The notes beneath the pieces were generated by a model. The model made no database searches. It was given only the letters and a program-made list of their open reading frames with translations, and was not told the DNA's origin. Source: an uncultured Clostridia bacterium (GTDB taxonomy: Bacteria > Bacillota > Clostridia > Christensenellales > Borkfalkiaceae). From it: 64,000 nucleotides of DNA. Location of the stretch: NCBI GenBank assembly GCA_944343275.1, contig CALVMH010000002.1, positions 55,930 to 119,929 of the forward strand, given 5' to 3'. Position numbers and translations under genes: made by a program. This document shows positions 1-64,000 of the stretch, one piece after another (positions within the stretch are counted from its first letter, which is position 1; each line of letters begins with the position of its first letter).

Positions 1-21
1 GCCGCCCCGTAACCACATCAT

Positions 22-50
22 ATTGTAGCAGATATGCCGTTTCCTGTCAA
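22..50 (-). promoter_or_regulatory. Sigma-70 promoter firing off the left edge
   Basis: Read on the minus strand, TTGACA (50-45) and TACAAT (27-22) are separated by exactly 17 bp. Transcription would start near position 15 and leave the window to the left, so it belongs to a gene that is not visible here. It is divergent from the HtrA-like gene. Confidence 0.6.
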
Positions 51-189
51 GATGTTGCAAAAAAATCCTGCGGCGCGCCGTGTTTTTCGCCGAATTTCAA
101 AAAATTTCACGCAATTGTTATAAAATGAAGATATATTGAAAACATAAACTGTTTATAATCCGAATCAATCAAGGAAGGGGGAACCCGGT

Positions 190-1632
190 ATGCAACGCAC
201 AAAAAAACGCATCCTCGCCGCTGCGGCGGCAGCGTGCCTTGCCCTGCCGCTGTTGGGCGCCTGTACGCAGGCGACCTATGTGACGTCCATCGTCAAGAGC
301 GGAACGAACGACGAAGGCACCCTGTACACCATCACCTATTCGGACGGCAGCACGGACACCCTCACCGTCTCCGACGGCAAGGATGCCGACATCCTGTCCG
401 TCTATGAAGCCTATCTGCAAGAGACGGGCGAGGAGGTCTCCTTCTCCGAATTCCTCCAAACCTACCTGACGCTGACGACGGACACCTCCTCCGCCATCAA
501 CGAGAGCCTGCTCTCCGTCGGAAAAATTTATGCGGAATCCGTGGAGACGCAGCAGGGCATGGGCTTTGACCCTTCGACGGCGCGCCCGACGCTCACCGAG
601 ATCTCCGACATCGCCGTTTCGACGGGCGCGGCGGTCATCTACCGCATGGATGGCGATACCGCCTACCTCGTCACGGACTATCACGTCATCTACAACAACG
701 ACGCCGACGCCGAAAAAAACGGCGGCAGCAAGATCGCCCGCAGCATCCATGCCTATCTCTACGGCAGCGAAGGTGCCCCTTCCGCCGTGGACAAGGACGG
801 CGACGGACAGGCGGACACGGACAAGGACGGATACACCGTCTACGAATACGGCGGACAGGCGATCGAACTCACCTATGTGGGCGGGTCCATCACCTATGAC
901 ATCGCCGTGCTGCGCGCCGACGCCGCCGACATCCGCGCCGTCAACCCGGACGCCAAGGCGGTGACGCTCGCCGACGATTACTATGTGGGAGAGACGGCGA
1001 TCGCCATCGGCAACCCCGAAGGAGACGGGCTGAGCGTAACGCAGGGCATCATTTCGACGGAGAGCGAATACATCAATCTTCAGATCGACGATACCGTCCG
1101 TTCCTACCGCTCCGTGCGCATCGACACGGCGCTTTACAGCGGCAATTCGGGCGGCGGACTGTTCAACAAGGAGGGGGAACTCATCGGCATCACCAACGCG
1201 GGCAACAAGACCGACCAGAACATCAACTATGCCGTGCCCCTCGAAGTGGTGCGCGGAACGGCGGATTGCATCATCGAAAACGCTTCGCACAACGTAACAC
1301 GCCTCACGTTCGGCATCACCGTCAAGACCCAGAATTCGCAATACGTCTACGATGCGTCCCTCGGCTACGGCAGCATCCGCGAGGAGGTGATCGTCGACAC
1401 GGTAACGGACAACTCCCTTGCCGGGTCGCTCGGCTTGCAGAAGGACGACCGGATCGTCTCCGTCACGCTGAACGGAACAACCTATTCCGTTGACCGCTCC
1501 TTCGACATCGAATCGGTCTCCTTCCTTGTCCGTTCGGGCGACGCAGTGTCCGTCACCTATGAACGCGGCGGAGCACACCAGTCGAGCAGCCTGCACACCG
1601 TCTCCGCATCCGACCTTTCCGCCGTCGCCTGA
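190..1632 (+). CDS. HtrA/Do-like serine protease lipoprotein with PDZ domain
   Basis: A 480-residue S1C-type (trypsin-like) protease, probably tethered outside the membrane for protein quality control. A basic start and hydrophobic stretch lead to the lipobox LLGAC (Cys25). The triad is readable: His165 in TDYHVIYNN, Asp237 in YDIAVLRAD and Ser320 in SGNSGGGLF. A PDZ-like domain follows at about 375-460 (SLGLQKDDRIVSV). Between His and Asp lies an acidic insertion at 201-214 (DKDGDGQADTDKDG) that resembles an EF-hand or thrombospondin-3 calcium loop, which ordinary HtrA proteins lack. Residues 25-140 match nothing I recognise. An AAGGAAGGGGG ribosome binding site (171-181) fixes the ATG, and TATAAT at 154-159 is a likely -10. 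The gene stands alone. Confidence 0.85.
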   Translation: MQRTKKRILAAAAAACLALPLLGACTQATYVTSIVKSGTNDEGTLYTITYSDGSTDTLTVSDGKDADILSVYEAYLQETGEEVSFSEFLQTYLTLTTDTSSAINESLLSVGKIYAESVETQQGMGFDPSTARPTLTEISDIAVSTGAAVIYRMDGDTAYLVTDYHVIYNNDADAEKNGGSKIARSIHAYLYGSEGAPSAVDKDGDGQADTDKDGYTVYEYGGQAIELTYVGGSITYDIAVLRADAADIRAVNPDAKAVTLADDYYVGETAIAIGNPEGDGLSVTQGIISTESEYINLQIDDTVRSYRSVRIDTALYSGNSGGGLFNKEGELIGITNAGNKTDQNINYAVPLEVVRGTADCIIENASHNVTRLTFGITVKTQNSQYVYDASLGYGSIREEVIVDTVTDNSLAGSLGLQKDDRIVSVTLNGTTYSVDRSFDIESVSFLVRSGDAVSVTYERGGAHQSSSLHTVSASDLSAVA

Positions 1633-1647
1633 CTTGAATGCCGTGGC

Positions 1648-1705
1648 GCAGCGCGCCGCCGCACAAACCGTGCGGCGGCGCGCTGCGTTCCATTGACTTT
1701 TTTTT
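1648..1705 (+). terminator. Terminator of the htrA-like gene
   Basis: A perfect 17-bp inverted repeat (1648-1664 with 1670-1686, loop AAACC) follows the stop codon. The T-run (1698-1705) begins 11 nt after the stem and overlaps the -35 region of the next promoter, so termination may be incomplete. Confidence 0.6.
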
Positions 1706-1721
1706 GCATACGCGGTATAAT
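1693..1721 (+). promoter_or_regulatory. Sigma-70 promoter of rarA
   Basis: TTGACT (1693-1698), a 17-bp spacer and TATAAT (1716-1721), 40 bp ahead of the rarA ATG. Confidence 0.75.
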
Positions 1722-1761
1722 ATGCACAACAGCTTACCGACACCTACGGCGGAGTACAAAC

Positions 1762-3084
1762 ATGATGGAACAGGCAACATTGTTCGATGACGGCGCAAAC
1801 CAGCCGCTCGCAGCGCGGCTGCGCCCGCGCACGCTGGAAGAATACTGCGGACAGACGCACCTTCTGGGGCAAGGAAAGGTGCTGCGCCGCCTCATTGAAA
1901 ACGATCAGGTGGGGTCGATGATCTTCTGGGGTCCCCCGGGCGTCGGCAAGACGACGCTTGCGCGCATCATCGCGCGCAGGACCAACGCCGCCTTCATTGA
2001 TTTTTCCGCCGTGACGAGCGGCATCAAGGAAATCAAGCAGGTGATGGAACAGGCGGAGAAGAACAGACGCTTCGGCGCCAAGACCATTTTATTCGTCGAC
2101 GAGATCCACCGCTTCAACAAGGCGCAGCAGGACGCCTTTTTGCCCTATGTCGAAAAGGGCAGCATCATCCTCATCGGCGCGACGACGGAAAATCCCTCCT
2201 TCGAGATCAACGGAGCGCTCCTGTCACGCTGCAAAGTGTTCGTGCTGCATGCGCTCTCCGAAGAGGAACTGTGTACGCTGCTGCGGCACGCCCTGACCGA
2301 CCGGCGCGGCTTCGGCGGACAGAACATCGATATCTCCGACGAACTGCTCCGCGCCATCGCCGTATTTGCGAACGGAGACGCGCGCAGCGCCCTCTCCACG
2401 CTGGAAATGGCGGTGCTCAACGGCACGTTCGACGGCGAAAAGACCGTCGTCACCGCCCAGACCATCGAGGAATGCACTTCCAAAAAATCCCTGCTGTACG
2501 ACAAGCAGGGCGAGGAACACTACAACCTGATCTCCGCCCTGCACAAATCCATGCGCAACTCCGACCCCGACGCCGCCGTCTATTGGCTGGCGCGCATGCT
2601 GGAAGCGGGCGAAGACCCCGTCTACATCGCGCGGCGCATGACCCGCTTTGCGAGCGAGGATGTCGGGCTCGCCGACCCGCGCGCGCTCGAACTGTGCGTC
2701 GCCGCGTTCGAAGCGTGCCGCCTCATCGGGATGCCGGAATGCTCCGTTCATCTCACGCAGGCGGCGGTCTATCTCTCGCTCGCGCCCAAATCGAATGCCC
2801 TCGACGTCGCCTATGCGCGCGCCAAAAAGGATGCGCTCACCATGCTCGCCGAACCCGTTCCCCTCGCCATCCGCAACGCGCCGACCAAGCTCATGAAGGA
2901 GCTGGACTACGGCAAGGGCTATCAGTTCGCGCACGACAGCGCAGACAAGCTCACGAACATGCAGTGCCTTCCGGACAATCTGGCGGGAAGGACATACTAC
3001 TCCCCCACCGAAGAAGGGCTGGAAGCACGCTTCAAAGCCCGCCTCGAAGAGATCAAGGCATGGAAGGATGCCCATAAACCGTAA
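1762..3084 (+). CDS. rarA: Replication-associated recombination protein RarA (MgsA)
   Basis: A 440-residue AAA+ ATPase of the RarA/MgsA/WRNIP1 family, which acts at stalled replication forks and is related to clamp loaders. The N-terminus has the family signature LAARLRPRTLEEYCGQ, Walker A GPPGVGKTT is at 57-65 and Walker B FVDEIHRFN at 111-119, followed by the sensor region GATTENPSFE. The C-terminal part (LHKSMRNSDPDAAVYWLARM and beyond) is the typical tetramerisation and MgsA-C region. The reading frame opens upstream at 1693, but GGAG at 1751-1754, seven bases before ATG 1762, and the homologous MEQATLF-type beginning support the later start. It is monocistronic, between its own promoter and a terminator. 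Confidence 0.93.
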   Translation: MMEQATLFDDGANQPLAARLRPRTLEEYCGQTHLLGQGKVLRRLIENDQVGSMIFWGPPGVGKTTLARIIARRTNAAFIDFSAVTSGIKEIKQVMEQAEKNRRFGAKTILFVDEIHRFNKAQQDAFLPYVEKGSIILIGATTENPSFEINGALLSRCKVFVLHALSEEELCTLLRHALTDRRGFGGQNIDISDELLRAIAVFANGDARSALSTLEMAVLNGTFDGEKTVVTAQTIEECTSKKSLLYDKQGEEHYNLISALHKSMRNSDPDAAVYWLARMLEAGEDPVYIARRMTRFASEDVGLADPRALELCVAAFEACRLIGMPECSVHLTQAAVYLSLAPKSNALDVAYARAKKDALTMLAEPVPLAIRNAPTKLMKELDYGKGYQFAHDSADKLTNMQCLPDNLAGRTYYSPTEEGLEARFKARLEEIKAWKDAHKP

Positions 3085-3085
3085 A

Positions 3086-3116
3086 CCCCCGTCCTCCGCA
3101 GACGAGGGCTTTTTTA
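3086..3116 (+). terminator. Terminator of rarA
   Basis: Stem CCCCGTC/GACGAGG with one C-A mismatch and a 7-nt loop, followed by six T, directly after the rarA stop codon. The plsY-like gene converges from the other side. Confidence 0.65.
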
Positions 3117-3142
3117 TGCGGCGCGCGGCGATGCGGATCGCG

Positions 3143-3757
3143 TCAGGACGCCCTCTCCGAAAGTTTCGGCGCCGTACAATGCTTGAAAATGACAATGGCG
3201 GAAACAACGGCGCAGGCGACGGCAAGCGCCGTAAGATGCATACACAGGGCAATGACGGCGCCCGCCGCCCCCGCAAGCGCAAAGGAGACGATGGTCCTTG
3301 CCGTGTGGGAACGGATCTTCAGCGGCAGCGAAAAGACGAGATAGCACACGATGAGCGGGAGGACGACGGGCGAGACAGGCAAGGCGCCCGCCAGCACGCC
3401 GAAGGATACGGAAATGCACTTTCCGCCGTGACCGCGGTTGAAGATGCCCGCGGCATGTCCGAGAACGGGCGCGATGACGACGAGCGCATACTCCCACGCC
3501 GAGGCGTCCAGCACGAGCGTTGCAATGAGAACGGGAACAAATCCCTTCAAAAAATCGAGAAGGAAACAGACAAATCCCCACGTTCTGCCGCAGGCATGGA
3601 AGGTGTTTGCCGCACCGGGGTTGCCGTCCTCGCCCGCTTCGCACACATCTTTCCCCGTCCGCCATGCCGTGATGAGTTTTGCAAAATAGACGCTCCCCGC
3701 AAGGAAGCCGCCGGCAATGAGCGCGGTCCACAAGAGCGCCGTCATCAGGGCGTTCAT
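3143..3757 (-). CDS. plsY: PlsY-family acyl-phosphate:glycerol-3-phosphate acyltransferase, divergent
   Basis: A 204-residue polytopic membrane protein of the PlsY family, which transfers acyl groups from acyl-phosphate to glycerol-3-phosphate in phospholipid synthesis. The three family motifs are present in altered form: LAGSVYFAKL (19-28), DGNPGAANTFHACG (44-57) and GHGGKCISVSFG (109-120). The canonical versions read roughly GS-I-P, GNPGATNxxR and GGKGVAT, so the motif-2 arginine is histidine and the motif-3 threonine is valine. ATG 3757 overlaps the stop of the upstream GT2 gene by 4 nt, with AAGGAGGA as ribosome binding site. The family is secure. Whether it is the main PlsY or a paralogue serving a GT2-made glycolipid cannot be told; no plsX is in view. 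Confidence 0.8.
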   Translation of the reverse strand: MNALMTALLWTALIAGGFLAGSVYFAKLITAWRTGKDVCEAGEDGNPGAANTFHACGRTWGFVCFLLDFLKGFVPVLIATLVLDASAWEYALVVIAPVLGHAAGIFNRGHGGKCISVSFGVLAGALPVSPVVLPLIVCYLVFSLPLKIRSHTARTIVSFALAGAAGAVIALCMHLTALAVACAVVSAIVIFKHCTAPKLSERAS

Positions 3758-5040
3758 TCTTCCTCCTTGACGGCAAACGCGATGCGCGCCGTCTCCTGCC
3801 ATTCCCCAACCTCCTTTTCCGTGCGGCTATGCACATAGATGGGGATGTATTCCAGAAGATGGAACGGGTGAACGAATGCGAGCCGCAGCCTGCGCGCCCT
3901 GCCGAGCGGCGCGAGCACGTCGCGGTAGGCATGCATGGCGAGCAGTCCGTAGACGAACAAAATGCAGTATGTGACCCCCAGCGGCAGGGCAATGAGCAGG
4001 AGCAGGGCATACGCCCACAGCGTCCCGCCCGCGAACACGCCCGTTACGAAGAGCGCAACGCCGCCGCACAGCGCGGCGGTCAGCCCCGCCATATACACAT
4101 AAAACGCATCTTTGAAGTGCAGAAAGTCAAACCGGACGGCAAGGGACGCCTCGTCGCGGCGGATCTTTTCCTTCACGCGCTTTTTGTATTTTCTGTCGCA
4201 CTGCGAATAGCCGCGGAGCCAGCGCAGGCGGCGCCGATAATTTTCCCGATACCCTTCCGCCTCTTCCGTATAGAGGACGGCATACGGCCAGAACATCGAC
4301 GTGAACCCGCGCAGATAGCCGTCCATTTTGAGTTCGTAATCCTCCGTCAGGCTGCGGTACGGCCAGCCGCCCAGCTCCTCGATCACGCGGCGGCGCACCA
4401 TCATCCCCTGCCCGCAGAAGTTGAGCGGGACGTTCTTTTCCGTGCGGTAGGCGTTTCCGAGCTCGTCGAGAATGGGATAGGTGAGCGCGGAACAGTCGCA
4501 CGCGAGCGTCCCCGCGCCCTTCCCCGCGAGATAGTTTTTGATGTTCTTGCGCGTGACGAAGATGTCCCGATCGTATTCGAGCGCATTGTTGAGTTCCTCG
4601 ACATACCGTTCGGAGAGGACGGCGTCGGCATCCACGATGACGAAGGCGTCATAGCGTTTGAGCGCTTCCGCGGAAAGGCTTTGAAAATAGCCATCCAGCG
4701 CGGCGCCCTTGCAGGTCTGCTCGGGAACCACGAAGACGTTCGCCCCGATGCGCTCCGCCATGGCACAGGTGGGATCGGCGGCATCCTTTACGATGACGTT
4801 GACGTCAAAACGGCTGCGCGGATAGGTCTGACGCGCAATGCCGGCAAACAGCGCGCCGATCGTTGCGCTCTCGTTGCGGGCGGGAATGACGAGCGCGATG
4901 GTGCGCTGCTCATTTGCGCACCTGTGCACGGGCTTTTTGCGCGCGCCCGCAAGCTGCGCGAATTTCGGAAGATATAAAATCGCCGCGAGCAGCGTGCACG
5001 CGCCGAAGAGTGCGAGCAGGCCGTAGATGAAAGACAGCAT
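3754..5040 (-). CDS. Membrane-bound family 2 glycosyltransferase
   Basis: A 428-residue processive-type GT2 enzyme. An N-terminal membrane segment (3-24) is followed by the GT-A domain: ALVIPARNESATIG (49-62), the metal-binding DAD (137-139) in VIVDADAV, the acceptor-site SLTEDYELK near residue 238, and RRRLRWLRG in the place of the QxxRW motif of cellulose or poly-GlcNAc synthases. Two or more C-terminal membrane helices follow (about 310-375). It probably builds a glycolipid or exopolysaccharide at the inner face of the membrane; the substrate is unknown. It is the first gene of a two-gene operon with the PlsY-like acyltransferase, and its promoter carries the same response-regulator box as the two-component operon next door. 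Confidence 0.8.
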   Translation of the reverse strand: MLSFIYGLLALFGACTLLAAILYLPKFAQLAGARKKPVHRCANEQRTIALVIPARNESATIGALFAGIARQTYPRSRFDVNVIVKDAADPTCAMAERIGANVFVVPEQTCKGAALDGYFQSLSAEALKRYDAFVIVDADAVLSERYVEELNNALEYDRDIFVTRKNIKNYLAGKGAGTLACDCSALTYPILDELGNAYRTEKNVPLNFCGQGMMVRRRVIEELGGWPYRSLTEDYELKMDGYLRGFTSMFWPYAVLYTEEAEGYRENYRRRLRWLRGYSQCDRKYKKRVKEKIRRDEASLAVRFDFLHFKDAFYVYMAGLTAALCGGVALFVTGVFAGGTLWAYALLLLIALPLGVTYCILFVYGLLAMHAYRDVLAPLGRARRLRLAFVHPFHLLEYIPIYVHSRTEKEVGEWQETARIAFAVKEEE

Positions 5041-5064
5041 GGGACCCCTCCTTAATCTGCCTTC

Positions 5065-5097
5065 ATTATACGTTGCGCATATTAAGAAAACGTTAAG
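5065..5097 (-). promoter_or_regulatory. GT2-plsY promoter with tandem response-regulator box
   Basis: On the minus strand a perfect -10 TATAAT (5070-5065) lacks a recognisable -35. In its place are two direct repeats, CTTAACG (5097-5091) and CTTAATA (5086-5080), 11 bp apart and starting 16 bp before the -10. That is the geometry of OmpR/PhoB-class activator sites. The promoter of the neighbouring two-component operon has the same arrangement. Confidence 0.6.
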
Positions 5098-5130
5098 CGT
5101 CCGTCAGGCTTCTGTAAAGTTTCCGCATGC

Positions 5131-5167
5131 AAAAGCGCGGCGGCGCACGAGCTGTGCGCCGCCGCGC
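5131..5167 (-). terminator. Terminator of the two-component operon
   Basis: Perfect 14-bp stem (5135-5148 with 5154-5167), 5-nt loop, then TTTT on the minus strand, just after the histidine kinase stop. Confidence 0.75.
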
Positions 5168-5179
5168 TGCCCGTCCCGG

Positions 5180-6241
5180 TCACAGCGTCACGGCAAAAAT
5201 GCTCCCCTCTCCGGGACGGCTGACAACGGAGACGGACGCGCCGTGAAGCGCAGCGATCCGCCGCACGAGCGCCAGCCCCAGCCCGTTCCCCTGCGTGGCG
5301 TGCGAGGGATCTGCCTGATAAAACTTGTCGAAGGCGTGTTTTGCCTCTCCCTCGCTCATGCCACAGCCGCTGTCCTTTACGGTGACGACGGCATGCCCCT
5401 TCTCCTCTTTCAGCCGCACCTCCACACTGCCGCCCGCGGGCGTGAATTTGAAGGCGTTGGAAAGCAGGTTGTTCCAGACGATCTCCATCAGGCGCTCGTC
5501 TGCCGCGACCGTGCAGACCTCGCCGAGGTCGGCTTCCACATCGATGTGCTTTTCCTCCCAGACATGTTCGAAGCCGAGCACGCAGCGGCGCAGCTGTTCA
5601 CTCAGATCGTAACGTTTTTTCTGCACGGCGATCTCCTGATTTTCCAGACGGCTCAGCTGCAGAATATCCGTCACAAGCGACGACAGCCGTCTGGACGCCT
5701 CGGCAATGCGGACGGCGCAGTCCACGCGCTCCTCTTCACTGAGCGCATCCGTCTGCAACATGGTGGAAAGGCTCTGAATGGCGGCAAGCGGCGTCTTCAA
5801 TTCATGCGAAACATCGGCGACGAAATCGCTCTTCAAAATTTCCGTGCTTGCAAGCTCTGCGACCATCGCGTTGAAATCGTCGTACAAGACCTGGAATTCG
5901 TCCTTTTTTCCGTCCTTGCGGCGGGGCGGGATGCGCACGGAGTAGTCCCCCGCCGCCACCTTGCGCGCCGCATATTTGACCTGCGCGATCGGGCGGATGG
6001 TATACTGCATATAGATGATCCCGACCGCAAGGGAAAGAAGCGCGCTCACGAATACGGTGAACAAGCCGAGCAACAGCGCCACGATCTGCCCCGGGAGCCG
6101 GCATCCCCATAAAAATTCCGCAAAGAACAAAAATCCCACACTGACCGCCGTACAGACGCACAGAACGACGAAATAGACGATGAAACGGTGCCCGCGCAGC
6201 GTGATGCGGCTGTCCCGTTCGAGAAGGCTGAGCCGCTTCAT
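5180..6241 (-). CDS. Sensor histidine kinase
   Basis: A 353-residue membrane kinase. Two membrane helices (about 20-40 and 52-78) enclose only a very short extracytoplasmic loop, so it probably senses something within the membrane or a partner protein. A HAMP domain (about 80-130), HisKA with the phosphorylated His146 in VSHELKTPLAA, and the HATPase boxes NLLSNAFKFTP, KDSGCGMS and GNGLGLALVRR follow. ATG 6241 overlaps the response regulator stop by 4 nt, so the two are translationally coupled. The near-absence of a sensor loop resembles intramembrane-sensing kinases of Bacillota that answer to cell-envelope stress. That reading, together with the predicted control of a lipid/glycan operon, is inference. 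Confidence 0.88.
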   Translation of the reverse strand: MKRLSLLERDSRITLRGHRFIVYFVVLCVCTAVSVGFLFFAEFLWGCRLPGQIVALLLGLFTVFVSALLSLAVGIIYMQYTIRPIAQVKYAARKVAAGDYSVRIPPRRKDGKKDEFQVLYDDFNAMVAELASTEILKSDFVADVSHELKTPLAAIQSLSTMLQTDALSEEERVDCAVRIAEASRRLSSLVTDILQLSRLENQEIAVQKKRYDLSEQLRRCVLGFEHVWEEKHIDVEADLGEVCTVAADERLMEIVWNNLLSNAFKFTPAGGSVEVRLKEEKGHAVVTVKDSGCGMSEGEAKHAFDKFYQADPSHATQGNGLGLALVRRIAALHGASVSVVSRPGEGSIFAVTL

Positions 6242-6909
6242 CGGAGCACCGCCTTATACCCCAGCCCGCGCACGGTGCAGATGTCAAACCCGTTACATGC
6301 CGCAAGTTTCTGGCGCAGGTTGGTGATATGCACATCCACGGAACGCAGCCCGCTCTCGCTCTCCAATCCCGCAAAATCGTCGATGAGCTGCCCGCGCGTG
6401 AATGTCTTTCCCGGATAGGAGAGCAGCTTGAACGCGATCTGAAATTCGCGCAGCGTCAGCCCCGCATCCTGCCCGTTCACGGACGCCGTCAGCGCGTCCT
6501 CATCGAGGACGAGGTTGCCCGCTTCCAGCCGCTTGCGGGCGGAAATGTTTGCGCGGCGCAGGAGCGCCATGATGTGCAGGAGCAGTTCGTCGAGATCGAC
6601 AGGCTTTGTAAGATAGTCGTCGATGCCGAGGCGATAGCCCTTCTCCTTGGAGAGAAAATCGTCGCGCGCGGTGAGAAAGAGAACGGGAATATGCTTATCC
6701 TGCGCGCGCACTTCCCGTGCAAGGGCAAAGCCGTCCATGTGCGGCATCATGATGTCGGAAATGATGAGATCGTACCGCTCGGCATAGAGTGCCGCAAGCG
6801 CTTCCCGCGCGTCCGAGACCCCTTTTACGGCATAGCCGTTGTGATCGAGATGTTTACAGACGGCATAGTTCAATGTTTCGTCGTCCTCTGCGACGAGAAT
6901 GCGGATCAT
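6238..6909 (-). CDS. OmpR/PhoB-family response regulator
   Basis: A 223-residue two-domain transcription factor. The receiver domain has the acidic pair EDD (8-10), phospho-acceptor Asp52 in IISDIMMPHMDG, the threonine of FLTARDD and the lysine of LTKPVDL. The C-terminal winged helix ends with the family signature VRGLGYKA. ATG 6909, preceded by GGAGGAA, is preferred over an upstream start because the receiver fold begins at MIRILVAEDD. It is the first gene of the operon with the kinase. A tandem TTAAC repeat overlaps its own promoter, suggesting autoregulation. Confidence 0.93.
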   Translation of the reverse strand: MIRILVAEDDETLNYAVCKHLDHNGYAVKGVSDAREALAALYAERYDLIISDIMMPHMDGFALAREVRAQDKHIPVLFLTARDDFLSKEKGYRLGIDDYLTKPVDLDELLLHIMALLRRANISARKRLEAGNLVLDEDALTASVNGQDAGLTLREFQIAFKLLSYPGKTFTRGQLIDDFAGLESESGLRSVDVHITNLRQKLAACNGFDICTVRGLGYKAVLR

Positions 6910-6953
6910 GTTCTTCCTCCGTGAAATTTTCCGGAACGCCGGTGACCTCTGCA

Positions 6954-6986
6954 ATGATATCACAAAATCGTTAAGAAAGTGTTAAT
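6954..6986 (-). promoter_or_regulatory. Autoregulatory promoter of the two-component operon
   Basis: On the minus strand an extended -10, TGATATCAT (TATCAT at 6959-6954), is preceded by ATTAACA (6986-6980) and CTTAACG (6975-6969). The repeats are 11 bp apart, and the second starts 16 bp before the -10, exactly as at the GT2-plsY promoter. Confidence 0.6.
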
Positions 6987-6992
6987 CGATAA

Positions 6993-7019
6993 AGACCGCC
7001 GGCGCATGACCGGCGGTCT
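6993..7019 (-). terminator. Terminator of the ribokinase gene
   Basis: Perfect 10-bp stem AGACCGCCGG/CCGGCGGTCT with a 7-nt loop. The T-run is short (CTTTAT), so strength is uncertain. Confidence 0.5.
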
Positions 7020-7033
7020 GACAAAAAGTTTTG

Positions 7034-7954
7034 TTACACATCTACGCCCGCCCGCTTTGCAAACGCCTCGGCTTCGGTACGGGTGGGAATGGCGCACTGT
7101 GCGCCGCGGCGGGTGACCGTCACGGCGGACGCCGCACTTGCAAAGCGCATGGCGGTCTGCACATCCGCCCCCTCCGAAAGGCGGGTGACGAACGCGCCCA
7201 CATAGGTGTCGCCCGCGGCAGTGGTATCCACCGCCTTGGCAGGCACGATGTCCGCACGGCGGAACACGCCCCCGCTCACACAGGCAGAGCCCTCCGTCCC
7301 CAGCGTGATGAGCACGTTCCCGACGCCGCATGCACCGAGCTTTTCCGCACAGCGGCGGATGCTCTCTTCATCCGAGGGATAGATGCCCGTATAAAATTCC
7401 GCCTCCGTCTGATTGGGCGTGAACCAATCGCAGTCACGGTAGACCTCGGCGGGCAGCACGGCGGCGGGCGCGGGGTTGAGCACGGTGATCATGCCCTTCG
7501 CTTTCGCCGCTTTCAGCGCATACGCCACGGTGGGAACGGGGATCTCCAGCTGCACGAGCAGATAATCCCCCGCCCGCGCGTCCGCGAGCGCCCTGTCCAC
7601 GAGTGCCTTATCGGGGCAGGCGTTGGCGCCCGCGTCGAGGATGATGCGGTTATCGCCGCCCGCCACGACGATGACCGCAATGCCGCTGGGAACGTCCTCC
7701 CGTCGGACGACATAGCCGTCATGCACGCCGTAACGTCCGAGCGCGTCGAGAAGTTCTTTGCCGAACGCCGTTCCGACGCATCCGACCATATACGCCTCGC
7801 CGCCCAGCTTGGCGACCGCGACCGCCTGATTGGCGCCCTTGCCGCCCGGATTCGTCATGAACCCTTCGCCCGTGAGCGTCTCGCCCCCCTCCGGAATGCG
7901 CGGCGCGCGGATGACGAGGTCCATGTTGAGACTTCCAACAATATAAATACGCAT
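7034..7954 (-). CDS. rbsK: Ribokinase (PfkB family)
   Basis: A 306-residue PfkB carbohydrate kinase that phosphorylates ribose at O5. It begins MRIYIVGSLNMDLVI, has the sugar-binding NPGGKGANQAVA near residue 40, and the PfkB signature 2 DTTAAGDTYVGAF near 245 with the catalytic aspartate of the TAAGD motif. The open frame extends 18 codons upstream to a TTG, but the family start and the GGGGGC ribosome binding site just ahead favour the ATG used here. No ribose transporter or repressor is adjacent, so it may salvage ribose from nucleosides. It is monocistronic, between two hairpins. Confidence 0.88.
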   Translation of the reverse strand: MRIYIVGSLNMDLVIRAPRIPEGGETLTGEGFMTNPGGKGANQAVAVAKLGGEAYMVGCVGTAFGKELLDALGRYGVHDGYVVRREDVPSGIAVIVVAGGDNRIILDAGANACPDKALVDRALADARAGDYLLVQLEIPVPTVAYALKAAKAKGMITVLNPAPAAVLPAEVYRDCDWFTPNQTEAEFYTGIYPSDEESIRRCAEKLGACGVGNVLITLGTEGSACVSGGVFRRADIVPAKAVDTTAAGDTYVGAFVTRLSEGADVQTAMRFASAASAVTVTRRGAQCAIPTRTEAEAFAKRAGVDV

Positions 7955-8041
7955 ATTGCCCCCTTTTTCTGCTTTATTTATAGCATATCGGCGGACATTT
8001 GTCAACAAGTGTGCGGAAAATTCCTGCCCCGCGCGCCGCCG

Positions 8042-8076
8042 AAAAAAGACCGCGGATCGTATCCGCGGTCTTTTTG
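8042..8076 (-). terminator. Terminator of the purA-to-mscL operon
   Basis: Stem GACCGCGGAT/ATCCGCGGTC with a 3-nt loop, flanked by A-run and T-run so that it works in both directions. It lies immediately after the mscL stop codon. Confidence 0.85.
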
Positions 8077-8083
8077 GGAAACG

Positions 8084-8602
8084 TTATTTCTTTTCGGGCG
8101 GAGCAGCTTCCTCCGTCTTGGCATCGGCCGCCGCATCCGCGGGCGCCTCCGCTTCGGATGCCGCCTGCGCCGCAGCTTTTTCCGCTTTGCGCTTTTCGGC
8201 AGCTTCTTCAAGCGCCTTTTTGGCATCCTCGCGCATCTTGCTCACCTTCATCACCGCTTTGATGATGAGGAACAGAACGAGCGCCGTCAGCAGGAAGTTG
8301 ATGACCGCATTGATGCAGGTGCCCCAATCGATGTAGATGGACTGCGTAAGATCGACCACGCCGTCCACTTCCACATAGCGCAGGAACGTGAAGATGCCCG
8401 TGAGGGATTCCGACCCGAAGATGGCAGCCAGGATCCAATTGATGATGGGCTTCAAGATGTTGTTGCAAAGCGCGTTTACGATCGCCGTGAACGCACCGCC
8501 AATGATGATGCCGACTGCCATATCGAGCACGTTGCCGCGCGCGATAAATTCTTTGAACTCTTTGAAGAAGCCTTTCTTCTCCTTCTTTTGTTCATCTGCC
8601 AT
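8084..8602 (-). CDS. mscL: Large-conductance mechanosensitive channel MscL
   Basis: A 172-residue homopentameric channel that opens under membrane tension on osmotic downshock. The N-terminal amphipathic helix and first pore helix are clear (FKEFIARGNVLDMAVGIIIG), followed by TM2 (INFLLTALVLFLIIKAVMKV). The C-terminal cytoplasmic helix is longer than in the 130-150-residue standard form: about 60 residues rich in Ala, Glu and Lys and likely a coiled coil. The ribosome binding site AGGAGGT lies in the 3' end of malQ, only 4 bp upstream, so it is the last gene of the purA operon. Confidence 0.93.
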   Translation of the reverse strand: MADEQKKEKKGFFKEFKEFIARGNVLDMAVGIIIGGAFTAIVNALCNNILKPIINWILAAIFGSESLTGIFTFLRYVEVDGVVDLTQSIYIDWGTCINAVINFLLTALVLFLIIKAVMKVSKMREDAKKALEEAAEKRKAEKAAAQAASEAEAPADAAADAKTEEAAPPEKK

Positions 8603-8606
8603 AAAC

Positions 8607-10094
8607 CTACCTCCTATAAATTTTTATCCACTGTCTGCACTTCCGCGCAGCGCGTCCGTAACGGAGCTTTGCCATGCGGAATTGCCAATTGCCTGTCCCC
8701 TCGCCGGGGAGATTCATGCGCGCCTCGTTTCCGAGGCCCAAAATGTCCTGCACGGACAGAACGGCAAGGCGCGCCCGTGTGGAGAGCGCGAGACGGCACA
8801 GCGCCTCGGAGAACCCTTCGCCCCCTTCCCCGAGCCGTATATAGATGCCCGCTGCCGCGAGCGCCTCGGCAACGCGCGAACGGAAGAGCAAAAACTCCTC
8901 CGTGGCGAGCGTGCGCACATATCCTGCAACGGTATCGTTATCGTGCGTGCCTGTATAACAGACGCAGTTCTCGCCGATGTTTTCGGGAAGATATTCGTTC
9001 TTTTCATTGCCGTCGAAGGCAAAGAGCAGCACCTTCATCCCCGGAAAGCCGAGCTGCTCGCGCAGCGCCTTCACGCCGTCGTCAACGATGCCGAGGTCTT
9101 CGGCAATGATGCGCCCCTGCAAATCAACCTTTTCAAACAGTGCCGCGCCGGGTCCCTTCTGCCACTCGCCCTTGGCTGCCGTCTCGGAAAACGCGGGGAT
9201 CTCGAAGTAGCGGTCGATGCCGCGGAAATGGTCGATCCGCACGACGTCATAGAGGGCAAGCGCGCTGTTGAGCCGCGCCGTCCACCAGGCAAAGCCCTCC
9301 CGCGCGTGTGCATCCCAATCGTAAATGGGATTGCCCCAAAGCTGCCCCGTCTCCGAAAAATAATCGGGCGGGACGCCCGCCACCTTGACGGGACGCAGGT
9401 CTTTGTCCAGCTTGAAGAGCTGCGGATGCGCCCAGACGTCGGCGCTGTCCGCCGCGACATACAGCGGAATATCCCCGATAAAGGAGATGCCCAGCCCGTT
9501 GCAGTACGCTTTGAGCGCCTTCCACTGTCTGTGAAATTCGTATTGCAGAAAATTCCAGAAGAGGTACTCCTCATGGAAATCGGTACGAAGCTTTTCGAGC
9601 GCGTCCGCATCGCGGTATTTGAGCGGCTCGTCCCAATAGAGGAAATTTTCTCCGTACACGCGCTTCGCCGTCATGAACATGGCGTAATCTTCCGCCACGC
9701 CCGTCTTGATGAAGGCGCGGAAATCCTCGCCGTCGAAATTGAAGCGCGAGAACGCCTTCCGGAGCGTCACATACCGCTCGTTGTACAGAGCGCCGTAATC
9801 GATCTTTCCCGGCGCGTGGCGCGCTTGCAGCAGCTCTTGTTTGGTCAAAAGCCCGTCCCGCGCAAGGATATCAAGGTCAATGAAGTACGGATTGCCCGAC
9901 GTACAGGAGACGGAACTGTACGGGGAATCGCCGAAGCCCGTCTGCACGAGGGGAAGGATCTGCCAATATCCGATGCCGCATTTTTTGAGAAGGCGCGCAA
10001 ATTTATACGCCTCTTTGCCGAAGGAACCGATGCCGTACTTCCCCGGAAGGGAAGCGATATGGCAAAGCACCCCGGCGCTTCTCCCGTTTTCCAT
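8607..10094 (-). CDS. malQ: 4-alpha-glucanotransferase (amylomaltase, GH77)
   Basis: A 495-residue GH77 enzyme that disproportionates maltooligosaccharides. Motifs include GVLCHIASLPGKYGIGSFG at the N-terminus, the nucleophile in VRIDHFRG, the general acid Glu in IAEDLGI and the TGTHDNDT loop. There is no signal peptide, so it works in the cytoplasm on glycogen or imported maltodextrin. It lies 22 bp downstream of dapL within an otherwise biosynthetic operon; no other glycogen genes are near. Confidence 0.93.
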   Translation of the reverse strand: MENGRSAGVLCHIASLPGKYGIGSFGKEAYKFARLLKKCGIGYWQILPLVQTGFGDSPYSSVSCTSGNPYFIDLDILARDGLLTKQELLQARHAPGKIDYGALYNERYVTLRKAFSRFNFDGEDFRAFIKTGVAEDYAMFMTAKRVYGENFLYWDEPLKYRDADALEKLRTDFHEEYLFWNFLQYEFHRQWKALKAYCNGLGISFIGDIPLYVAADSADVWAHPQLFKLDKDLRPVKVAGVPPDYFSETGQLWGNPIYDWDAHAREGFAWWTARLNSALALYDVVRIDHFRGIDRYFEIPAFSETAAKGEWQKGPGAALFEKVDLQGRIIAEDLGIVDDGVKALREQLGFPGMKVLLFAFDGNEKNEYLPENIGENCVCYTGTHDNDTVAGYVRTLATEEFLLFRSRVAEALAAAGIYIRLGEGGEGFSEALCRLALSTRARLAVLSVQDILGLGNEARMNLPGEGTGNWQFRMAKLRYGRAARKCRQWIKIYRR

Positions 10095-10116
10095 ATCTCT
10101 TTTCGCCTTCTTTCGG

Positions 10117-11306
10117 TTATTTTTTCAAAAGCGCGGCGATGCGCTCACAGGCGCGCCGCGTATTTTCCCGCGTTCCGAACGCGGTCAGGCGGAAGAACCC
10201 CTCTCCGTTTTTGCCGAACCCGCTGCCGGGCGTTCCCACGACCTGCGCGTTCTCCAACAAAAAGTCGAAAAACTGCCAGCTCGTCATCCCGTGCGGGCAT
10301 TTCAGCCAGAGATAGGGCGAATTTTTCCCGCCCGTATACCAGATGCCGAGCCCGTCGAGGCAGTCGGCGATCAGCTGCGCGTTGCCGCGATAATAATCAA
10401 TGTTTTCTGCGATCTCGCGTTCGCCCTCTTCGGAGAACACCGCCGCCGCCCCCATCTGCGTGATGTAGGAGACGCCGTTGAATTTGGTGGACTGCCTGCG
10501 CGCCCACAGCCTGTTCAAGGGCACGCCCCCGCGCACGAGCGCTTCGGGAACGACGGTGTAGCCGCACCGCACGCCCGTAAAGCCCGCCGTCTTGGAATAG
10601 GAACACAGTTCGATGGCGCACTCCTTGGCGCCCTCCACCTCGTAGATGCTGCGCGCGCAGCGCATGTCGGTGACGAAATATTCGTATGCCGCATCATAGA
10701 GGATGACGGCGTCGTTCCTGCGCGCATAGTCCACCCATTCCGCGAGCTGATCGCGCGTATAAGCCGCACCCGTCGGATTATTCGGAGAACACAGATAGAT
10801 GATGTCCGCCTTCATGCGCGCGTCGGGCATGGGCAGGAACCCGTTCTTTTCGGTGGCGTCCGCGAACAGGATCCTGCGCCCCGCCATCACGTTCGTGTCG
10901 AGATAGACGGGATAGACGGGATCGGGCACCAGCACGGTGTTGTCCACGGAAAAGATGTCGAGGATATTGCCGCAGTCCGATTTGGCGCCGTCCGAGACGA
11001 AAATTTCGCTCTTTTGCAGGGCAACGCCCTTGCGCGCATAGCTTGCGCAAATGCTGTCGAGCAGCGCGTCGTAGGCATAGCAGTACCGATCGGGTCCGTA
11101 ACCCCTGAAGGTCGCGGCGTCCGCCATTTCGTCCACCGCCGCGTGCATCGCGCGGATGACGGCAGGAACAAGCGGACGGGTGACGTCGCCGATGGAGAGG
11201 CGGATCACCTCCTTGTCGGGATGCGCGCTCTTATACTCCGCCGTCTTTCTTGCGACGGTGGAGAAGAGATAACTGTCTTTGAGCTTCAAAAAATTCTCGT
11301 TGATCT

Positions 11307-11310
<4 letters not shown>
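10117..11310 (-). CDS. dapL: LL-diaminopimelate aminotransferase
   Basis: A 397-residue PLP enzyme of the DapL pathway. It converts tetrahydrodipicolinate directly to LL-diaminopimelate with glutamate and so bypasses succinylated or acetylated intermediates. Visible are the N-terminal [19 protein letters not shown] signature, [35 protein letters not shown] and the Schiff-base region [12 protein letters not shown]. The ATG overlaps the pyrG stop by 4 nt. The product is the substrate of DapF, encoded two genes upstream in the same operon. Confidence 0.93.
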
Positions 11311-12917
<1,607 letters not shown>

Positions 12918-12960
12918 GACCTTCCTCCTATGTACGGCTGCCCGTTTGCAGCCCGTGATG

Positions 12961-13797
12961 TTACAGTATAACGTCGCCCTCAAAGGCGAATTCCGCCGGA
13001 CCCGTCATATATACGGTATCCTTTGTGACGCGGATGACGAGCTCGCCCCCGCGCAGGCGCACCGTGATGTCCTCGTCCATGCGGCAGCAGCCCTCCAAAC
13101 ACCCCGCGACCGCCGCGGCGCAGGCACCCGTGCCGCATGCCCACGTCTCGCCGCTGCCGCGTTCCCAGACGCGCATGGTGAGGCGGTTGATGCCGTTCGG
13201 CTGCACAAATTCCACGTTCACCCCGTCGGGGAACACGGGATGATGCTCGAACGCGGGACCAAAGCGCGCAAGGTCGATGGCGTCCGGGTCGAGAAACGTC
13301 ACGCAGTGCGGGTTGCCCATCGACAAACAGGTGACGCGGAACAAGACGCCGTCCACTTCGAGCGGAGCGCGGATGACGCGTTCGCTTTGGAAGAGCGCGG
13401 GGATGTGCGCGGCGCACAGATCGGGCGCCCCCATATCGACGCGCACGGAGAGGACGCGCCCGCCTTCCGTATGCAGTGCAAGCGTCTTGATGCCGCTCTC
13501 CGTCTCCACGGTCAGGGTCTCCTTGCGGATGCCCTTGATCTCATACAAAAACCTGCCGATGCAGCGGATGGCGTTGCCGCACATCTTTCCTTCGCTTCCG
13601 TCCGCATTGAACATGCGCATCCTCGCATCCGCCGCCTCGCTGCGGCAGATCAGGACGACGCCGTCGCCGCCCACGGAAAAATGCCTGTCGGACAGCTTTT
13701 TGGCAATTTGCGAAGGATCGGACGGGAACCAATCGAAACAGTCGAAGTAGATGTAGTCGTTCCCGATGCCGTGCATCTTCCAAAAGTGGGCTTTCAT
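12961..13797 (-). CDS. dapF: Diaminopimelate epimerase
   Basis: A 278-residue epimerase that turns LL- into meso-diaminopimelate for peptidoglycan and lysine. It begins [19 protein letters not shown]. The two catalytic cysteines sit in the repeated half-domain motifs [11 protein letters not shown] and [15 protein letters not shown] 13797 forms an ATGA overlap with the purA stop codon, so the long upstream frame is discarded. Having dapF and dapL in one operon supports the DapL route. Confidence 0.94.
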
Positions 13798-15077
13798 GAA
13801 ATTTCGTTCCGAACGATGATCTGATCGCGTTCGGCGCCCACGGAAATGTAGGCGATCCGGCATTCGCAGAGCTTTTCCAGAAGCTCCACATAATGGCGCG
13901 CCGCCACGGGAAGCTCCTCCCACTTGCGGCAGGAAGAGATGTCGCAGTTCCAGCCCTGCACCTTTTCGAACACGGGGGTGCACTTTTCGAGCGCGTCGGG
14001 GAAGGGAAATTCCGTAATGCGCTTGCCGTCCAGCTCATAGGCGGTGCACAGTTCGAGCTCTTCGTGCCCGGAGAGGATGTCGAGCTTGGTGAGCGCCACT
14101 TCGTCCGCCCCCTGGCAGCGGATGCCGTAACGGGAAGCGACGACGTCGAAGGGTCCCACCCGTCTGGGTCTGCCCGTCGCCGCGCCGTATTCGCCGCCCG
14201 CCTTGCGCAGTTTTTCCGCCTTTTCGCCGAAATATTCGGCAGTGAAGGGTCCTTCCCCCACGCAGGTGGAATACGCCTTCATGATGCCGATGGACTTATC
14301 GAGCTTCAGATTGGGCACGCCCGCGCCGACGGGCGCGTATGCCGCAATGGTCGAAGAGGAGGACGTGAAGGGATAGATACCGAAATCAATGTCGCGCAAG
14401 GCGCCGAGCTGCGCTTCGAACAGGATGTTTTTGCCCGCCTTGTTCGCCTCGTTGAGATACAGCCCGACATCGCAGATATACTCCCTGAGGGGCTTTCCGT
14501 AGCGCTCGAAGTAGGCGATGACTTCCTCCGCCGTGACGGGCGCATGCCCGTATCCCTTTTCCACGGTGAGGTTTTTCCATTCGACGATATCCCTGACGCG
14601 TGCATACATCCTTTCGGGATGCAGCAGTTCCCCCATGCGGAATGCCTTTTTCATATATTTATCGGCATACACGGGTGCGATGCCGCGGCGGGTGGAGCCG
14701 AATTTTTTATCGCCGAGGCGCTCCTCTTCCAAACAGTCCATCAGCACATGATAGGGCATGGTGATGACCGCCTTGTCGCTGATCTTTAAGTTTTCGGGCG
14801 TGATGGCGATGCCCTGAGAACGGAGTTTCTCCGCCTCCTCCGTCAGGTGGCGGATGTCGATGACCATGCCGTTGCCGAGCACGTTGACGACCCCTTCGCG
14901 CAGGATGCCGGAAGGGAGCAGGTTGAGGATGAACTTTCCGCGTTCGTTGATGACGGTATGCCCCGCATTGTTCCCGCCCTGATAGCGGCAAACGATGTCG
15001 TAATCCTCGCTGAGAAGGTCTACCATCCTCCCCTTGCCTTCATCGCCCCAATTGATCCCGCAGATGGAAGTCAGCAT
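13794..15077 (-). CDS. purA: Adenylosuccinate synthetase
   Basis: A 427-residue enzyme of normal length that makes adenylosuccinate from IMP, aspartate and GTP. The N-terminal GINWGDEGKGRMVDLL holds the catalytic Asp and P-loop, followed by GGNNAGHTV, and the C-terminal half has GRPRRVGPFDVVASRY. ATG 15077 follows AAGGAGGAAA. It is the first gene of the purA-dapF-pyrG-dapL-malQ-mscL operon and has a consensus promoter. Confidence 0.95.
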   Translation of the reverse strand: MLTSICGINWGDEGKGRMVDLLSEDYDIVCRYQGGNNAGHTVINERGKFILNLLPSGILREGVVNVLGNGMVIDIRHLTEEAEKLRSQGIAITPENLKISDKAVITMPYHVLMDCLEEERLGDKKFGSTRRGIAPVYADKYMKKAFRMGELLHPERMYARVRDIVEWKNLTVEKGYGHAPVTAEEVIAYFERYGKPLREYICDVGLYLNEANKAGKNILFEAQLGALRDIDFGIYPFTSSSSTIAAYAPVGAGVPNLKLDKSIGIMKAYSTCVGEGPFTAEYFGEKAEKLRKAGGEYGAATGRPRRVGPFDVVASRYGIRCQGADEVALTKLDILSGHEELELCTAYELDGKRITEFPFPDALEKCTPVFEKVQGWNCDISSCRKWEELPVAARHYVELLEKLCECRIAYISVGAERDQIIVRNEIS

Positions 15078-15132
15078 GTTTTCCTCCTTGCGCGGCGGAA
15101 CGCATCCCGCCGCCCACAAAACAATCGCTATC

Positions 15133-15161
15133 ATTATACAATAACATGCCCCCCTTGTCAA
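15133..15161 (-). promoter_or_regulatory. Sigma-70 promoter of the purA operon
   Basis: Fully consensus TTGACA (15161-15156), 17-bp spacer and TATAAT (15138-15133) on the minus strand, 55 bp ahead of purA. I see no purine riboswitch in the short leader. Confidence 0.85.
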
Positions 15162-15271
15162 GCGGAACACCCCAAAAAGCCCTGCGAAAAAGCGCGGCGC
15201 GCCGCCCGCGCGGCAGCCGTTTTCCACGATCGGATTTTGACAAAAATTTACACGCTTTTCACGCCAAAGAG

Positions 15272-15301
15272 TTGACAAGCGGCACGCGGCGCGCGTATAA
15301 T
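15272..15301 (+). promoter_or_regulatory. Sigma-70 promoter of the NUDIX-PHP pair
   Basis: TTGACA (15272-15277), 18-bp spacer, TATAAT (15296-15301), 28 bp before the start codon. Confidence 0.8.
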
Positions 15302-15328
15302 ACTTAAAAAGTTCACGAGGTGACCTTG

Positions 15329-15820
15329 ATGTATTGCAGAGACTGCGGTGCAAAACTTTCCCTGCGCTTTCTGGAAAACGAGGGGCTCGTCCCCTACTGC
15401 GAGCAGTGCGGCGCATACAAATTCCCCCTCTTTCCCGTTGCCGTTTCGATGACGGTCATGAACCGCGCCGAGGACAAAATATTGCTCGCGCGCCATGCGG
15501 GGGAAACGGCGTTCAAACTGTTTGCGGGCTATATCAAAAAGGGAGAGAGCGCCGAAAAAGCCATCCCGCGCGAACTCCGGGAGGAAACTAAGCTCAACGC
15601 CGTCAAGTGGCGTTACCACGCTTCGCGCTATCACGACAAGAAGGACGTTCTCATGCTCAACTTCATCGTCACGGCGGAGGAGGGCAACATCGTCTTAAAC
15701 GAAGAGATCGACGAAGCGCGCTGGTTCACCCCCGCAGAGGCAAAGGAACACATCCTCAAAGGCTCCACAGCGGAATATTTTCTGCTGGGCGCCCTCAACG
15801 AAACGGGCAGAAAAAAGTGA
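15329..15820 (+). CDS. NUDIX hydrolase with N-terminal zinc ribbon
   Basis: A 163-residue protein. A four-cysteine zinc ribbon (CRDCG near 3-7 and CEQCG near 32-36), as in NudC-type NADH pyrophosphatases, is followed by a NUDIX domain with the box GYIKKGESAEKAIPRELREE. The usual box glycine near the end is lysine (ETKL). The substrate is unknown; NAD(H) or a nucleotide sugar is plausible from the fold. ATG 15329 is favoured over GTG 15320 because GAGGTGA (15316-15322) is correctly spaced. The PHP-domain gene follows after 33 bp. Confidence 0.85.
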   Translation: MYCRDCGAKLSLRFLENEGLVPYCEQCGAYKFPLFPVAVSMTVMNRAEDKILLARHAGETAFKLFAGYIKKGESAEKAIPRELREETKLNAVKWRYHASRYHDKKDVLMLNFIVTAEEGNIVLNEEIDEARWFTPAEAKEHILKGSTAEYFLLGALNETGRKK

Positions 15821-15853
15821 CCCGCCGCGCCCTGCGCGCGCCGCACGCCTTCC

Positions 15854-16882
15854 ATGAAAACATATCTCCTGCCCCGTGAAGGGCGCTTTTTCAAAACCAA
15901 CCTGCACATGCACACCACCGTCTCGGACGGGCAGATGACGCCGGAGGAGACCAAACGCGCGTATCTTGCGCAGGGCTACTCCGTCGTTGCATTCACCGAC
16001 CATGAAGTCATCGTTCCGCATCCGGAACTGACGGACGAACGCTTCCTCGCGCTCACGGGGTTTGAGATCGCCGTCAACCTGCCCCATCCTTCTTCGCGGG
16101 ACTTCGAATTCATGACGACGTGCCACATGAATTTTTACGCAAAGCGCCCCGACAACGTGCTCTGCCCCGCCTTCCGCGAAGAGTGCATCTGGACGCCGCA
16201 CACGCGCGCCTATGTCACGGACGCCATGCGCGCCCGCAGCTTGCCGCGCGAATATTCGGCGGAAGGGTTTTGTCGCCTGATCGCGGCTGCGAACGAAGCG
16301 GGATTTCTCGTCACGCTCAACCACCCCGTCTGGTCGCGGCAGAACTATCCGCACTACGCGGGCATCCGCGGGCTGTGGGGCGTGGAGGTGTTCAATTCCC
16401 TGAGCATGCTGGACGGATACGGCGAAACGGCGCAGCCCCTTGACGATCTGCTGCGCCTCGGTCAGCGCCCCCTGCCCGTTGCCGCAGACGATGCGCACAG
16501 ACCGCGCGACTGCTTCCACGGATATGTCATGCTCAAAGCCAAAACGCTCGGCTACGGCGACATCATACGGGCAATGGAGCGCGGAGACATGTACGCCTCG
16601 ACGGGTCCCGCCATCGAGGAGCTCTATCTGGAGGACGGCGTCGTGCACATTGCCACCTCCCCCGCCGCGGAGATCGTGCTCTCCACGGAACGCAGGTTCT
16701 CCGTCCGCGCCGACGGCAACGGAGCGCTGCTGCAAGGCGCGCGGCTGGACATCGGCGAATACCTGCGCAAAAGCGCTTCGGGACCGGATGCAGGCAAAGG
16801 CTGCTATTTCCGCATCACCGTGCGGGACGCCGCCGGCAGGTGCGCATGGTCGCGCGCCTACTTTACGGACGAACTGTTTTGA
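15854..16882 (+). CDS. PHP-domain metal-dependent phosphoesterase
   Basis: A 342-residue protein whose first half is a PHP domain: NLHMHTTVSDGQMTPEE and AFTDHEVI hold the first metal ligands, and LNHPVWS and ADDAHRP the later ones. Family members hydrolyse nucleoside 3',5'-bisphosphates or other phosphoesters. The C-terminal roughly 90 residues look like a beta-rich accessory domain seen with this PHP subgroup. No clear ribosome binding site precedes ATG 15854, so translation may depend on coupling to the NUDIX gene. Confidence 0.82.
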   Translation: MKTYLLPREGRFFKTNLHMHTTVSDGQMTPEETKRAYLAQGYSVVAFTDHEVIVPHPELTDERFLALTGFEIAVNLPHPSSRDFEFMTTCHMNFYAKRPDNVLCPAFREECIWTPHTRAYVTDAMRARSLPREYSAEGFCRLIAAANEAGFLVTLNHPVWSRQNYPHYAGIRGLWGVEVFNSLSMLDGYGETAQPLDDLLRLGQRPLPVAADDAHRPRDCFHGYVMLKAKTLGYGDIIRAMERGDMYASTGPAIEELYLEDGVVHIATSPAAEIVLSTERRFSVRADGNGALLQGARLDIGEYLRKSASGPDAGKGCYFRITVRDAAGRCAWSRAYFTDELF

Positions 16883-16914
16883 AACGCTCCGTCCGCCGAC
16901 GGCTGCCGCACATC

Positions 16915-16943
16915 AAAAAAACGCCCCCGCGGGGGCGTTTTTT
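16915..16943. terminator. Bidirectional terminator
   Basis: Self-complementary CGCCCCCGCGGGGGCG (16922-16937) flanked by seven A and six T. It serves the PHP gene on the plus strand and the giant surface protein gene on the minus strand. Confidence 0.85.
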
Positions 16944-16952
16944 GTCCGTTTG

Positions 16953-19900
16953 TTATTTTGTTGTAAGCGCCTGGCTTGCTTCCACCGAAACTTCCACCGT
17001 GCGGTCGCCGCAGCGGAAGACGCGCTTGATACTGATGCCGCCGAATTCGGCTTCCCCGTATTTATAATTCCAGCTGTTCATATCTGTCTGGCTGAAATAT
17101 GCCTTTCCTTCGGCAGTATAATCGAGTGAGAACGTATCCCCGAAGTTGAGTTCATCGCGCTTGTCGCCCTTTCCGATGAAATAGCAGCCGCTCATCTCTG
17201 CCGTGAGCCCAAGCGCATCCGAAATCTCACGGGAATATCTGCCGAACACATCGCCGCCCGTCAGATACCCGACAACATTATACCGATACCAGAAAGTCAG
17301 ATATTTGCTCTTATAAACTTCCGTAAACGTCACCGTCATTTCGGAGATCCAGACGGCGACGACGTCCTGCCCGTCGAGCGCGGCAACGTCATCCACGATC
17401 GTCCAGCCCGCCGCGCCCTGCGTGAACCAGGCAAGCAGGCGATACCCTTCCGACTGCGGCGCATAGGTCATGGCGTAATTATCATTGAAGGACATCTCTT
17501 TGACGAACGCGTTCTTGTTCTGATCAAACGAACTGCCTTCGATCTGCACGTCGCTGACAAGCGTCACCGTCACGGTGTTGTCGATCCATTGCAGGCGGAG
17601 CGAACCGAGCAGTGCAACATCGTTGCCGATCTCCGTGACGCGCTCGCCCGCAGCGGTGTAGTAGCCGCCGAAATCAAAGCAGGGCACTTTCAGCGACATG
17701 TCGAGCGCGACGGGCGCGCCGTCATAGACAAAGGAAACTTCCCGCAGATATGTTCCGTCCGCCTGCAAAACATACCCTTCCGCCGCCTCGCTGCTCAGCA
17801 GCCGGACGGTGTATGTGTTCGCCGTATAGACTGCATGGATCGTGACGTCGCCCTGCACCGTAAAGTCTTCGGCGATATCCCATTGTCCCGTGTAGCCCGT
17901 CTTTTCGGGAACGGCGGGCGGCGTCGGGCGGTCGCCGAAGTAATAATTCTGTTCCCCGACCGTCTTCCCTTCCGCAACAAAGACAACGCGATAGCCGACC
18001 GTGCTCCAACGCGCCGTCAGGGTGACGTCCTTTGTGACGGCAGGCATCTGTGTATAGAGCGTACCCTCATACACAAAGCCGTCGAGGAAGCTGCCCTCCT
18101 GCAGGACGGCAGACGGCAAACGATATGTGCTGCCATAGACGTAGTCGAAGGTCATCTCGTACATGCCCGCCGCGTTTTTCGTGAAGCCGTCGATGAAATG
18201 CTCGCTGACGAGGGTCACGGAATACGTTGCGGGCGCATACTGCGCCGTGACGACGGCATCCCCCGTGACCGTTCCGTCCGCGTCCCAGCCGAGGAAATCA
18301 TACCCCGCCTTTTCGGGCGCTTCGGGCGGCGTCAGGCGGTCACCGTAGTGCGCCGTCTGCGTTGCGACCGTCTTGCCGTCTGCGACATAACGGACGGTAT
18401 ACTCCCGCAGTTCCCACTGTGCGCGCAGCGTCAGATCGGAGAAGATGTCTGCGCCGTCGGACGCCGCCGTCAGGCAAACGCCGTCCGCCGCGAATGCGAC
18501 GAGGCTCTCCCGCTCGTTCTGCACAAAGGGCAGCGCAAGCCCCGTACCGTATGTGTACTCCAATCGCATGATCCACAAGCCGCGCGCTTCGTCAAAGACA
18601 AACCCCTCCGCCGCGCGGTCGCTTTCGAGCGTCAGCGTATAGACTTCCGGCGTATAGACGGCATAGACGGAGGTGCTGCCCGTAAGGGACGAGAAATCCT
18701 CCCTGTCCCAGCGCACGGTATAGCCGCGCTTGGAATATGCGGCGAGGTCGGGCAGCGTGACGGCGGAATACGGCTTGCCGTCCGCAATGAGCACGGACTG
18801 TTCGCTGATGACGTTGCCCGCAACGCTGAAACTGACCTTGACGACGGAACCGGAGAAATACCCCTTCTCGTCAATGGCAGCCCAATCCTCTTCCGTGAAG
18901 GAGAACTTTTGCGAGAGGTCCTCCGTTTTGTCCGTCTTATCGCCCCATTCCCCGCAGGGATTGTCGAGCGTCAGATTGGCAACGATGCCGAGGATCCCCT
19001 TGATGTTCGTATCGACATCCAGATCGCGCAGAATGCCCTGCACGGCGCTGAGCGTCACTTTGATGTCCGAGAGCACATCCCCTGTGAGCTTTCCGCCGTT
19101 GAACGAAAGTACCCACTCCGTGCCGTCCGTCTTTTTGTGATATTCGTATTTGGAGAGCACATCGGAGAGAATGGTGCCGTAATCATCCGCCGAGGACGTT
19201 CCCGACCCGCTCCCCGTGCCGCCGCCCATCGCCGATTCGATGATCCCCTTGACGAGGCTGCTGAAATTGAAGATATAGACGAGCTGATCCATGATGGTCG
19301 CCATGAATTTTTCCATGGACATGGCGCGGTACGTCACATCCGTGCCGTTGAGCGTGCGCCGCATGAAAATCTTGCCGCCCGCGATGGTCAGCTCGGTATA
19401 ACCGCTGTCGGCAAACGCAAGCCCCTTGGAATAGGACAGGCGCGCGTTGATGATGACCGCATTGTTCCGATCGAAGGAGAAGGAGAGCCCGTCTACGCCG
19501 ATCTCCACGGCATTGAGGCTTCCGAGACTGAGCGTCGCCTTCCCGCTGATGTGGAACTTGTCGTTCAGAACGTAACTGCCGTTTTCAAGATGGGTCGCGG
19601 TGCGGGCAACGGCTTTGAGAAGTTCGTCCGCACCCTGGAAGGTATATTGCGCGTAATCGGCAAATACGAGCGAATGGCTGCTGCCGCCGAGCGTATACGC
19701 AGCCCCTTCCGCCGTTTCGGTAAAGGGGTGCTCCTCGTAACCGAACGTGAAGGCGACATCGGTCGTTTCGCTGTTGCCGTTCCCGACGATGCCGGAAAGC
19801 CCGATGCCCTGCAACAGCGACGGCGTTCCGCGCTTGGAGAATTTCAGCGTGAGCGGCGCAAACCCGTTTCCGCCGTAGATGAGGTCGGCGTCGAGCTGTA

Positions 19901-22900
19901 CGGTGAACACGATATCCCCCGTCTGTTCATCCCTGGAAACGTTGAGCGCTTTCAGATAGGCGCCGGGGGCGACGGCATCCTCCGACGCATCGCCGACGGC
20001 GCCCGCAAGCCCCGCGAGCAGATCTTCGAGCGCGCTGCGGATGCCCAGCGTATCCATGAGCACGCTGCCCACCGCGCCGAACTGCCCCTTCTCCTCGTCC
20101 GTGAGCACGTCGCCGAGGAAATATTCGTCGAGCACGGCAAAGAGCGCATCCACCGTATCGGCGGGCAGACCCAGCCCCGTCAGGAACGAGGCAAGCGTGC
20201 TCTCCGTCAGCGACACTCCGCCCGCAAGCAGCGTCAGGATGTCGCCCGCGGGGACGCCGAAGCGCAGCGGCACGCCGCCCTCCGCATATTTGGAAATAGA
20301 GACAAAGATGTCAAGTTCTCCGTCGTCCCATGCATCGAACATCCAAAAGTCGAAATACAGATCCGTCCCGTCCGCCGCGATCGCATCCAGGGCGAGGGAG
20401 ACGTGCAGACGCATATCGGGATTGACGGTGATCACGGTGTTCCCCGTATCCACGACAACGATGGGATTCCCGTTCTCCTTTTTGCCCGCATGATAGACGA
20501 GGGACCCGCGGACATCAAACACTTTCTGCGCGCCGTCCGCAGACATGGCTGCGCCGCGGAAGGTGATGGAAACGTCGTCCGAGAACAGCGTCCCCACCGT
20601 GGCGCCCGCAAAGTCGAGCAGTTCCCGCAGGTCGGAAACGGACAGAAGCCCCTCTGCGGGAATGGGCGCGGGAGCCTGTTCCGACGCCGACACGCGGACA
20701 TTGCCGAACTGCCTGACGCCGCCATTTTTCCGTTCGCCGAGCAGCAGCGTCAGCGCATCGCCGTCCGCAAGCAATTCCGCAACATAGTTTTTGAACATGA
20801 TCTGCGCAAGGCTGCCCGCCTTCTGCGTAGCACCGCCGAACGTGACGGACGAGAGGAGCGCAGGAAGGTCCAAAGACGCCATCAGATCGGTAACGGCGCC
20901 GCCCGCGCCGACGAGCGACAGCAGTTCTTCCGCCGTGGCGGGAACGGCGTCCTTGGCGCAGGCATCGAGTTCCGCCGCAATGCGTGCATACACCTCCTCA
21001 AAGGTCTGCGCAAGCCCGCCGAGTTCGTCATAGGCGAGGTCCACGCCCACATCCCCGTACACGATACGTGTGCGCGCGCCGTCCACCCACACGGAGACGG
21101 TCTGTCTGGTCCCGTTCAGCGTGAGGGCAAGATCAAGGGAGAGCTGCAGCTCCTTCCCCCATGCGAGAACGCCGTTCTCCACCTGCACGGTGACGGACGT
21201 CTTGCCCACATAGAGCGTGAACGTGCCGCCGACGGACGCGCGCCCCTCCTGCACGATGCGCACGACGGTGGCAAGCACGGGCGTGAGGTCGGCATACTCT
21301 TCGCCGTTCACGTCGGGCGTGAAGGCGGGCACGGAGGAAAGCCGCACGTCGGCGCCGAGCGCCGAGACCGCCAGCCCGCCGTCTGCGGCGGAGAGGGAAA
21401 TGTCGCCGAGGGCGAAGTCCACGCCGAGCGCGGCAAGCAGTTCGCCGCCCGCGAGAAGAACGGAATTTTCACGCAGTTCGAGCATGGAAGCGAGGTCGAT
21501 GGAGAGCAGCGTCTGCAAGATGCCGCCGAGGTCCGCCTGTGCCGCGCCCGAAAGATCCGTGCCTGCGCCGAGCAGCGCGGAGATCTGCGAAAGCGCTTCG
21601 GCGGCATTCAGCTTCCCCTTCATGCCGTCGAGCGTCAGATATACCCAATGCGTGCCGCCCTGCGCGGGCAGCGTATAAGCAAAGGAGAGCTGTTTTTGCG
21701 CCGCGCCGTCCCCCTTTCCCACGGTGAGCAGGACGTTCCCCTGCACGCTCATGGAGGCAAAATCCAGGACGACGTTCCCCGCAAGGGCGACGGGCGTGCC
21801 GTCCGCGTCCATCGTATAGGCAACATCGGCGCGCAGGGCATCCCCCGCAAACAGGTCATACGCATTGAGAACGAGCCCCGTCATGTCGGCGCTGTCCGAC
21901 ATGTCCTTTGCGGGCACTTCCTCCTGCGCATAGGTAAGTTCCGCCGCGATGTCGACCCCCGCAACGGTGAGTTCCGCCGTGACGCCGTCCAGCGCGATCC
22001 CCGCCTCCCCGACGGTGAACGCGAAGCGCACGGGAATGTCAAGCCCGAGGAGGGAGAGCGTGGAATCCAGCGTCGCGCGGGAACCGTCGCCCGCAACTTC
22101 GAACGCGCCGCCGCCCAGCTGCGCCATAAGCGCGTCGGTATCGAGTTCCACTCCGCCGCCGAGCAGCCCCGCGAGCGCGGAAACGTCCAGGCGCAGCTTG
22201 TTCCCCCCGAGCGCAACGAAGACGTCGCTGCCCGCATAGGAGACATACACTTCCCCGAACTGTGCGCGCAGGGAGAGCGCGGGCATACCGGACGCATCCA
22301 GCGATACCAGCCCCGAAACGGGAACGCCGTCCACCGCAAGCGAGAGCGCAAAGTTGACGGGCTGCGAGAGAACGGGCGCAAACGCCTCTGCAAGGCAATC
22401 CGCCGCCGTCAGCTGTCCGCCTTCGGGCGCGCCCGTTGCGGGTTTGTCGGCATAGTCCTTGAAATAGGTATCAAAGGCGTCGGAGACCGCCTTCGGCGTA
22501 TCATATTCGTAATAGGTGTCGTACTCCGACGTGCATCTTGCGTCCAGCCCCTTGGTCGCGGTGTACGCCTCGTCCACGTGGGAGGAGAGCACCTGCCATG
22601 TCGCATCAAAGGTATAGGTGACGGTGATATATTCGAAGGCGGGAAGTTTGCTCAGTCCCCCCTTCATCATCATCTGATTGACGTAATAGGCGGGCGCCTT
22701 GTCGATCGCGGGATCGAGATAGTAGGTCTGCGTGTACGTCCCGTCCCCGTTCACGGTGACTTCGGAGGCGTCCAAAAGCGTCTCCTCGTTGATGACATAG
22801 ACGGAAAACGACGTTCCGGGAAGTCCGCGCGTCTCCTTGTAGTCCTCGATCGGCATATTGCCGAAGGGCGCCGAAGTCTGCCACTGCGTGTCGATTCCGT

Positions 22901-23429
22901 TGTAGGCGGCGCCCTTTACGGCTTCCCGCCAGAGCACGCGGTCGCCCACCCAGCAGAACTGCTGCGCGGAATTGATGAGGGAGGATGTGGTGATGTCCGT
23001 CTGAATGAGCACGCCGTCCGAATACTGCTTCCACGTGCTCACGCGCTGACTGAGGATGGTGTTGACGCTGCCGTCCATCTCCGAATACCACACGTCCTGT
23101 GCGCAGAAGCGCGCGTTCATGTAGCCGATGTTTTCCAGCGCCGAATGCATGTCGGGCGTCGAACCGTCCGTCGGAAGTTCGTAAAGAACGGTGTCGAACC
23201 CTTCTTTGACCACATTGGGTGCCGCATCGGTGAAAAAGAGCGCGTTGATGCCGAATGCCCCGCCCGCCGCGATAACGCATGCGGAAAGCGCCGCAAGGCT
23301 CTTTTTCAATCTGCGATGCTGCACCGCTTTGAGACGCACCCCTCCCCGTTTTTTGCGCACGGGACGGGGAATATTCTCCCCTTCCAGCTCCGCAAGCCCC
23401 GTGCTTTGTCCTTTCTTTTTGCCTTTCAT
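16953..23429 (-). CDS. Giant membrane-anchored surface protein with InlB-type repeats (2158 residues)
   Basis: The largest gene in the window. A basic cytoplasmic tail of about 45 residues (KKGQS, RKKRGG, RRLKKS) precedes one hydrophobic segment (about 47-69), which suggests a type II anchor; there is no lipobox, LPXTG or C-terminal membrane helix. Residues 70-330 form a domain with a TYTFD-type strand pattern that I cannot name. About 340-1580 is a long array of beta-rich, Ala/Gly/Asp/Leu-rich units that repeat patterns such as VYVSYAGSDVFVALGG. About 1590-2030 holds alternating InlB/Listeria-Bacteroides-type repeats (GYDFLGWDADG, GYTGQWDIAED, LTPPEAPEKAGY). A final beta domain ends in two cysteines' worth of sequence. 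An adhesin or cell-envelope spacer role is inference. Confidence 0.7.
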   Translation of the reverse strand: MKGKKKGQSTGLAELEGENIPRPVRKKRGGVRLKAVQHRRLKKSLAALSACVIAAGGAFGINALFFTDAAPNVVKEGFDTVLYELPTDGSTPDMHSALENIGYMNARFCAQDVWYSEMDGSVNTILSQRVSTWKQYSDGVLIQTDITTSSLINSAQQFCWVGDRVLWREAVKGAAYNGIDTQWQTSAPFGNMPIEDYKETRGLPGTSFSVYVINEETLLDASEVTVNGDGTYTQTYYLDPAIDKAPAYYVNQMMMKGGLSKLPAFEYITVTYTFDATWQVLSSHVDEAYTATKGLDARCTSEYDTYYEYDTPKAVSDAFDTYFKDYADKPATGAPEGGQLTAADCLAEAFAPVLSQPVNFALSLAVDGVPVSGLVSLDASGMPALSLRAQFGEVYVSYAGSDVFVALGGNKLRLDVSALAGLLGGGVELDTDALMAQLGGGAFEVAGDGSRATLDSTLSLLGLDIPVRFAFTVGEAGIALDGVTAELTVAGVDIAAELTYAQEEVPAKDMSDSADMTGLVLNAYDLFAGDALRADVAYTMDADGTPVALAGNVVLDFASMSVQGNVLLTVGKGDGAAQKQLSFAYTLPAQGGTHWVYLTLDGMKGKLNAAEALSQISALLGAGTDLSGAAQADLGGILQTLLSIDLASMLELRENSVLLAGGELLAALGVDFALGDISLSAADGGLAVSALGADVRLSSVPAFTPDVNGEEYADLTPVLATVVRIVQEGRASVGGTFTLYVGKTSVTVQVENGVLAWGKELQLSLDLALTLNGTRQTVSVWVDGARTRIVYGDVGVDLAYDELGGLAQTFEEVYARIAAELDACAKDAVPATAEELLSLVGAGGAVTDLMASLDLPALLSSVTFGGATQKAGSLAQIMFKNYVAELLADGDALTLLLGERKNGGVRQFGNVRVSASEQAPAPIPAEGLLSVSDLRELLDFAGATVGTLFSDDVSITFRGAAMSADGAQKVFDVRGSLVYHAGKKENGNPIVVVDTGNTVITVNPDMRLHVSLALDAIAADGTDLYFDFWMFDAWDDGELDIFVSISKYAEGGVPLRFGVPAGDILTLLAGGVSLTESTLASFLTGLGLPADTVDALFAVLDEYFLGDVLTDEEKGQFGAVGSVLMDTLGIRSALEDLLAGLAGAVGDASEDAVAPGAYLKALNVSRDEQTGDIVFTVQLDADLIYGGNGFAPLTLKFSKRGTPSLLQGIGLSGIVGNGNSETTDVAFTFGYEEHPFTETAEGAAYTLGGSSHSLVFADYAQYTFQGADELLKAVARTATHLENGSYVLNDKFHISGKATLSLGSLNAVEIGVDGLSFSFDRNNAVIINARLSYSKGLAFADSGYTELTIAGGKIFMRRTLNGTDVTYRAMSMEKFMATIMDQLVYIFNFSSLVKGIIESAMGGGTGSGSGTSSADDYGTILSDVLSKYEYHKKTDGTEWVLSFNGGKLTGDVLSDIKVTLSAVQGILRDLDVDTNIKGILGIVANLTLDNPCGEWGDKTDKTEDLSQKFSFTEEDWAAIDEKGYFSGSVVKVSFSVAGNVISEQSVLIADGKPYSAVTLPDLAAYSKRGYTVRWDREDFSSLTGSTSVYAVYTPEVYTLTLESDRAAEGFVFDEARGLWIMRLEYTYGTGLALPFVQNERESLVAFAADGVCLTAASDGADIFSDLTLRAQWELREYTVRYVADGKTVATQTAHYGDRLTPPEAPEKAGYDFLGWDADGTVTGDAVVTAQYAPATYSVTLVSEHFIDGFTKNAAGMYEMTFDYVYGSTYRLPSAVLQEGSFLDGFVYEGTLYTQMPAVTKDVTLTARWSTVGYRVVFVAEGKTVGEQNYYFGDRPTPPAVPEKTGYTGQWDIAEDFTVQGDVTIHAVYTANTYTVRLLSSEAAEGYVLQADGTYLREVSFVYDGAPVALDMSLKVPCFDFGGYYTAAGERVTEIGNDVALLGSLRLQWIDNTVTVTLVSDVQIEGSSFDQNKNAFVKEMSFNDNYAMTYAPQSEGYRLLAWFTQGAAGWTIVDDVAALDGQDVVAVWISEMTVTFTEVYKSKYLTFWYRYNVVGYLTGGDVFGRYSREISDALGLTAEMSGCYFIGKGDKRDELNFGDTFSLDYTAEGKAYFSQTDMNSWNYKYGEAEFGGISIKRVFRCGDRTVEVSVEASQALTTK

Positions 23430-23491
23430 GGTTCACTCTCTCCCGCCGCAGACGCCTTCCGCGGCGACTTGTAACATTTTGATATGACACG

Positions 23492-23520
23492 ATTGTAACA
23501 CGGTCATGACAAAATGTCAA
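23492..23520 (-). promoter_or_regulatory. Promoter of the giant surface gene with overlapping palindrome
   Basis: TTGACA (23520-23515), 17-bp spacer, TACAAT (23497-23492) on the minus strand. The -35 and spacer overlap the inverted repeat TGACA-AAA-TGTCA (23507-23519) and the 8-bp palindrome GTCATGAC (23503-23510). Another ATGACAAAAT copy lies upstream at 23529-23538. These TGAC/GTCA half-sites look like an operator. Confidence 0.6.
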
Positions 23521-23578
23521 CGAAATTTATGACAAAATTCACGGAGATTTTTGGAAACCGCATAAAAATCATAGGACG

Positions 23579-23612
23579 GCAAAAGAGCCCTCTTAAAAGA
23601 GGGCTCTTTTGC
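23579..23612. terminator. Terminator of the ABC importer operon
   Basis: Long palindrome GCAAAAGAGCCCTCTT/AAGAGGGCTCTTTTGC region with T4 on the minus strand, after the ATPase stop at 23693. It is symmetric and could act in both directions. The rest of 23613-23692 shows nothing else. Confidence 0.75.
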
Positions 23613-23692
23613 AGCTGAAAAAGCGCTCGCACGGCATGCAGCCGCATCGGGAATTGCCTGCATCCGGAGATACGCCGCGGGGCAGACGGGCG

Positions 23693-24361
23693 TCAAAGGC
23701 GCATCAGGGCGTCCGTCAGAACGGTCTCCTCCTGCGGATGGGAAAAGAAATCGCGCGGGATGTCCCCGCGGACGGGGAGGTCGAGCACGATGCGTCCCGC
23801 TTTGAGGACGAGGGCGCGCCCCGATAAGACCGCCGCCTCGTGTACGTCGTGTGTGACGAAGACGACGGTCCGCCCGCTCTCCTTCCAGAGCGCGGCGACG
23901 AGCTCCAAGAGCGACTTTTTGAGGGACAGATCGAGCGAAGAAAAGGGCTCGTCCATGAGCAGCGTGTCGTGCGGGTACAAAAATGCCCGTGCGATGGCGA
24001 CGCGCTGCCGCTCGCCCCCGGAAAGCTCGTGCGGGTACGACTTTTCCCGTCCCGCAAGCCCCACGCGCGCGAGCATCTCCCCCGTGCCGTCCCACAGGGT
24101 TTTGGGAAGGACGAAACGGAGGTTCCCCTCCGCCGTGAGGTTGGGCAACAATTTGGGCTGCTGAAAGAGATAGGAGCAGCGCCCGCACCCTTCCGCCTTT
24201 CCCTCAAACGCCGTCTGCCCCGCAATGACGTTCAGAAGCGTCGTCTTGCCCGCGCCGCTCTCGCCGAGCACGGCGCACAGTTCCCCCGTTCCGAGGGAAA
24301 AGGTGACGTCATCCAGCGCAAGGCGGGCGCCGTAACGTTTTGTGACATGTTCGAGGTTCAT
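23693..24361 (-). CDS. ABC transporter ATP-binding protein (SsuB/TauB type)
   Basis: A 222-residue ATPase of a binding-protein-dependent importer. Walker A GESGAGKTT is at 33-41, the signature LSGGERQRVAIARAF and Walker B LLMDEPFSSLD are intact, and the switch histidine is in FVTHDVHEA. ATG 24361 overlaps the permease stop by 4 nt; the longer open frame up to 24631 lies inside the permease gene and is discarded. It is the last gene of the four-gene importer operon. The subfamily fits nitrate/sulfonate/taurine or thiamine-precursor importers; the ligand is unknown. Confidence 0.9.
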   Translation of the reverse strand: MNLEHVTKRYGARLALDDVTFSLGTGELCAVLGESGAGKTTLLNVIAGQTAFEGKAEGCGRCSYLFQQPKLLPNLTAEGNLRFVLPKTLWDGTGEMLARVGLAGREKSYPHELSGGERQRVAIARAFLYPHDTLLMDEPFSSLDLSLKKSLLELVAALWKESGRTVVFVTHDVHEAAVLSGRALVLKAGRIVLDLPVRGDIPRDFFSHPQEETVLTDALMRL

Positions 24362-25104
24362 TTCCGCCACCTCACAATCAAAACATAGGCAAGACGGCAC
24401 AACCCTTCGAGCGCAAAGCCGAGCAGCAGAACAAGCAGGGTGAGCGCCATGAGACGGGGCATTTCGAGATACATCTTTGCATCCTGCATCATGCCGCCGA
24501 TCGAACGGAAGGTGGAGGCGAGCACCTCGCCCGAAATGACGACTTTCAGCCCCAGCGAAAAGATGCCGCCCGCCTGTTTCAGGAACGCGGGCGCGGCAAG
24601 CGGCAGATACATCCGCCCGATGCGCCGCCACAGGGGAACGCGGAAGGCGCGCGTCAGTTCACCGTATGCCTCCCCCGCCTCGTCAAGTGCGGCGAGCGCC
24701 GCCGCGTACACGGCGGGAAAGAGCACAAGCGCCGCAACGATGACGGGCACGGCGGCGGGCGTCGTCCACAAAAGCAGCATTAAAATGACCGCCATGGTGG
24801 GAAGCGTGCGCAGCACGGAGACGACGGGCGCAAAAAAGGCGCGCACCCATCCTTGGACATGCGCCGCCACCGCCATGGCGACGCCGAGCGCGAGGGAGGC
24901 AAGAAACGCCCAGAGCGTGCGCAAAAAGGTGTTGCCGAGCGCGCGCCAAAAGGACGCGCTCGCTAGGAGGCGTCCCGTTTCGCGGCAGGCGTCCCAAAAG
25001 GACGGAAGCACATAATCGTTCTGTACGGCGGCATACGCAATGAGCCATGCAAGCCACAGCGCGACGATGGCAAGCGCAGAAAAGAGCGCGTTCTTTTTGT
25101 TCAT
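24358..25104 (-). CDS. ABC transporter permease (SsuC/TauC type)
   Basis: A 248-residue BPD_transp_1-family permease with about six membrane helices. The EAA-loop region reads ALDEAGEAYGELTRAFRVPLWRRIG, and the LPxxxP-like start ALVLFPAVYAAALAALDEAG is recognisable. It begins 13 bp after the binding-protein gene and overlaps the ATPase gene by 4 nt. It forms the membrane channel of the importer. Confidence 0.9.
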   Translation of the reverse strand: MNKKNALFSALAIVALWLAWLIAYAAVQNDYVLPSFWDACRETGRLLASASFWRALGNTFLRTLWAFLASLALGVAMAVAAHVQGWVRAFFAPVVSVLRTLPTMAVILMLLLWTTPAAVPVIVAALVLFPAVYAAALAALDEAGEAYGELTRAFRVPLWRRIGRMYLPLAAPAFLKQAGGIFSLGLKVVISGEVLASTFRSIGGMMQDAKMYLEMPRLMALTLLVLLLGFALEGLCRLAYVLIVRWRK

Positions 25105-25117
25105 GAAGCCGTTTACA

Positions 25118-26164
25118 TTACTTGCCCGCCGTTGCGGCGATCTTGGCGCTGGCGGCAGGTTCGGGGCAGAGATAGTAATCGCACCCCGAGGCGGGCGTCA
25201 CGTTCTCCGCCTCCATCGCCTTTAAGTTGACCTTATCGGACGCGGGCTGCGTATCGTTCTCCGACACCTGATAGGGAACGCCGTATTTTTCGAGCACGGC
25301 GCGCAGCGTGAGCCCGGGCACGTTGGAAAGCTGCACGACCCCCACCGTCTTGCCGACGAGCGAAGAGAGGTTGTCCTTGGTGAGCGCGGCGCTGTCGCCC
25401 GTCGTCAGGAAAAACATATTGCCGTTCGTCACGACGCCGAGCATCCGATACTTCTCGCCCGTGCCGAGCACCTTCGCGGCGGCGTTGACGGGCATCACGC
25501 AGAAATCCGCGTTCTTTGTGGCGTCCGCATTGGTGACCTGCGCATTGATGGTATCCGACTTGACGATGTGAAAGTCAAACGTCTTCCCTTCGCCCTGCGC
25601 ATGGATGGCGTTGGCGAGGGCGAGCGCGGGCGCGCCGTCGGGCGCATAGACGGTGTAGCTCTTGTCGGACGTTCCCGCATTCACCGTGTCCGTATAATAG
25701 AACGCCGTACTGACGGAAGAGGCGTCGATGTCCGCAAGATAATTGTCGACGCGGGTGCGCGTTGCCTCCTCCGCCGCGGAATGATATTCCACGGAACAGT
25801 TGGCGATGACCTCTTTGGTGAGGGTCTTGGCATTCAGGGAAGGCGTCATGCCCTGCGTGTAGTAGGGCGCGAGGGCGTCGACGACCGCCTTTGCATCGGC
25901 GGAGGCGAGGTATTCCGCACTCCCCTCCATGTAGGAAATAAGAGTGCCGACGGCAGCTGCATCCTCCTCGATGACCGACTCCTTTGCCACCAAAACCGCC
26001 TGCGGGTACCCGTTTTCGCCGTACAGCGCCTGCAAATCCCCCGCCATGCGGAAGGCGTTTGCACCCGTTCCGCCCGACTGTTTGTCGCCATCGCCGCAAG
26101 CGGCGAAGGCAAGGAGCGCCGCACCCGTTATGATCGCCGCACTCACCGCAAAAAACTTCTTCAT
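25118..26164 (-). CDS. ABC importer substrate-binding lipoprotein, apparently circularly permuted
   Basis: A 348-residue exported protein (signal 1-23, lipobox LAFAAC, Cys23) of the NMT1/SsuA-like class. The order of its halves is reversed against the family. Residues 38-157 (FRMAGDLQALYG, GYPQAVLVAK, VIANCSVEY, STAFYY) correspond to what is normally the C-terminal half. Residues 169-345 (SYTVYAPDGAPALALA, FCVMPVNAAAKV, SLVGKTVGVVQL, YYLCPEPAASAKI) correspond to the normal N-terminal half. The protein ends at PEPAA...AGK, the sequence that should precede FRMAGDLQALYG. The frame is intact with GGAGGT ahead of ATG 26164. It follows the TM1266-type gene by 23 bp. The ligand is unknown. Confidence 0.82.
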   Translation of the reverse strand: MKKFFAVSAAIITGAALLAFAACGDGDKQSGGTGANAFRMAGDLQALYGENGYPQAVLVAKESVIEEDAAAVGTLISYMEGSAEYLASADAKAVVDALAPYYTQGMTPSLNAKTLTKEVIANCSVEYHSAAEEATRTRVDNYLADIDASSVSTAFYYTDTVNAGTSDKSYTVYAPDGAPALALANAIHAQGEGKTFDFHIVKSDTINAQVTNADATKNADFCVMPVNAAAKVLGTGEKYRMLGVVTNGNMFFLTTGDSAALTKDNLSSLVGKTVGVVQLSNVPGLTLRAVLEKYGVPYQVSENDTQPASDKVNLKAMEAENVTPASGCDYYLCPEPAASAKIAATAGK

Positions 26165-26187
26165 GAAATGACCTCCGAAAAATTTGT

Positions 26188-26436
26188 TCAATATTGGCTG
26201 AACAGCGTCTTGGCGGTCACGCCGCCGAGCTGTCCGATCTTGCCCGTCAGAGCGTTGATGACGGACGCGGGCGCATCGAGCACCACGCACAGAACGCTGA
26301 CTTTCTTCTCCCGATAGGGAATGCCCATTCTGCCGACGATGTATTCCCCGAATGCGGAAAGGTGGGCATTGAGCCGTTCCGCCGCATGCAGGTCCTCCAC
26401 GATGACCGAAAGAACGGCGATGCGTTTTTCTTCCAT
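26188..26436 (-). CDS. TM1266-family putative regulator (iron-only hydrogenase system type)
   Basis: An 82-residue protein of the TM1266 family, an ACT/NikR-C-like small fold named for its frequent position near [FeFe]-hydrogenase maturation genes. It shows the family pattern RIAVLSVIVED, FGEYIVGRMGIPY, VSVLCVVLDAP and GKIGQLGGVTAKTLFS. Here no hydrogenase gene is near; it leads an ABC importer operon. ATG 26436 sits directly after the T-run of a terminator hairpin whose 3' arm (GGGGAG) is also its ribosome binding site. An in-frame TTG at 26490 preceded by GGAGAG could give an 18-residue basic extension, but the family starts at the ATG. Confidence 0.82.
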   Translation of the reverse strand: MEEKRIAVLSVIVEDLHAAERLNAHLSAFGEYIVGRMGIPYREKKVSVLCVVLDAPASVINALTGKIGQLGGVTAKTLFSQY

Positions 26437-26539
26437 AAAAAATCTCCCCGCCCGAAGCGCAGGGAGAGAAGCACGCCGCACGGCGCGCAAGCTCGCTTGT
26501 TCTCTCCTTTGCGGTCAGAAACTTCTTTCCTCTCAGGCG
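26437..26539 (-). ncRNA. Candidate riboswitch/attenuator leader of the importer operon
   Basis: About 100 nt of 5' leader folds in two exclusive ways on the minus strand. Form 1: GGAGAGAA (26507-26500) pairs with TTCTCTCC (26470-26463), enclosing two hairpins (26499-26488 and 26485-26474) as a three-way junction. Form 2: TCTCCCTGC (26467-26459) pairs with GCGGGGAGA (26451-26443) around a GCTTCGG loop, followed by six T, an intrinsic terminator that also hides the ribosome binding site. The arms share 26463-26467. I could not match the junction to a known riboswitch class. Confidence 0.65.
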
Positions 26540-26545
26540 AAACGT

Positions 26546-26574
26546 ATTATATCACATCGGAAGCGGCGCGTCAA
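26546..26574 (-). promoter_or_regulatory. Sigma-70 promoter of the TM1266-ABC operon
   Basis: TTGACG (26574-26569), 17-bp spacer, TATAAT (26551-26546) on the minus strand; transcription would begin near 26539. Confidence 0.75.
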
Positions 26575-26608
26575 GCGATCACAGCGCCGCGCGCGGCATT
26601 TTTCCGCC

Positions 26609-27949
26609 TTACGGCATGCGGCGGTATGCCTTGCCGTTCAGCAGCAGGATCATTTTGACGGCTGCGATCGAAAAGTCGTCCGCCTCCACTTCGAGCGTCT
26701 TGTTGAGCACGCCGCGGGCAAGCACTTTGACGGCAGTCGCCTTCCTGTCGAAGAAGGGAATGCGCTCACGCATCTCTTCGATGGTGACCCGCTCCCCGTC
26801 CGCAAAGTATTGTCCGAGCGTATCGATGTTGACGATGGTCTGGCGGTAACGGTCGCTGCGCGCCGCGGCATCGAGCACCAGCGCCTCGTCATCCGTCATC
26901 AGCTGCTCCGCCGCCGCCACGCTGACGCGGTGCTCCGCCGCGGGATCGGGCAGGGACGCGGGCGGTTCCGCCGCGCTCTCCTCCGCTTCGGCGGCTTCGG
27001 GGATTTCGTCCTCTTCCTCATCTGCGGGCTCGTCTTCGGGGAAGTCCGTCCCGCCCGCGCCGTCCGTGCGGCGGCGCACTTCGACGATGCGCACAAGCCC
27101 CCGTTCGATGAGCGCGGCGGTCTCTTCATAGGGAATGTCCTCCGCATCAAGATACGCTTCTCCGCGCTCCCCGCCCGCACGCGCGATCGCCTCGGCGATG
27201 AGTTCTTTGGCATAGCGGCAGCGCCTGTCGTTTTTGATGCGGTACAAAAGGGGCGTCTTTTCGAACTTTGCGTGTTCGGACGCATCCTCGACGAGGTACT
27301 TGCCGCCCTCATAGGCGGCGGGATCGAGCGCGAGATAGAGGCGCAGCGTCTTTCCGCGGATGACGAGCTTTGCGACCGGTCCTCTGCCGAGGCGGAACGC
27401 CTCGTGCTGCCAGCTGCGCCGCGCGGACACTTTTTTGTAGGAGAGCAGCTCCTCTTTCAGCGCCCGATACCACGCCTTCACCTGTGCGCTGCTTTGAATG
27501 AGCTTTGCCTCAAAGCTCTTATCATAGCGCACGCGCACATACCAACCGTCCTCCTCCGCATAGATCACGCGCGTCGGCTGCGCATCCGCGTCTGCTGGAA
27601 CGTCTGTGGAAGGCGCGTCCGCCGCAGATACGGGAACGGACAAGGCCGCCGCCCCTTTTGCGTTCTCCTGCACGGCAAGAGGCGGTGCGGCTTGTTCGTT
27701 TGCAGGCTCCTCTGCGGAACGCGCCGCAGACAATGTTTCCGCTAACACCACTTCTTCGGAAGCCGTCTCCTCCGGCATTTCTTCGGGCGCCGCCTCTTTC
27801 GCAGGCACCGTTTCTTCGGGCGTTTCCGCTTCGTTCTTTTTTCCGCGCGAAAAGACGATTCCGAGCACCGCCAACAGCACGATGAGACCGCCGCCGGCAG
27901 CCAGCAGCGCGATATGCAGCGGGGTAAGTGCAAGCAAATTCCAAAGCAT
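26609..27949 (-). CDS. Membrane-anchored protein with uL15-like C-terminal domain
   Basis: A 446-residue protein of unknown function. One membrane helix (about 10-32) is followed by a roughly 110-residue acidic Pro/Ala/Glu linker. A middle domain of about 170 residues (WYVRVRYDKSFEAKLIQSS, LVIRGKTLRLYLALDP, CRYAKELIAEAI) recurs in Clostridia, but I cannot name it. After a second acidic linker, residues 371-446 (VNIDTLGQYFADGERV, TAVKVLARGVLNKTLEVEA) closely follow the C-terminal fold of ribosomal protein L15. Such proteins are sometimes labelled uL15 family, but the anchor and linkers rule out a ribosomal role as such. It has its own promoter and ends 173 bp before the importer leader. Confidence 0.72.
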   Translation of the reverse strand: MLWNLLALTPLHIALLAAGGGLIVLLAVLGIVFSRGKKNEAETPEETVPAKEAAPEEMPEETASEEVVLAETLSAARSAEEPANEQAAPPLAVQENAKGAAALSVPVSAADAPSTDVPADADAQPTRVIYAEEDGWYVRVRYDKSFEAKLIQSSAQVKAWYRALKEELLSYKKVSARRSWQHEAFRLGRGPVAKLVIRGKTLRLYLALDPAAYEGGKYLVEDASEHAKFEKTPLLYRIKNDRRCRYAKELIAEAIARAGGERGEAYLDAEDIPYEETAALIERGLVRIVEVRRRTDGAGGTDFPEDEPADEEEDEIPEAAEAEESAAEPPASLPDPAAEHRVSVAAAEQLMTDDEALVLDAAARSDRYRQTIVNIDTLGQYFADGERVTIEEMRERIPFFDRKATAVKVLARGVLNKTLEVEADDFSIAAVKMILLLNGKAYRRMP

Positions 27950-27991
27950 GGCAGATCCCTCCTTGATGCGTTTTTCAGGATTGTACCATCT

Positions 27992-28020
27992 ATTATAGCA
28001 CACCGACGCGCCGTACGCAA
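27992..28020 (-). promoter_or_regulatory. Promoter of the uL15-like membrane protein gene
   Basis: TTGCGT (28020-28015), 17-bp spacer, TATAAT (27997-27992) on the minus strand; AAGGAGGG precedes the ATG. Confidence 0.65.
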
Positions 28021-28083
28021 CCCCTATCTCCGATTTTCATGCAGCCGCGCGTCTCTCCGCAGCACAGCCGAAAAAACGACCGC

Positions 28084-28112
28084 AAAAAAAGGGCATCGGA
28101 TGACGATGCCCT
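28084..28112 (-). terminator. Terminator of the glmM-glmS operon
   Basis: Perfect 9-bp stem AGGGCATCG/CGATGCCCT, 5-nt loop, then seven T on the minus strand, 15 bp after the glmS stop. Confidence 0.9.
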
Positions 28113-28127
28113 GAAAAATGTGTCCGT

Positions 28128-29897
28128 CTATTCCACCGTGACGGACTTGGCGAGATTGCGGGGCTTGTCGGGATCGGCGCCGACGGCAAGCGCGGTGTGG
28201 TAGGCGAGGAGCTGCAGCGGAATGACGGAGAGCATGGGCGCAAAAACAGGCATGCAGTGCGGAATGACGACGGACGCCGTCACCTCCCGCGCGCGGCACA
28301 GCTCCCGAAAAGGCGTCACGAGAAAGACGGGCGCCCCGCGCGCATAGACCTCATGCACGGCGTTCATCGTTTTGTCGGCAAGTGCTTCGTCGCAGATGAC
28401 GGCAACGACGGGCGTGCGCTCATCCACCAGTGCAAGCGTCCCGTGTTTGAGTTCGCCCGCAGCATACCCTTCCCCGGGGAGATAGCTCACCTCTTTGAGT
28501 TTGAGGCTGCCTTCGAGCGCCGCGTACCGGTCCGCCCCCCTGCCGAGAAAGAAGACGCAGCGCGCCGCAGCAAAACGGGGCACCCACGCCGCAACGTTTT
28601 CACAGGCGGAGAGCGTCTCTTTGCACAGCGCGGGAAACGCGCCGAGCGGATAAGTGCCCTTCCCGCGCAGCTTTGCAAGGCGTGCCGCAAGCGCATAGAG
28701 CGCCGCAAGCTGCGCATTGAAACTCTTGGTCGCGGCGACGGCGATCTCCGTGCCTGCCCGCGTCTGCAAGACGGCATCGGCAAGGCGGGCAAGCGAGGAA
28801 TGCGGCGCGTTGACGACGCCGAGCACGAACGATCCCTTTTCTTTTGCAAGTTCCGCCGCAGCGAGCGTATCCGCCGTCTCCCCGCTCTGGCTCACCGCAA
28901 CGGTCAGGGTATCGGCGGGCACGATGGGCTCGGCATAGCGGTATTCGCTCGCCAAAAATACCTGAACGGGGATGCGCGCGATCCGTTCACACGCCGCCTT
29001 CATACACAATCCGCTGTGATATGCCGTGCCGCAAGCCACAATATGAAGGTACTTTGTCTGACATAGTACCTTGTTCTGCGCCAAAAGACCGCCGATACGC
29101 GCCCCTTTCAGCGTTGCGCGGACGGCTTGCGGGACCTCGGCGATCTCCTTGCGCATGAAATGCGGATACGCCCCCTTCCCGTCCGACGACCGTTCCGCGG
29201 CGAGCGGGACGGGCGCACGCGCAACGGGAACGAGCGACGCATCGAAGAGCTCCGCCTTCCCGCAGGTCATCCGTGCAAAATCGCCGTCTTCGAGCACATA
29301 CGCCGTTCTCCCCGCGGCGGCGACGGCGGTCATGTCGCTGGCGGCGAACACCCCCTCCTGCCCGACGGCGACGACGAGCGGACTGCGCATGCGGGCGCAG
29401 ACGATTTCCTCCGTTCCCTCGGCAAGCACGGCGAGCGCATAGGAGCCGGTCAGCCGCCGCGCCGCGCGCCGCACCGCTTTCAGCAGGTCGCCATCCTTGG
29501 CGTATTCCCCGTCGATGAGATGGGCAACGACCTCGCTGTCCGTCTCGGAAGAGAAGGTCTCTCCGCGCGCAAGGCACTGTTCTTTGAGGCGCGCAGCGTT
29601 CTCGATGATACCGTTGTGCACGAGGCAGACCTTCCCGAACCGCTGCGGGTGCGCGTTGCGTTCGCAGGGGGCGCCGTGCGTCGCCCAGCGCGTATGCCCG
29701 ATGCCCGCGTTTCCCAAAAACCCTTCCGCAAATTGCAGTTCCGACACCCTGCCCCTGCGCCTTATCAGGGTGAGCGCGCCGTCATGCATGAGCGCGATGC
29801 CCGCGGAGTCATAGCCGCGGTATTCGAGTTTTTGTAAGCCGCCGAGCAGAACGGGGGCGGCGCGCTCCCTTCCGAGATAGCCGACGATCCCGCACAT
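28128..29897 (-). CDS. glmS: Glutamine:fructose-6-phosphate aminotransferase (isomerising)
   Basis: A 589-residue enzyme that makes glucosamine-6-phosphate, the first step to UDP-GlcNAc. The N-terminal Ntn amidotransferase begins CGIVGYLG with the nucleophilic Cys right after Met, and has GHTRWATHGAP. Two SIS domains follow (SGETADTLAAAEL, GRGADRYAALEGSLKLKEV), ending with the typical KSVTVE. The start overlaps the glmM stop by one base (TGATG), so a much longer open frame reaching 30671 is discarded. There is no room for a glmS ribozyme, which many Bacillota place upstream. Confidence 0.95.
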   Translation of the reverse strand: MCGIVGYLGRERAAPVLLGGLQKLEYRGYDSAGIALMHDGALTLIRRRGRVSELQFAEGFLGNAGIGHTRWATHGAPCERNAHPQRFGKVCLVHNGIIENAARLKEQCLARGETFSSETDSEVVAHLIDGEYAKDGDLLKAVRRAARRLTGSYALAVLAEGTEEIVCARMRSPLVVAVGQEGVFAASDMTAVAAAGRTAYVLEDGDFARMTCGKAELFDASLVPVARAPVPLAAERSSDGKGAYPHFMRKEIAEVPQAVRATLKGARIGGLLAQNKVLCQTKYLHIVACGTAYHSGLCMKAACERIARIPVQVFLASEYRYAEPIVPADTLTVAVSQSGETADTLAAAELAKEKGSFVLGVVNAPHSSLARLADAVLQTRAGTEIAVAATKSFNAQLAALYALAARLAKLRGKGTYPLGAFPALCKETLSACENVAAWVPRFAAARCVFFLGRGADRYAALEGSLKLKEVSYLPGEGYAAGELKHGTLALVDERTPVVAVICDEALADKTMNAVHEVYARGAPVFLVTPFRELCRAREVTASVVIPHCMPVFAPMLSVIPLQLLAYHTALAVGADPDKPRNLAKSVTVE

Positions 29898-31213
29898 CAG
29901 AGCTCCTCCGCCCCTGTGCGCAGCGCCTGCTCCACGAGCCGCACCGCCCCTTCCGCCTCGTCCCCCTCGGCGAGGATGCGCACGACGGGCTCGGTGCCGG
30001 ACGCGCGCACCACCATGCGGACCCCCGTCCGTTCCGCCCGCGCGATCGCCGCCTGCACTCCCTCCCGCGCAAGTACGGCGGCGCCGTCCCGCACGGGAAC
30101 GTCCGCCCTTTTCTGCGGCAGAAGATGCAGCCCGCGCATGAGCACCGAGAGCGGACACTTGCGTCCGAGAACGGTCTCGGCGACTTTCAGCGCCGTGAGG
30201 ACGCCGTCCCCCGTCGTGGCATATTTGCGGAAGATGATATGACCGGACGGTTCGCCGCCCAGCAGTGCGCCCCGCCGCGCCATCTCCTCCGCCACAAATC
30301 TGTCCCCCACCTGCGTGCGGGCACACACGATGCCGCGCCGTTCGAGCGCACGGGCAAGCCCGCCGTTGGAGACGATCGTCGTCACCACGCCGCCGCTGCC
30401 CAATTCCCCGCGTTCCGCCATATCCGCCGCACAGACATAGAGGATGCCGTCGCCGTCCACGACTTCCCCCCGTTCGTCCACGCAGATACAGCGGTCGGCA
30501 TCGCCGTCGAAGGCAAACCCGACGTCGAGAGCATGCAGCCGCACGAGTTCGCGCAGCCTGTCGGGACGGGTGGAACCGCAGTCCGCGTTGATGTTGGTGC
30601 CGTCGGGCGAGACGCCGATGCAGCGCACCTGCGCGCCGAGCGCATCGAACACCGCCTTGGCAAGCGCCCACGCGCTGCCGTTGGCACAGTCCAGCCCCAC
30701 CCGCAGCCCGCGGAAGGACGTGCGCGGCACGGACAGCAGATAAGCGAGATAGCGGTTTCTCCCCGCAACGTGATCCACCGTCCTGCCGATGTCCGCCCCC
30801 GACGCGAGGGGCAGCGTTCCGCCGTCGAGATACTCTTCGAGCAACAGCAGTGTCTCGTCGGACATCTTTTCCCCGTCCCCGCCGAATAGCTTGATGCCGT
30901 TGTCGTCAAAGCGGTTGTGGCTCGCCGAGATCATCACGCCGCAGTCCATCCCCTCCGTGCGCACGACGTAGGAGACGGAGGGCGTGGTGGTGACGTGCAG
31001 CAAAAAGACGTCCGCCCCGGACGCCGCCGCGCCCGCCGCAAGCGCATATTCGAAGGCATAGGAGGAACGGCGGGTATCCTTCCCGACAACGATGCGCGCC
31101 CGCCTGCCGCGCGCAAAGAAATGACCGAGGAACCTTCCCACCCGGAAGGCATGAACGGCGGTGAGCGACTCGTTCGCCCGCCCGCGGAATCCGTCCGTCC
31201 CGAAATACTTCAT
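29897..31213 (-). CDS. glmM: Phosphoglucosamine mutase
   Basis: A 438-residue alpha-D-phosphohexomutase that converts glucosamine-6-phosphate to the 1-phosphate. The N-terminus is KYFGTDGFRGRANES, the phosphoserine is Ser98 in MISASHN, the metal loop is FDGDADRC, and the sugar-binding loop is GEPSGHIIF. It is co-transcribed with glmS, which overlaps by one base, so consecutive steps are encoded together. GGGGAGGGG precedes the ATG; I find no convincing -35/-10 in the 70 bp upstream. Confidence 0.95.
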   Translation of the reverse strand: MKYFGTDGFRGRANESLTAVHAFRVGRFLGHFFARGRRARIVVGKDTRRSSYAFEYALAAGAAASGADVFLLHVTTTPSVSYVVRTEGMDCGVMISASHNRFDDNGIKLFGGDGEKMSDETLLLLEEYLDGGTLPLASGADIGRTVDHVAGRNRYLAYLLSVPRTSFRGLRVGLDCANGSAWALAKAVFDALGAQVRCIGVSPDGTNINADCGSTRPDRLRELVRLHALDVGFAFDGDADRCICVDERGEVVDGDGILYVCAADMAERGELGSGGVVTTIVSNGGLARALERRGIVCARTQVGDRFVAEEMARRGALLGGEPSGHIIFRKYATTGDGVLTALKVAETVLGRKCPLSVLMRGLHLLPQKRADVPVRDGAAVLAREGVQAAIARAERTGVRMVVRASGTEPVVRILAEGDEAEGAVRLVEQALRTGAEEL

Positions 31214-31282
31214 AGCCCCTCCCCGCGCAGCAGCGCATGGTCATCCTATGCAAAAAGAGAAAAGAAGGTGCCGTCCGGAAAT

Positions 31283-31310
31283 AAAAAAGCCGCCGTCGGC
31301 AGACGGCGGC
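31283..31310 (-). terminator. Terminator of glpK
   Basis: Perfect stem GCCGCCGTC/GACGGCGGC, loop of four, then six T on the minus strand. Confidence 0.9.
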
Positions 31311-31323
31311 AGCACAGGGTTTG

Positions 31324-32790
31324 TTATGAAACAAGCAGCGCGCGGCGCACGGCGAGAAGATAGTCCCGATAATCCGCTTCGCGCGTGCCGCGCAGCACGG
31401 GATCGGGCTGAAAAAGCGTACCCGCACGGCGATATGACGGCAGCGACGCCTCATCCGTCATGCCGAGGGCAAGCGCGCAGAGCATCGCCGCACCCAATGC
31501 GGTGCTCTCTTTTTCGTGCGGTCTGTCCACCGTGACGCCCAAAAGGTCCGCCTGAAACTGCATGAGCAGCCCGTTTGCGGATGCCCCGCCGTCGCAGCGC
31601 ACCGCGCGGACGGGGACGCCGTCGCGGCGGACACAGTCCACAAGTTCGCGCGCCTCGAACGCAATGCTTTCGAGCACGGCACGCACGAGGTGCGCGCGCG
31701 TCGTTCCGAGCGTCACCCCCGAAAAGAGCGCCCGCGCCTGCGGCTGCCAATGCGGAGCGCCCAGCCCCGTAAAGGCGGGGACAAATCGCACGCCGCCCGA
31801 ATCCTCCACACTCGCCGCGAGCGTCTCGCTCTCCGCCGCAGCGGAGAGCAGACCGAGCCCGTCGCGCAGCCAGCGGACGGCGCTGCCCGCATGGAATGCG
31901 CTCCCTTCGAGCGCATACGATGACCTGCCGCCCATGCGGTAACCGACCGCCGTCAGAAGCCCGCTCTGCGAACGAACGGGCGTCTCCCCCGACGAAAAGA
32001 GCACGAACAGCCCCGTTCCGTAGGTGATCTTCCCTTCGCCCGCCGCAAAACATCCCTGCCCGATGAGCGCCGCCTGCTGATCGCCCGCCATGCCCGCGAT
32101 GGGAAAAACCCCGTCCCGCATGCGGACCTCTCCGAACAGCGCATCGTTGTCGCGCACTTCCGGCAGGATCGCGCGCGGAATGGAAAAGCGCTCCAAAAGG
32201 TCTTTGTCCCAATCGAGGGTATGGATGTTGAACAGCATGGTGCGCGAAGCGTTGGTGACGTCCGTCACGAACGAGCGCCCCTCGGTGAAGCGGAACACGA
32301 GCCAGCTGTCCACCGTCCCCGCGCACAGCCTGCCCGCCTTCATGAGCCTGCGCGCCGCGGGAACATGGTCGAGGTCCCAGCGGATCTTTCCCGCCGAAAA
32401 ATAGGCGTCCGGCACCAGCCCCGTGCGCTCTCCGACGAGGCGCCTGACGCCCTCGTCAAGCGCGGCGCACCACTCCCCCGTTCTGCGGCACTGCCAGCCG
32501 ATGGCGGGGCAGACGGGCTCCCCCGTCTCCCTGTCCCACAGGACGGTCGTCTCCCGCTGATTGGCGATGCCGATGCCCGCCACGTCCCCGTCCGCGGCGC
32601 GCAGACAGTCCCGCAGCACATACGCCGCCTTGCAGTAAATCTCCTCGGCATCCTGTTCTACCCATCCGGGACGCGGAAACGAGAGCCCGAGCTCCTGCTG
32701 CGCGCGGTAGACGAACTCCCGCGCGGCAATGTCATACAAAAAGGCGCGCACGCTCGTCGTGCCCGCGTCGAGCGCAATGAGATACCGCAT
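31324..32790 (-). CDS. glpK: Glycerol kinase (FGGY family)
   Basis: A 488-residue FGGY kinase. Agreement with GlpK is strong: LIALDAGTTSVRAFLYD, PGWVEQDAEEIYCKA, GIANQRETTVLWD, IGWQCRRTGEWC, TNASRTMLFNIHTLDWD, AGDQQAALIGQ and PAFTGLGAPHW. It phosphorylates glycerol to glycerol-3-phosphate, the acceptor for PlsY. No glpF or glpD is adjacent. ATG 32790 follows TAAGGAGGAAG. The hairpin just upstream would end or attenuate transcripts from the macrodomain gene; no clear glpK promoter is visible in that 60-bp gap. Confidence 0.93.
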   Translation of the reverse strand: MRYLIALDAGTTSVRAFLYDIAAREFVYRAQQELGLSFPRPGWVEQDAEEIYCKAAYVLRDCLRAADGDVAGIGIANQRETTVLWDRETGEPVCPAIGWQCRRTGEWCAALDEGVRRLVGERTGLVPDAYFSAGKIRWDLDHVPAARRLMKAGRLCAGTVDSWLVFRFTEGRSFVTDVTNASRTMLFNIHTLDWDKDLLERFSIPRAILPEVRDNDALFGEVRMRDGVFPIAGMAGDQQAALIGQGCFAAGEGKITYGTGLFVLFSSGETPVRSQSGLLTAVGYRMGGRSSYALEGSAFHAGSAVRWLRDGLGLLSAAAESETLAASVEDSGGVRFVPAFTGLGAPHWQPQARALFSGVTLGTTRAHLVRAVLESIAFEARELVDCVRRDGVPVRAVRCDGGASANGLLMQFQADLLGVTVDRPHEKESTALGAAMLCALALGMTDEASLPSYRRAGTLFQPDPVLRGTREADYRDYLLAVRRALLVS

Positions 32791-32803
32791 GACTTCCTCC
32801 TTA

Positions 32804-32839
32804 TAAAACTGCGGGAACGGCATAAAAGCCGAACCCGCA
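32804..32839 (-). terminator. Hairpin between the macrodomain gene and glpK
   Basis: TGCGGG and CGGC arms pair with GCCG and CCCGCA around a TTTTAT loop, followed by GTTTTAT on the minus strand. It ends only a few bases before the glpK ribosome binding site, so it may be a terminator or an attenuator. Confidence 0.5.
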
Positions 32840-32850
32840 TGCAGATTTCG

Positions 32851-33693
32851 TTACAAGTGCTGTAAAATATTCCGATAGATCGCCGTGTCGCGTTCCAAAA
32901 AGGTATTGAAAATGACGTGAATGGCGCATTCGGGATGGCGCATCTTCCAGCGCAGCACCGCACCCGTGGCGATCTCCGCCGCCTCCTCCTGCGGAAAACT
33001 GAACACGCCCGTCGAAATGCAGCAAAAGGCAACGGAGGCAAGCCCCGCCTCCTGCGCCGTGTCGAGGCAGGCGGTATAACAAGAACGCAGCAGCGCGCGG
33101 TCCTCCTCCGTCACTTCGCGCCGCACCATGGGACCCACCGTGTGCAGAACATACCCTGCGGGCAGGTTGTAGGCGCGCGTCAGCTTGCAGTCGCCGCACT
33201 CCTCTTCGCGTCCCTGCGCCGCAATGAGTTTGGCGCAGTCATCTCTGAGCTGCATCCCCGCCGCCGAATGGATGACGTTGTCGATGCAGTTATGATTGGG
33301 CAGGAAACAGCCTAAAAGCCCCTTGTTCGCCGCGTTGACGATGCCGTCCGCCGCCAGACGGCGGATGTCCCCCTGCCAGAGGGAGATGCCGTTTTTTTGT
33401 TCGAAAGAGGCGGGATCGACGATGCCGCGCTCCGTCGATTCCGTCCAGAACAGTCTGTCCTGCAATGCCAGGATCTCATGCGGAACGGGATGCGCGGGAC
33501 GCTCGTTCATGTAGCCGCGCACAAGGGCGCGCTTTTTTTCGGGCGTTGCGCTGAATGCCGCGATGAGCCCGCGTTCGCGCAGCAGCCATTTGAGCAGCGT
33601 GTCCGTCGCCGCGCCCTTCTCCCCTTCGGAGAGCAGTTCGGGGCGCAGATAGGGAGCGAGGTCGACCACGCCTTCCGGCGCGCCGCCGATCAC
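32851..33693 (-). CDS. Zinc-containing macrodomain protein, probable protein-ADP-ribose hydrolase
   Basis: A 280-residue Zn-Macro family protein. After an N-terminal helical part of about 100 residues, the macrodomain shows LWQGDIRRLAADGIVNAANKG, the zinc-ligand motif GCFLPNHNCIDNVIH (Cys, His, Cys), LHTVGPMV and CISTGVFSFP. Family members remove ADP-ribose from proteins; in some pathogens they sit beside SirTM and lipoate-dependent GcvH-L genes, which are absent here. Instead the GTG start overlaps the stop of an aconitase-family gene by 4 nt (GTGA), so the two are translationally coupled. The physiological target is unknown. Confidence 0.85.
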   Translation of the reverse strand: MIGGAPEGVVDLAPYLRPELLSEGEKGAATDTLLKWLLRERGLIAAFSATPEKKRALVRGYMNERPAHPVPHEILALQDRLFWTESTERGIVDPASFEQKNGISLWQGDIRRLAADGIVNAANKGLLGCFLPNHNCIDNVIHSAAGMQLRDDCAKLIAAQGREEECGDCKLTRAYNLPAGYVLHTVGPMVRREVTEEDRALLRSCYTACLDTAQEAGLASVAFCCISTGVFSFPQEEAAEIATGAVLRWKMRHPECAIHVIFNTFLERDTAIYRNILQHL

Positions 33694-35921
33694 TTCGCAA
33701 GCTCCTTATTGTAATTGATGAGGCAGCCCGCCAGCAGAATTTTCCGCTCCTCAGCGGTCAGCGCGCCCGTTTCGAGCACGATATCCCGCCGCTTTCCGTC
33801 CGAGACGACGGCTGCGACAAAGCGTTCTTCGCCCGCGGCGATGCCTTCGGCGATGTTCTCGATATAGAGATAATCCCCCGTCTTCAAGCCGTGTTTTTCA
33901 CACACGAAGGGCAGCATGCCCCAATTGATGAGGTTGGAACGGTAGCGCTTGGTGGCATATTCCTTGCAGATGTTGGCAACGCCGCCCAACACGCGCTGAC
34001 AGGACGCCGCCTGCTCGCGCGCGGAACCGTCTCCGGGCTTGACGGAGACGACGACGCTGCCGTAGACCGTCCCCTCCTTGGGAACGAGCGCGCCGAGCGC
34101 AGCAAGCACTTCCGCAGGGAGTGCGCCCGATTCGCGGCGCACCGCCTCATCCGCGGCGACCGACTTCGCCCGCTCCACATAGGCGGGATCCTTGCGGGAG
34201 AGCGCGAAGGAGGCGAGCTTCATGGGATTGGAGCGATAGGAGGACGTCTCTCCCGAAGGGATGAGTTCGTCCGTCGTCGTGACGGGGTCGGTGAGAACGG
34301 AGACCACCTTCATGAGAAGGTACCTGCCGAGCGCGATCTGTTCGGGCCAATCGGCGATGTTGGGACCGTACACAAGCGCGGCGGAAGGATCGGGCTTGCC
34401 CGCACCGCGATAGACGCGGTTCTCGTAGATTTTTCCGTCGAATTTGTATTTTTTGATGCGCTTGTTGTAGGCGACGTCGAGCGCGGACGTGAGCACGCCG
34501 CCGTTCGCCGCCGTCGCCGCGATGGAACGCGCGTCCATCAGCGCGACCGCCGCAAGCTGCCCCTGCGCAGGCTTGCTGCCCTCGCGGTTCTCGAAGTTGC
34601 GCGTCGTATGGCGGATAGACAGCCCGTTGTTTGCGGGCACGTCCCCCGCGCCGAAGCAGGGACCGCAGAACGCCGTTTTGACGACGGCGCCCGCCTCCAT
34701 GAGCGCGCCCGTGTATCCCGCATCCGTGAGCGCCTTGTAAACGGGCTGCGAAGCGGGATAGACGGAGAGCGCAAATTCTCCCGTCCCGATGCTCTTGCCG
34801 CGCAGGATCTCCGCCGCCTCGGCGACATTCTGATAGCCGCCGCCCGCGCAGCCCGCAATGACGCCCTGCGTGACGTACACCTTGCCGTCCTTCACCTTGT
34901 CGGTGAGAGTGAAGGTGTCATCCCCCTTTAATTTCCTGCCCTGCTCCTCCGCCTTTTTGAGAAGGGGGATGGGGTCCGCAAGAAATTCGCGGATGGAATA
35001 TGCGTTGGAGGGGTGGAAGGGCAGTGCGATCATGGGCTCGACGCGGGAGAGGTCGATGACGACGGCGCCGTCGTAATAGGCGGGCTGCGCCGCCTTCATT
35101 TCACGGTAATCCCCCTCCCTGCCGTGTTCTTTGAGATATTCGCGCGTCTTTTCGTCCGTCTCCCAGATGGAGGAAAGGCAGGTCGTCTCGGTGGTCATGA
35201 CGTCGATGCCGATGCGCTCGTCCATGGTCAGATGGGCGATGCCGGGTCCCACGAATTCGAGAATCTTGTTCTTGACGAAGCCGTTTGCGAACGTCGCTTT
35301 GACAAGGGCGAGCGCGACGTCCTGCGGGCCGACGCCGCGCCGCAGTTTGCCTTTCAGATAGACGGCGATCACTTCCGGGCGCCGGACGTCATACGTCTGT
35401 CCCAAAAGCTGTTTGACGAGTTCGGGTCCGCCCTCCCCCACGGCGAGCGTGCCGAGCGCGCCGTAGCGGGTGTGCGAATCGGAGCCGAGGATCATCGCCC
35501 CGCACTTTGCGGCACATTCGCGCATGTATTGGTGAATGACGGCAAGGTGCGCGGGGACATAGTCGCCGCCGTACTTCTTCGCCGCGGAAAGCCCGAAGAC
35601 GTGATCGTCCTCATTGATGGTGCCGCCGACCGCGCACAGCGAATTATGGCAGTTGGTGAGCGTGTAAGGAATGGGGAATGCGGTAAGCCCGCTCGCCTTT
35701 GCCGTCTGAATGATGCCGACATAGGTGATGTCGTGCGAAGCGATGGCGTCGAATTTCAGACGCAGCGCCTCGTCGCTGCCCACGTTGTGCGCCTTTAAGA
35801 CGGCATGGGTGAGCGTTCCCCGCTCCGCCGCCTGCTTCTTGTCCGAAGTGAAGAATGCCTGCGCCTCCTTCACGATGCGCCCGTCCGTATAATAGACGCC
35901 TTTTTTGATGAGCTTGACCAT
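33690..35921 (-). CDS. Aconitase-family hydratase
   Basis: A 743-residue 4Fe-4S hydratase of the aconitase superfamily, close in length and style to the YbhJ-type hydratases rather than the 900-residue AcnA. The cluster cysteines are likely those in VIAGCAGGGYQN and AFCGPCFGAG. Other family features are GSDSHTRYGALGT and the swivel-domain YATKRYRSNLINWGMLPF, which resembles the aconitase RxxLxNxxxxPF region. The substrate cannot be assigned: citrate or another tricarboxylate. A consensus promoter lies 36 bp upstream, and the downstream macrodomain gene overlaps by 4 nt. Confidence 0.8.
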   Translation of the reverse strand: MVKLIKKGVYYTDGRIVKEAQAFFTSDKKQAAERGTLTHAVLKAHNVGSDEALRLKFDAIASHDITYVGIIQTAKASGLTAFPIPYTLTNCHNSLCAVGGTINEDDHVFGLSAAKKYGGDYVPAHLAVIHQYMRECAAKCGAMILGSDSHTRYGALGTLAVGEGGPELVKQLLGQTYDVRRPEVIAVYLKGKLRRGVGPQDVALALVKATFANGFVKNKILEFVGPGIAHLTMDERIGIDVMTTETTCLSSIWETDEKTREYLKEHGREGDYREMKAAQPAYYDGAVVIDLSRVEPMIALPFHPSNAYSIREFLADPIPLLKKAEEQGRKLKGDDTFTLTDKVKDGKVYVTQGVIAGCAGGGYQNVAEAAEILRGKSIGTGEFALSVYPASQPVYKALTDAGYTGALMEAGAVVKTAFCGPCFGAGDVPANNGLSIRHTTRNFENREGSKPAQGQLAAVALMDARSIAATAANGGVLTSALDVAYNKRIKKYKFDGKIYENRVYRGAGKPDPSAALVYGPNIADWPEQIALGRYLLMKVVSVLTDPVTTTDELIPSGETSSYRSNPMKLASFALSRKDPAYVERAKSVAADEAVRRESGALPAEVLAALGALVPKEGTVYGSVVVSVKPGDGSAREQAASCQRVLGGVANICKEYATKRYRSNLINWGMLPFVCEKHGLKTGDYLYIENIAEGIAAGEERFVAAVVSDGKRRDIVLETGALTAEERKILLAGCLINYNKELAK

Positions 35922-35956
35922 CCCGCTCCCTCCCGTTTGTAAAAGAATACAAATCT

Positions 35957-35985
35957 ATTATATCGGAAAACGCCCGCGATTTCAA
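35957..35985 (-). promoter_or_regulatory. Promoter of the hydratase-macrodomain operon
   Basis: TTGAAA (35985-35980), 17-bp spacer, TATAAT (35962-35957) on the minus strand. Confidence 0.75.
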
Positions 35986-36077
35986 GCATTCGGGGGAAAG
36001 AAGCGGGCATTTCCCGCGAAAAAGTTTATCCGCCCCGCCCCATACGGTGAAATTTTTCCCGCAGGGGGCGTCCGCCC

Positions 36078-36106
36078 TTGCTTTTTTGCGCGTGATTTGC
36101 TATACT
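36078..36106 (+). promoter_or_regulatory. Promoter predicting a leaderless transcript for the bPH gene
   Basis: TTGCTT (36078-36083), 17-bp spacer, TATACT (36101-36106). The start codon A is at 36113, seven bases after the -10, where transcription normally begins. Confidence 0.6.
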
Positions 36107-36112
36107 GAAAGC

Positions 36113-36727
36113 ATGAAGAAGAACCGTCCCGCTTACACTTCCGATGCACCCGAAGTCATCGCACCCGAGCTGCCTGCCGCGCCCGAACTGCCCGCAAAAT
36201 CTGCAAAACGCACGCGGGAGACGCGCCCTTCCCGCCCCGGAACGCGCTATAAATTCCGCTTTTCGCCGCTGACGCTCGCCGTGCTCATCGCAGGGCTGGT
36301 GCTCTGCCTTGCAGCGATCGGACTGACGAGCTGGCAATTTGCCGACTTCCTGCGCGCGGGGCACACGGACGACCCGCTCGAATGGTGCAAATTCGGCTTG
36401 CTCTACGGCGTGAGCGCCGCGCTTGCCCTGCTCATCATCGCCATGTTCATCCGTTCCGAATACGTCCTGACGGACAGGGAACTCACCCTCGTATTCGGAT
36501 TCGTGCGCAGCAAATACCCGCTCGAAGGCATTGCCTCCATCCACCTCTTCAAGGGCGCAAACAAGCTCGTTGTCTACTTCGAGGATGAACGCAACAAATA
36601 TATGGCGATCGTCATCCGCGATACGCTCTTTGAGGCGTTCGCAAAGGATCTCGTCTCCCGTAGCGAACACATCGCCTTTTCCTTTTCCACGGCGGAGGAA
36701 GAGGAGGAGTTCAAAAAGAAGAAGTGA
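36113..36727 (+). CDS. Bacterial PH-domain membrane protein
   Basis: A 204-residue protein. The first 60 residues are a Pro/Ala/Glu-rich cytoplasmic tail, two membrane helices follow (about 67-90 and 105-125), and then a compact beta domain (EYVLTDRELTLVFGFVRSKYPL, IHLFKGANKLVVYFED, KYMAIVIRDT). This resembles a bacterial PH-like (bPH) domain. The end is very acidic, then basic. Function is unknown; such proteins are thought to be envelope-associated. The frame opens at 36047, but ATG 36113 is the first codon after the promoter, with no proper ribosome binding site. Confidence 0.65.
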   Translation: MKKNRPAYTSDAPEVIAPELPAAPELPAKSAKRTRETRPSRPGTRYKFRFSPLTLAVLIAGLVLCLAAIGLTSWQFADFLRAGHTDDPLEWCKFGLLYGVSAALALLIIAMFIRSEYVLTDRELTLVFGFVRSKYPLEGIASIHLFKGANKLVVYFEDERNKYMAIVIRDTLFEAFAKDLVSRSEHIAFSFSTAEEEEEFKKKK

Positions 36728-36732
36728 TGCCG

Positions 36733-36769
36733 CAGACAAGGCGGCACACGCGCCGCACGTCTGTTTTTT
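36733..36769 (+). terminator. Terminator of the bPH gene
   Basis: CAGAC and GCGGC pair with GCCGC and GTCTG, followed by six T. Confidence 0.8.
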
Positions 36770-36874
36770 GCAGGACCGAGGTCTGTGCCTCGCGCTTTTG
36801 GCGCGGGGCGCTTGCTTTTCCCCCGAAGGCATCCCCGCCTTCCGGGATACTCAAAAAATAGCCCGACGAAAATC

Positions 36875-36903
36875 TTGTATTTTCCGCGCGCGCGTGATAT
36901 AAT
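36875..36903 (+). promoter_or_regulatory. Promoter predicting a leaderless transcript for the 860-residue surface protein
   Basis: TTGTAT (36875-36880), 17-bp spacer and an extended -10 TGATATAAT (TATAAT 36898-36903). ATG 36910 lies seven bases past the -10. Confidence 0.65.
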
Positions 36904-36909
36904 GGAAGT

Positions 36910-39492
36910 ATGACGATACGAAAGAGTGCGGGCATCCTGCTTGCCGCCCTGCTTCTGGCAGGAACGGCGGGCACGGCACTCCCGCAGACAACGACCCAAG
37001 CTCTCGCCCAAGACGGGCAGGATACGGCGCAGTCCGTCGCACTGACACAGGACAACGCCGCCCTGTCCCTGCCCGAAAGCTATGAACAGTACCTTGCGCT
37101 CGAAACCCCGAAGGACGTGGCGATGAGCGAGCACTACATTGCAATCGCCGACGGCGATACCATGTATATCTACGACCGCGGCGGGCAAACCGGCTGGCGC
37201 ATGTTCTCGGCGGGGGAATCCTCCGGAATCACCAAGATACAGTTTTCGGGAAGCACCCTCTATTATTCTGTGCGAAACGCGGAGAGCGGAAACTCTTTCT
37301 GGTACTACAATTGCTCGGACGCCGACGCAAAGCCCGAAAGCACCGCCTTCAATTGCTCCACCTTCCTCATTGTGGAGGACACTTTATACACTGTTTCCAT
37401 CTCGGGAAACCTTGCTTTTGCAAGCCGTTCGCTTTCCGCACTCGATTCCGCAACCGATTTGGGCGAACTTACCTCCAACACCGAGCCTTTTCTTGCCTAT
37501 GCAAACGACAGACTGTACTGCATCATCAATGACCGCATCTATGAACCCAATGCAAACGGGCAATTCAACGACCTCTCCACAGATAATATCCCTGATTCCC
37601 CCTTTTATTATATCAGTGACAACGCCCAACAGGCAAACAACGTAACGTCTGCATGTTCAAACGGATATACCCTCTTCTTCTCCTCCTCGGCGGGTCTTTT
37701 CTGCCGCGGGACGGGCGCCGATGGGTCCGTAACAGAACTCTCCGATAAAACCGGGTCTGCGGACATGCGCAGCCTTTCCGCCATGAGCTTTTATAACGGC
37801 AAACTTTACTGTATCTCCGGAACAAGCATTCATGAAATTTCCGTTGCGGATAACGCCGCCGCCTTCACCGACTACGAGATCGCCGCGGCATCCGGTTCCG
37901 TCAACCGTCTTGACGGCGCACAGGACATCGCCCGCGCGGGCGACCTGCTGGTCACGGCAGACAAGGGTAACTCCCGCGTGAGCGTTTACAATTTTTCCAC
38001 GGACAAATATACGGTGATCGACTGTGACGCCGCGCCCGACCTTGTCGCCACGGACGGCGAGATCGTTGCCTATGCCGCAGACACACAGGTGTACACCTGC
38101 AATGTCGGCGCCGGGGAGACGGCGTTTACCTCGGCACAGCTCTCCGGTTCCGCCAAGATTGCGGGACTTGCCGTACTGTACGGCAAAACGTACTACGTCA
38201 AGGGAAACGGCACGCGCGGCGTTGTAGGCGGCACATCGGTAGAGATGAGCAGCGCCAACCCCACGGGATTGGCGGCGGACCTCTACGGCACCTTGTACGT
38301 CTCCTATCAAAGCGGGAACGCGCAAGCCTTTTCCGAAGAAGCCTTCCTCTCCGATGCCGCGGGCGAAGAGACGGGCATCAACGTTCCGGGAAATGCCACA
38401 TCCCTGCGCGCGGATTTTGAAGGCAACCTCTATTACCTCTCCGACGGAAATCTCTATCAGAACGGACAACCGATCGCCTCCGTCGACGGGAGCGATTTTG
38501 TGTACGGCGCCGACAGCACGCAGAACGCCCTCTCCTTCGCCCTCGGGTTTGAGGACGACGCCGTCTATTTCAACTTCGGAAACTACGTTGTAAAGAGCAA
38601 TGCGGGCACCATGTCCGCGATCCCCACGCTGGATGAGATCGCAGAGAACGGCGCACGGGAAAAGACGTTTTCCCTGCATACGGAGAACATGCTCGTCAAA
38701 GTCGCCGCGCGCTCCGTAGGGATCGACACCGACCTTGCCGCGTTCCGTGCCTCCGACGGCAGCTTCTTCCCCTACTGCGGCTATGCGCGTTCCGAACAAG
38801 AGCAGACGGGGCTGCTGCTTACCAAAACGGACGGAGAGGACGGCTATGCTCTTGTGCTGTTTGCTAACGCGGACGGCAGCTACACGGCGCGCCTGTACCC
38901 TTCCCAAGCGGTGACGCCCGAAGAGGCCGCCGCCCGCGAAGAACAAAGCACCCGCTGGCTCTCCAACGAGGTGGGCACCTTCTTTGTCCCCTGCACGCAA
39001 TCTGCCCTGGAGCAGACGCGCCTCGCACGCGGGACGCGCGTCGCCGTTTTGCGCCGTTTCACGGCGCCCGATGCGGAATACGCCCTCGTCGCCTATACGG
39101 ACGGCACGCGCGAAGAGGCACGCGGCTGGGTACCCGCGGCATATCTTTCCGCCGTCTCCCCCTTCCCCGCGGCGGGTGAGGAGTACACCGTCGGCTATCT
39201 GAAAGCGCAGGAAGACGGCATCCTCTTCACGGCGGCGGACGGCAGCCAAAAGACGGTGACGGAGCGCGTGCAGGTGCGCCTGTATCAAACGGGAGACGGC
39301 ACGTTCCGCGCAGTGCTGACGGACGATACGGCATATATTGCCGACATTACAGAGGATATGCTCGACAAGGACAACGCGGAGATCCTGCGCATCGCCCTCA
39401 TCGTCATCCTCTCCGTTCTGGCGCTCATCATCGTCGGCGTGTATATCTTCCTGCTCCCGTGGGAAAAATACCGCAAGGACAAAAAGAAGTAA
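36910..39492 (+). CDS. Membrane-anchored extracellular protein with propeller-like region and SH3-like domain
   Basis: An 860-residue protein. A signal peptide (1-23 to 30, cleavage near ALPQ or ALAQD) is followed by about 600 residues of regularly spaced short beta motifs, such as LLVTADKGNSRVSVYNFSTD, GKLYCISGTS and NLYYLSDGNLYQNG, which suggest one or two beta-propellers. About 665-740 looks like a bacterial SH3 domain (TRVAVLRRFTAPDAEYALV, ARGWVPAAYL). A C-terminal membrane helix (ALIVILSVLALIIVGVYIF) and a basic tail anchor it. The body is thus outside with the C-terminus inside. Function is unknown; binding of cell wall or glycan is a guess. The promoter predicts a leaderless mRNA. Confidence 0.7.
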   Translation: MTIRKSAGILLAALLLAGTAGTALPQTTTQALAQDGQDTAQSVALTQDNAALSLPESYEQYLALETPKDVAMSEHYIAIADGDTMYIYDRGGQTGWRMFSAGESSGITKIQFSGSTLYYSVRNAESGNSFWYYNCSDADAKPESTAFNCSTFLIVEDTLYTVSISGNLAFASRSLSALDSATDLGELTSNTEPFLAYANDRLYCIINDRIYEPNANGQFNDLSTDNIPDSPFYYISDNAQQANNVTSACSNGYTLFFSSSAGLFCRGTGADGSVTELSDKTGSADMRSLSAMSFYNGKLYCISGTSIHEISVADNAAAFTDYEIAAASGSVNRLDGAQDIARAGDLLVTADKGNSRVSVYNFSTDKYTVIDCDAAPDLVATDGEIVAYAADTQVYTCNVGAGETAFTSAQLSGSAKIAGLAVLYGKTYYVKGNGTRGVVGGTSVEMSSANPTGLAADLYGTLYVSYQSGNAQAFSEEAFLSDAAGEETGINVPGNATSLRADFEGNLYYLSDGNLYQNGQPIASVDGSDFVYGADSTQNALSFALGFEDDAVYFNFGNYVVKSNAGTMSAIPTLDEIAENGAREKTFSLHTENMLVKVAARSVGIDTDLAAFRASDGSFFPYCGYARSEQEQTGLLLTKTDGEDGYALVLFANADGSYTARLYPSQAVTPEEAAAREEQSTRWLSNEVGTFFVPCTQSALEQTRLARGTRVAVLRRFTAPDAEYALVAYTDGTREEARGWVPAAYLSAVSPFPAAGEEYTVGYLKAQEDGILFTAADGSQKTVTERVQVRLYQTGDGTFRAVLTDDTAYIADITEDMLDKDNAEILRIALIVILSVLALIIVGVYIFLLPWEKYRKDKKK

Positions 39493-39535
39493 ACAGCGGG
39501 CGAACGCCCGTCAAAACATATTGTGAGGAATGAAC

Positions 39536-40552
39536 ATGGCAAACTATCTCTCCCCCCTGGTTCCGCAGCGCGCGGACCCGTACCTTGTAAAGCAGGACGG
39601 AACGTACTATTTCACGGCGACCTGTCCCCTTTACGACCGCATCGAACTCTCCTGTTCGGACACCGTGAACGGCATCGCCGCCGCCCCCGCGCGCACCGTG
39701 TGGAAAAAGCACGAAACAGGCGCGCTCGCTTCGCATATCTGGGCACCCGAACTGCACTTTGTGATGGGGAAATGGGTCATCTACTTTGCGGCGGGGCACG
39801 TTCCCGACGTGTGGGACATCCGCCCCTACGCCATCATCTGCAAGGGCAGCGACCCCATGAAGGACGATTGGAGCGAAGCCGTCCCCATCGAGGCGGCGGA
39901 AGGCGATCCCTATCCCTTCACCGATTTTTCCCTCGACATGACCGTCTTTGAAAACAAGGGCAGATGGTACGCCGTCTGGGCGCAGAAGTTCGGCTGCTCG
40001 CGCGCGGAGAAACCCATCTCCGACCTGCTCATCGCAGAACTTGCAACGCCCACCGGGTTAAAGACGGCGTTCGTGCGGCTCACGTCTCCCGACTATGATT
40101 GGGAGCGCGACGGCGGCTTTTGGGTGAACGAGGGTCCCGCCGTTCTGCACTGCCCCGAAACGAAGGGCAACATCTATATCACTTACTCCGCATCGGCAAC
40201 GGGCGCCTGCTACTGTATGGGCATGCTGTGCGCCGACGAAAACAGCGACCTTTTGGACCCGCGCAGCTGGCACAAGGAACGTTTCCCCGTGCTGAAAACG
40301 GACGCCGCGCGCAAGGTGTTCGGACCCGGACACAATACGTTCGTGCGCGGGGACGACGACGAGGTACTCACGCTGCTGCACTTCCGCGACTACGAAAAGA
40401 TCGTCGGCGATCCGCTCGACGACCACAACCGCCACGCGCACGTTCTGAAAGTGGACTTTGCGGAGAACGGAAAGCCGCTCTTCCGCCTCGAAAACGCATC
40501 GTTCTACAATACGCCCTACCGAAACGAAAAACAAAAAGGCATCAACGCCTGA
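39536..40552 (+). CDS. Glycoside hydrolase family 43-type enzyme
   Basis: A 338-residue five-bladed propeller hydrolase. The general base is the Asp in RADPYLVKQDGTYYF; blades are marked by DMTVFENKGRWYAVWAQK, and the general acid is probably the Glu in WVNEGPAVL. GH43 enzymes release arabinose or xylose from plant glycans. It lacks a signal peptide, so it would act on imported oligosaccharides. ATG 39536 is favoured because AGGA (39526-39529) is spaced correctly for it, while it abuts the earlier ATG 39530. It follows the surface protein by 43 bp and ends at a strong terminator. Confidence 0.83.
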   Translation: MANYLSPLVPQRADPYLVKQDGTYYFTATCPLYDRIELSCSDTVNGIAAAPARTVWKKHETGALASHIWAPELHFVMGKWVIYFAAGHVPDVWDIRPYAIICKGSDPMKDDWSEAVPIEAAEGDPYPFTDFSLDMTVFENKGRWYAVWAQKFGCSRAEKPISDLLIAELATPTGLKTAFVRLTSPDYDWERDGGFWVNEGPAVLHCPETKGNIYITYSASATGACYCMGMLCADENSDLLDPRSWHKERFPVLKTDAARKVFGPGHNTFVRGDDDEVLTLLHFRDYEKIVGDPLDDHNRHAHVLKVDFAENGKPLFRLENASFYNTPYRNEKQKGINA

Positions 40553-40555
40553 TAA

Positions 40556-40600
40556 AACAGCGGGCAGCCTTCCGCGGAAGGCTGCCCGCTGTTATTTTAT
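40556..40600 (+). terminator. Terminator of the GH43 gene
   Basis: Near-perfect palindrome with 18-bp arms (40556-40573 and 40576-40593) followed by ATTTTAT. Confidence 0.85.
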
Positions 40601-40606
40601 ATCAAC

Positions 40607-40629
40607 AAAAAACGAAGCGGCGAAGCCGC
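40607..40629 (-). terminator. Terminator of the aro operon
   Basis: GCGGC-TTC-GCCGC stem, then TTCG and six T on the minus strand, about 80 bp past the SDR stop. Confidence 0.55.
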
Positions 40630-40700
40630 GAAGCATGAGAATCCCATGGGGGATTGTTACCATTGCGGTGGGCTGCTTCGCCCCCGCGGGGCTCAGGCGG
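40630..40700. repeat. Possible dispersed repeat remnant
   Basis: Non-coding stretch with short palindromes (ATCCCATGGGGGAT, CCCCCGCGGGG) and GCTTCG/CGAAGC words. It resembles small intergenic repeats seen in gut Clostridia, but no second copy is in this window, so the call is tentative. Confidence 0.25.
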
Positions 40701-40707
40701 CGCTGCG

Positions 40708-41397
40708 TCAGAGCCCTCCGCCGTCTACGCCCAGCACCTGCCCCGTTACATAGCGGTGCGTCGCCAGAAAATAAACGGCTTGCGCGACCTCTTCCGCCGT
40801 GCCGAACCGTCCGAGCGGGATGCGGGCTTCCAGCGCCCTGCGCTCCTCTATGGAAAGCCCCGCGTTCATGGCGGTATCGATGGCGCCGGGCGCAACGCAG
40901 TTGACGCGCACGGCGGGCGCAAGCTCCTTGGCAAGCGCCTTGGTGAACGCGATGAGCGCCCCCTTCGAGGCGGAGTAGACGCTCTCGCAGCTGCCCCCCT
41001 CCGTGCCCCAGACGGAGGAGACGTTGACGATCGCCCCGCCGCGGGACATCAGCCCCGCAACGGCGTACTTCGTGAGCAGGAACGCGCCGCCCATGTTGAC
41101 GTCCATCACACGCCTGTATTCTTCCACGGTCACGTCCTGTATCTGCCGCCACAGATCGATCCCCGCGTTATTGACGAGCACATCCACGGCACCCATGTCT
41201 GCAAACAGCGCCTTGACGGCGCGTTCGTCAAAGACGTCCGCTCGCACGAAGGCGACGCCCGGGAGCGCGCTGCGCGCAGCGTTTGCCGCCTCTTCGTCGC
41301 GCGAATAGGTCGCCGTCACCGCATACCCCGCCGCGTGAAAAAGGCGGCAGCAGGCAAGCCCGATGCCGCGCGTCCCGCCCGAAACGAGCGCCCTCAT
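40708..41397 (-). CDS. Short-chain dehydrogenase/reductase, FabG-like
   Basis: A 229-residue classical SDR. The cofactor loop is GGTRGIGLACC (7-17), NNAG is near 80, and the catalytic Ser, Tyr and Lys fall in VNVSSVWG and VYSASKGAL, with VNCVAPGAIDT after them. It looks like a 3-oxoacyl-ACP reductase, but it is the last gene of a shikimate operon with a 4-nt overlap to aroK and no fatty acid genes nearby. The substrate is therefore open. Confidence 0.82.
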   Translation of the reverse strand: MRALVSGGTRGIGLACCRLFHAAGYAVTATYSRDEEAANAARSALPGVAFVRADVFDERAVKALFADMGAVDVLVNNAGIDLWRQIQDVTVEEYRRVMDVNMGGAFLLTKYAVAGLMSRGGAIVNVSSVWGTEGGSCESVYSASKGALIAFTKALAKELAPAVRVNCVAPGAIDTAMNAGLSIEERRALEARIPLGRFGTAEEVAQAVYFLATHRYVTGQVLGVDGGGL

Positions 41398-41906
41398 GCG
41401 TGCTCCCCGCGCATGACGGCGATGATTTCATCCGCGACTTCCCCGACGGACTTTCCATCCGTATCCACAATGTGGTCCGCGACATGCTCATAGACGGGCG
41501 TGCGCTCGGCAAGCAGCTTTCGGAGTGTCTCCGTCGTCTTGCCCGTATTTTTGAGCAGAGGGCGCGTTTCGTCCGCGCGCACGCGGCTTAAAAGGCTCTC
41601 GAAACTCGCGCGCATGAAAAAGATGCGCCCGTTCTTTTTGAGAAGTTCGCTGTTTTCCGGCTTCAACACCAGCCCGCCGCCCGTGGAAATGACAAGCCCG
41701 TCCCGTCCCGCAAGCTCGCGCACGACCTCCGTTTCCAGCATGCGGAAGTGTGCTTCCCCGTAAAATTCAAAGATGTCGGAGATCCTGCCGTGGCGGTCGG
41801 TGATAACGACGTCGGTATCATACCACATTCTGCCCGTGCGTTCGGCGATGCAGATGCCGACGCTCGACTTGCCCACCCCCATCATGCCGCAAAGTACGAT
41901 GTTCAT
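41394..41906 (-). CDS. aroK: Shikimate kinase
   Basis: A 170-residue kinase that phosphorylates shikimate at O3. P-loop GMMGVGKSS is at 7-15, the substrate Asp in YDTDVVI, and the GG motif in VISTGGGLV. The LID region reads RVRADETRPLL. ATG 41906 overlaps the aroQ stop by 4 nt; the longer open frame to 42392 lies within aroQ and is discarded. Confidence 0.93.
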   Translation of the reverse strand: MNIVLCGMMGVGKSSVGICIAERTGRMWYDTDVVITDRHGRISDIFEFYGEAHFRMLETEVVRELAGRDGLVISTGGGLVLKPENSELLKKNGRIFFMRASFESLLSRVRADETRPLLKNTGKTTETLRKLLAERTPVYEHVADHIVDTDGKSVGEVADEIIAVMRGEHA

Positions 41907-42325
41907 AACAGAAAGCTCTCCAACGCAAGAATGTAGCTGTTCGCGCCGAAGCCGAGGATCTCCCCGCGGCAGACGGGCGTGAGCACCGAATGGCGGCGGA
42001 ACTCCTCGCGCGCGTGCACATTGCTCATGTGCACTTCGACGACGGGAACGCTGACGGACGCAATGGCGTCGCGGATGGCATAGGAATAGTGCGTAAACGC
42101 GCCTGCGTTCAGAATGATGCCGTCGTATCTGCCCTCGGCGCTCTGGATGGCGGTGCACAGTTCCCCCTCGTTGTTGTTCTGGAAGAACTTGACCGTCACG
42201 CCGAGCTTGTCGGCATATTCCGTGATGCGCTCGTTGATCTCGCGCAGCGTCTGCGTGCCGTAGACGCCCTTTTCGCGCCTGCCCGTCATGTTGAGGTTGA
42301 CCCCGTTGAGAACGAGAATGGTCAT
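41903..42325 (-). CDS. aroQ: Type II 3-dehydroquinate dehydratase
   Basis: A 140-residue dodecameric dehydratase. The N-terminal VLNGVNLNMTGRREKGVYG carries the catalytic Tyr; QNNNEGEL, NAGAFTHYS and VEVHMSNVHAREEFR are all typical. It overlaps aroE and aroK by 4 nt each. Confidence 0.95.
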   Translation of the reverse strand: MTILVLNGVNLNMTGRREKGVYGTQTLREINERITEYADKLGVTVKFFQNNNEGELCTAIQSAEGRYDGIILNAGAFTHYSYAIRDAIASVSVPVVEVHMSNVHAREEFRRHSVLTPVCRGEILGFGANSYILALESFLL

Positions 42326-43152
42326 ACTTCCGATCCTCCCGAATATTGCTGATAAAGTTTTTTTGCCTCCGAAGCGGAGGGCGTTTTTCCAAGATAGATG
42401 CAGTCCGAATAATACGCTTGGTAAAAGAGCATCGCCGCGCCGTTCACCGTCCGCTTGCCGCAGGCGGCGGCAATGCGCAGAAATTCCGACTGCGCGGGTT
42501 CGTAGATGAGATCGACCGCCGCCGTACAGCCTGCAAACAGCGCTTCCCCGACGGGGACTTCCCCTGCGGACGTGCGCACGGATGGCGTCTTCCCCACCGT
42601 ATCGTGCATGCCGATCCCCGTGCAGTTGACGATGATGTCGAACGGAGCGGGCGGCACTTGCGCAAGCGGGGTGAAATTTCCGAATTCCCGGAACACCGCG
42701 GCGAGACGTTCGCTGCTGCGTTCATAGGCGAACACACGGGCGCCGCCTTCCGCGAGCTTGTAAATGCAGCTCCTGCCCGCGCCGCCCGCACCGAGCACGA
42801 GAACGCGCCTTCCTGCGACGGAGATGCCCGCGTTTTCCAGCATGAGGCAAAAACCGAGCCCGTCCGTATTGTAGCCCGTGCGGGTGCGCGAGACGACGGT
42901 GTTCACCGCGCCGAACGTGCGCGCATCCCCTTCGACGGCGGCAAGATAAGGCATGATGTCTGCCTTGAAAGGAATGGTCACGTTGAAGAAGTCAAAGCGG
43001 GAAAACAGCTGCTCCGCCCGCGACGGGAACTGTTCGGGCGGGATGCTGACCGTCTCATAGGTATACTGCACCCCCATGGAGTCCAGAATGCAGGCGTGCA
43101 TGGCGGGACTGAGCGACTTGGAGACGTCCTTTCCGATCACGGCAAGTTTCAT
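42322..43152 (-). CDS. aroE: Shikimate dehydrogenase
   Basis: A 276-residue NADPH-dependent enzyme. The substrate site begins KLAVIGKDVSKSLSPAMHA, the catalytic Lys lies in VTIPFKAD, and the nucleotide loop is LGAGGAGRSC. NTDGLGF and NCTGIGMH are in place. It overlaps aroB upstream and aroQ downstream by 4 nt. Confidence 0.94.
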   Translation of the reverse strand: MKLAVIGKDVSKSLSPAMHACILDSMGVQYTYETVSIPPEQFPSRAEQLFSRFDFFNVTIPFKADIMPYLAAVEGDARTFGAVNTVVSRTRTGYNTDGLGFCLMLENAGISVAGRRVLVLGAGGAGRSCIYKLAEGGARVFAYERSSERLAAVFREFGNFTPLAQVPPAPFDIIVNCTGIGMHDTVGKTPSVRTSAGEVPVGEALFAGCTAAVDLIYEPAQSEFLRIAAACGKRTVNGAAMLFYQAYYSDCIYLGKTPSASEAKKLYQQYSGGSEV

Positions 43153-44201
43153 AACGTCCTCCCGATGCGGGAAAGCTCCCCTTCGTATTCCCCGGCGGAG
43201 AGTTCCATGAGACGGAATTCTCCCCTGCGGAAGGGAACGGTGAGCACGACGCGCCCCTGCCGCGTATTCTTTTTATCGAGACAGGCGACGCGCGCCGCAT
43301 CCGCCGCAGCGGGCAGGGACGGGAATGTACCGAGCACGGCACGGCACAGGGCGCGAAGACGGGCGAGATACTCCGCATCGCCGCCGCGCGCGGCGGCGAT
43401 CTCCGCCTCGATGTATGTTCCGATGAGCACATATTCCCCGTGCGAGAGCGTGCCGTCCAGCAGCTCATAGGCATGCGCCGTGGTATGCCCCAGATTGAGG
43501 CACTTGCGCAGCCCCGCCTCGCGCGCGTCGCGCCGCACGACGTCCGCCTTGAACGCGATGTTTTCGGGAACGATGTCCGCCAGAAACGCAAGGTCCGTCA
43601 GGCGCTCCGCGTTCGCTTCCAGCTTATCGAACAGGGGCGCGCTCAGCGCGGCATGCTTGACGATCTCTCCAAGCCCGCAGCGCACCTCGCGCGCGGGGAG
43701 CGTTTTGAAAAACGCGGGATCGGCAAGCACGAGAGCGGGCTGATGGAACGCCCCCACAAGGTTTTTGATACCGCAGAAATCGACGGCAGTCTTGCCGCCC
43801 ACCGAGGAATCCACCTGCGCGAGCAGCGTGGTCGGGACCTGGATGCAGGCGATGCCGCGCATGTAGAGCGCCGCCGCAAGCCCGCCGACATCCCCCACGA
43901 CGCCGCCGCCCAGACAGACGAGGACGTCGCTGCGGTGCATTCCCGCCTGCGCCATGGCTGCCAGCAGAGAGAACAGCGTTTCAGGCGTTTTATGCGCCTC
44001 GCCCGCGGGCATGGTATGCACGTTTCCTTCCCCAAGGGCACGCAGAACGCGCTTTCCGTACAGCCCCCACACCCTTTCATCCGAAAAGACAAACGCCTTT
44101 CTTCCGCCAAGCGCCTGCGGCAGCGCCGAATGCAGGACATTGCGGCGGCAGACGATGCGGCTTGTATAAACGCCTTTTTCCGTCACGGAAAAACTCTTCA
44201 T
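43149..44201 (-). CDS. aroB: 3-dehydroquinate synthase
   Basis: A 350-residue NAD- and metal-dependent enzyme that cyclises DAHP. Features are LVCLGGGVVGDVGGLAAALYMRG-type glycine-rich sequence, PTTLLAQVDSSVGGKTAVD, KNLVGAFHQP and the metal ligand histidines in LNLGHTTAHAYE. ATG 44201 forms an ATGA overlap with the aroC stop. Confidence 0.95.
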   Translation of the reverse strand: MKSFSVTEKGVYTSRIVCRRNVLHSALPQALGGRKAFVFSDERVWGLYGKRVLRALGEGNVHTMPAGEAHKTPETLFSLLAAMAQAGMHRSDVLVCLGGGVVGDVGGLAAALYMRGIACIQVPTTLLAQVDSSVGGKTAVDFCGIKNLVGAFHQPALVLADPAFFKTLPAREVRCGLGEIVKHAALSAPLFDKLEANAERLTDLAFLADIVPENIAFKADVVRRDAREAGLRKCLNLGHTTAHAYELLDGTLSHGEYVLIGTYIEAEIAAARGGDAEYLARLRALCRAVLGTFPSLPAAADAARVACLDKKNTRQGRVVLTVPFRRGEFRLMELSAGEYEGELSRIGRTL

Positions 44202-45328
44202 TGCGGCAGCCTCCCGTAGCGCTCCGCAAGTTCCGCCATGTTGTCGGCGCCCGTGCGGGCAAGCACCTCCGCGGCAAGCGCCGTGCAGACGGCGCTCTCC
44301 GCAATGACTTCCAGCGCGAGGATGGCGCACACGTCGCTGCGCTCCGCCGCCGCGCGCGCCCCTTCATGCGTGCAGACGTCCACCGTGGAAAGCCCCTGCA
44401 TGAGGGTGGGGATGGGCTTCATGGCGACGCGCAGAACGAGCTCCTCGCCGTTGGACATGCCGCCCTCGATCCCGCCGGCACGGTTGCTCTTGCGGAAGAA
44501 CCCGCGCCCTTCTTCATAAAAAATTTCGTCATGGACACGGCTGCCGCGCGCCGCTGCCGCGGCAAACCCCGCGCCAACTTCCACGCCCTTGACCGCCTGA
44601 ATACTCATGAGCGCGGCGGCAAGGCGGGCGTCCAGCTTTTCTTCATACGTCATGCAGCTTCCGAACCCGCTCTTGACGCCCTTCACGCGCAGTTCCGCCA
44701 CGCCGCCGCAGGTGTCCCCCGCCGCCGCGCAGCCGTCGATGAATGCCATCGCCTCGCGCTGCACGCCTTCATCCATCATAAAAAGTTCGGGAAGGCGGCG
44801 GGAGAGTTCGCAAAAGGCATACTCCCTTTCGTCCGTGACGCCGCCCACGCTGCGCACATACCCCGACACTTCGATGCCGATCGCCGCAAGCAGCTGACGG
44901 CAGACGGCGCCCGCAGCCACGCGGACGGCGCTCTCGCGGGCGGAGGCGCGTTCCAGAATGTTGCGCGCATCCGTTCCGCCGTATTTTTTCAGCCCCGTCA
45001 GATCGGCATGCCCCGGACGCACTTTGGTGAGCGTGCGCGCGGACACATCGCACCCCTCCGGCGCCATATACCGCTCCCAATTGCCGTAGTCCTTGTTCCA
45101 TACCGCAAGGGTCATGGGGCTGCCGAGCGTCACGCCGTTCCGCACGCCGGACAAAATTTCCGCCCGGTCGCGTTCGATCTTCTGCCGCGCGCCCCGTCCG
45201 TAGCCCGACTGCCTGCGCGCAAGCCATGCGTCGATTTCCCCGCAATCGATCTTCAATCCCGCGGGAAGCCCTTCGAGAATGGCAAACAGCCCCTTTCCGT
45301 GCGATTCGCCCGCCGTGGTGAGCTTCAT
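44198..45328 (-). CDS. aroC: Chorismate synthase
   Basis: A 376-residue FMN-dependent enzyme for the last step to chorismate. Signatures are TTAGESHGKGLFAILEGLP, RPGHADLTGLKKYG, RASARESAVRVAAGAVC and FRKSNRAGGIEGGMSNGE. It is the third gene of the patatin-MBL-aro operon and overlaps both neighbours by 4 nt, so the longer open frame to 45766 is discarded. AroA (EPSP synthase), which makes its substrate, is not in the window. Confidence 0.95.
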   Translation of the reverse strand: MKLTTAGESHGKGLFAILEGLPAGLKIDCGEIDAWLARRQSGYGRGARQKIERDRAEILSGVRNGVTLGSPMTLAVWNKDYGNWERYMAPEGCDVSARTLTKVRPGHADLTGLKKYGGTDARNILERASARESAVRVAAGAVCRQLLAAIGIEVSGYVRSVGGVTDEREYAFCELSRRLPELFMMDEGVQREAMAFIDGCAAAGDTCGGVAELRVKGVKSGFGSCMTYEEKLDARLAAALMSIQAVKGVEVGAGFAAAAARGSRVHDEIFYEEGRGFFRKSNRAGGIEGGMSNGEELVLRVAMKPIPTLMQGLSTVDVCTHEGARAAAERSDVCAILALEVIAESAVCTALAAEVLARTGADNMAELAERYGRLPQ

Positions 45329-46293
45329 TGCGCCCCTCCTGTTGTGATCGTATACTCTCCGTCCGCAATGCACACCGTGATGTGCCCGCATTCGTCCGTT
45401 CTGTAAATCTGCGCGCCCGCCGCGGCAAGGCGCGAGAGCGTTCCGCCGGCGGGATGATGATAGCTGTTCCCCGCGCCGCAGGAGATGACTGCCGCCGCGG
45501 GAGAGAGCAGGGAAAGCCACTCCGCGCCCGTGGCGTATTCCGAACCGTGATGCGCGACTTTCAGGATGTCCGTCTCCGCAAGCCGCACGCGGAACGCACC
45601 GCTGTCGAAAATATCTTCGCCCAGCGCAAGCTCCCGTAAAAGTTCCCTCTCGCGCGCGGTGCCCGCATCCGAACACAGCAGCACGTTGACGCCCGCATAG
45701 TGCAAAAAGAGGGTGACGGAGGCGTCGTTTTCGTCCGTCTCCCCCGCGGCGTGCGGGGAAATGCACGCGGCATACGCCCCCGACGGACGGGAAATGACGT
45801 CATAGCGCGCAAGCGTATCCGTTGCGGCGCCCTCTGCGTCCACTGCCGCAAGCAGCCTCCGATAGGCGGCGGTCTGCGATCCGAACGGAGGCAGGTACAC
45901 CGTTTCCACATCGAACAGCCTGCAAATCTCCGGGATGCCGCCGTAGTGATCGGCGTCTGCATGCGTGGCAACAAGGGTGAGCGCCGACACGTCCAACCCC
46001 TTCAGAAAGCGCACGATCGCCTCATTCGAGGAAAAGGACCCGTCGCCCGCGTCGATGACGAGCGCATCGCCGTCCGGGAACTCCGCCACGGTGCAGTCCC
46101 CCTGTCCCACCGAAAGGAAATGCAGGCGCAGCTCCCCCGCCCTTCTTGCGGGGATGCTGTCCGCAGGCAGCAGCGCGCGGAAGGGCACGATGAGAAAAAA
46201 GAGCGCAACGGCGCAGGCGGCAAGGCAGATGAGCGCCGCACGCAGCACACGCAGGATGCGCCCGAGACGCACGGACGCGCGCTGCCCGTTCAA
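45325..46293 (-). CDS. ComEC/Rec2-like metallo-beta-lactamase-fold protein
   Basis: A 322-residue protein with one N-terminal membrane helix (about 17-38) and an external MBL domain like the C-terminal part of ComEC: LHFLSVGQGDCTVAEFPDG, LVATHADADHYGGI (metal ligands), SVTLFLHYAGVNVLLCSDAG and DILKVAHHGSEYA. The channel (Competence) domain is missing, so it is a stand-alone extracellular nuclease-type module, not a full DNA-uptake protein. It starts at TTG 46293, overlapping the patatin stop (TTGA). Confidence 0.82.
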   Translation of the reverse strand: MNGQRASVRLGRILRVLRAALICLAACAVALFFLIVPFRALLPADSIPARRAGELRLHFLSVGQGDCTVAEFPDGDALVIDAGDGSFSSNEAIVRFLKGLDVSALTLVATHADADHYGGIPEICRLFDVETVYLPPFGSQTAAYRRLLAAVDAEGAATDTLARYDVISRPSGAYAACISPHAAGETDENDASVTLFLHYAGVNVLLCSDAGTARERELLRELALGEDIFDSGAFRVRLAETDILKVAHHGSEYATGAEWLSLLSPAAAVISCGAGNSYHHPAGGTLSRLAAAGAQIYRTDECGHITVCIADGEYTITTGGAQ

Positions 46294-47138
46294 ACCTTCC
46301 CCTTGCGTCTGCGCGCCGCGGCGATCGCCGCATGGATTTCGGGCATGCGCTCCTTTGCCTCGCGGTAGCCGATCTCGAACATGGCGTCCGTTGCGGCGCG
46401 GGAGACGTCCGTCGCCTTGAAATCGTAAAGGTTGGGGCGCAGCATGACGTCCGCCGCCGCATAGCCGCGCGTCTTGGCATCCGGCAGCGTCCTGACGGGC
46501 GTGATGGCGCCGATGGCTGTCCCCAAAAGGCGCTCCATGCGCCCCTTGTCCTCCTCCGCCTTGGCATAGGCGGAGAGGTCGATCCCGATGACTGCCTGCG
46601 CGCCGAGTTCGCGGCAGACGTCGGCGGGGACGGCGTTGGAGAACGCGCCGTCATAGAGTTTTTTCCCGCCGATCTCCACGCCGCGGAAAAAGGGCGGGAT
46701 GGCGGCGGACGCCGTGAGCGCGCGCGCCGTTTTCCCCTCACGCAGGACGACGCATTCGTTGGTGGCACCGTCCGTAGCGCAGGCGGCAAAGGGAAGGGGC
46801 AGAGACGCGATATCCCCTTCCAAATATGTTTCAAGAAATTCTTCGATGGGAGACATGTCCGCAAAGGGACGCAGGCTCTTGGAAAACTCCTTGCGGTTGA
46901 TGCCTTCCACGATCCCCGTCATGTCCGCCCAGGAATACCCCTTTACGAGCAGCGCGCCCACGATGGAGCCGATAGACGTCCCCGTGACGGCGGAAAAGGT
47001 AAGCCCCTCCTCCGCAAACGCTTTGAGCGCGCCGAGGTGCGCCATTCCCTTCGCCCCGCCCGAACCGAGCGCCAGCCCCAATGCGACGGGTCTTTTGCCG
47101 CGCGAAAACAATTCTTTGAATTTTGTCAGAAATCCCAT
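46290..47138 (-). CDS. Patatin-like phospholipase (RssA-like)
   Basis: A 282-residue lipid acyl hydrolase. The oxyanion loop is GSGGAKGMAHLG, the nucleophile Ser lies in GTSIGSIVG and the Asp in LYDGAFSNAVPADV. There is no signal peptide. It opens the operon that runs through the ComEC-like gene and the aro genes; its promoter is directly upstream and GGGAGG precedes the ATG. A second patatin lies at 48.8-49.6 kb. Confidence 0.9.
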   Translation of the reverse strand: MGFLTKFKELFSRGKRPVALGLALGSGGAKGMAHLGALKAFAEEGLTFSAVTGTSIGSIVGALLVKGYSWADMTGIVEGINRKEFSKSLRPFADMSPIEEFLETYLEGDIASLPLPFAACATDGATNECVVLREGKTARALTASAAIPPFFRGVEIGGKKLYDGAFSNAVPADVCRELGAQAVIGIDLSAYAKAEEDKGRMERLLGTAIGAITPVRTLPDAKTRGYAAADVMLRPNLYDFKATDVSRAATDAMFEIGYREAKERMPEIHAAIAAARRRKGKV

Positions 47139-47163
47139 CGTGCGCCTCCCGCCGTTTTTGTCT

Positions 47164-47192
47164 ATTGTACACTTTTTTTTGCGAAAAGTAAA
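47164..47192 (-). promoter_or_regulatory. Promoter of the patatin-aro operon
   Basis: TTTACT (47192-47187), 17-bp spacer, TACAAT (47169-47164) on the minus strand. Confidence 0.65.
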
Positions 47193-47303
47193 CTGCTTTG
47201 CGCAATGTTTGCCGTCTTTGTCCCGCAGAACCGCATGATTTCCTCCTTGGCGTGAAATTGCGGTGATGTTTTATGAAAGTTATCCCGCCGCATCATCAAC
47301 TTC

Positions 47304-47332
47304 TTGACAAATGCGGAATAATCTGCTACCTT
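47304..47332 (+). promoter_or_regulatory. Possible promoter of the polytopic membrane protein gene
   Basis: TTGACA (47304-47309), 17-bp spacer, weak -10 TACCTT (47327-47332). Confidence 0.4.
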
Positions 47333-47361
47333 ACTGTCAACAATCCCGAAAGGAGGGAACT

Positions 47362-48114
47362 ATGCATCGGACACTTACAAGGCGGCAGATCGTTCTTTGG
47401 AGCGTATGGTCCGCCCTCATCCTTGCGGACATCGGCGGGCTCATCCGGAATATCGTCCGTCTTGAAACGGGCACGATCGCTTGGGGCACGTTTTCTTACA
47501 GCCTGCTGCACTTCTTCGTCAGCATCGGCACCATCTCCGCCGTCGTCATTGCGGAATGGCTGTTCCGCTTCCGCGCGGGCATGCCGCTCGTCATCTGCTG
47601 TATGCTGTTCGCCTTTATCGGCAACACCGTCTCCAACGTGTGGGGCATTTACGAAGTGTTCAAAGATTGGGACATGATACTACACACCCTTGCAGGCGTA
47701 CTGTTCGCCTGTATCGGTCTGGGGCTCGCCTCTGTTCTGCTCAAAGATCAGCCCGAAGGCAAGCGGAAGGTCGTTGCAGGCGTGCTGTTTGCCCTCTTCT
47801 TCTCGCTCGCCGTGGGATATCTTTGGGAAGTATATGAATTTATCGTGGACAGCATCGATCCCTCGATGTCCACGCAGGGATGGGCGGACGGCATCCTCGA
47901 AAGCTATCCGGACGGCACCTACCTTGTCAACAGCCGCCGCGGGACCGCCATTCTGGACACGATGTACGATATGATCGTGCACCTTGCGGGCAGCCTTGTA
48001 ACGCTCGTCCCCCTCCTGATCCTCTTTATGAAACGCCCCGCCCGCATGCAGGCGTTCGCCTTCACCCCGTGCCCGCGCCGCACGTCTTTGAAGACGGAAC
48101 CTCCGGAAGCATGA
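47362..48114 (+). CDS. Polytopic membrane protein, DUF2238/YjdF-like
   Basis: A 250-residue protein with about six or seven membrane helices. The pattern DWDMILHTLAGVLFA, SLAVGYLWEVYEFIVD and DTMYDMIVHLAGSLV (charged residues within helices) matches the DUF2238/YjdF group of uncharacterised inner-membrane proteins. The long loop at about 165-205 (SMSTQGWADG, DGTYLVNSRRG) is probably exposed. ATG 47362 is set by AAAGGAGGG. It stands alone. Confidence 0.7.
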   Translation: MHRTLTRRQIVLWSVWSALILADIGGLIRNIVRLETGTIAWGTFSYSLLHFFVSIGTISAVVIAEWLFRFRAGMPLVICCMLFAFIGNTVSNVWGIYEVFKDWDMILHTLAGVLFACIGLGLASVLLKDQPEGKRKVVAGVLFALFFSLAVGYLWEVYEFIVDSIDPSMSTQGWADGILESYPDGTYLVNSRRGTAILDTMYDMIVHLAGSLVTLVPLLILFMKRPARMQAFAFTPCPRRTSLKTEPPEA

Positions 48115-48243
48115 CACGGGAAAACGGCGGCAGCGCCGCCCGTCCCGCACCGCATCGATCCCTTATCCTGCTGCCGAACGCATTGCGTCGGCGGCTTTTG
48201 TTACCGCCTTTTGAACGCCTTCGGCGCCAAGGGACGCATTTGC

Positions 48244-48274
48244 AAAAAAACGGCGGGAAGCCCCTGCCGTTCTG
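48244..48274 (-). terminator. Terminator of the XRE regulator gene
   Basis: ACGGC(A)GGG pairs with CCCGCCGT around GCTT, followed by seven T on the minus strand. Confidence 0.75.
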
Positions 48275-48289
48275 TGTGCCGCAATCCCG

Positions 48290-48767
<478 letters not shown>

Positions 48768-48775
48768 AGGTTCGG

Positions 48776-49576
48776 TCACGCTCCGATGAGCGAAGCGATC
48801 TTTTCTATATTTGCTTTTCCGAGCTCATACCCCTTTTCGTAGGCGTGCTGCAAGTCCTTCACCTTGTACTGATTCATCTTCCCGAGACCGGGTTCCAGCC
48901 AGAGGTCGATGTCCTTCCCGCGCGAACGGCGCTTGCTCTTTGTCACGCGCGTGTCGATGACGTCGATATAGCGCAGGAACGTGTCGATGAGGTTGGTGGG
49001 TTTCTCCCCGGCGGCTGCGACGAGATCGCCGAGGACGTCGACGGCAACGATGACTTCCGCCCCCATCGCCTTCACTTCCCGCACGGGAACGCGCTCGATA
49101 ACGCCGCCGTCCACAAGCAGCATGCCGTCCTTTTCCACGGGCGAAAAAGCGCCCGGAACGGAGCTGGAAGCAATGATGGCATCGATGACGTTCCCCTCGG
49201 AAAAGCACACCGTCTTCCCCGAAATGAGGTCGGTGGCGACGCAGCGGAAGGGCACGGCGAGATCGGAAAAACAGGTATCCGCGCCGATATATTCTTCAAG
49301 CAGTTTCCGCGCCCGCGTGAGGCGGAACAGCCCGCAGGCGCGCAGGATGTTCGCATTGAGCGTTGCGATCCTGGAGAGTTTCAGCGTCGTCACGATGGGA
49401 TAGACGGTCTCCATCGGAACGCCCGCGCAGTAGCACGCGCCCACGATGGACCCCATGGAACAGCCCGCCACGCAGTCGGCGCGGATCCCCGCCTCGCCGA
49501 GCGCCTGCAAAAATCCGACATGCGCCACACCGCGCGCGCCGCCCGCTCCCAATGCAAGTCCCAATTTCTTTTTCAT
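48776..49576 (-). CDS. Patatin-like phospholipase, second copy
   Basis: A 266-residue patatin-family hydrolase: GAGGARGVAHVGFL oxyanion loop, nucleophile in GCSMGSIVG and Asp in LVDGGVIERVPV. It is clearly different from the patatin at 46.3-47.1 kb (the nucleophile elbow is GCSMG rather than GTSIG, and it has a longer C-terminal helix region). GAAGGAAGG precedes the ATG. It is a single gene. Confidence 0.9.
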   Translation of the reverse strand: MKKKLGLALGAGGARGVAHVGFLQALGEAGIRADCVAGCSMGSIVGACYCAGVPMETVYPIVTTLKLSRIATLNANILRACGLFRLTRARKLLEEYIGADTCFSDLAVPFRCVATDLISGKTVCFSEGNVIDAIIASSSVPGAFSPVEKDGMLLVDGGVIERVPVREVKAMGAEVIVAVDVLGDLVAAAGEKPTNLIDTFLRYIDVIDTRVTKSKRRSRGKDIDLWLEPGLGKMNQYKVKDLQHAYEKGYELGKANIEKIASLIGA

Positions 49577-49606
49577 AATCCTTCCTTCCCTCTCGTATAT
49601 TTTAGC

Positions 49607-50545
49607 GTGAAGTTTTCCCTTTCCGCCCGGAAAGCAACGGGCGTGTCTCTCTCGCTTGCGACAGCGGCGGCGCTCGCCGCCCTGCTTTGCGCCCCCGCGC
49701 GCAGCATGCAGCGCGTTCTGGAAGGCGTCTCTTTATGGGCGGTCAACGTGCTTCCCGCCGCCCTGCCCTTTCTGTTCCTGACGGGATTGCTTGCCCAGAC
49801 GCCGCTCTTTTCCCGCCTGGCGCGCCTTGCCGCCCCGCCGTGCACGCGTCTGTTCGGCGTATCGGGCGCAGGCGGCTGTGCCGCGCTGCTGTCCCTGCTT
49901 TCGGGATACCCCGCAGGCGCCAAAACAGTGGAACGGCTGTGCGGACAGGGCGCCATCGCCGAAGAGGAGCGCCTGCGCGTCGCCTGCCTCGCCTCCACGA
50001 GCGGTCCCGCCTTTTTGGTGGGCGCTGCGGGCTGCGCCATGGCGGGCAGCGCCGCCTGCGGCTGGCTGCTGTTTGCCTCGCATGTCTGCGGCGTGTTCGG
50101 CGTTTCCTTCCTGCTCGGCAGGAACAAGCGCCGTCCCGCGCCATTTTACGGCGCAGCGCAGCGCTGCGACCTCCCGGAAGCGCTCTCCTCCGCCGTGCTC
50201 TCCGTGCTCACGGTGGGCGGCGCAGTCACGCTCTTTTACCTGTTCGGCTGCATGCTCTGCGATCTGCTCGCCCCGCTTGCCCTGCCCGAGGAAGTGCTTG
50301 CGCTGCTTGTCGGCGGGCTGGAAATGACGGCGGGCTGCGCGCGCCTGCTGAGCGAACCCTCCCCCCTCCGCCTTGCCCTGTGCGCCTTTCTCGTCACGTT
50401 CGGCGGAATGTGCGTGCTCGTGCAGCAATGGAACTTTCTTGCAAAGACAGGCATCCCGTTCGGGAAATTTCTGCTCGTCAAGCTGTGTCAGGGCGTGCTG
50501 GCGGGCGGCTGCTGCTTTGCGCTTGCCGCGCTCCTGTTTGCGTGA
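49607..50545 (+). CDS. YlbJ-like Gate-domain integral membrane protein
   Basis: A polytopic protein of about 312 residues resembling YlbJ/nucleoside-recognition (Gate) proteins: WAVNVLPAALPFLFLTGLL, LLSLLSGYPAGAKTVERL, ASTSGPAFLVGAAG and a second half with LSVLTVGGAVTLFYLFG and GGLEMTAGCARL. YlbJ is a sporulation membrane protein in Bacillus, but similar proteins occur in non-sporulators, and this one is about 100 residues shorter. The start is uncertain: GTG 49607 has no ribosome binding site, yet lies close behind a TATATT. GTG 49642 is an alternative. It converges on pheA with a 4-bp gap and no terminator. Confidence 0.7.
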   Translation: MKFSLSARKATGVSLSLATAAALAALLCAPARSMQRVLEGVSLWAVNVLPAALPFLFLTGLLAQTPLFSRLARLAAPPCTRLFGVSGAGGCAALLSLLSGYPAGAKTVERLCGQGAIAEEERLRVACLASTSGPAFLVGAAGCAMAGSAACGWLLFASHVCGVFGVSFLLGRNKRRPAPFYGAAQRCDLPEALSSAVLSVLTVGGAVTLFYLFGCMLCDLLAPLALPEEVLALLVGGLEMTAGCARLLSEPSPLRLALCAFLVTFGGMCVLVQQWNFLAKTGIPFGKFLLVKLCQGVLAGGCCFALAALLFA

Positions 50546-50549
50546 TGCG

Positions 50550-51341
50550 TCAGTCGTATACGCCGAGGATGCGGAAAAAGCGGCAGCCCTCCCGCGCGCT
50601 TTGCAGCGCGCCGCCGACATCGCCGCCCGATGCGTCGATCTCGATGAAGAAGCGGTATTCCCCGCGCACGGCGGGAATGGGACGGCTTTCGATGCGCGTC
50701 AGATTGATGCCGCGCGACGAAAAACATTGCAGCAGCGCCAGAAGGCTCCCCGGACGATGCTCGCAGACGGCGACGAAGAAGACGGTGTTGCCCGCGGACG
50801 GGATGCCCTCTTGCCGCCTGCGCAGCAAAAAGAACTGCGTGAAATTATTCTTTTCGTCGGCGATGTTTTCGGACGAGAGCACGATGCCCTCCGCCGCGGT
50901 ATGCGCCCCGACGATGCCCGCGGAATGCGCATCCAGCAGAGAAAGGCTCTTTGCCGTGCTGTCCGTGAAGATGCGTTCGGCGCGGGGGAAGTGCGCATCG
51001 AGAAAGCGCGCGCACTGCCCGATCGCCTGTTCGTGCGAATAGATACGGGTGATATCCTCTGCGCGCACCCCCTCCCGCACGGCAAGGCGGTGATCGATGC
51101 GCAGCCGCGTTTGGGCGACGGCGACGGCGTCGCGTCGCTCCAAAAGGTCGAGATTTTGCAGAACGCCGCCCTGAATGGAATTTTCGATGGGAATGACGGC
51201 GCAGTCCGCCCTCCCCGCTTCGAGCGCGTCGAACACGGCGGAAAAGGTGGAACAAAGCACCCTGTCCGCATGCGGGCAGAGCGTCCGCGCGGCAAGCTCC
51301 GAATAGCTTCCCGCAGGTCCGAGACAGGCGGCGCGCATCAT
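50550..51341 (-). CDS. pheA: Prephenate dehydratase
   Basis: A 263-residue two-domain enzyme that makes phenylpyruvate. The catalytic domain has CLGPAGSYSE, VIPIENSIQGGV and the conserved Thr-region DEKNNFTQFFLL. The C-terminal ACT domain, RPGSLLALLQCF and LTRIESRPI, gives feedback inhibition by phenylalanine. The ATG overlaps the aroF stop by 4 nt. There is no chorismate mutase fusion, so mutase activity must be encoded elsewhere. Confidence 0.94.
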   Translation of the reverse strand: MMRAACLGPAGSYSELAARTLCPHADRVLCSTFSAVFDALEAGRADCAVIPIENSIQGGVLQNLDLLERRDAVAVAQTRLRIDHRLAVREGVRAEDITRIYSHEQAIGQCARFLDAHFPRAERIFTDSTAKSLSLLDAHSAGIVGAHTAAEGIVLSSENIADEKNNFTQFFLLRRRQEGIPSAGNTVFFVAVCEHRPGSLLALLQCFSSRGINLTRIESRPIPAVRGEYRFFIEIDASGGDVGGALQSAREGCRFFRILGVYD

Positions 51342-52366
51342 GCTTTCTCCGCGATATCGAGGATGAGCCGCTCGGTATCTTCCCAGCCGAGACAGGGATC
51401 GGTGATGGATTTCCCGAAGACGATGTCGTGCTTCTGGTTGCCCTCTTCGAGGAAGCTCTCGATCATGAATCCCTTGACGATGTCCTTGAACGACTTGTCA
51501 TACAGCCTGTTCTGCAGCACCTCTTCCACGATGCGGATCTGCTGGCGGAACTGTTTTTTGGAGTTGGAGTGATTGGCGTCGATGACGACGGCGGGATTTT
51601 TGAGTTCCCCTTCCGCCTTGCGGTAGCCGTCAAAGACCTGCATCACCGTCTCGTAATGATAATTGGGGATGTCGTTGCCGTAATGATCCACCCTGCCGCG
51701 CAGGACGACGTGCGCATACTCGTTGCCCTGCGTTGCGACCTGATAGTTGTGATACATGAACACCTGCGGGCTCTGCGCGGCGAACACCGAATTGAGGGTG
51801 ACGGGAATGCTGCCGCCCGTGGGGTTTTTGATGCCGACGGGAAGCTCGATCCCGCTTGAAACGAGGCGGTGCAGCTGATTTTCGCTCGAACGCGCCCCCA
51901 CGGCAATGTAGGTCAGAAGGTCCTCGACATAGGCGTAATTTTCGGGATAGAGCATCTCGTCCGCGGCGGAGAGTCCCGACTGCTCGATGGCGTGGATATG
52001 CAGCTCGCGGATGGTCAGGATGCCCTTTAAGATATTCTCGCGGTTTTCGGGATCGGGCTGCGAAAACATGCCCTTATACCCCACCCCCCTGGTGCGCGGC
52101 TTGTTGGTGTAGATGCGCGGCACGAGCACGAGCTTGTCCTTCACCCGTTCGTTGAGCCTGCCGAGGCGCCGCACATATTCGAGCACGGGCGCCGGCTCGT
52201 GCGCGGAACAGGGCCCTACGACGACGAGGAGTTTTTGGCTCCTGCCCGCGATGACGTCCTTGACGAGCGCATCGCGTTCCGCCTTGACTGCGGCAAGGGA
52301 TGCGGGCAGCGGGATGCGGGCGCAAATGGCTTCCGCAGACGGGATCTCTATCTGACGTTCAAACAT
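51338..52366 (-). CDS. aroF: 3-deoxy-7-phosphoheptulonate synthase (DAHP synthase, AroFGH type)
   Basis: A 342-residue class I-alpha DAHP synthase, the entry enzyme of aromatic biosynthesis. Motifs are VVVGPCSAHEPAPVLEY, RIYTNKPRTRGVGYKG, GIKNPTGGSIPVTLNS, VVIDANHSNSKKQF and GFMIESFLEEGNQ. The leader MFERQIEIPSAEAICARIPLP is typical of the feedback-sensitive E. coli-like form. It overlaps coaD by 8 nt and pheA by 4 nt. The rest of the pathway is in the aro operon at 40.7-47.1 kb. Confidence 0.95.
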   Translation of the reverse strand: MFERQIEIPSAEAICARIPLPASLAAVKAERDALVKDVIAGRSQKLLVVVGPCSAHEPAPVLEYVRRLGRLNERVKDKLVLVPRIYTNKPRTRGVGYKGMFSQPDPENRENILKGILTIRELHIHAIEQSGLSAADEMLYPENYAYVEDLLTYIAVGARSSENQLHRLVSSGIELPVGIKNPTGGSIPVTLNSVFAAQSPQVFMYHNYQVATQGNEYAHVVLRGRVDHYGNDIPNYHYETVMQVFDGYRKAEGELKNPAVVIDANHSNSKKQFRQQIRIVEEVLQNRLYDKSFKDIVKGFMIESFLEEGNQKHDIVFGKSITDPCLGWEDTERLILDIAEKA

Positions 52367-52847
52367 GTTGTTCTCCCTTCGCCGATGTGATACAGGCAGC
52401 TACCGCTTCCGGGACGTACTGTGTAAACGGCGTGCCAAAGGCGATGCAGTTCTTGACGAGCGTGGAACTGATGTGCGTGTGGCGCTGTTCGGCGGGAACA
52501 TAGAGCACGATGAGCTCCCCGTCGAGATCCCTGCTCGCGTAAAAGTCGGCGGTCTCGTATTCATAGTCCGCCGCATTGCGCAGCCCGCGCACATAAAAGG
52601 GCGTCCCCTCCTTCCGGAGCAGCGCGGCGATGGTCCCCTCCCAGCGCACGACCCGCACGCGCGGCTCGTTCAGGTAGACGTCGCGCACCATCTTCTCCCG
52701 CATGGCGGCGGGGAAAAAACAGCTCTTTTGCTTGTTCTCCGCGACGGCGACGATCACCTCGTCAAAGAGCGCGAGGCACTTTTTCACGGTGTCCTCATGC
52801 CCGACGGTAAAGGGATCGAACGTCCCCGCAAACACACACTTTTTCAT
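52359..52847 (-). CDS. coaD: Phosphopantetheine adenylyltransferase
   Basis: A 162-residue enzyme of CoA synthesis. It begins KKCVFAGTFDPFTVGHEDT with the nucleotidyltransferase TxGH-type motif, has VRGLRNAADYEYE, and ends with the ISSTLVK signature. ATG 52847 overlaps the rsmD stop by 4 nt, the usual rsmD-coaD pairing; the longer open frame to 53078 is inside rsmD. Confidence 0.95.
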   Translation of the reverse strand: MKKCVFAGTFDPFTVGHEDTVKKCLALFDEVIVAVAENKQKSCFFPAAMREKMVRDVYLNEPRVRVVRWEGTIAALLRKEGTPFYVRGLRNAADYEYETADFYASRDLDGELIVLYVPAEQRHTHISSTLVKNCIAFGTPFTQYVPEAVAACITSAKGEQHV

Positions 52848-53377
52848 GATCGGCTCCTTGTAAAAAAGAATACCTTTGTCCTTCCGTAACTGCGCCTGTC
52901 CGCCGTCTCCCAGCCCGCGGGCGGCATCTCCTCCCGCTCGCTCTCCCACACGACGACGCCGCCCTCCGCGAGCGCGCCGCACTGTGCGATGAGCCCGAGC
53001 GCTTCGGCGCAGACATCCAGCCGATAGGGCGGGTCGGCGAAGATGATGTCGAACGGGGATGCCGTGCGGCGGATACACATGCGGTAATCCAGATTTGTAA
53101 CGTCGCCGCGTTCGCCGAGCGCGGCAAGATTTTTTTTGCAGACGGCAAGACTCTCCCGCGAACTGTCGTTGAATGCGGCTTCCCGCGCCCCGCGCGAGAG
53201 GCTTTCAAGCCCCAGCGCGCCGCTGCCGCAGAACAGATCGAGCACGCGCGCCCCGACAAGGCGCGAAGACAGGATCTGAAAGACGGACTCCTTGACGCGG
53301 TCGGCGGTGGGACGGATATCCTGCCCGCGGAAGGCGGCAAGCGTCCGTCCGCGGTGTTTTCCCGCAACGATCCTCAT
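52844..53377 (-). CDS. rsmD: 16S rRNA (guanine966-N2)-methyltransferase RsmD
   Basis: A 177-residue methyltransferase. It begins MRIVAGKHRGRTL, has the family motif RPTADRVKESVFQIL, the SAM loop VLDLFCGSGALGLE and the catalytic DPPY in IIFADPPY. It overlaps its neighbours by 4 nt on both sides. Confidence 0.93.
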   Translation of the reverse strand: MRIVAGKHRGRTLAAFRGQDIRPTADRVKESVFQILSSRLVGARVLDLFCGSGALGLESLSRGAREAAFNDSSRESLAVCKKNLAALGERGDVTNLDYRMCIRRTASPFDIIFADPPYRLDVCAEALGLIAQCGALAEGGVVVWESEREEMPPAGWETADRRSYGRTKVFFFTRSRS

Positions 53378-54078
53378 CTGCCCTGCGCCTTTTTGCCCGC
53401 CTCGGCAACGCGCGCGGCGCGTTCCGCTTCCTGCGCTTTCATGCGCTTTTCCTTCATTGCACCGACGATGTAGAACACGCCCGTCACGATGACGGGCAGC
53501 ACGATCATGAGCATGGAATAGCCGCCGCTGACGGCGGGATAGCTCTCCCACGTTACGCCCGGATAGAGGTAGGCGCGGATCCATTGGATGGGGAAGATCG
53601 CCCATCCCGCGAACATCACCATGGCGATCTCCCCGCCCGACCACGTTGCGGGAATGGCGGCAAAGATGCCGAGGATGAGAACGGGAATGCCGATATAAAG
53701 TCCGATGACGAACCCCTTCCATGCGCGGTATTCGCGCTCCGGCTTGTGGTCGCCGCCCGACTCGATGCCGAAGAGCTTGTTCTGTCTGTGGATGCAGCCC
53801 GTCAGATAGCTGTCGTAATGCTGTTTTCCGTAAGAAAAGGCGAGGTGCGCATTGAACGCGGCGCCGCATGCGATGCACACCGCGCCGAGCAGCACTTCGT
53901 ACCACTCGGTGGTATCCGGCGAGATCGCCTGGCAGGCAAGCCCCGTGAGGCTCATGAAGAGATACATCATAAAGGGCGTGACGGCACGCAGGGCGCACAC
54001 CCCCTGCACACGCCAGAAATACCGCCACGGCGTGAGCGGCTTTGTCTGTTTCTCCTTTTTCGGAAGTTCGTTGAGCAT
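53374..54078 (-). CDS. Integral membrane protein of unknown function
   Basis: A 234-residue protein I do not recognise. Four to five membrane helices are visible (about 32-50, 58-78, 122-145, 150-165, 180-205), with a hydrophilic loop around 85-120 (GCIHRQNKLFGIESGGDHK) and a basic, Ala/Glu-rich coiled C-terminal tail (KEKRMKAQEAERAARV). ATG 54078 follows CGGAGGAAAGG. It is the first gene after a consensus promoter and overlaps rsmD by 4 nt. Confidence 0.6.
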   Translation of the reverse strand: MLNELPKKEKQTKPLTPWRYFWRVQGVCALRAVTPFMMYLFMSLTGLACQAISPDTTEWYEVLLGAVCIACGAAFNAHLAFSYGKQHYDSYLTGCIHRQNKLFGIESGGDHKPEREYRAWKGFVIGLYIGIPVLILGIFAAIPATWSGGEIAMVMFAGWAIFPIQWIRAYLYPGVTWESYPAVSGGYSMLMIVLPVIVTGVFYIVGAMKEKRMKAQEAERAARVAEAGKKAQGR

Positions 54079-54111
54079 ACCTTTCCTCCGCGGGGCGTCC
54101 CCGCTTGTTCC

Positions 54112-54141
54112 ATTATACCCCGTCCGCCGCGCCCCTGTCAA
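54112..54141 (-). promoter_or_regulatory. Sigma-70 promoter of the membrane protein-rsmD-coaD-aroF-pheA operon
   Basis: TTGACA (54141-54136), 18-bp spacer, TATAAT (54117-54112) on the minus strand; the -35 overlaps the stop codon of the 5-FTHF ligase gene. A small hairpin GCGGGG-ACG-CCCCGC sits in the leader just before the ribosome binding site. Confidence 0.8.
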
Positions 54142-54677
54142 GCGTTCGGGAAATGTTCGGCGCCTTCCTCGGTAACGACGGCATGCAGCAGGACGTCGTG
54201 CGGCTCGCGCGGGAGCCTGTCCGCGCGCTGCGCCGCATACGCAAGCCCCACGCGCACCGCCGCAGGGCGGGAGGCGAAGTAGGCGTCGTAATACCCTCCG
54301 CCGTACCCGAGCCGCGTGCCGCGCCCGTCGAAGGCGAGCAGCGGCGCAAACACGACGTCGCAGGGCGTATCCTCCCCGCCGCGCGGGGCGGGGATGCCGA
54401 ACGCGCCCTCTTCCAATTCCCCGTAAGGCACGGCGAGCATGACGCCCCCTTGCAGACGGGGAACGCACACCCGCTTCCCCGCCGCAAGCAGGGCGGCGAT
54501 GAGCTTGTCCGTTGCCGCCTCGCTCTTCATGCTGCAATAGACGAAAAAGCTCTCCGCCCGCATGAAGCGGGAGACGAGCACGCTTTGCAGCAGGGCTTCG
54601 TCCCGTTCGGGCGACTTTACCGCCGCGCGGATGCGCATGAACTGCATCCGCAGCGCCCGTTTATCCGTTGTCGTCAT
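54138..54677 (-). CDS. 5-formyltetrahydrofolate cyclo-ligase
   Basis: A 179-residue enzyme that turns 5-formyl-THF into 5,10-methenyl-THF with ATP. Features are the early RALRMQFMRIRAAV helix, KRVCVPRL, FGIPAPRGG, the catalytic region FAPLLAFDGRGTRLGYGGGYYD and the closing ADRLPREPHDV. ATG 54677 lies 17 nt inside the end of alr. Confidence 0.92.
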   Translation of the reverse strand: MTTTDKRALRMQFMRIRAAVKSPERDEALLQSVLVSRFMRAESFFVYCSMKSEAATDKLIAALLAAGKRVCVPRLQGGVMLAVPYGELEEGAFGIPAPRGGEDTPCDVVFAPLLAFDGRGTRLGYGGGYYDAYFASRPAAVRVGLAYAAQRADRLPREPHDVLLHAVVTEEGAEHFPNA

Positions 54678-55653
54678 AACTCCTTGTCGTTCCCCTTCCG
54701 ACGGCAACGAGCACTTCATACGCCGTCGTACCGTGCCGCGCGGCATAGGCGGCGGCGTCTTGCAGCACGCACACCCGCGCGCCGAAGGGCGCCTCTCCCG
54801 CCCGCACGCAGGCGTCCATGCATAATGTTCCGAGCGCACCCGATCCGCCCGCACGGAACAAGCCGTGCCCATAGCCCGCGCTCAGCGTGTGGAATGCGGC
54901 AAAGCGCGCGGGCGCAGGCGCATACCCCGCGCCCGCCCCATAGGGCTTGGTGTTCTGCGAAACGCAGGCGTACACCCGCATGGCGGGACGCAGCAGCGGA
55001 CAGGTGCAGGGCGGCGGCGCATAGCCGTACAGCCCAAGCCCCGGACGGACGGCGTCGAACATCTCCCCGCCCGCGAAGATGCCGCCCGTCGCGCACAGAT
55101 GACGCATGGCGGCGGGATATGCCGCGCGCACCGCCTGCGCGCAATGGAAGAAGGCGGTCGTCTGACGCATGCGCGCGGTGCCAACGAAGGGCGCATACAG
55201 ATGGGAAAACACGCCTTCGACCGCAATGCCGCGCCGCTGCGCCTCGCGCACTGCCGCAGGCACTTCGCGCGGAGAAAACCCGTAGCGGTTCATGCCCGTG
55301 TTGACGGCAAGATGCACCCGCAGCCCCGCGCACAGGCGGAGCGAATCAAAGGAAGCCGCGGTTGCGACGAGCCCGTAAAACGCAGCCCGCTCTGCCTCTT
55401 CCCGGCACAGCGGCGGCGTCAGGACAAGGATGTCCCCGTCCACGCCCGCCGTGACGAGACGGGCACCTTCGTCCACCGTTGCAACGGCAAACATGCATAC
55501 CATGTCCGCGATCGCATGCGCGACATGCTCCGCCCCGTGTCCGTAAGCGTCGTCCTTGACGACGGCGATGAGGGGGCGGCGCGCACGCCGCGCAAGAACG
55601 CGCGCGTTATGGCGGATGTTGTCGAGAGAGATAAAGGAGGTCGGTTTTTGCAC
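54661..55653 (-). CDS. alr: Alanine racemase
   Basis: A 330-residue PLP racemase for D-alanine, short for the family (usually 360-390). Lys33 in VVKDDAYGHG binds PLP; LAVNTGMNRYGF, RPGLGLYGYAP, the second catalytic Tyr in LSAGYGHGLF and the LCMDACV motif are present. The C-terminus stops soon after TTAYEVLVAVG, so the last strand and helix are trimmed. The start is GTG 55653, with AGAAGT as a weak ribosome binding site 34 bp after the zinc-ribbon gene. Confidence 0.9.
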   Translation of the reverse strand: MQKPTSFISLDNIRHNARVLARRARRPLIAVVKDDAYGHGAEHVAHAIADMVCMFAVATVDEGARLVTAGVDGDILVLTPPLCREEAERAAFYGLVATAASFDSLRLCAGLRVHLAVNTGMNRYGFSPREVPAAVREAQRRGIAVEGVFSHLYAPFVGTARMRQTTAFFHCAQAVRAAYPAAMRHLCATGGIFAGGEMFDAVRPGLGLYGYAPPPCTCPLLRPAMRVYACVSQNTKPYGAGAGYAPAPARFAAFHTLSAGYGHGLFRAGGSGALGTLCMDACVRAGEAPFGARVCVLQDAAAYAARHGTTAYEVLVAVGRGTTRSYDDNG

Positions 55654-55687
55654 ACTTCTATTTTATGCAGCCCGCCCTCCGCTTTGC

Positions 55688-56386
55688 TTACTTTTTATAG
55701 ACGAACCGGCGGCAGTGTTCACACTCGACGACGTTCCCCCCGTCCAGCCGTTCGGTGAGGGCGAGCGGGAAATCCATGCCGCACACGCACATGCTGCCGT
55801 TGAGCGGAACGATGATGGGGAAGATGTGCTCCTTGCGCTTTTGATCGTACTTCGCCAGCGTCTCCGCAGGGAGGTTTTTGGCAAGGTCCGCGAGCTTGGC
55901 GCGCAGCGCGGCGACTTCATCTTTGCGGGAAGCGACGAGCTCTTCGCGCTTCGCCTTATACTCCTTGTACTGCTTCTGCATCGCCACGCCCTGCTTTTTG
56001 AACCGCTCATACTCTTCGACGGTCGCCGCGATGTCCGCATTGAGCTTTTGCAGCTCGCCTTTCAAGTTGCGCAGCCGCTCCAAAAGCGCCTGTGCGTTTT
56101 TCTTGTAGAAGGAGACGTCGCCCCCCTCCTCCACCATCTCGTCGAGATCGGAATATTCGGCGATCTGACGAGCGATGTCCTCGCTGCGGCGGGCAAGCTC
56201 CTCCCTGAGCGCCGTCAGCTCGACGGCACGGCGGTCCTGCGCTTCGAAGCGCTCCGGAGCGGACCGCATGAATTTGTTCGCCTGCGCGAATTTTTTCTGT
56301 TCCTCGCTGGCAGCGACTTCCTGTTCGATTTTAAGAAGCTGCCCGTCTACCTTCTGATACTCCAAAAGTTCGCTTAATACCGACAT
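55688..56386 (-). CDS. Coiled-coil protein with C4 zinc ribbon (CdsZ/zf-RING_7 family)
   Basis: A 232-residue protein: a long helical hairpin coiled coil (about 1-175, for example RRSEDIARQIAEYSDLDEM) and a C-terminal zinc ribbon with CVCG and CEHC cysteine pairs, in the family of chlamydial CT398/CdsZ. Function is unsettled; nucleic-acid or sigma-factor contacts have been proposed for relatives. As in many bacteria, it is next to the NIF3 gene, here 10 bp downstream, with TAAGGAG ahead of the ATG. Confidence 0.85.
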   Translation of the reverse strand: MSVLSELLEYQKVDGQLLKIEQEVAASEEQKKFAQANKFMRSAPERFEAQDRRAVELTALREELARRSEDIARQIAEYSDLDEMVEEGGDVSFYKKNAQALLERLRNLKGELQKLNADIAATVEEYERFKKQGVAMQKQYKEYKAKREELVASRKDEVAALRAKLADLAKNLPAETLAKYDQKRKEHIFPIIVPLNGSMCVCGMDFPLALTERLDGGNVVECEHCRRFVYKK

Positions 56387-56396
56387 ATCTGACTCC

Positions 56397-57158
56397 TTAC
56401 AGCAGCTCGCCGTCCGTGACGACGGTGACGCTGCCCAATTGATTTTTAAGTTTTTCCGCAAAGCGGACGAACCCGTACTGCTCCGCCGCATAATGGGTGA
56501 GCAGCACGACGTTGACGCCGCGCGCAACGAGCGCGGCAATGAGGTGATGTTTGCCGTCCGACGAGACGAAGGTGTCCGCGCCCTCCGCAAGCGCAAAGGC
56601 GACGGATGCATCGTCCATGCCCGCGCCGCAAAAACTTGCGACCCTTTGGACGGGCGCGCTGCCGTAGACCGTGAGGCGCTTTGTCGAAAAGCGCGCCCCG
56701 ATGCGGGCGGTAAATTCCGCGAGGGAGCATTCGCACACGTCGAACGCGTGCCCGTAGCCGCCCTGCGAGAGCGGATGCATGAGCTTTGCTTCGCCGCCGC
56801 CCAGACCGCTCATGAGCGCCTCGTCGATGCCGCCCGGCGCACAGTCCAGATTGAGATGGGCGGAGATGACGGAGATGCCCGCCCGCGCGCACTGCGTGAC
56901 GGGATCGTCCGCATGCAGGGCGGAAACGGGATAAAAGATGGCGGGATGATGGGTCACGATGACGTTGGCGTTCCCCTGCTTCGCCGCTGCGACGGCGCGC
57001 CCGGACAGATCGAGCGAACAGACGATGCCCGTCGCCTCTTCGCCGCAGTCGAGCAGGATGCCGCTGTTATCGTGCATGCCGTATGTATCGCAGTACTCGC
57101 GGCTGAGCGCAAAGGGCGCAAGCGCGTCTATGGCGTCATATATTTTCTTCAATCGCAT
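56397..57158 (-). CDS. NIF3-like dinuclear metal-centre protein
   Basis: A 253-residue NIF3/DUF34 family protein, often labelled GTP cyclohydrolase I type 2-like though its reaction is unproven. Metal ligands are expected in NVIVTHHPAIF and ISAHLNLDCAPGG near the N-terminal half and SSDGKHHLI and LTHYAAEQYG near the end. ATG 57158 is chosen over 57179 because GGAGG lies about 10 nt ahead and MRLKKIYDAID is the usual family start. It overlaps trmK by 23 nt. Confidence 0.88.
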   Translation of the reverse strand: MRLKKIYDAIDALAPFALSREYCDTYGMHDNSGILLDCGEEATGIVCSLDLSGRAVAAAKQGNANVIVTHHPAIFYPVSALHADDPVTQCARAGISVISAHLNLDCAPGGIDEALMSGLGGGEAKLMHPLSQGGYGHAFDVCECSLAEFTARIGARFSTKRLTVYGSAPVQRVASFCGAGMDDASVAFALAEGADTFVSSDGKHHLIAALVARGVNVVLLTHYAAEQYGFVRFAEKLKNQLGSVTVVTDGELL

Positions 57159-57792
57159 CGGCGATGCCCTCCGCTTCATGCAGTCTTTCGAGCAGTCTTT
57201 CGCGCTGCTCCCCCGCGGCGGAACGGAGCGCCCTGCGCAGCGTCCCGATGTCCTTTTTCAGCTTTCTGAAAAAGGCGTGCGACGGGGTTTTTAAGTTGTT
57301 CCGCCCGTAGCGGTATTCGAATTCCGAATACGCATCTCCGCCCGTCCCCTCGCCCGTGAGCAGATCGTAAAACTTGTTTCCCTCCGCAAAGGTGACGTCA
57401 AGGTGCAGGCGGGCGCCGCGCGATAAGAGAAAGCGGCGCACCTTCTGCGTGTTCTTCATGGGTTGCAGGACAAAGAACGCGGGCAGCGGCCGCCCCGAAA
57501 GGATGCGCACCGTCTCCTCGCCCCCCATGCCCGCGATGAGCACGCAGTCCGCCTCTGCCTGCGGACCGTCCAGCCCGTCCGAACAGACGGGGATACAGGT
57601 ACCGTCGGCGATCTCCCGTTCCAGAAGCGTGCGCGCCTTTGCAAGGCATGCATCACTGATGTCGCACGCATACGCCTTTTTGCACAGCCCGTTCCGCAGG
57701 GCGAAGCGGGTGCAGTAGCCGTGATCGCAGCCGATGTCCGCAAACACCTCCGCGGGCGGGATATGCGCGCAGATCGTGTCCAGCCTTCCCAT
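57136..57792 (-). CDS. trmK: tRNA (adenine22-N1)-methyltransferase TrmK
   Basis: A 218-residue SAM-dependent enzyme that methylates A22 in bacterial tRNAs. The SAM loop is VFADIGCDHGYCT and the family signature LIAGMGGEETVRIL and VLQPMKNT follows. The C-terminal helical domain ends EGIADAIEENI. It starts within the rpoD stop (TGATG), the common rpoD-trmK-nif3 order of Bacillota. Confidence 0.93.
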   Translation of the reverse strand: MGRLDTICAHIPPAEVFADIGCDHGYCTRFALRNGLCKKAYACDISDACLAKARTLLEREIADGTCIPVCSDGLDGPQAEADCVLIAGMGGEETVRILSGRPLPAFFVLQPMKNTQKVRRFLLSRGARLHLDVTFAEGNKFYDLLTGEGTGGDAYSEFEYRYGRNNLKTPSHAFFRKLKKDIGTLRRALRSAAGEQRERLLERLHEAEGIADAIEENI

Positions 57793-58847
57793 CAGTCGAG
57801 GAAGTCCTTCAGCTTTTTGCTGCGGCTGGGATGACGGAGCTTGCGCAGCGCCTTCGCCTCGATCTGGCGGATGCGTTCCCGCGTGACGTTGAATTCCCTG
57901 CCCACCTCTTCGAGGGTACGCGGCTTGCCGTCGTCAATGCCGTATCTTAAACGCAGCACCTTCTCCTCCCGCGGGGTGAGGGTGTCGAGCACGCCCAGAA
58001 GCTGCTCTTTGAGCATGATGAAGGCGACGGAATCGCCCGGGGTCTGCGTCTTGTCGTCCTCGATGAAGTCGCCGAGATGGGAATCCTCCTCCTCGCCGAT
58101 GGGCGTTTCGAGGGAGACGGGATCCTGCGCGATCTTCTGGATCTCACGCACTTTGACGACGTCCACTTCCATCGCCTCGGCGATCTCCTCCGGCGTCGGT
58201 TCCCTGCCGTTCTCCTGTAAGAGCATGCGCGAGACGCGCGTAAGTTTGTTGATGGTCTCCACCATGTGAACGGGGATGCGGATGGTGCGCGCCTGATCGG
58301 CGATGGCACGGGTGATGGACTGCCTGATCCACCATGTTGCATAGGTGGAGAACTTGAAGCCTTTCTGATAATCGAACTTCTCCACCGCCTTCATGAGCCC
58401 CAAATTGCCCTCCTGGATGAGGTCGAGAAAGAGCATGCCGCGCCCCACATAGCGCTTGGCAATGGAGACGACGAGCCTGAGGTTTGCCTCGGAAAGGCGC
58501 TTTTTGGCGGCTTCGTCCCCCTCCTGCATCTTTCGGGCAAGTTCGATCTCGTCATCGCTCGACAGGAGCGGGACCCTGCCGATGTCCTTCAAATACATCT
58601 TGACGGGGTCGTCCAGCCCGATGTCGGAGAGCGCCTGTTCGAAGAGCTCCTTCTCGCGCTCCTCCTCGTCGAAAATGGTGACGCCCATTTCGGGCAGCGT
58701 CTTGTAGACCTGCTCGATCTGCAGCGGCGTCAGGTCGTACTGTTCCAGCGCGTCATAGAGGTCATTCGTCGAAATGCTGCCCTTCATCTTGTAATCGGAA
58801 GCGATCTTCGTGATGAGCTCGTTGAGTTTTTCATCGGTTACGTTCAT
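57792..58847 (-). CDS. rpoD: RNA polymerase primary sigma factor RpoD/SigA
   Basis: A 351-residue housekeeping sigma-70. A short region 1.1-like start is followed by 1.2 ([17 protein letters not shown]), region 2 ([55 protein letters not shown]), region 3 and region 4 with the DNA-binding [19 protein letters not shown]. Its regions 2.4 and 4.2 agree with the TATAAT/TTGACA promoters found across the window. It overlaps dnaG by 4 nt. Confidence 0.97.
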
Positions 58848-60634
58848 GCCTTTCCTCCTGCCGACAGGTTTTTGAGTTCTTTGGTATATTCATTGATGCG
58901 GGTGAGGATCTCCCGCTTTTCCTCCGCGGTCTGCGCCCCGGCATACGCCTCCCGCGCCGCTTCGATCTTCGCCGTAAGGGGTCCCCGGCGCAGCGCCGCC
59001 ATGCAGTCCGCAAAATAGCGCTCCGCCGCGGGGGAATCAAGGTTGTCGCCGTAATCGAGGTCGAGGATCTCGGCGAGCTCCCCGTCCGCGGGCAGCAGGT
59101 CGAAGATGCCGCTCGCGCGCACAGCCCCCTCCCGCCGCGCTTTCAGAACGTACCCCGCCACCGTGTTGTGCGCGGGATCGGCAAAGGACAGCGCCGCAAG
59201 GTCGCACGCACGGGCATACGGCTTGTCCAGAAGGCACGCCGCAAGCACGAAGCGCGCCGCCTTCTTCTCCCGTCCCGCATCGTCCTCGCGGACGGGAACG
59301 GGCTGCGGCGCCGCAGGCGCAGCGGGTCGGGGCGCATTCTCCAGGTCGCGCATGAGCGCGGCAACGCTCACGCCCGTCTCCGAAGAGATGTGCCGCAGCA
59401 GCTCCTCCCGCTCGGTGGCGCTTTCGGCGTCCCGCACGACGGTGAGTGCCTCCGCGACATAGTCGCGCTTTTCATCCGTCTTTGTAAGGTCGTACTTTCT
59501 TTTTGCCGCAAGCAGGCGGAAGTCGATGAGCGGCATCGCCCCGTCGAGACAGTTCTGATACCCCGCGCTCCCCGTTTTGCGGATGACGTCGTCCGGATCG
59601 AGCCCCTCGGGAAGGGGCACCACGCGCACTTTGAGCCCCTCCTGTTTCAGGATGTCCAGCCCGCGCAGATTTGCCTTTTGCCCCGCAAAGTCGCCGTCGT
59701 AACTGATAAAGACGTTCTCCGTGTACCGCCTCAGCAGCCTTGCCTGTTCCTTGGTGAGCGACGTACCCATGCTGGCGGCAACGCCGCGGAACCCCGCCTC
59801 ATAGAGGGAGATGGCGTCCATATACCCCTCGACGAGGATGACGGACGCAAGCCCGCCCGCACGCTTCTCCTTTTTGACGAGGTTGAGGTTGTAGAGCGTG
59901 CGGCTCTTGTTGAAGAGCAGCGTCTCGCGCGTGTTCTTGTACTTGGCGCGGTCGCTGTTTTTCAAAAGCCTTCCGCCGAAGGCGACGACCTCGTCCATGT
60001 GGCTGATGATGGGGATGATGAGCCGCTCCCCCTCCGCGTCGATGAGCCGCCCCTCCTCCGTCATGGAACATGCCCCGCTCTCGGCGCACTCCTCCGCCGT
60101 GTACCCCTGTGCCAACAGATGCGAGGGCAGCGACACATAATCGAGCGAGGCGCCGATGCCGAATTTTTTGGCGGTCGAGGGGGAGATGCCCCGCTTTTGG
60201 AGATAGGCGAGGTGTGCATCCGCCCTGCCCGAATAGAGATTACCGTAATAAAAACGGGCGGCGTCCTTCATGAGGGCGGCGAGCCTGTCCCGCTTTTTCT
60301 TCTTCTCCGCCGCTTCCTCCGCCGTGCGCTCGTCATAGGCGGGCACTTCGAGTTTGGCGCGCGCCGCCAGGATCTGCACCGCCTGCATGAAATCGACGTT
60401 CTCGTAATTTTTGACGAACCCGATGACGTCCCCCGATGCGCCGCAGCCGAAGCAGTGATAGTACCTGTCCGCCGCGTTCACGGAAAACGAGGGCGTCTTT
60501 TCATGATGAAAGGGACAGCACGCCCAATAATTATAGCCGCGCCGCTCCAATTTTATATAACTTCCGATGACTTCCACGATGTCATTTTTCTCTTTGAGCA
60601 CGCGGATGAAGTCGGTGAAGTTCTCCTTGTTCAT
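58844..60634 (-). CDS. dnaG: DNA primase
   Basis: A 596-residue primase. The CHC2 zinc finger uses Cys40, His43, Cys61 and Cys64 ([22 protein letters not shown]). The RNA polymerase core has [14 protein letters not shown] and the acidic [10 protein letters not shown] of the TOPRIM fold. The C-terminal 200 residues form the helicase-binding region. ATG 60634 follows GGAGGGGAG and overlaps the dgt stop by 4 nt. Confidence 0.96.
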
Positions 60635-61638
60635 ACGCTCCCCTCCTTCGGCACGAAGAGCTGTTTGAAGACGCCGATGGCATAGCGGTCGGTCATGGAC
60701 GAGAGATAGTCGCAAACGGCGCGCGGCACATCCTCTTCCGCCGTCTTCAAATAGAGCGCGGGAAGCTGCTCCGGACGCTCGGAAAAATAGCCGAACAGGG
60801 CTTGGAGCATGCGCTCCGCGCTCTCCTGGATGAGGCGGTTGGCGTGTTCATAGACATGTTCGAACATAAATGTCCGCAAATCGTCGAGCGCCTTTGCCTT
60901 CTCCTCGGACATGCGCACATAGGGCGTGCCGACGGACGCTTCGTAGATGTCCATCACGCAGGTGTTGATGCGCGCGGAGGTGTCCCTTCCGAAAATGCGC
61001 ACGCTGCTTGCGGGCAGCTCTTCCTCCGTGATGATGCCCGCGCGGATGGCGTCCTCGATGTCGTGATTGATGTAGGCGATGCGGTCGGCAAGCGATACGG
61101 CACAGCCCTCGGGCGTGGCGGGATGTCCGTTTTTGGTATGGTTGAGGATGCCGTCGCGCACCTCAAAGGTGAGATTGAGCCCCTTGCCGTCCTTTTCGAG
61201 CACGTCCACCACGCGCAGGGACTGTTCGCTGTGCCTGAACCCGGCGGGGCTGAGGGAGGCAAGCACCCGTTCGCCGACGTGTCCGAAGGGGGTATGTCCG
61301 AGATCGTGCCCCAAAGCGATCGCCTCGGCGAGGTCCTCGTTCAGGGAAAGGCACCGCGCCACCGACCGCGCGATCTGCGAGACGTCCAGCGTGTGCGTGA
61401 GACGTGACATATAGTGATCGCCGTCGGGCGCAAAGAAGACCTGCGTCTTGTTTTTGAGACGCAGGAACGCCTTGGAATAGATGATGCGGTCCCTGTCGCG
61501 CTGGAAATCCGTGCGCATGGGACAGGGCGGCTCCTCCCGGAGCCGTCCGCGGCTCTCATACGAGTGCGTCGCGCAGGGCGAAAAGAACGCGCGTTCCTTC
61601 TCGTAAATTTTTTCCTTCAGCGATAGTTCTTTCATCAT
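60631..61638 (-). CDS. dgt: Deoxyguanosinetriphosphate triphosphohydrolase-like protein
   Basis: A 335-residue HD-domain dNTP triphosphohydrolase. The N-terminal SRGRLREEPPCPMRTDFQRDRD-type segment, His in RLTHTLDVSQIARS and the HD pair (111-112) in ALGHDLGHTPFGHVGE are conserved. Relatives lower dNTP pools. It leads the dgt-dnaG-rpoD cluster seen in many Clostridia. There is no clear ribosome binding site before the paired ATG codons at 61638 and 61635. Confidence 0.92.
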   Translation of the reverse strand: MMKELSLKEKIYEKERAFFSPCATHSYESRGRLREEPPCPMRTDFQRDRDRIIYSKAFLRLKNKTQVFFAPDGDHYMSRLTHTLDVSQIARSVARCLSLNEDLAEAIALGHDLGHTPFGHVGERVLASLSPAGFRHSEQSLRVVDVLEKDGKGLNLTFEVRDGILNHTKNGHPATPEGCAVSLADRIAYINHDIEDAIRAGIITEEELPASSVRIFGRDTSARINTCVMDIYEASVGTPYVRMSEEKAKALDDLRTFMFEHVYEHANRLIQESAERMLQALFGYFSERPEQLPALYLKTAEEDVPRAVCDYLSSMTDRYAIGVFKQLFVPKEGSV

Positions 61639-61681
61639 TCGTTATTTCGCGGAAAAAAAGAAAAACTCCTTTTTTTGGGAG

Positions 61682-61699
61682 AAAATTTCCGGAAATTTT
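61682..61699. promoter_or_regulatory. Perfect 18-bp palindrome upstream of dgt-dnaG-rpoD
   Basis: AAAATTTCCGGAAATTTT, AT-rich within a GC-rich genome, 44 bp before the dgt start and next to a TTGAAA. It could be an operator for the primase/sigma operon. I see no good -10 at the matching distance. The remaining 61700-61780 contains a GCCGGCGTGCC/GGCATGCCGGC hairpin without a T-run after trxA. Confidence 0.35.
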
Positions 61700-61780
61700 T
61701 TCAACTTTTTCCGCCGTCCGCAGAATGCGACGCGCCGGCATGCCGAACGGCACGCCGGCGCCGCCGAGCGCCATGCTCTT

Positions 61781-62101
61781 TCAGATGTGTTTTTCCAAAA
61801 ATTGCTTTAAGGTCGGCGCGGGGACATAGCCGAGGCTGCTGCCCGCGGGCACGCCGTCCTTGAAGACGATGACGTTGGGGATGGACATCACCCCGTAGCG
61901 GCGCGCCGCATCCTCGTTTTCATCCACGTTGACCTTGACGAAGGTCGCCCTGGACGCCATCTCGCCCGCAATGCCGTCCAGAACGGGCGCAAGCATGCGG
62001 CAGGGGCCGCACCATTCCGCCCAGAAATCGCACACCACGGGACCTTGCTTGATCAGTTCTTCGAGCCGGCTGCCCGAAACTTCCATCACGTTTTTTGACA
62101 T
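61781..62101 (-). CDS. trxA: Thioredoxin
   Basis: A 106-residue thioredoxin with the active site WAEWCGPCRM (Cys31, Cys34), the cis-proline in MSIPNVIVF and a normal C-terminus. It begins 3 bp after the hisS stop, with its ribosome binding site inside the hisS end, so it is co-transcribed with hisS. Confidence 0.95.
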   Translation of the reverse strand: MSKNVMEVSGSRLEELIKQGPVVCDFWAEWCGPCRMLAPVLDGIAGEMASRATFVKVNVDENEDAARRYGVMSIPNVIVFKDGVPAGSSLGYVPAPTLKQFLEKHI

Positions 62102-62104
62102 ATC

Positions 62105-63361
62105 CTACATTCTCCTTTTGATATATTCTGCAAGTTCTGCAAATTTTACGCGTTCGGACGAAGAGGCGCGCAGGTCCTTGACTTCCGCCGCGCCCTCAGA
62201 AAGTTCTCTCTCCCCCAAAACTGCCACAAAGCGCGCGCCCGTCTTGTCGGCATACTTGAACTGCGACTTGACGGAACGCCCCATCAGATCGGTCTCGCAG
62301 GAAATGCCCGCCGAACGCAGCTGCTGCGCAAGCAGGAATGCCTGTGCGTGCGAGGCGTCGTCCATGCCCGCCAGATAGCACACGGCGCCCGTGTCTGCGG
62401 GAGGAAGGCAGTTTTCCGCTTCCATGACGAGCAGCAGCCGCTCCATGCCCGCGGCGAAGCCCACGGCGGGAACGCTCTTGCCGTCCATCTGTTCGAGGAG
62501 CGTATCGTACCTGCCGCCGCCCAGCACCGTTCCCTGCGCGCCCGCCGCATCCGAGACGAATTCGAACACGGTACGGCTGTAATAGTCCAGCCCTCTGACG
62601 ATGGAGGGGTCCACCGTGTACGCGATGCCCGCTTCCGAAAGCAACGTTTTCACCTGCTCAAAGTGCGCGCGGCAGTCGTCGCAGAGGTAGTCGAGCATGC
62701 GGGGCGCGTCCGCCGCGATGCGTTTGCAGCCCTCCGTCTTGCAGTCGAGGATGCGCATGGGGTTTTTCCCGAAACGCACCTTGCAGTCCTCGCACATCTC
62801 TCCGATATGGGGCGCGAAATACGCTTTGAGCGCCTCGTGATAGCGCGCGCGGCAGTGCTTGCAGCCGATGGAATTGAGGCGCAGTTCCACGCGGCAAAGT
62901 CCGAGGTTTTTGAGGAACGCGTCGGCAAGGGAGATGACTTCCGCATCGGCAAACGCCCCCGCCGCGCCGTACAGTTCGCACCCGAACTGATGAAATTCCC
63001 GCAATCTTCCCGCCTGCGGACGCTCATAGCGGAACGCGGAAATGAGATAATACGCCTTGAAGGGCAGCACGCCGCCCGCAAGCCCGTGTTCCAGAAAGGC
63101 GCGCGCCACACCCGCCGTCCCCTCCGGGCGCAGCGTTACGGAACGCCCGCCCTTGTCGAGGAAGGTGTACATTTCCTTGTTGACGATGTCCGTCGTGTCG
63201 CCGACACCGCGCGAAAACAGCTCGGTGTGTTCAAACACGGGCGTGCGGATCTCTTTGAACGCATACGCCTCGGCGGCGCGGCGCGCCGCCGCCTCCACAT
63301 ACTGCCATGCATACGCCTGCGACGGCAGAACGTCCTTGCAACCTTTGGGGATCTGGATCAT
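62105..63361 (-). CDS. hisS: Histidyl-tRNA synthetase
   Basis: A 418-residue class II synthetase. Motif 2 and surroundings read LRPEGTAGVARAFLEHG and FRYERPQAGRLREFHQFG; the histidine motifs are GLDYYSRTVFEFV and GGGRYDTLLEQM-type. It has the C-terminal anticodon domain (SQFKYADKTGARF). A four-cysteine cluster (CKHC around 172 and CEDC around 194) is inserted in the catalytic domain and probably binds zinc. AAGGAATTTACC precedes the ATG. Confidence 0.95.
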   Translation of the reverse strand: MIQIPKGCKDVLPSQAYAWQYVEAAARRAAEAYAFKEIRTPVFEHTELFSRGVGDTTDIVNKEMYTFLDKGGRSVTLRPEGTAGVARAFLEHGLAGGVLPFKAYYLISAFRYERPQAGRLREFHQFGCELYGAAGAFADAEVISLADAFLKNLGLCRVELRLNSIGCKHCRARYHEALKAYFAPHIGEMCEDCKVRFGKNPMRILDCKTEGCKRIAADAPRMLDYLCDDCRAHFEQVKTLLSEAGIAYTVDPSIVRGLDYYSRTVFEFVSDAAGAQGTVLGGGRYDTLLEQMDGKSVPAVGFAAGMERLLLVMEAENCLPPADTGAVCYLAGMDDASHAQAFLLAQQLRSAGISCETDLMGRSVKSQFKYADKTGARFVAVLGERELSEGAAEVKDLRASSSERVKFAELAEYIKRRM

Positions 63362-63409
63362 GGTAAATTCCTTACTTCTGTTTTCCTAAAAAATCGTTGT
63401 GCAAACATC

Positions 63410-64000
<591 letters not shown>

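Follow-up and report, generated by a model that had tools for sequence, protein, structure and literature searches.

A permuted binding protein in an ABC importer operon

A gene in the analysed window (the whole stretch of DNA, 64,000 nucleotides long, from an uncultured Clostridia bacterium) very probably encodes a type II (NMT1/SsuA/TauA-like), lipid-anchored substrate-binding protein of an ABC importer whose chain is circularly permuted, the same operon gene having been permuted repeatedly at three loops. The gene lies on the minus strand, which the preliminary description of this DNA did not state (Table 1). The frame is open over its full length and carries a lipoprotein signal and a GGAGGT ahead of the ATG, bearing out the earlier view of a complete, real gene; the signal ends LAFAAC, making Cys 23 the lipobox cysteine. 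Re-reading of the translation returned the same swapped motif order as before, namely FRMAGDLQALYG, YPQAVLVAK, ANCSVEY, AFYY, the linker, SYTVYAPDGAPALA, VMPVNAAAK, VGKTVGVV and PEPAASAK, where the chain ends. The linker had been put at 10 residues and has to be corrected: 11 residues were counted between AFYY and SYTVYAPDG, or 12 from FYY to the tyrosine that precedes TVYAPDG.

Table 1 Features of the permuted gene and its operon in the window
Feature	Position	Strand	Basis
Permuted substrate-binding lipoprotein gene, type P1	25118..26164	-	348 aa + stop; translation, profile scores
Ribosome binding site GGAGGT	26171..26176	-	Upstream of ATG, read in sequence
Lipoprotein signal peptide and lipobox cysteine, residues 1-23	26096..26164	-	Translation; lipobox pattern in 22/22 P1
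Canonical C-terminal half, first in P1, residues 37-157	25694..26056	-	Half comparison; canonical profile positions 181-306
Linker, old C- to old N-terminus, residues 158-169	25658..25693	-	12 aa, FYY to next Y
Canonical N-terminal half, last in P1, residues 170-348	25121..25657	-	Half comparison; canonical profile positions 3-181
ABC permease, same operon	24358..25104	-	Pfam PF00528 45.3 bits; adjoins canonical and permuted forms
ABC ATPase, same operon	23693..24367	-	PF00005 87 bits; start estimated
TM1266-like regulator, upstream	26188..26490	-	Pfam PF21699 95.9 bits; TIGR03959 over cut-off

Linear profiles detect only part of a circularly permuted protein. A profile of 308 positions was built from canonical relatives only (100 rows), and proteins were scored against it in native and in rotated order. 

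In native order the best piece of the window protein scored 257 bits over positions 3-181, half of the model, and a second piece of 119 bits, covering positions 181-306, was located before it in the chain. Rotation, scanned in steps of three residues, raised the score to 381 bits over the whole model with the best start at residue 163; the four top rotations begin at residues 157-166, within the linker or immediately ahead of it, and the twelve top ones at 139-172. Two strong pieces in swapped order, together with best rotations that fall at the linker, argue against a chance order, and the profile comparison proposed in the preliminary description thus came out in favour of the rotated halves. 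Scoring of trimmed sequences gave a rise from 257 to 385 bits (384.9, model positions 3-306). Canonical proteins, the same rows that built the profile, reached a median of 364 bits in native order, with a second piece in 0 of 100. Both parts of the window protein are homologous to the canonical protein, stand in exchanged order and give full coverage, as in a circular permutant.

The chain order is also reflected in structure predictions. AlphaFold2 run on 13 rows gave a confident best model of the window protein (pLDDT 91.6, pTM 0.90), the five models having pLDDT values of 91.6, 90.0, 90.0, 50.5 and 50.3, and the canonical relative L033 (9 rows) was modelled at a best pLDDT of 91.0 and a pTM of 0.90. 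Judged by these models, the permutant would keep the canonical fold, with its elements in rotated order relative to the canonical model. A Foldseek search of the PDB with the canonical relative returned 815 matches at E<=0.001, over nearly its whole length, with 3hn0 at the top (TM-score 0.73-0.75 by query length) and SsuA, TauA and Thi5 among the best 50. The permutant returned one match at E<=0.001 with a TM-score of 0.24, as expected from a sequential aligner; this search of the PDB thus shows no solved structure with the P1 chain order. A sequence search of solved structures with the window protein gave a single match at E 0.74, which we took as chance. Three lines of evidence uphold the circular permutation itself and the joining of the old termini through a linker: the profile scores, the canonical relatives that occupy this operon slot within the genus, and the confident best model.

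As to an NMT1/SsuA-like family, the predicted fold of the canonical relative matches SsuA, TauA and Thi5; the window protein itself, in linear order, falls just under the Pfam cut-off for NMT1 (PF09084; residues 207-298, 19.3 bits against 20.5). Canonical relatives behave similarly with this model, L008 scoring 14.8 bits and L007 and L033 giving no match.

Canonical and permuted forms in one operon slot

Around canonical and permuted genes the order is TM1266-like regulator, binding protein, permease and ATPase. In 33 contexts (18 permuted, 15 canonical), the permease lies downstream in all 33 and TM1266 upstream in 29; across 80 loci of all three permuted types and the canonical form, from the window's and other families and with some loci being the same gene, the corresponding counts are 79 and 70. 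The ATPase went undetected at a good number of loci, partly owing to short flanks. The canonical and permuted forms are orthologous, as they occupy the same operon slot. In the window, the open frame of the ATPase runs to 24631 and the PF00005 match begins at residue 106 of this long frame, while the true start of the TM1266-like regulator is probably an internal ATG.

The preliminary description had suggested looking for the same order in related genomes. We searched 103 genomes of the genus, 95 of which matched at E 1e-10, and found the window's order in 18 of the 95, each with a single match through both halves and no other match. The remaining genomes matched in pieces or partly, and every sequence read among them has the N-half followed by the C-half; one match, a partial one, was obtained from each of G017, G103 and G110. 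L031 and L032 are contigs of G074 and G116, respectively, and were each counted once. The genus clade of the gene tree holds at least 36 canonical rows (including L033, which has no genus code) and 18 P1 rows. Canonical relatives in the genus are about 50-69% identical to the window protein in the N-half and 37-64% in the C-half. Two weak matches to query residues 1-162, L062 (G013:C80:9433-9885) and L063 (G017:C35:11098-11580), lie on rpoB contigs and are not recognised by the half profiles.

By eye, the linker measures 12 residues in 18 of 18 permuted proteins of the genus. Bounded by the profiles, it measures 7 residues in 17 proteins and 1 in the remaining one, which we take to be the window protein, with a C-half 6 residues shorter. 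Compared with its closest relatives, the window protein lacks 6 residues a little ahead of AFYY, at about position 25726 of the window.

Three cut sites across the order

A search of 396 genomes of the order yielded 193 with matches, and at least 10 of the matches listed outside the genus hinted at a permuted order. Reading ten such rows confirmed nine as permuted and revealed two further cut sites; the tenth, from G157, was dropped since its sequence reads as canonical. Sorted by the order of their halves, 178 distinct reading frames comprise 100 canonical, 22 P1 (the window's type), 52 P2 and 4 P3 sequences. Scoring by script had given 50 P2 and 6 P3, and L175, which meets a contig end, and L176, which has an in-frame stop, were reassigned from P3 to P2.

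P2 proteins are cut near position 135 of the N-half profile, beginning at the DKVNLVA strand and ending past the strand after the VPGLT helix, and their linkers differ in length and sequence. Among 398 genomes of the family, at least 50 gave a P2 match over almost the whole query, and two further P2 genes are cut by a contig end or carry an in-frame stop. In P3 proteins the cut follows the GNLY strand, between N-half profile positions 89 and 94. Genus g75 has this type in 4 of its 7 genomes and the canonical form in the remaining 3. Outside the window's genus, P1 was found in L139 and L140 (g38), L143 (g87) and L231 (g28), the last with a run of N within its C-half. Two side observations concern P2: the gene L176 (G600:C84:17933-18826) has its in-frame stop as TAG, and one draft with a listed contamination of 6% holds two P2 matches of identical score (G669:C23:23913-24929 and G669:C29:68186-69202), which are possibly duplicate contigs.

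Against the canonical-only profile, rotated scores exceeded native ones in 22/22 P1, 50/51 P2 and 4/4 P3 proteins, the sole P2 without a gain being L175. Median scores of trimmed sequences rose from 232 to 377 bits for P1, from 181 to 349 for P2 and from 173 to 273 for P3, with gains under 2 bits in L166 and L172.

When placed on the canonical model of L033, the P1 cut falls between helix 173-180 and strand 185-189, the P2 cut between strands 133-136 and 147-152, and the P3 cut between strand 85-89 and helix 101-104, so that in this predicted structure all three sites are loops. The new termini of the window protein had been located in the crossover between the lobes; in the canonical model they fall in the loop that follows the PEPAA helix, and on the strength of family knowledge we take this loop, which leads to the next strand, to be that crossover.

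Number of origins

A gene tree of 177 rotated rows (L176 dropped) requires 15 changes of order. Its starred branches force at least 12 changes between canonical and non-canonical order, with 4 for P1, 7 for P2 and 2 for P3. Permuted rows group with canonical ones in several places: P1 L231 with canonical L148, both of g28 (support 100/100), P1 L139 and L140 with canonical L203 and L210 (100/87), and P2 L217 and L218 within a clade of canonical g29 and g98 rows (100/99). The placement of long rows, including the permuted L142, L143 and L146, is unsure.

Because recombination could mimic repeated origins, four segments were compared separately, using one representative per clade. For P1 of g1, g28 and g38 and for P2 L219, all four segments are closer to a canonical sequence than to any permutant of the same type from another clade, and for P1 of g87 this holds for three segments, with one tie. 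P3 forms a single clade with no second one to compare, and its nearest canonical sequences, all from g75, are 57-79% identical by segment. P2 of g28 and g29 is mixed, the Nb segment siding with other P2, and P2 of g26, g27 and g153 goes with P2 in several segments; a shared origin with recombination is possible, on these sequence comparisons, for P2 of g26, g27, g28, g29 and g153. From these comparisons about six origins are well supported, three or four of P1, two of P2 and one of P3, and up to fifteen changes of order are possible. The canonical order is probably ancestral; in a sample of the class (291 genomes), 6 genomes outside the order matched, 2 in canonical order and 4 with the N-half only.

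We consider it unlikely that each type arose once, long ago, and was scattered over the gene tree by recombination and differential loss. Such a history would fit the recurrence of identical cut sites in distant genera, the several P2 clades in which at least one segment goes with other P2, and the scatter of the genus P1 gene over the RpoB and RpoC tree described below. It is at odds with the P1 genes of three genera and P2 L219, which side with canonical sequences in all four segments, with the P2 linkers, which differ in length and sequence, and with the single match in 18/18 P1 genomes, in which no second, canonical copy was seen. Repeated permutation is the reading we prefer.

A single origin is probable for the permuted gene inside the genus of the window. 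In the binding-protein tree without far outgroups, 18/18 P1 sequences lie on one side of a branch with support 95/82, requiring one change, and other tree builds recover one genus P1 clade at 94/92 and 81/41. With three distant outgroups, P1 is not one clade and two changes are needed (3 for the N-half and 2 for the C-half in quick trees), and a single P1 clade in the genus is not rejected (AU p 0.249). In a tree of RpoB and RpoC from 40 genus genomes (16 permuted, 24 canonical), the permuted genomes are scattered and 10 changes are needed, 8 of them forced; a tree of permease and ATPase needs 6, with 3 forced, and the TM1266 tree gives no resolution (13 changes against 14.4 when shuffled). 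The scatter over the RpoB and RpoC tree, set against one change in the binding-protein tree, suggests that the permuted gene moved between species or that the two forms were sorted differently.

Constraint on the permuted genes

In 96 columns the 36 canonical genus proteins agree at 90% or more. The 18 P1 proteins show the canonical residue at 90% or more in 75 of these columns, and in 18 of the other 21 it is still the commonest residue in P1. For the 41 most conserved columns of the canonical set, the same residue is found at 70% or more in 40 columns for P1, 40 for P2 and 35 for P3. Values of dN/dS (NG86) range from 0.09 to 0.31 in six P1 pairs and from 0.09 to 0.20 in three P2 pairs, with 0.15 and 0.19 in two canonical ones. 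The kept residues and a dN/dS well below 1 indicate a gene under selection, and the selected role is presumably that of the binding protein of the adjacent transporter.

These data bear on the idea that the gene is an assembly chimera or a dead, rearranged pseudogene. In its favour, genome G000 is a draft of 92 contigs and the genus relatives are drafts too. We reject this explanation as extremely improbable, since the same order recurs in 18 genomes of the genus, each with one match through both halves, the linker length is constant by eye, the conserved residues are kept and dN/dS is well below 1.

Route and consequences of permutation

The 12-residue linker of the permuted protein joins the old C- and N-termini, and the new termini lie in the loop that follows the PEPAA helix. 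As the likely route we envisage a tandem duplication of the binding-protein gene, then an in-frame fusion of the copies in which the inner signal peptide was lost, and finally trimming at both ends. In the window's genus, the permuted gene has probably since passed between species or followed another sorting than the remainder of the genome. By eye, the linker of L231 resembles the old C-terminal tail and the post-lipobox spacer of L148, its sister, joined without the inner signal peptide, as would be expected after duplication, fusion and trimming. Intermediates of duplication or of fission were looked for in 210 reading frames and not found, and the spacing between binding protein and permease holds no leftover pattern. 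Two candidate relics were set aside: an N-half overlap of 15-16 positions in three P2 frames (L166, L172 and L177) is the signal peptide region in L166 and L177, and the likeness by eye of P1 C-terminal tails (such as AFKAQQS) to the canonical junction PFKAAGS is too short to count.

Splitting of the gene into two half-genes and their re-fusion in the other order is a known model of permutation (PMC3320104). We judge it improbable here, because no single-half frame of at least 200 aa occurs among the 210 reading frames and the three cut sites would need one split each. Duplication, fusion and trimming remains our preferred route.

The permuted protein should bind its ligand and deliver it to the adjacent permease like its canonical relatives, but its lipid anchor would sit elsewhere on the fold. 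The lipobox pattern is N-terminal in 22/22 P1, 99/100 canonical and 42/50 P2 proteins, and with the forms keeping an N-terminal lipoprotein signal by this pattern, rotation moves the anchor point. A role for tethering has been proposed for the permuted TpMglB-2 (PMC4990184). Permutation might accordingly be adaptive, moving the lipid anchor or freeing a lobe and so changing permease docking or reach from the membrane; this is a tentative idea that we hold to be rather doubtful, as the same facts can be accounted for by neutral drift through loops that tolerate cuts. In its boldest form, which we offer as speculation of similarly low likelihood, one orthologous operon gene would have switched chain order at least a dozen times within this bacterial order, at three tolerant loops, selected through relocation of anchor and termini that tunes permease docking.

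Relation to known permuted proteins

Permuted binding proteins are already known; what is new here is the recency, the orthology and the repetition. ProX and OpuAC are binding proteins related by permutation. The permuted forms of DNA methyltransferases represent classes of enzyme and are not known as switches of a single operon gene inside one genus. SsuA, TauA and THI5-like proteins share the fold of the canonical relative (best solved match 3hn0, BDI_1369) and differ from the permutant in chain order, the permutant having no good sequential match.

The nearest parallel is TpMglB-2 (Tp0684), a circularly permuted glucose-binding lipoprotein for which a Type Ic / Cluster Bc was proposed; its authors report 13% identity between the permuted parts and leave the origin open (PMC4990184). 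It is likewise a natural permutation of a lipid-anchored ABC binding protein, with its function kept. Unlike TpMglB-2, which has a type I sugar-binding fold and another cut, the system described here has three cut sites and canonical relatives in the same operon slot. Membership in the Type Ic / Cluster Bc group was considered and rejected, no MglB being among the best 50 of the 815 solved matches of the canonical relative. In the CPSARST report (PMC2395249), glycine betaine-binding and molybdate-binding proteins and CysB are related by permutation of structure, as are the proteins here; those pairs share less than 24% identity, were found by structure comparison and, unlike here, are not orthologues in one operon. 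DNA methyltransferases, for which PMC3320104 describes permuted forms, general permutation models and intermediates, resemble our case in permutation within one protein family and in the duplication model.

The open-access literature searched gave no report of a permuted NMT1/SsuA-type family, nor of repeated permutation of one orthologous operon or binding-protein gene. In the published permuted binding proteins that we found, parent and permutant are far apart, leaving the route and the cost of permutation unreadable. Near relatives built of the same parts, arranged in different orders, form natural comparison sets, and canonical and permuted relatives in one genus and slot, with three recurring cut sites, amount to replicated natural experiments. 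Such a system can show how permutation arises, which loops tolerate cuts and whether anchor position matters for ABC import.

Ligand and neighbouring genes

Assignment of a ligand by subfamily was attempted with NCBIfam equivalogs, which lie far under their cut-offs for both binding protein and permease; SaoB (NF040727) scored 15.4 bits against a cut-off of 140 for the window protein, and SaoP 63.3 bits against 295 for the permease, and both names were rejected. No Rfam match over the gathering score was found within the window, so a riboswitch gave no ligand clue.

Downstream of the ATPase, the minus strand encodes at 16953-23429 a protein of 2158 aa whose repeated segments look InlB-like by eye, and partial relatives of it occur near the same operon in several genomes. 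Antisense to this gene runs a 1961-aa open frame (17589-23474, plus strand), probably a composition effect. Upstream of the operon, a 464-aa protein (26609-28003, minus strand) matches Ribosomal_L27A (L15/L18e) in its C-terminal part at 33.1 bits, the Pfam cut-off being 21.5, and shows by eye a hydrophobic segment at its N-terminus.
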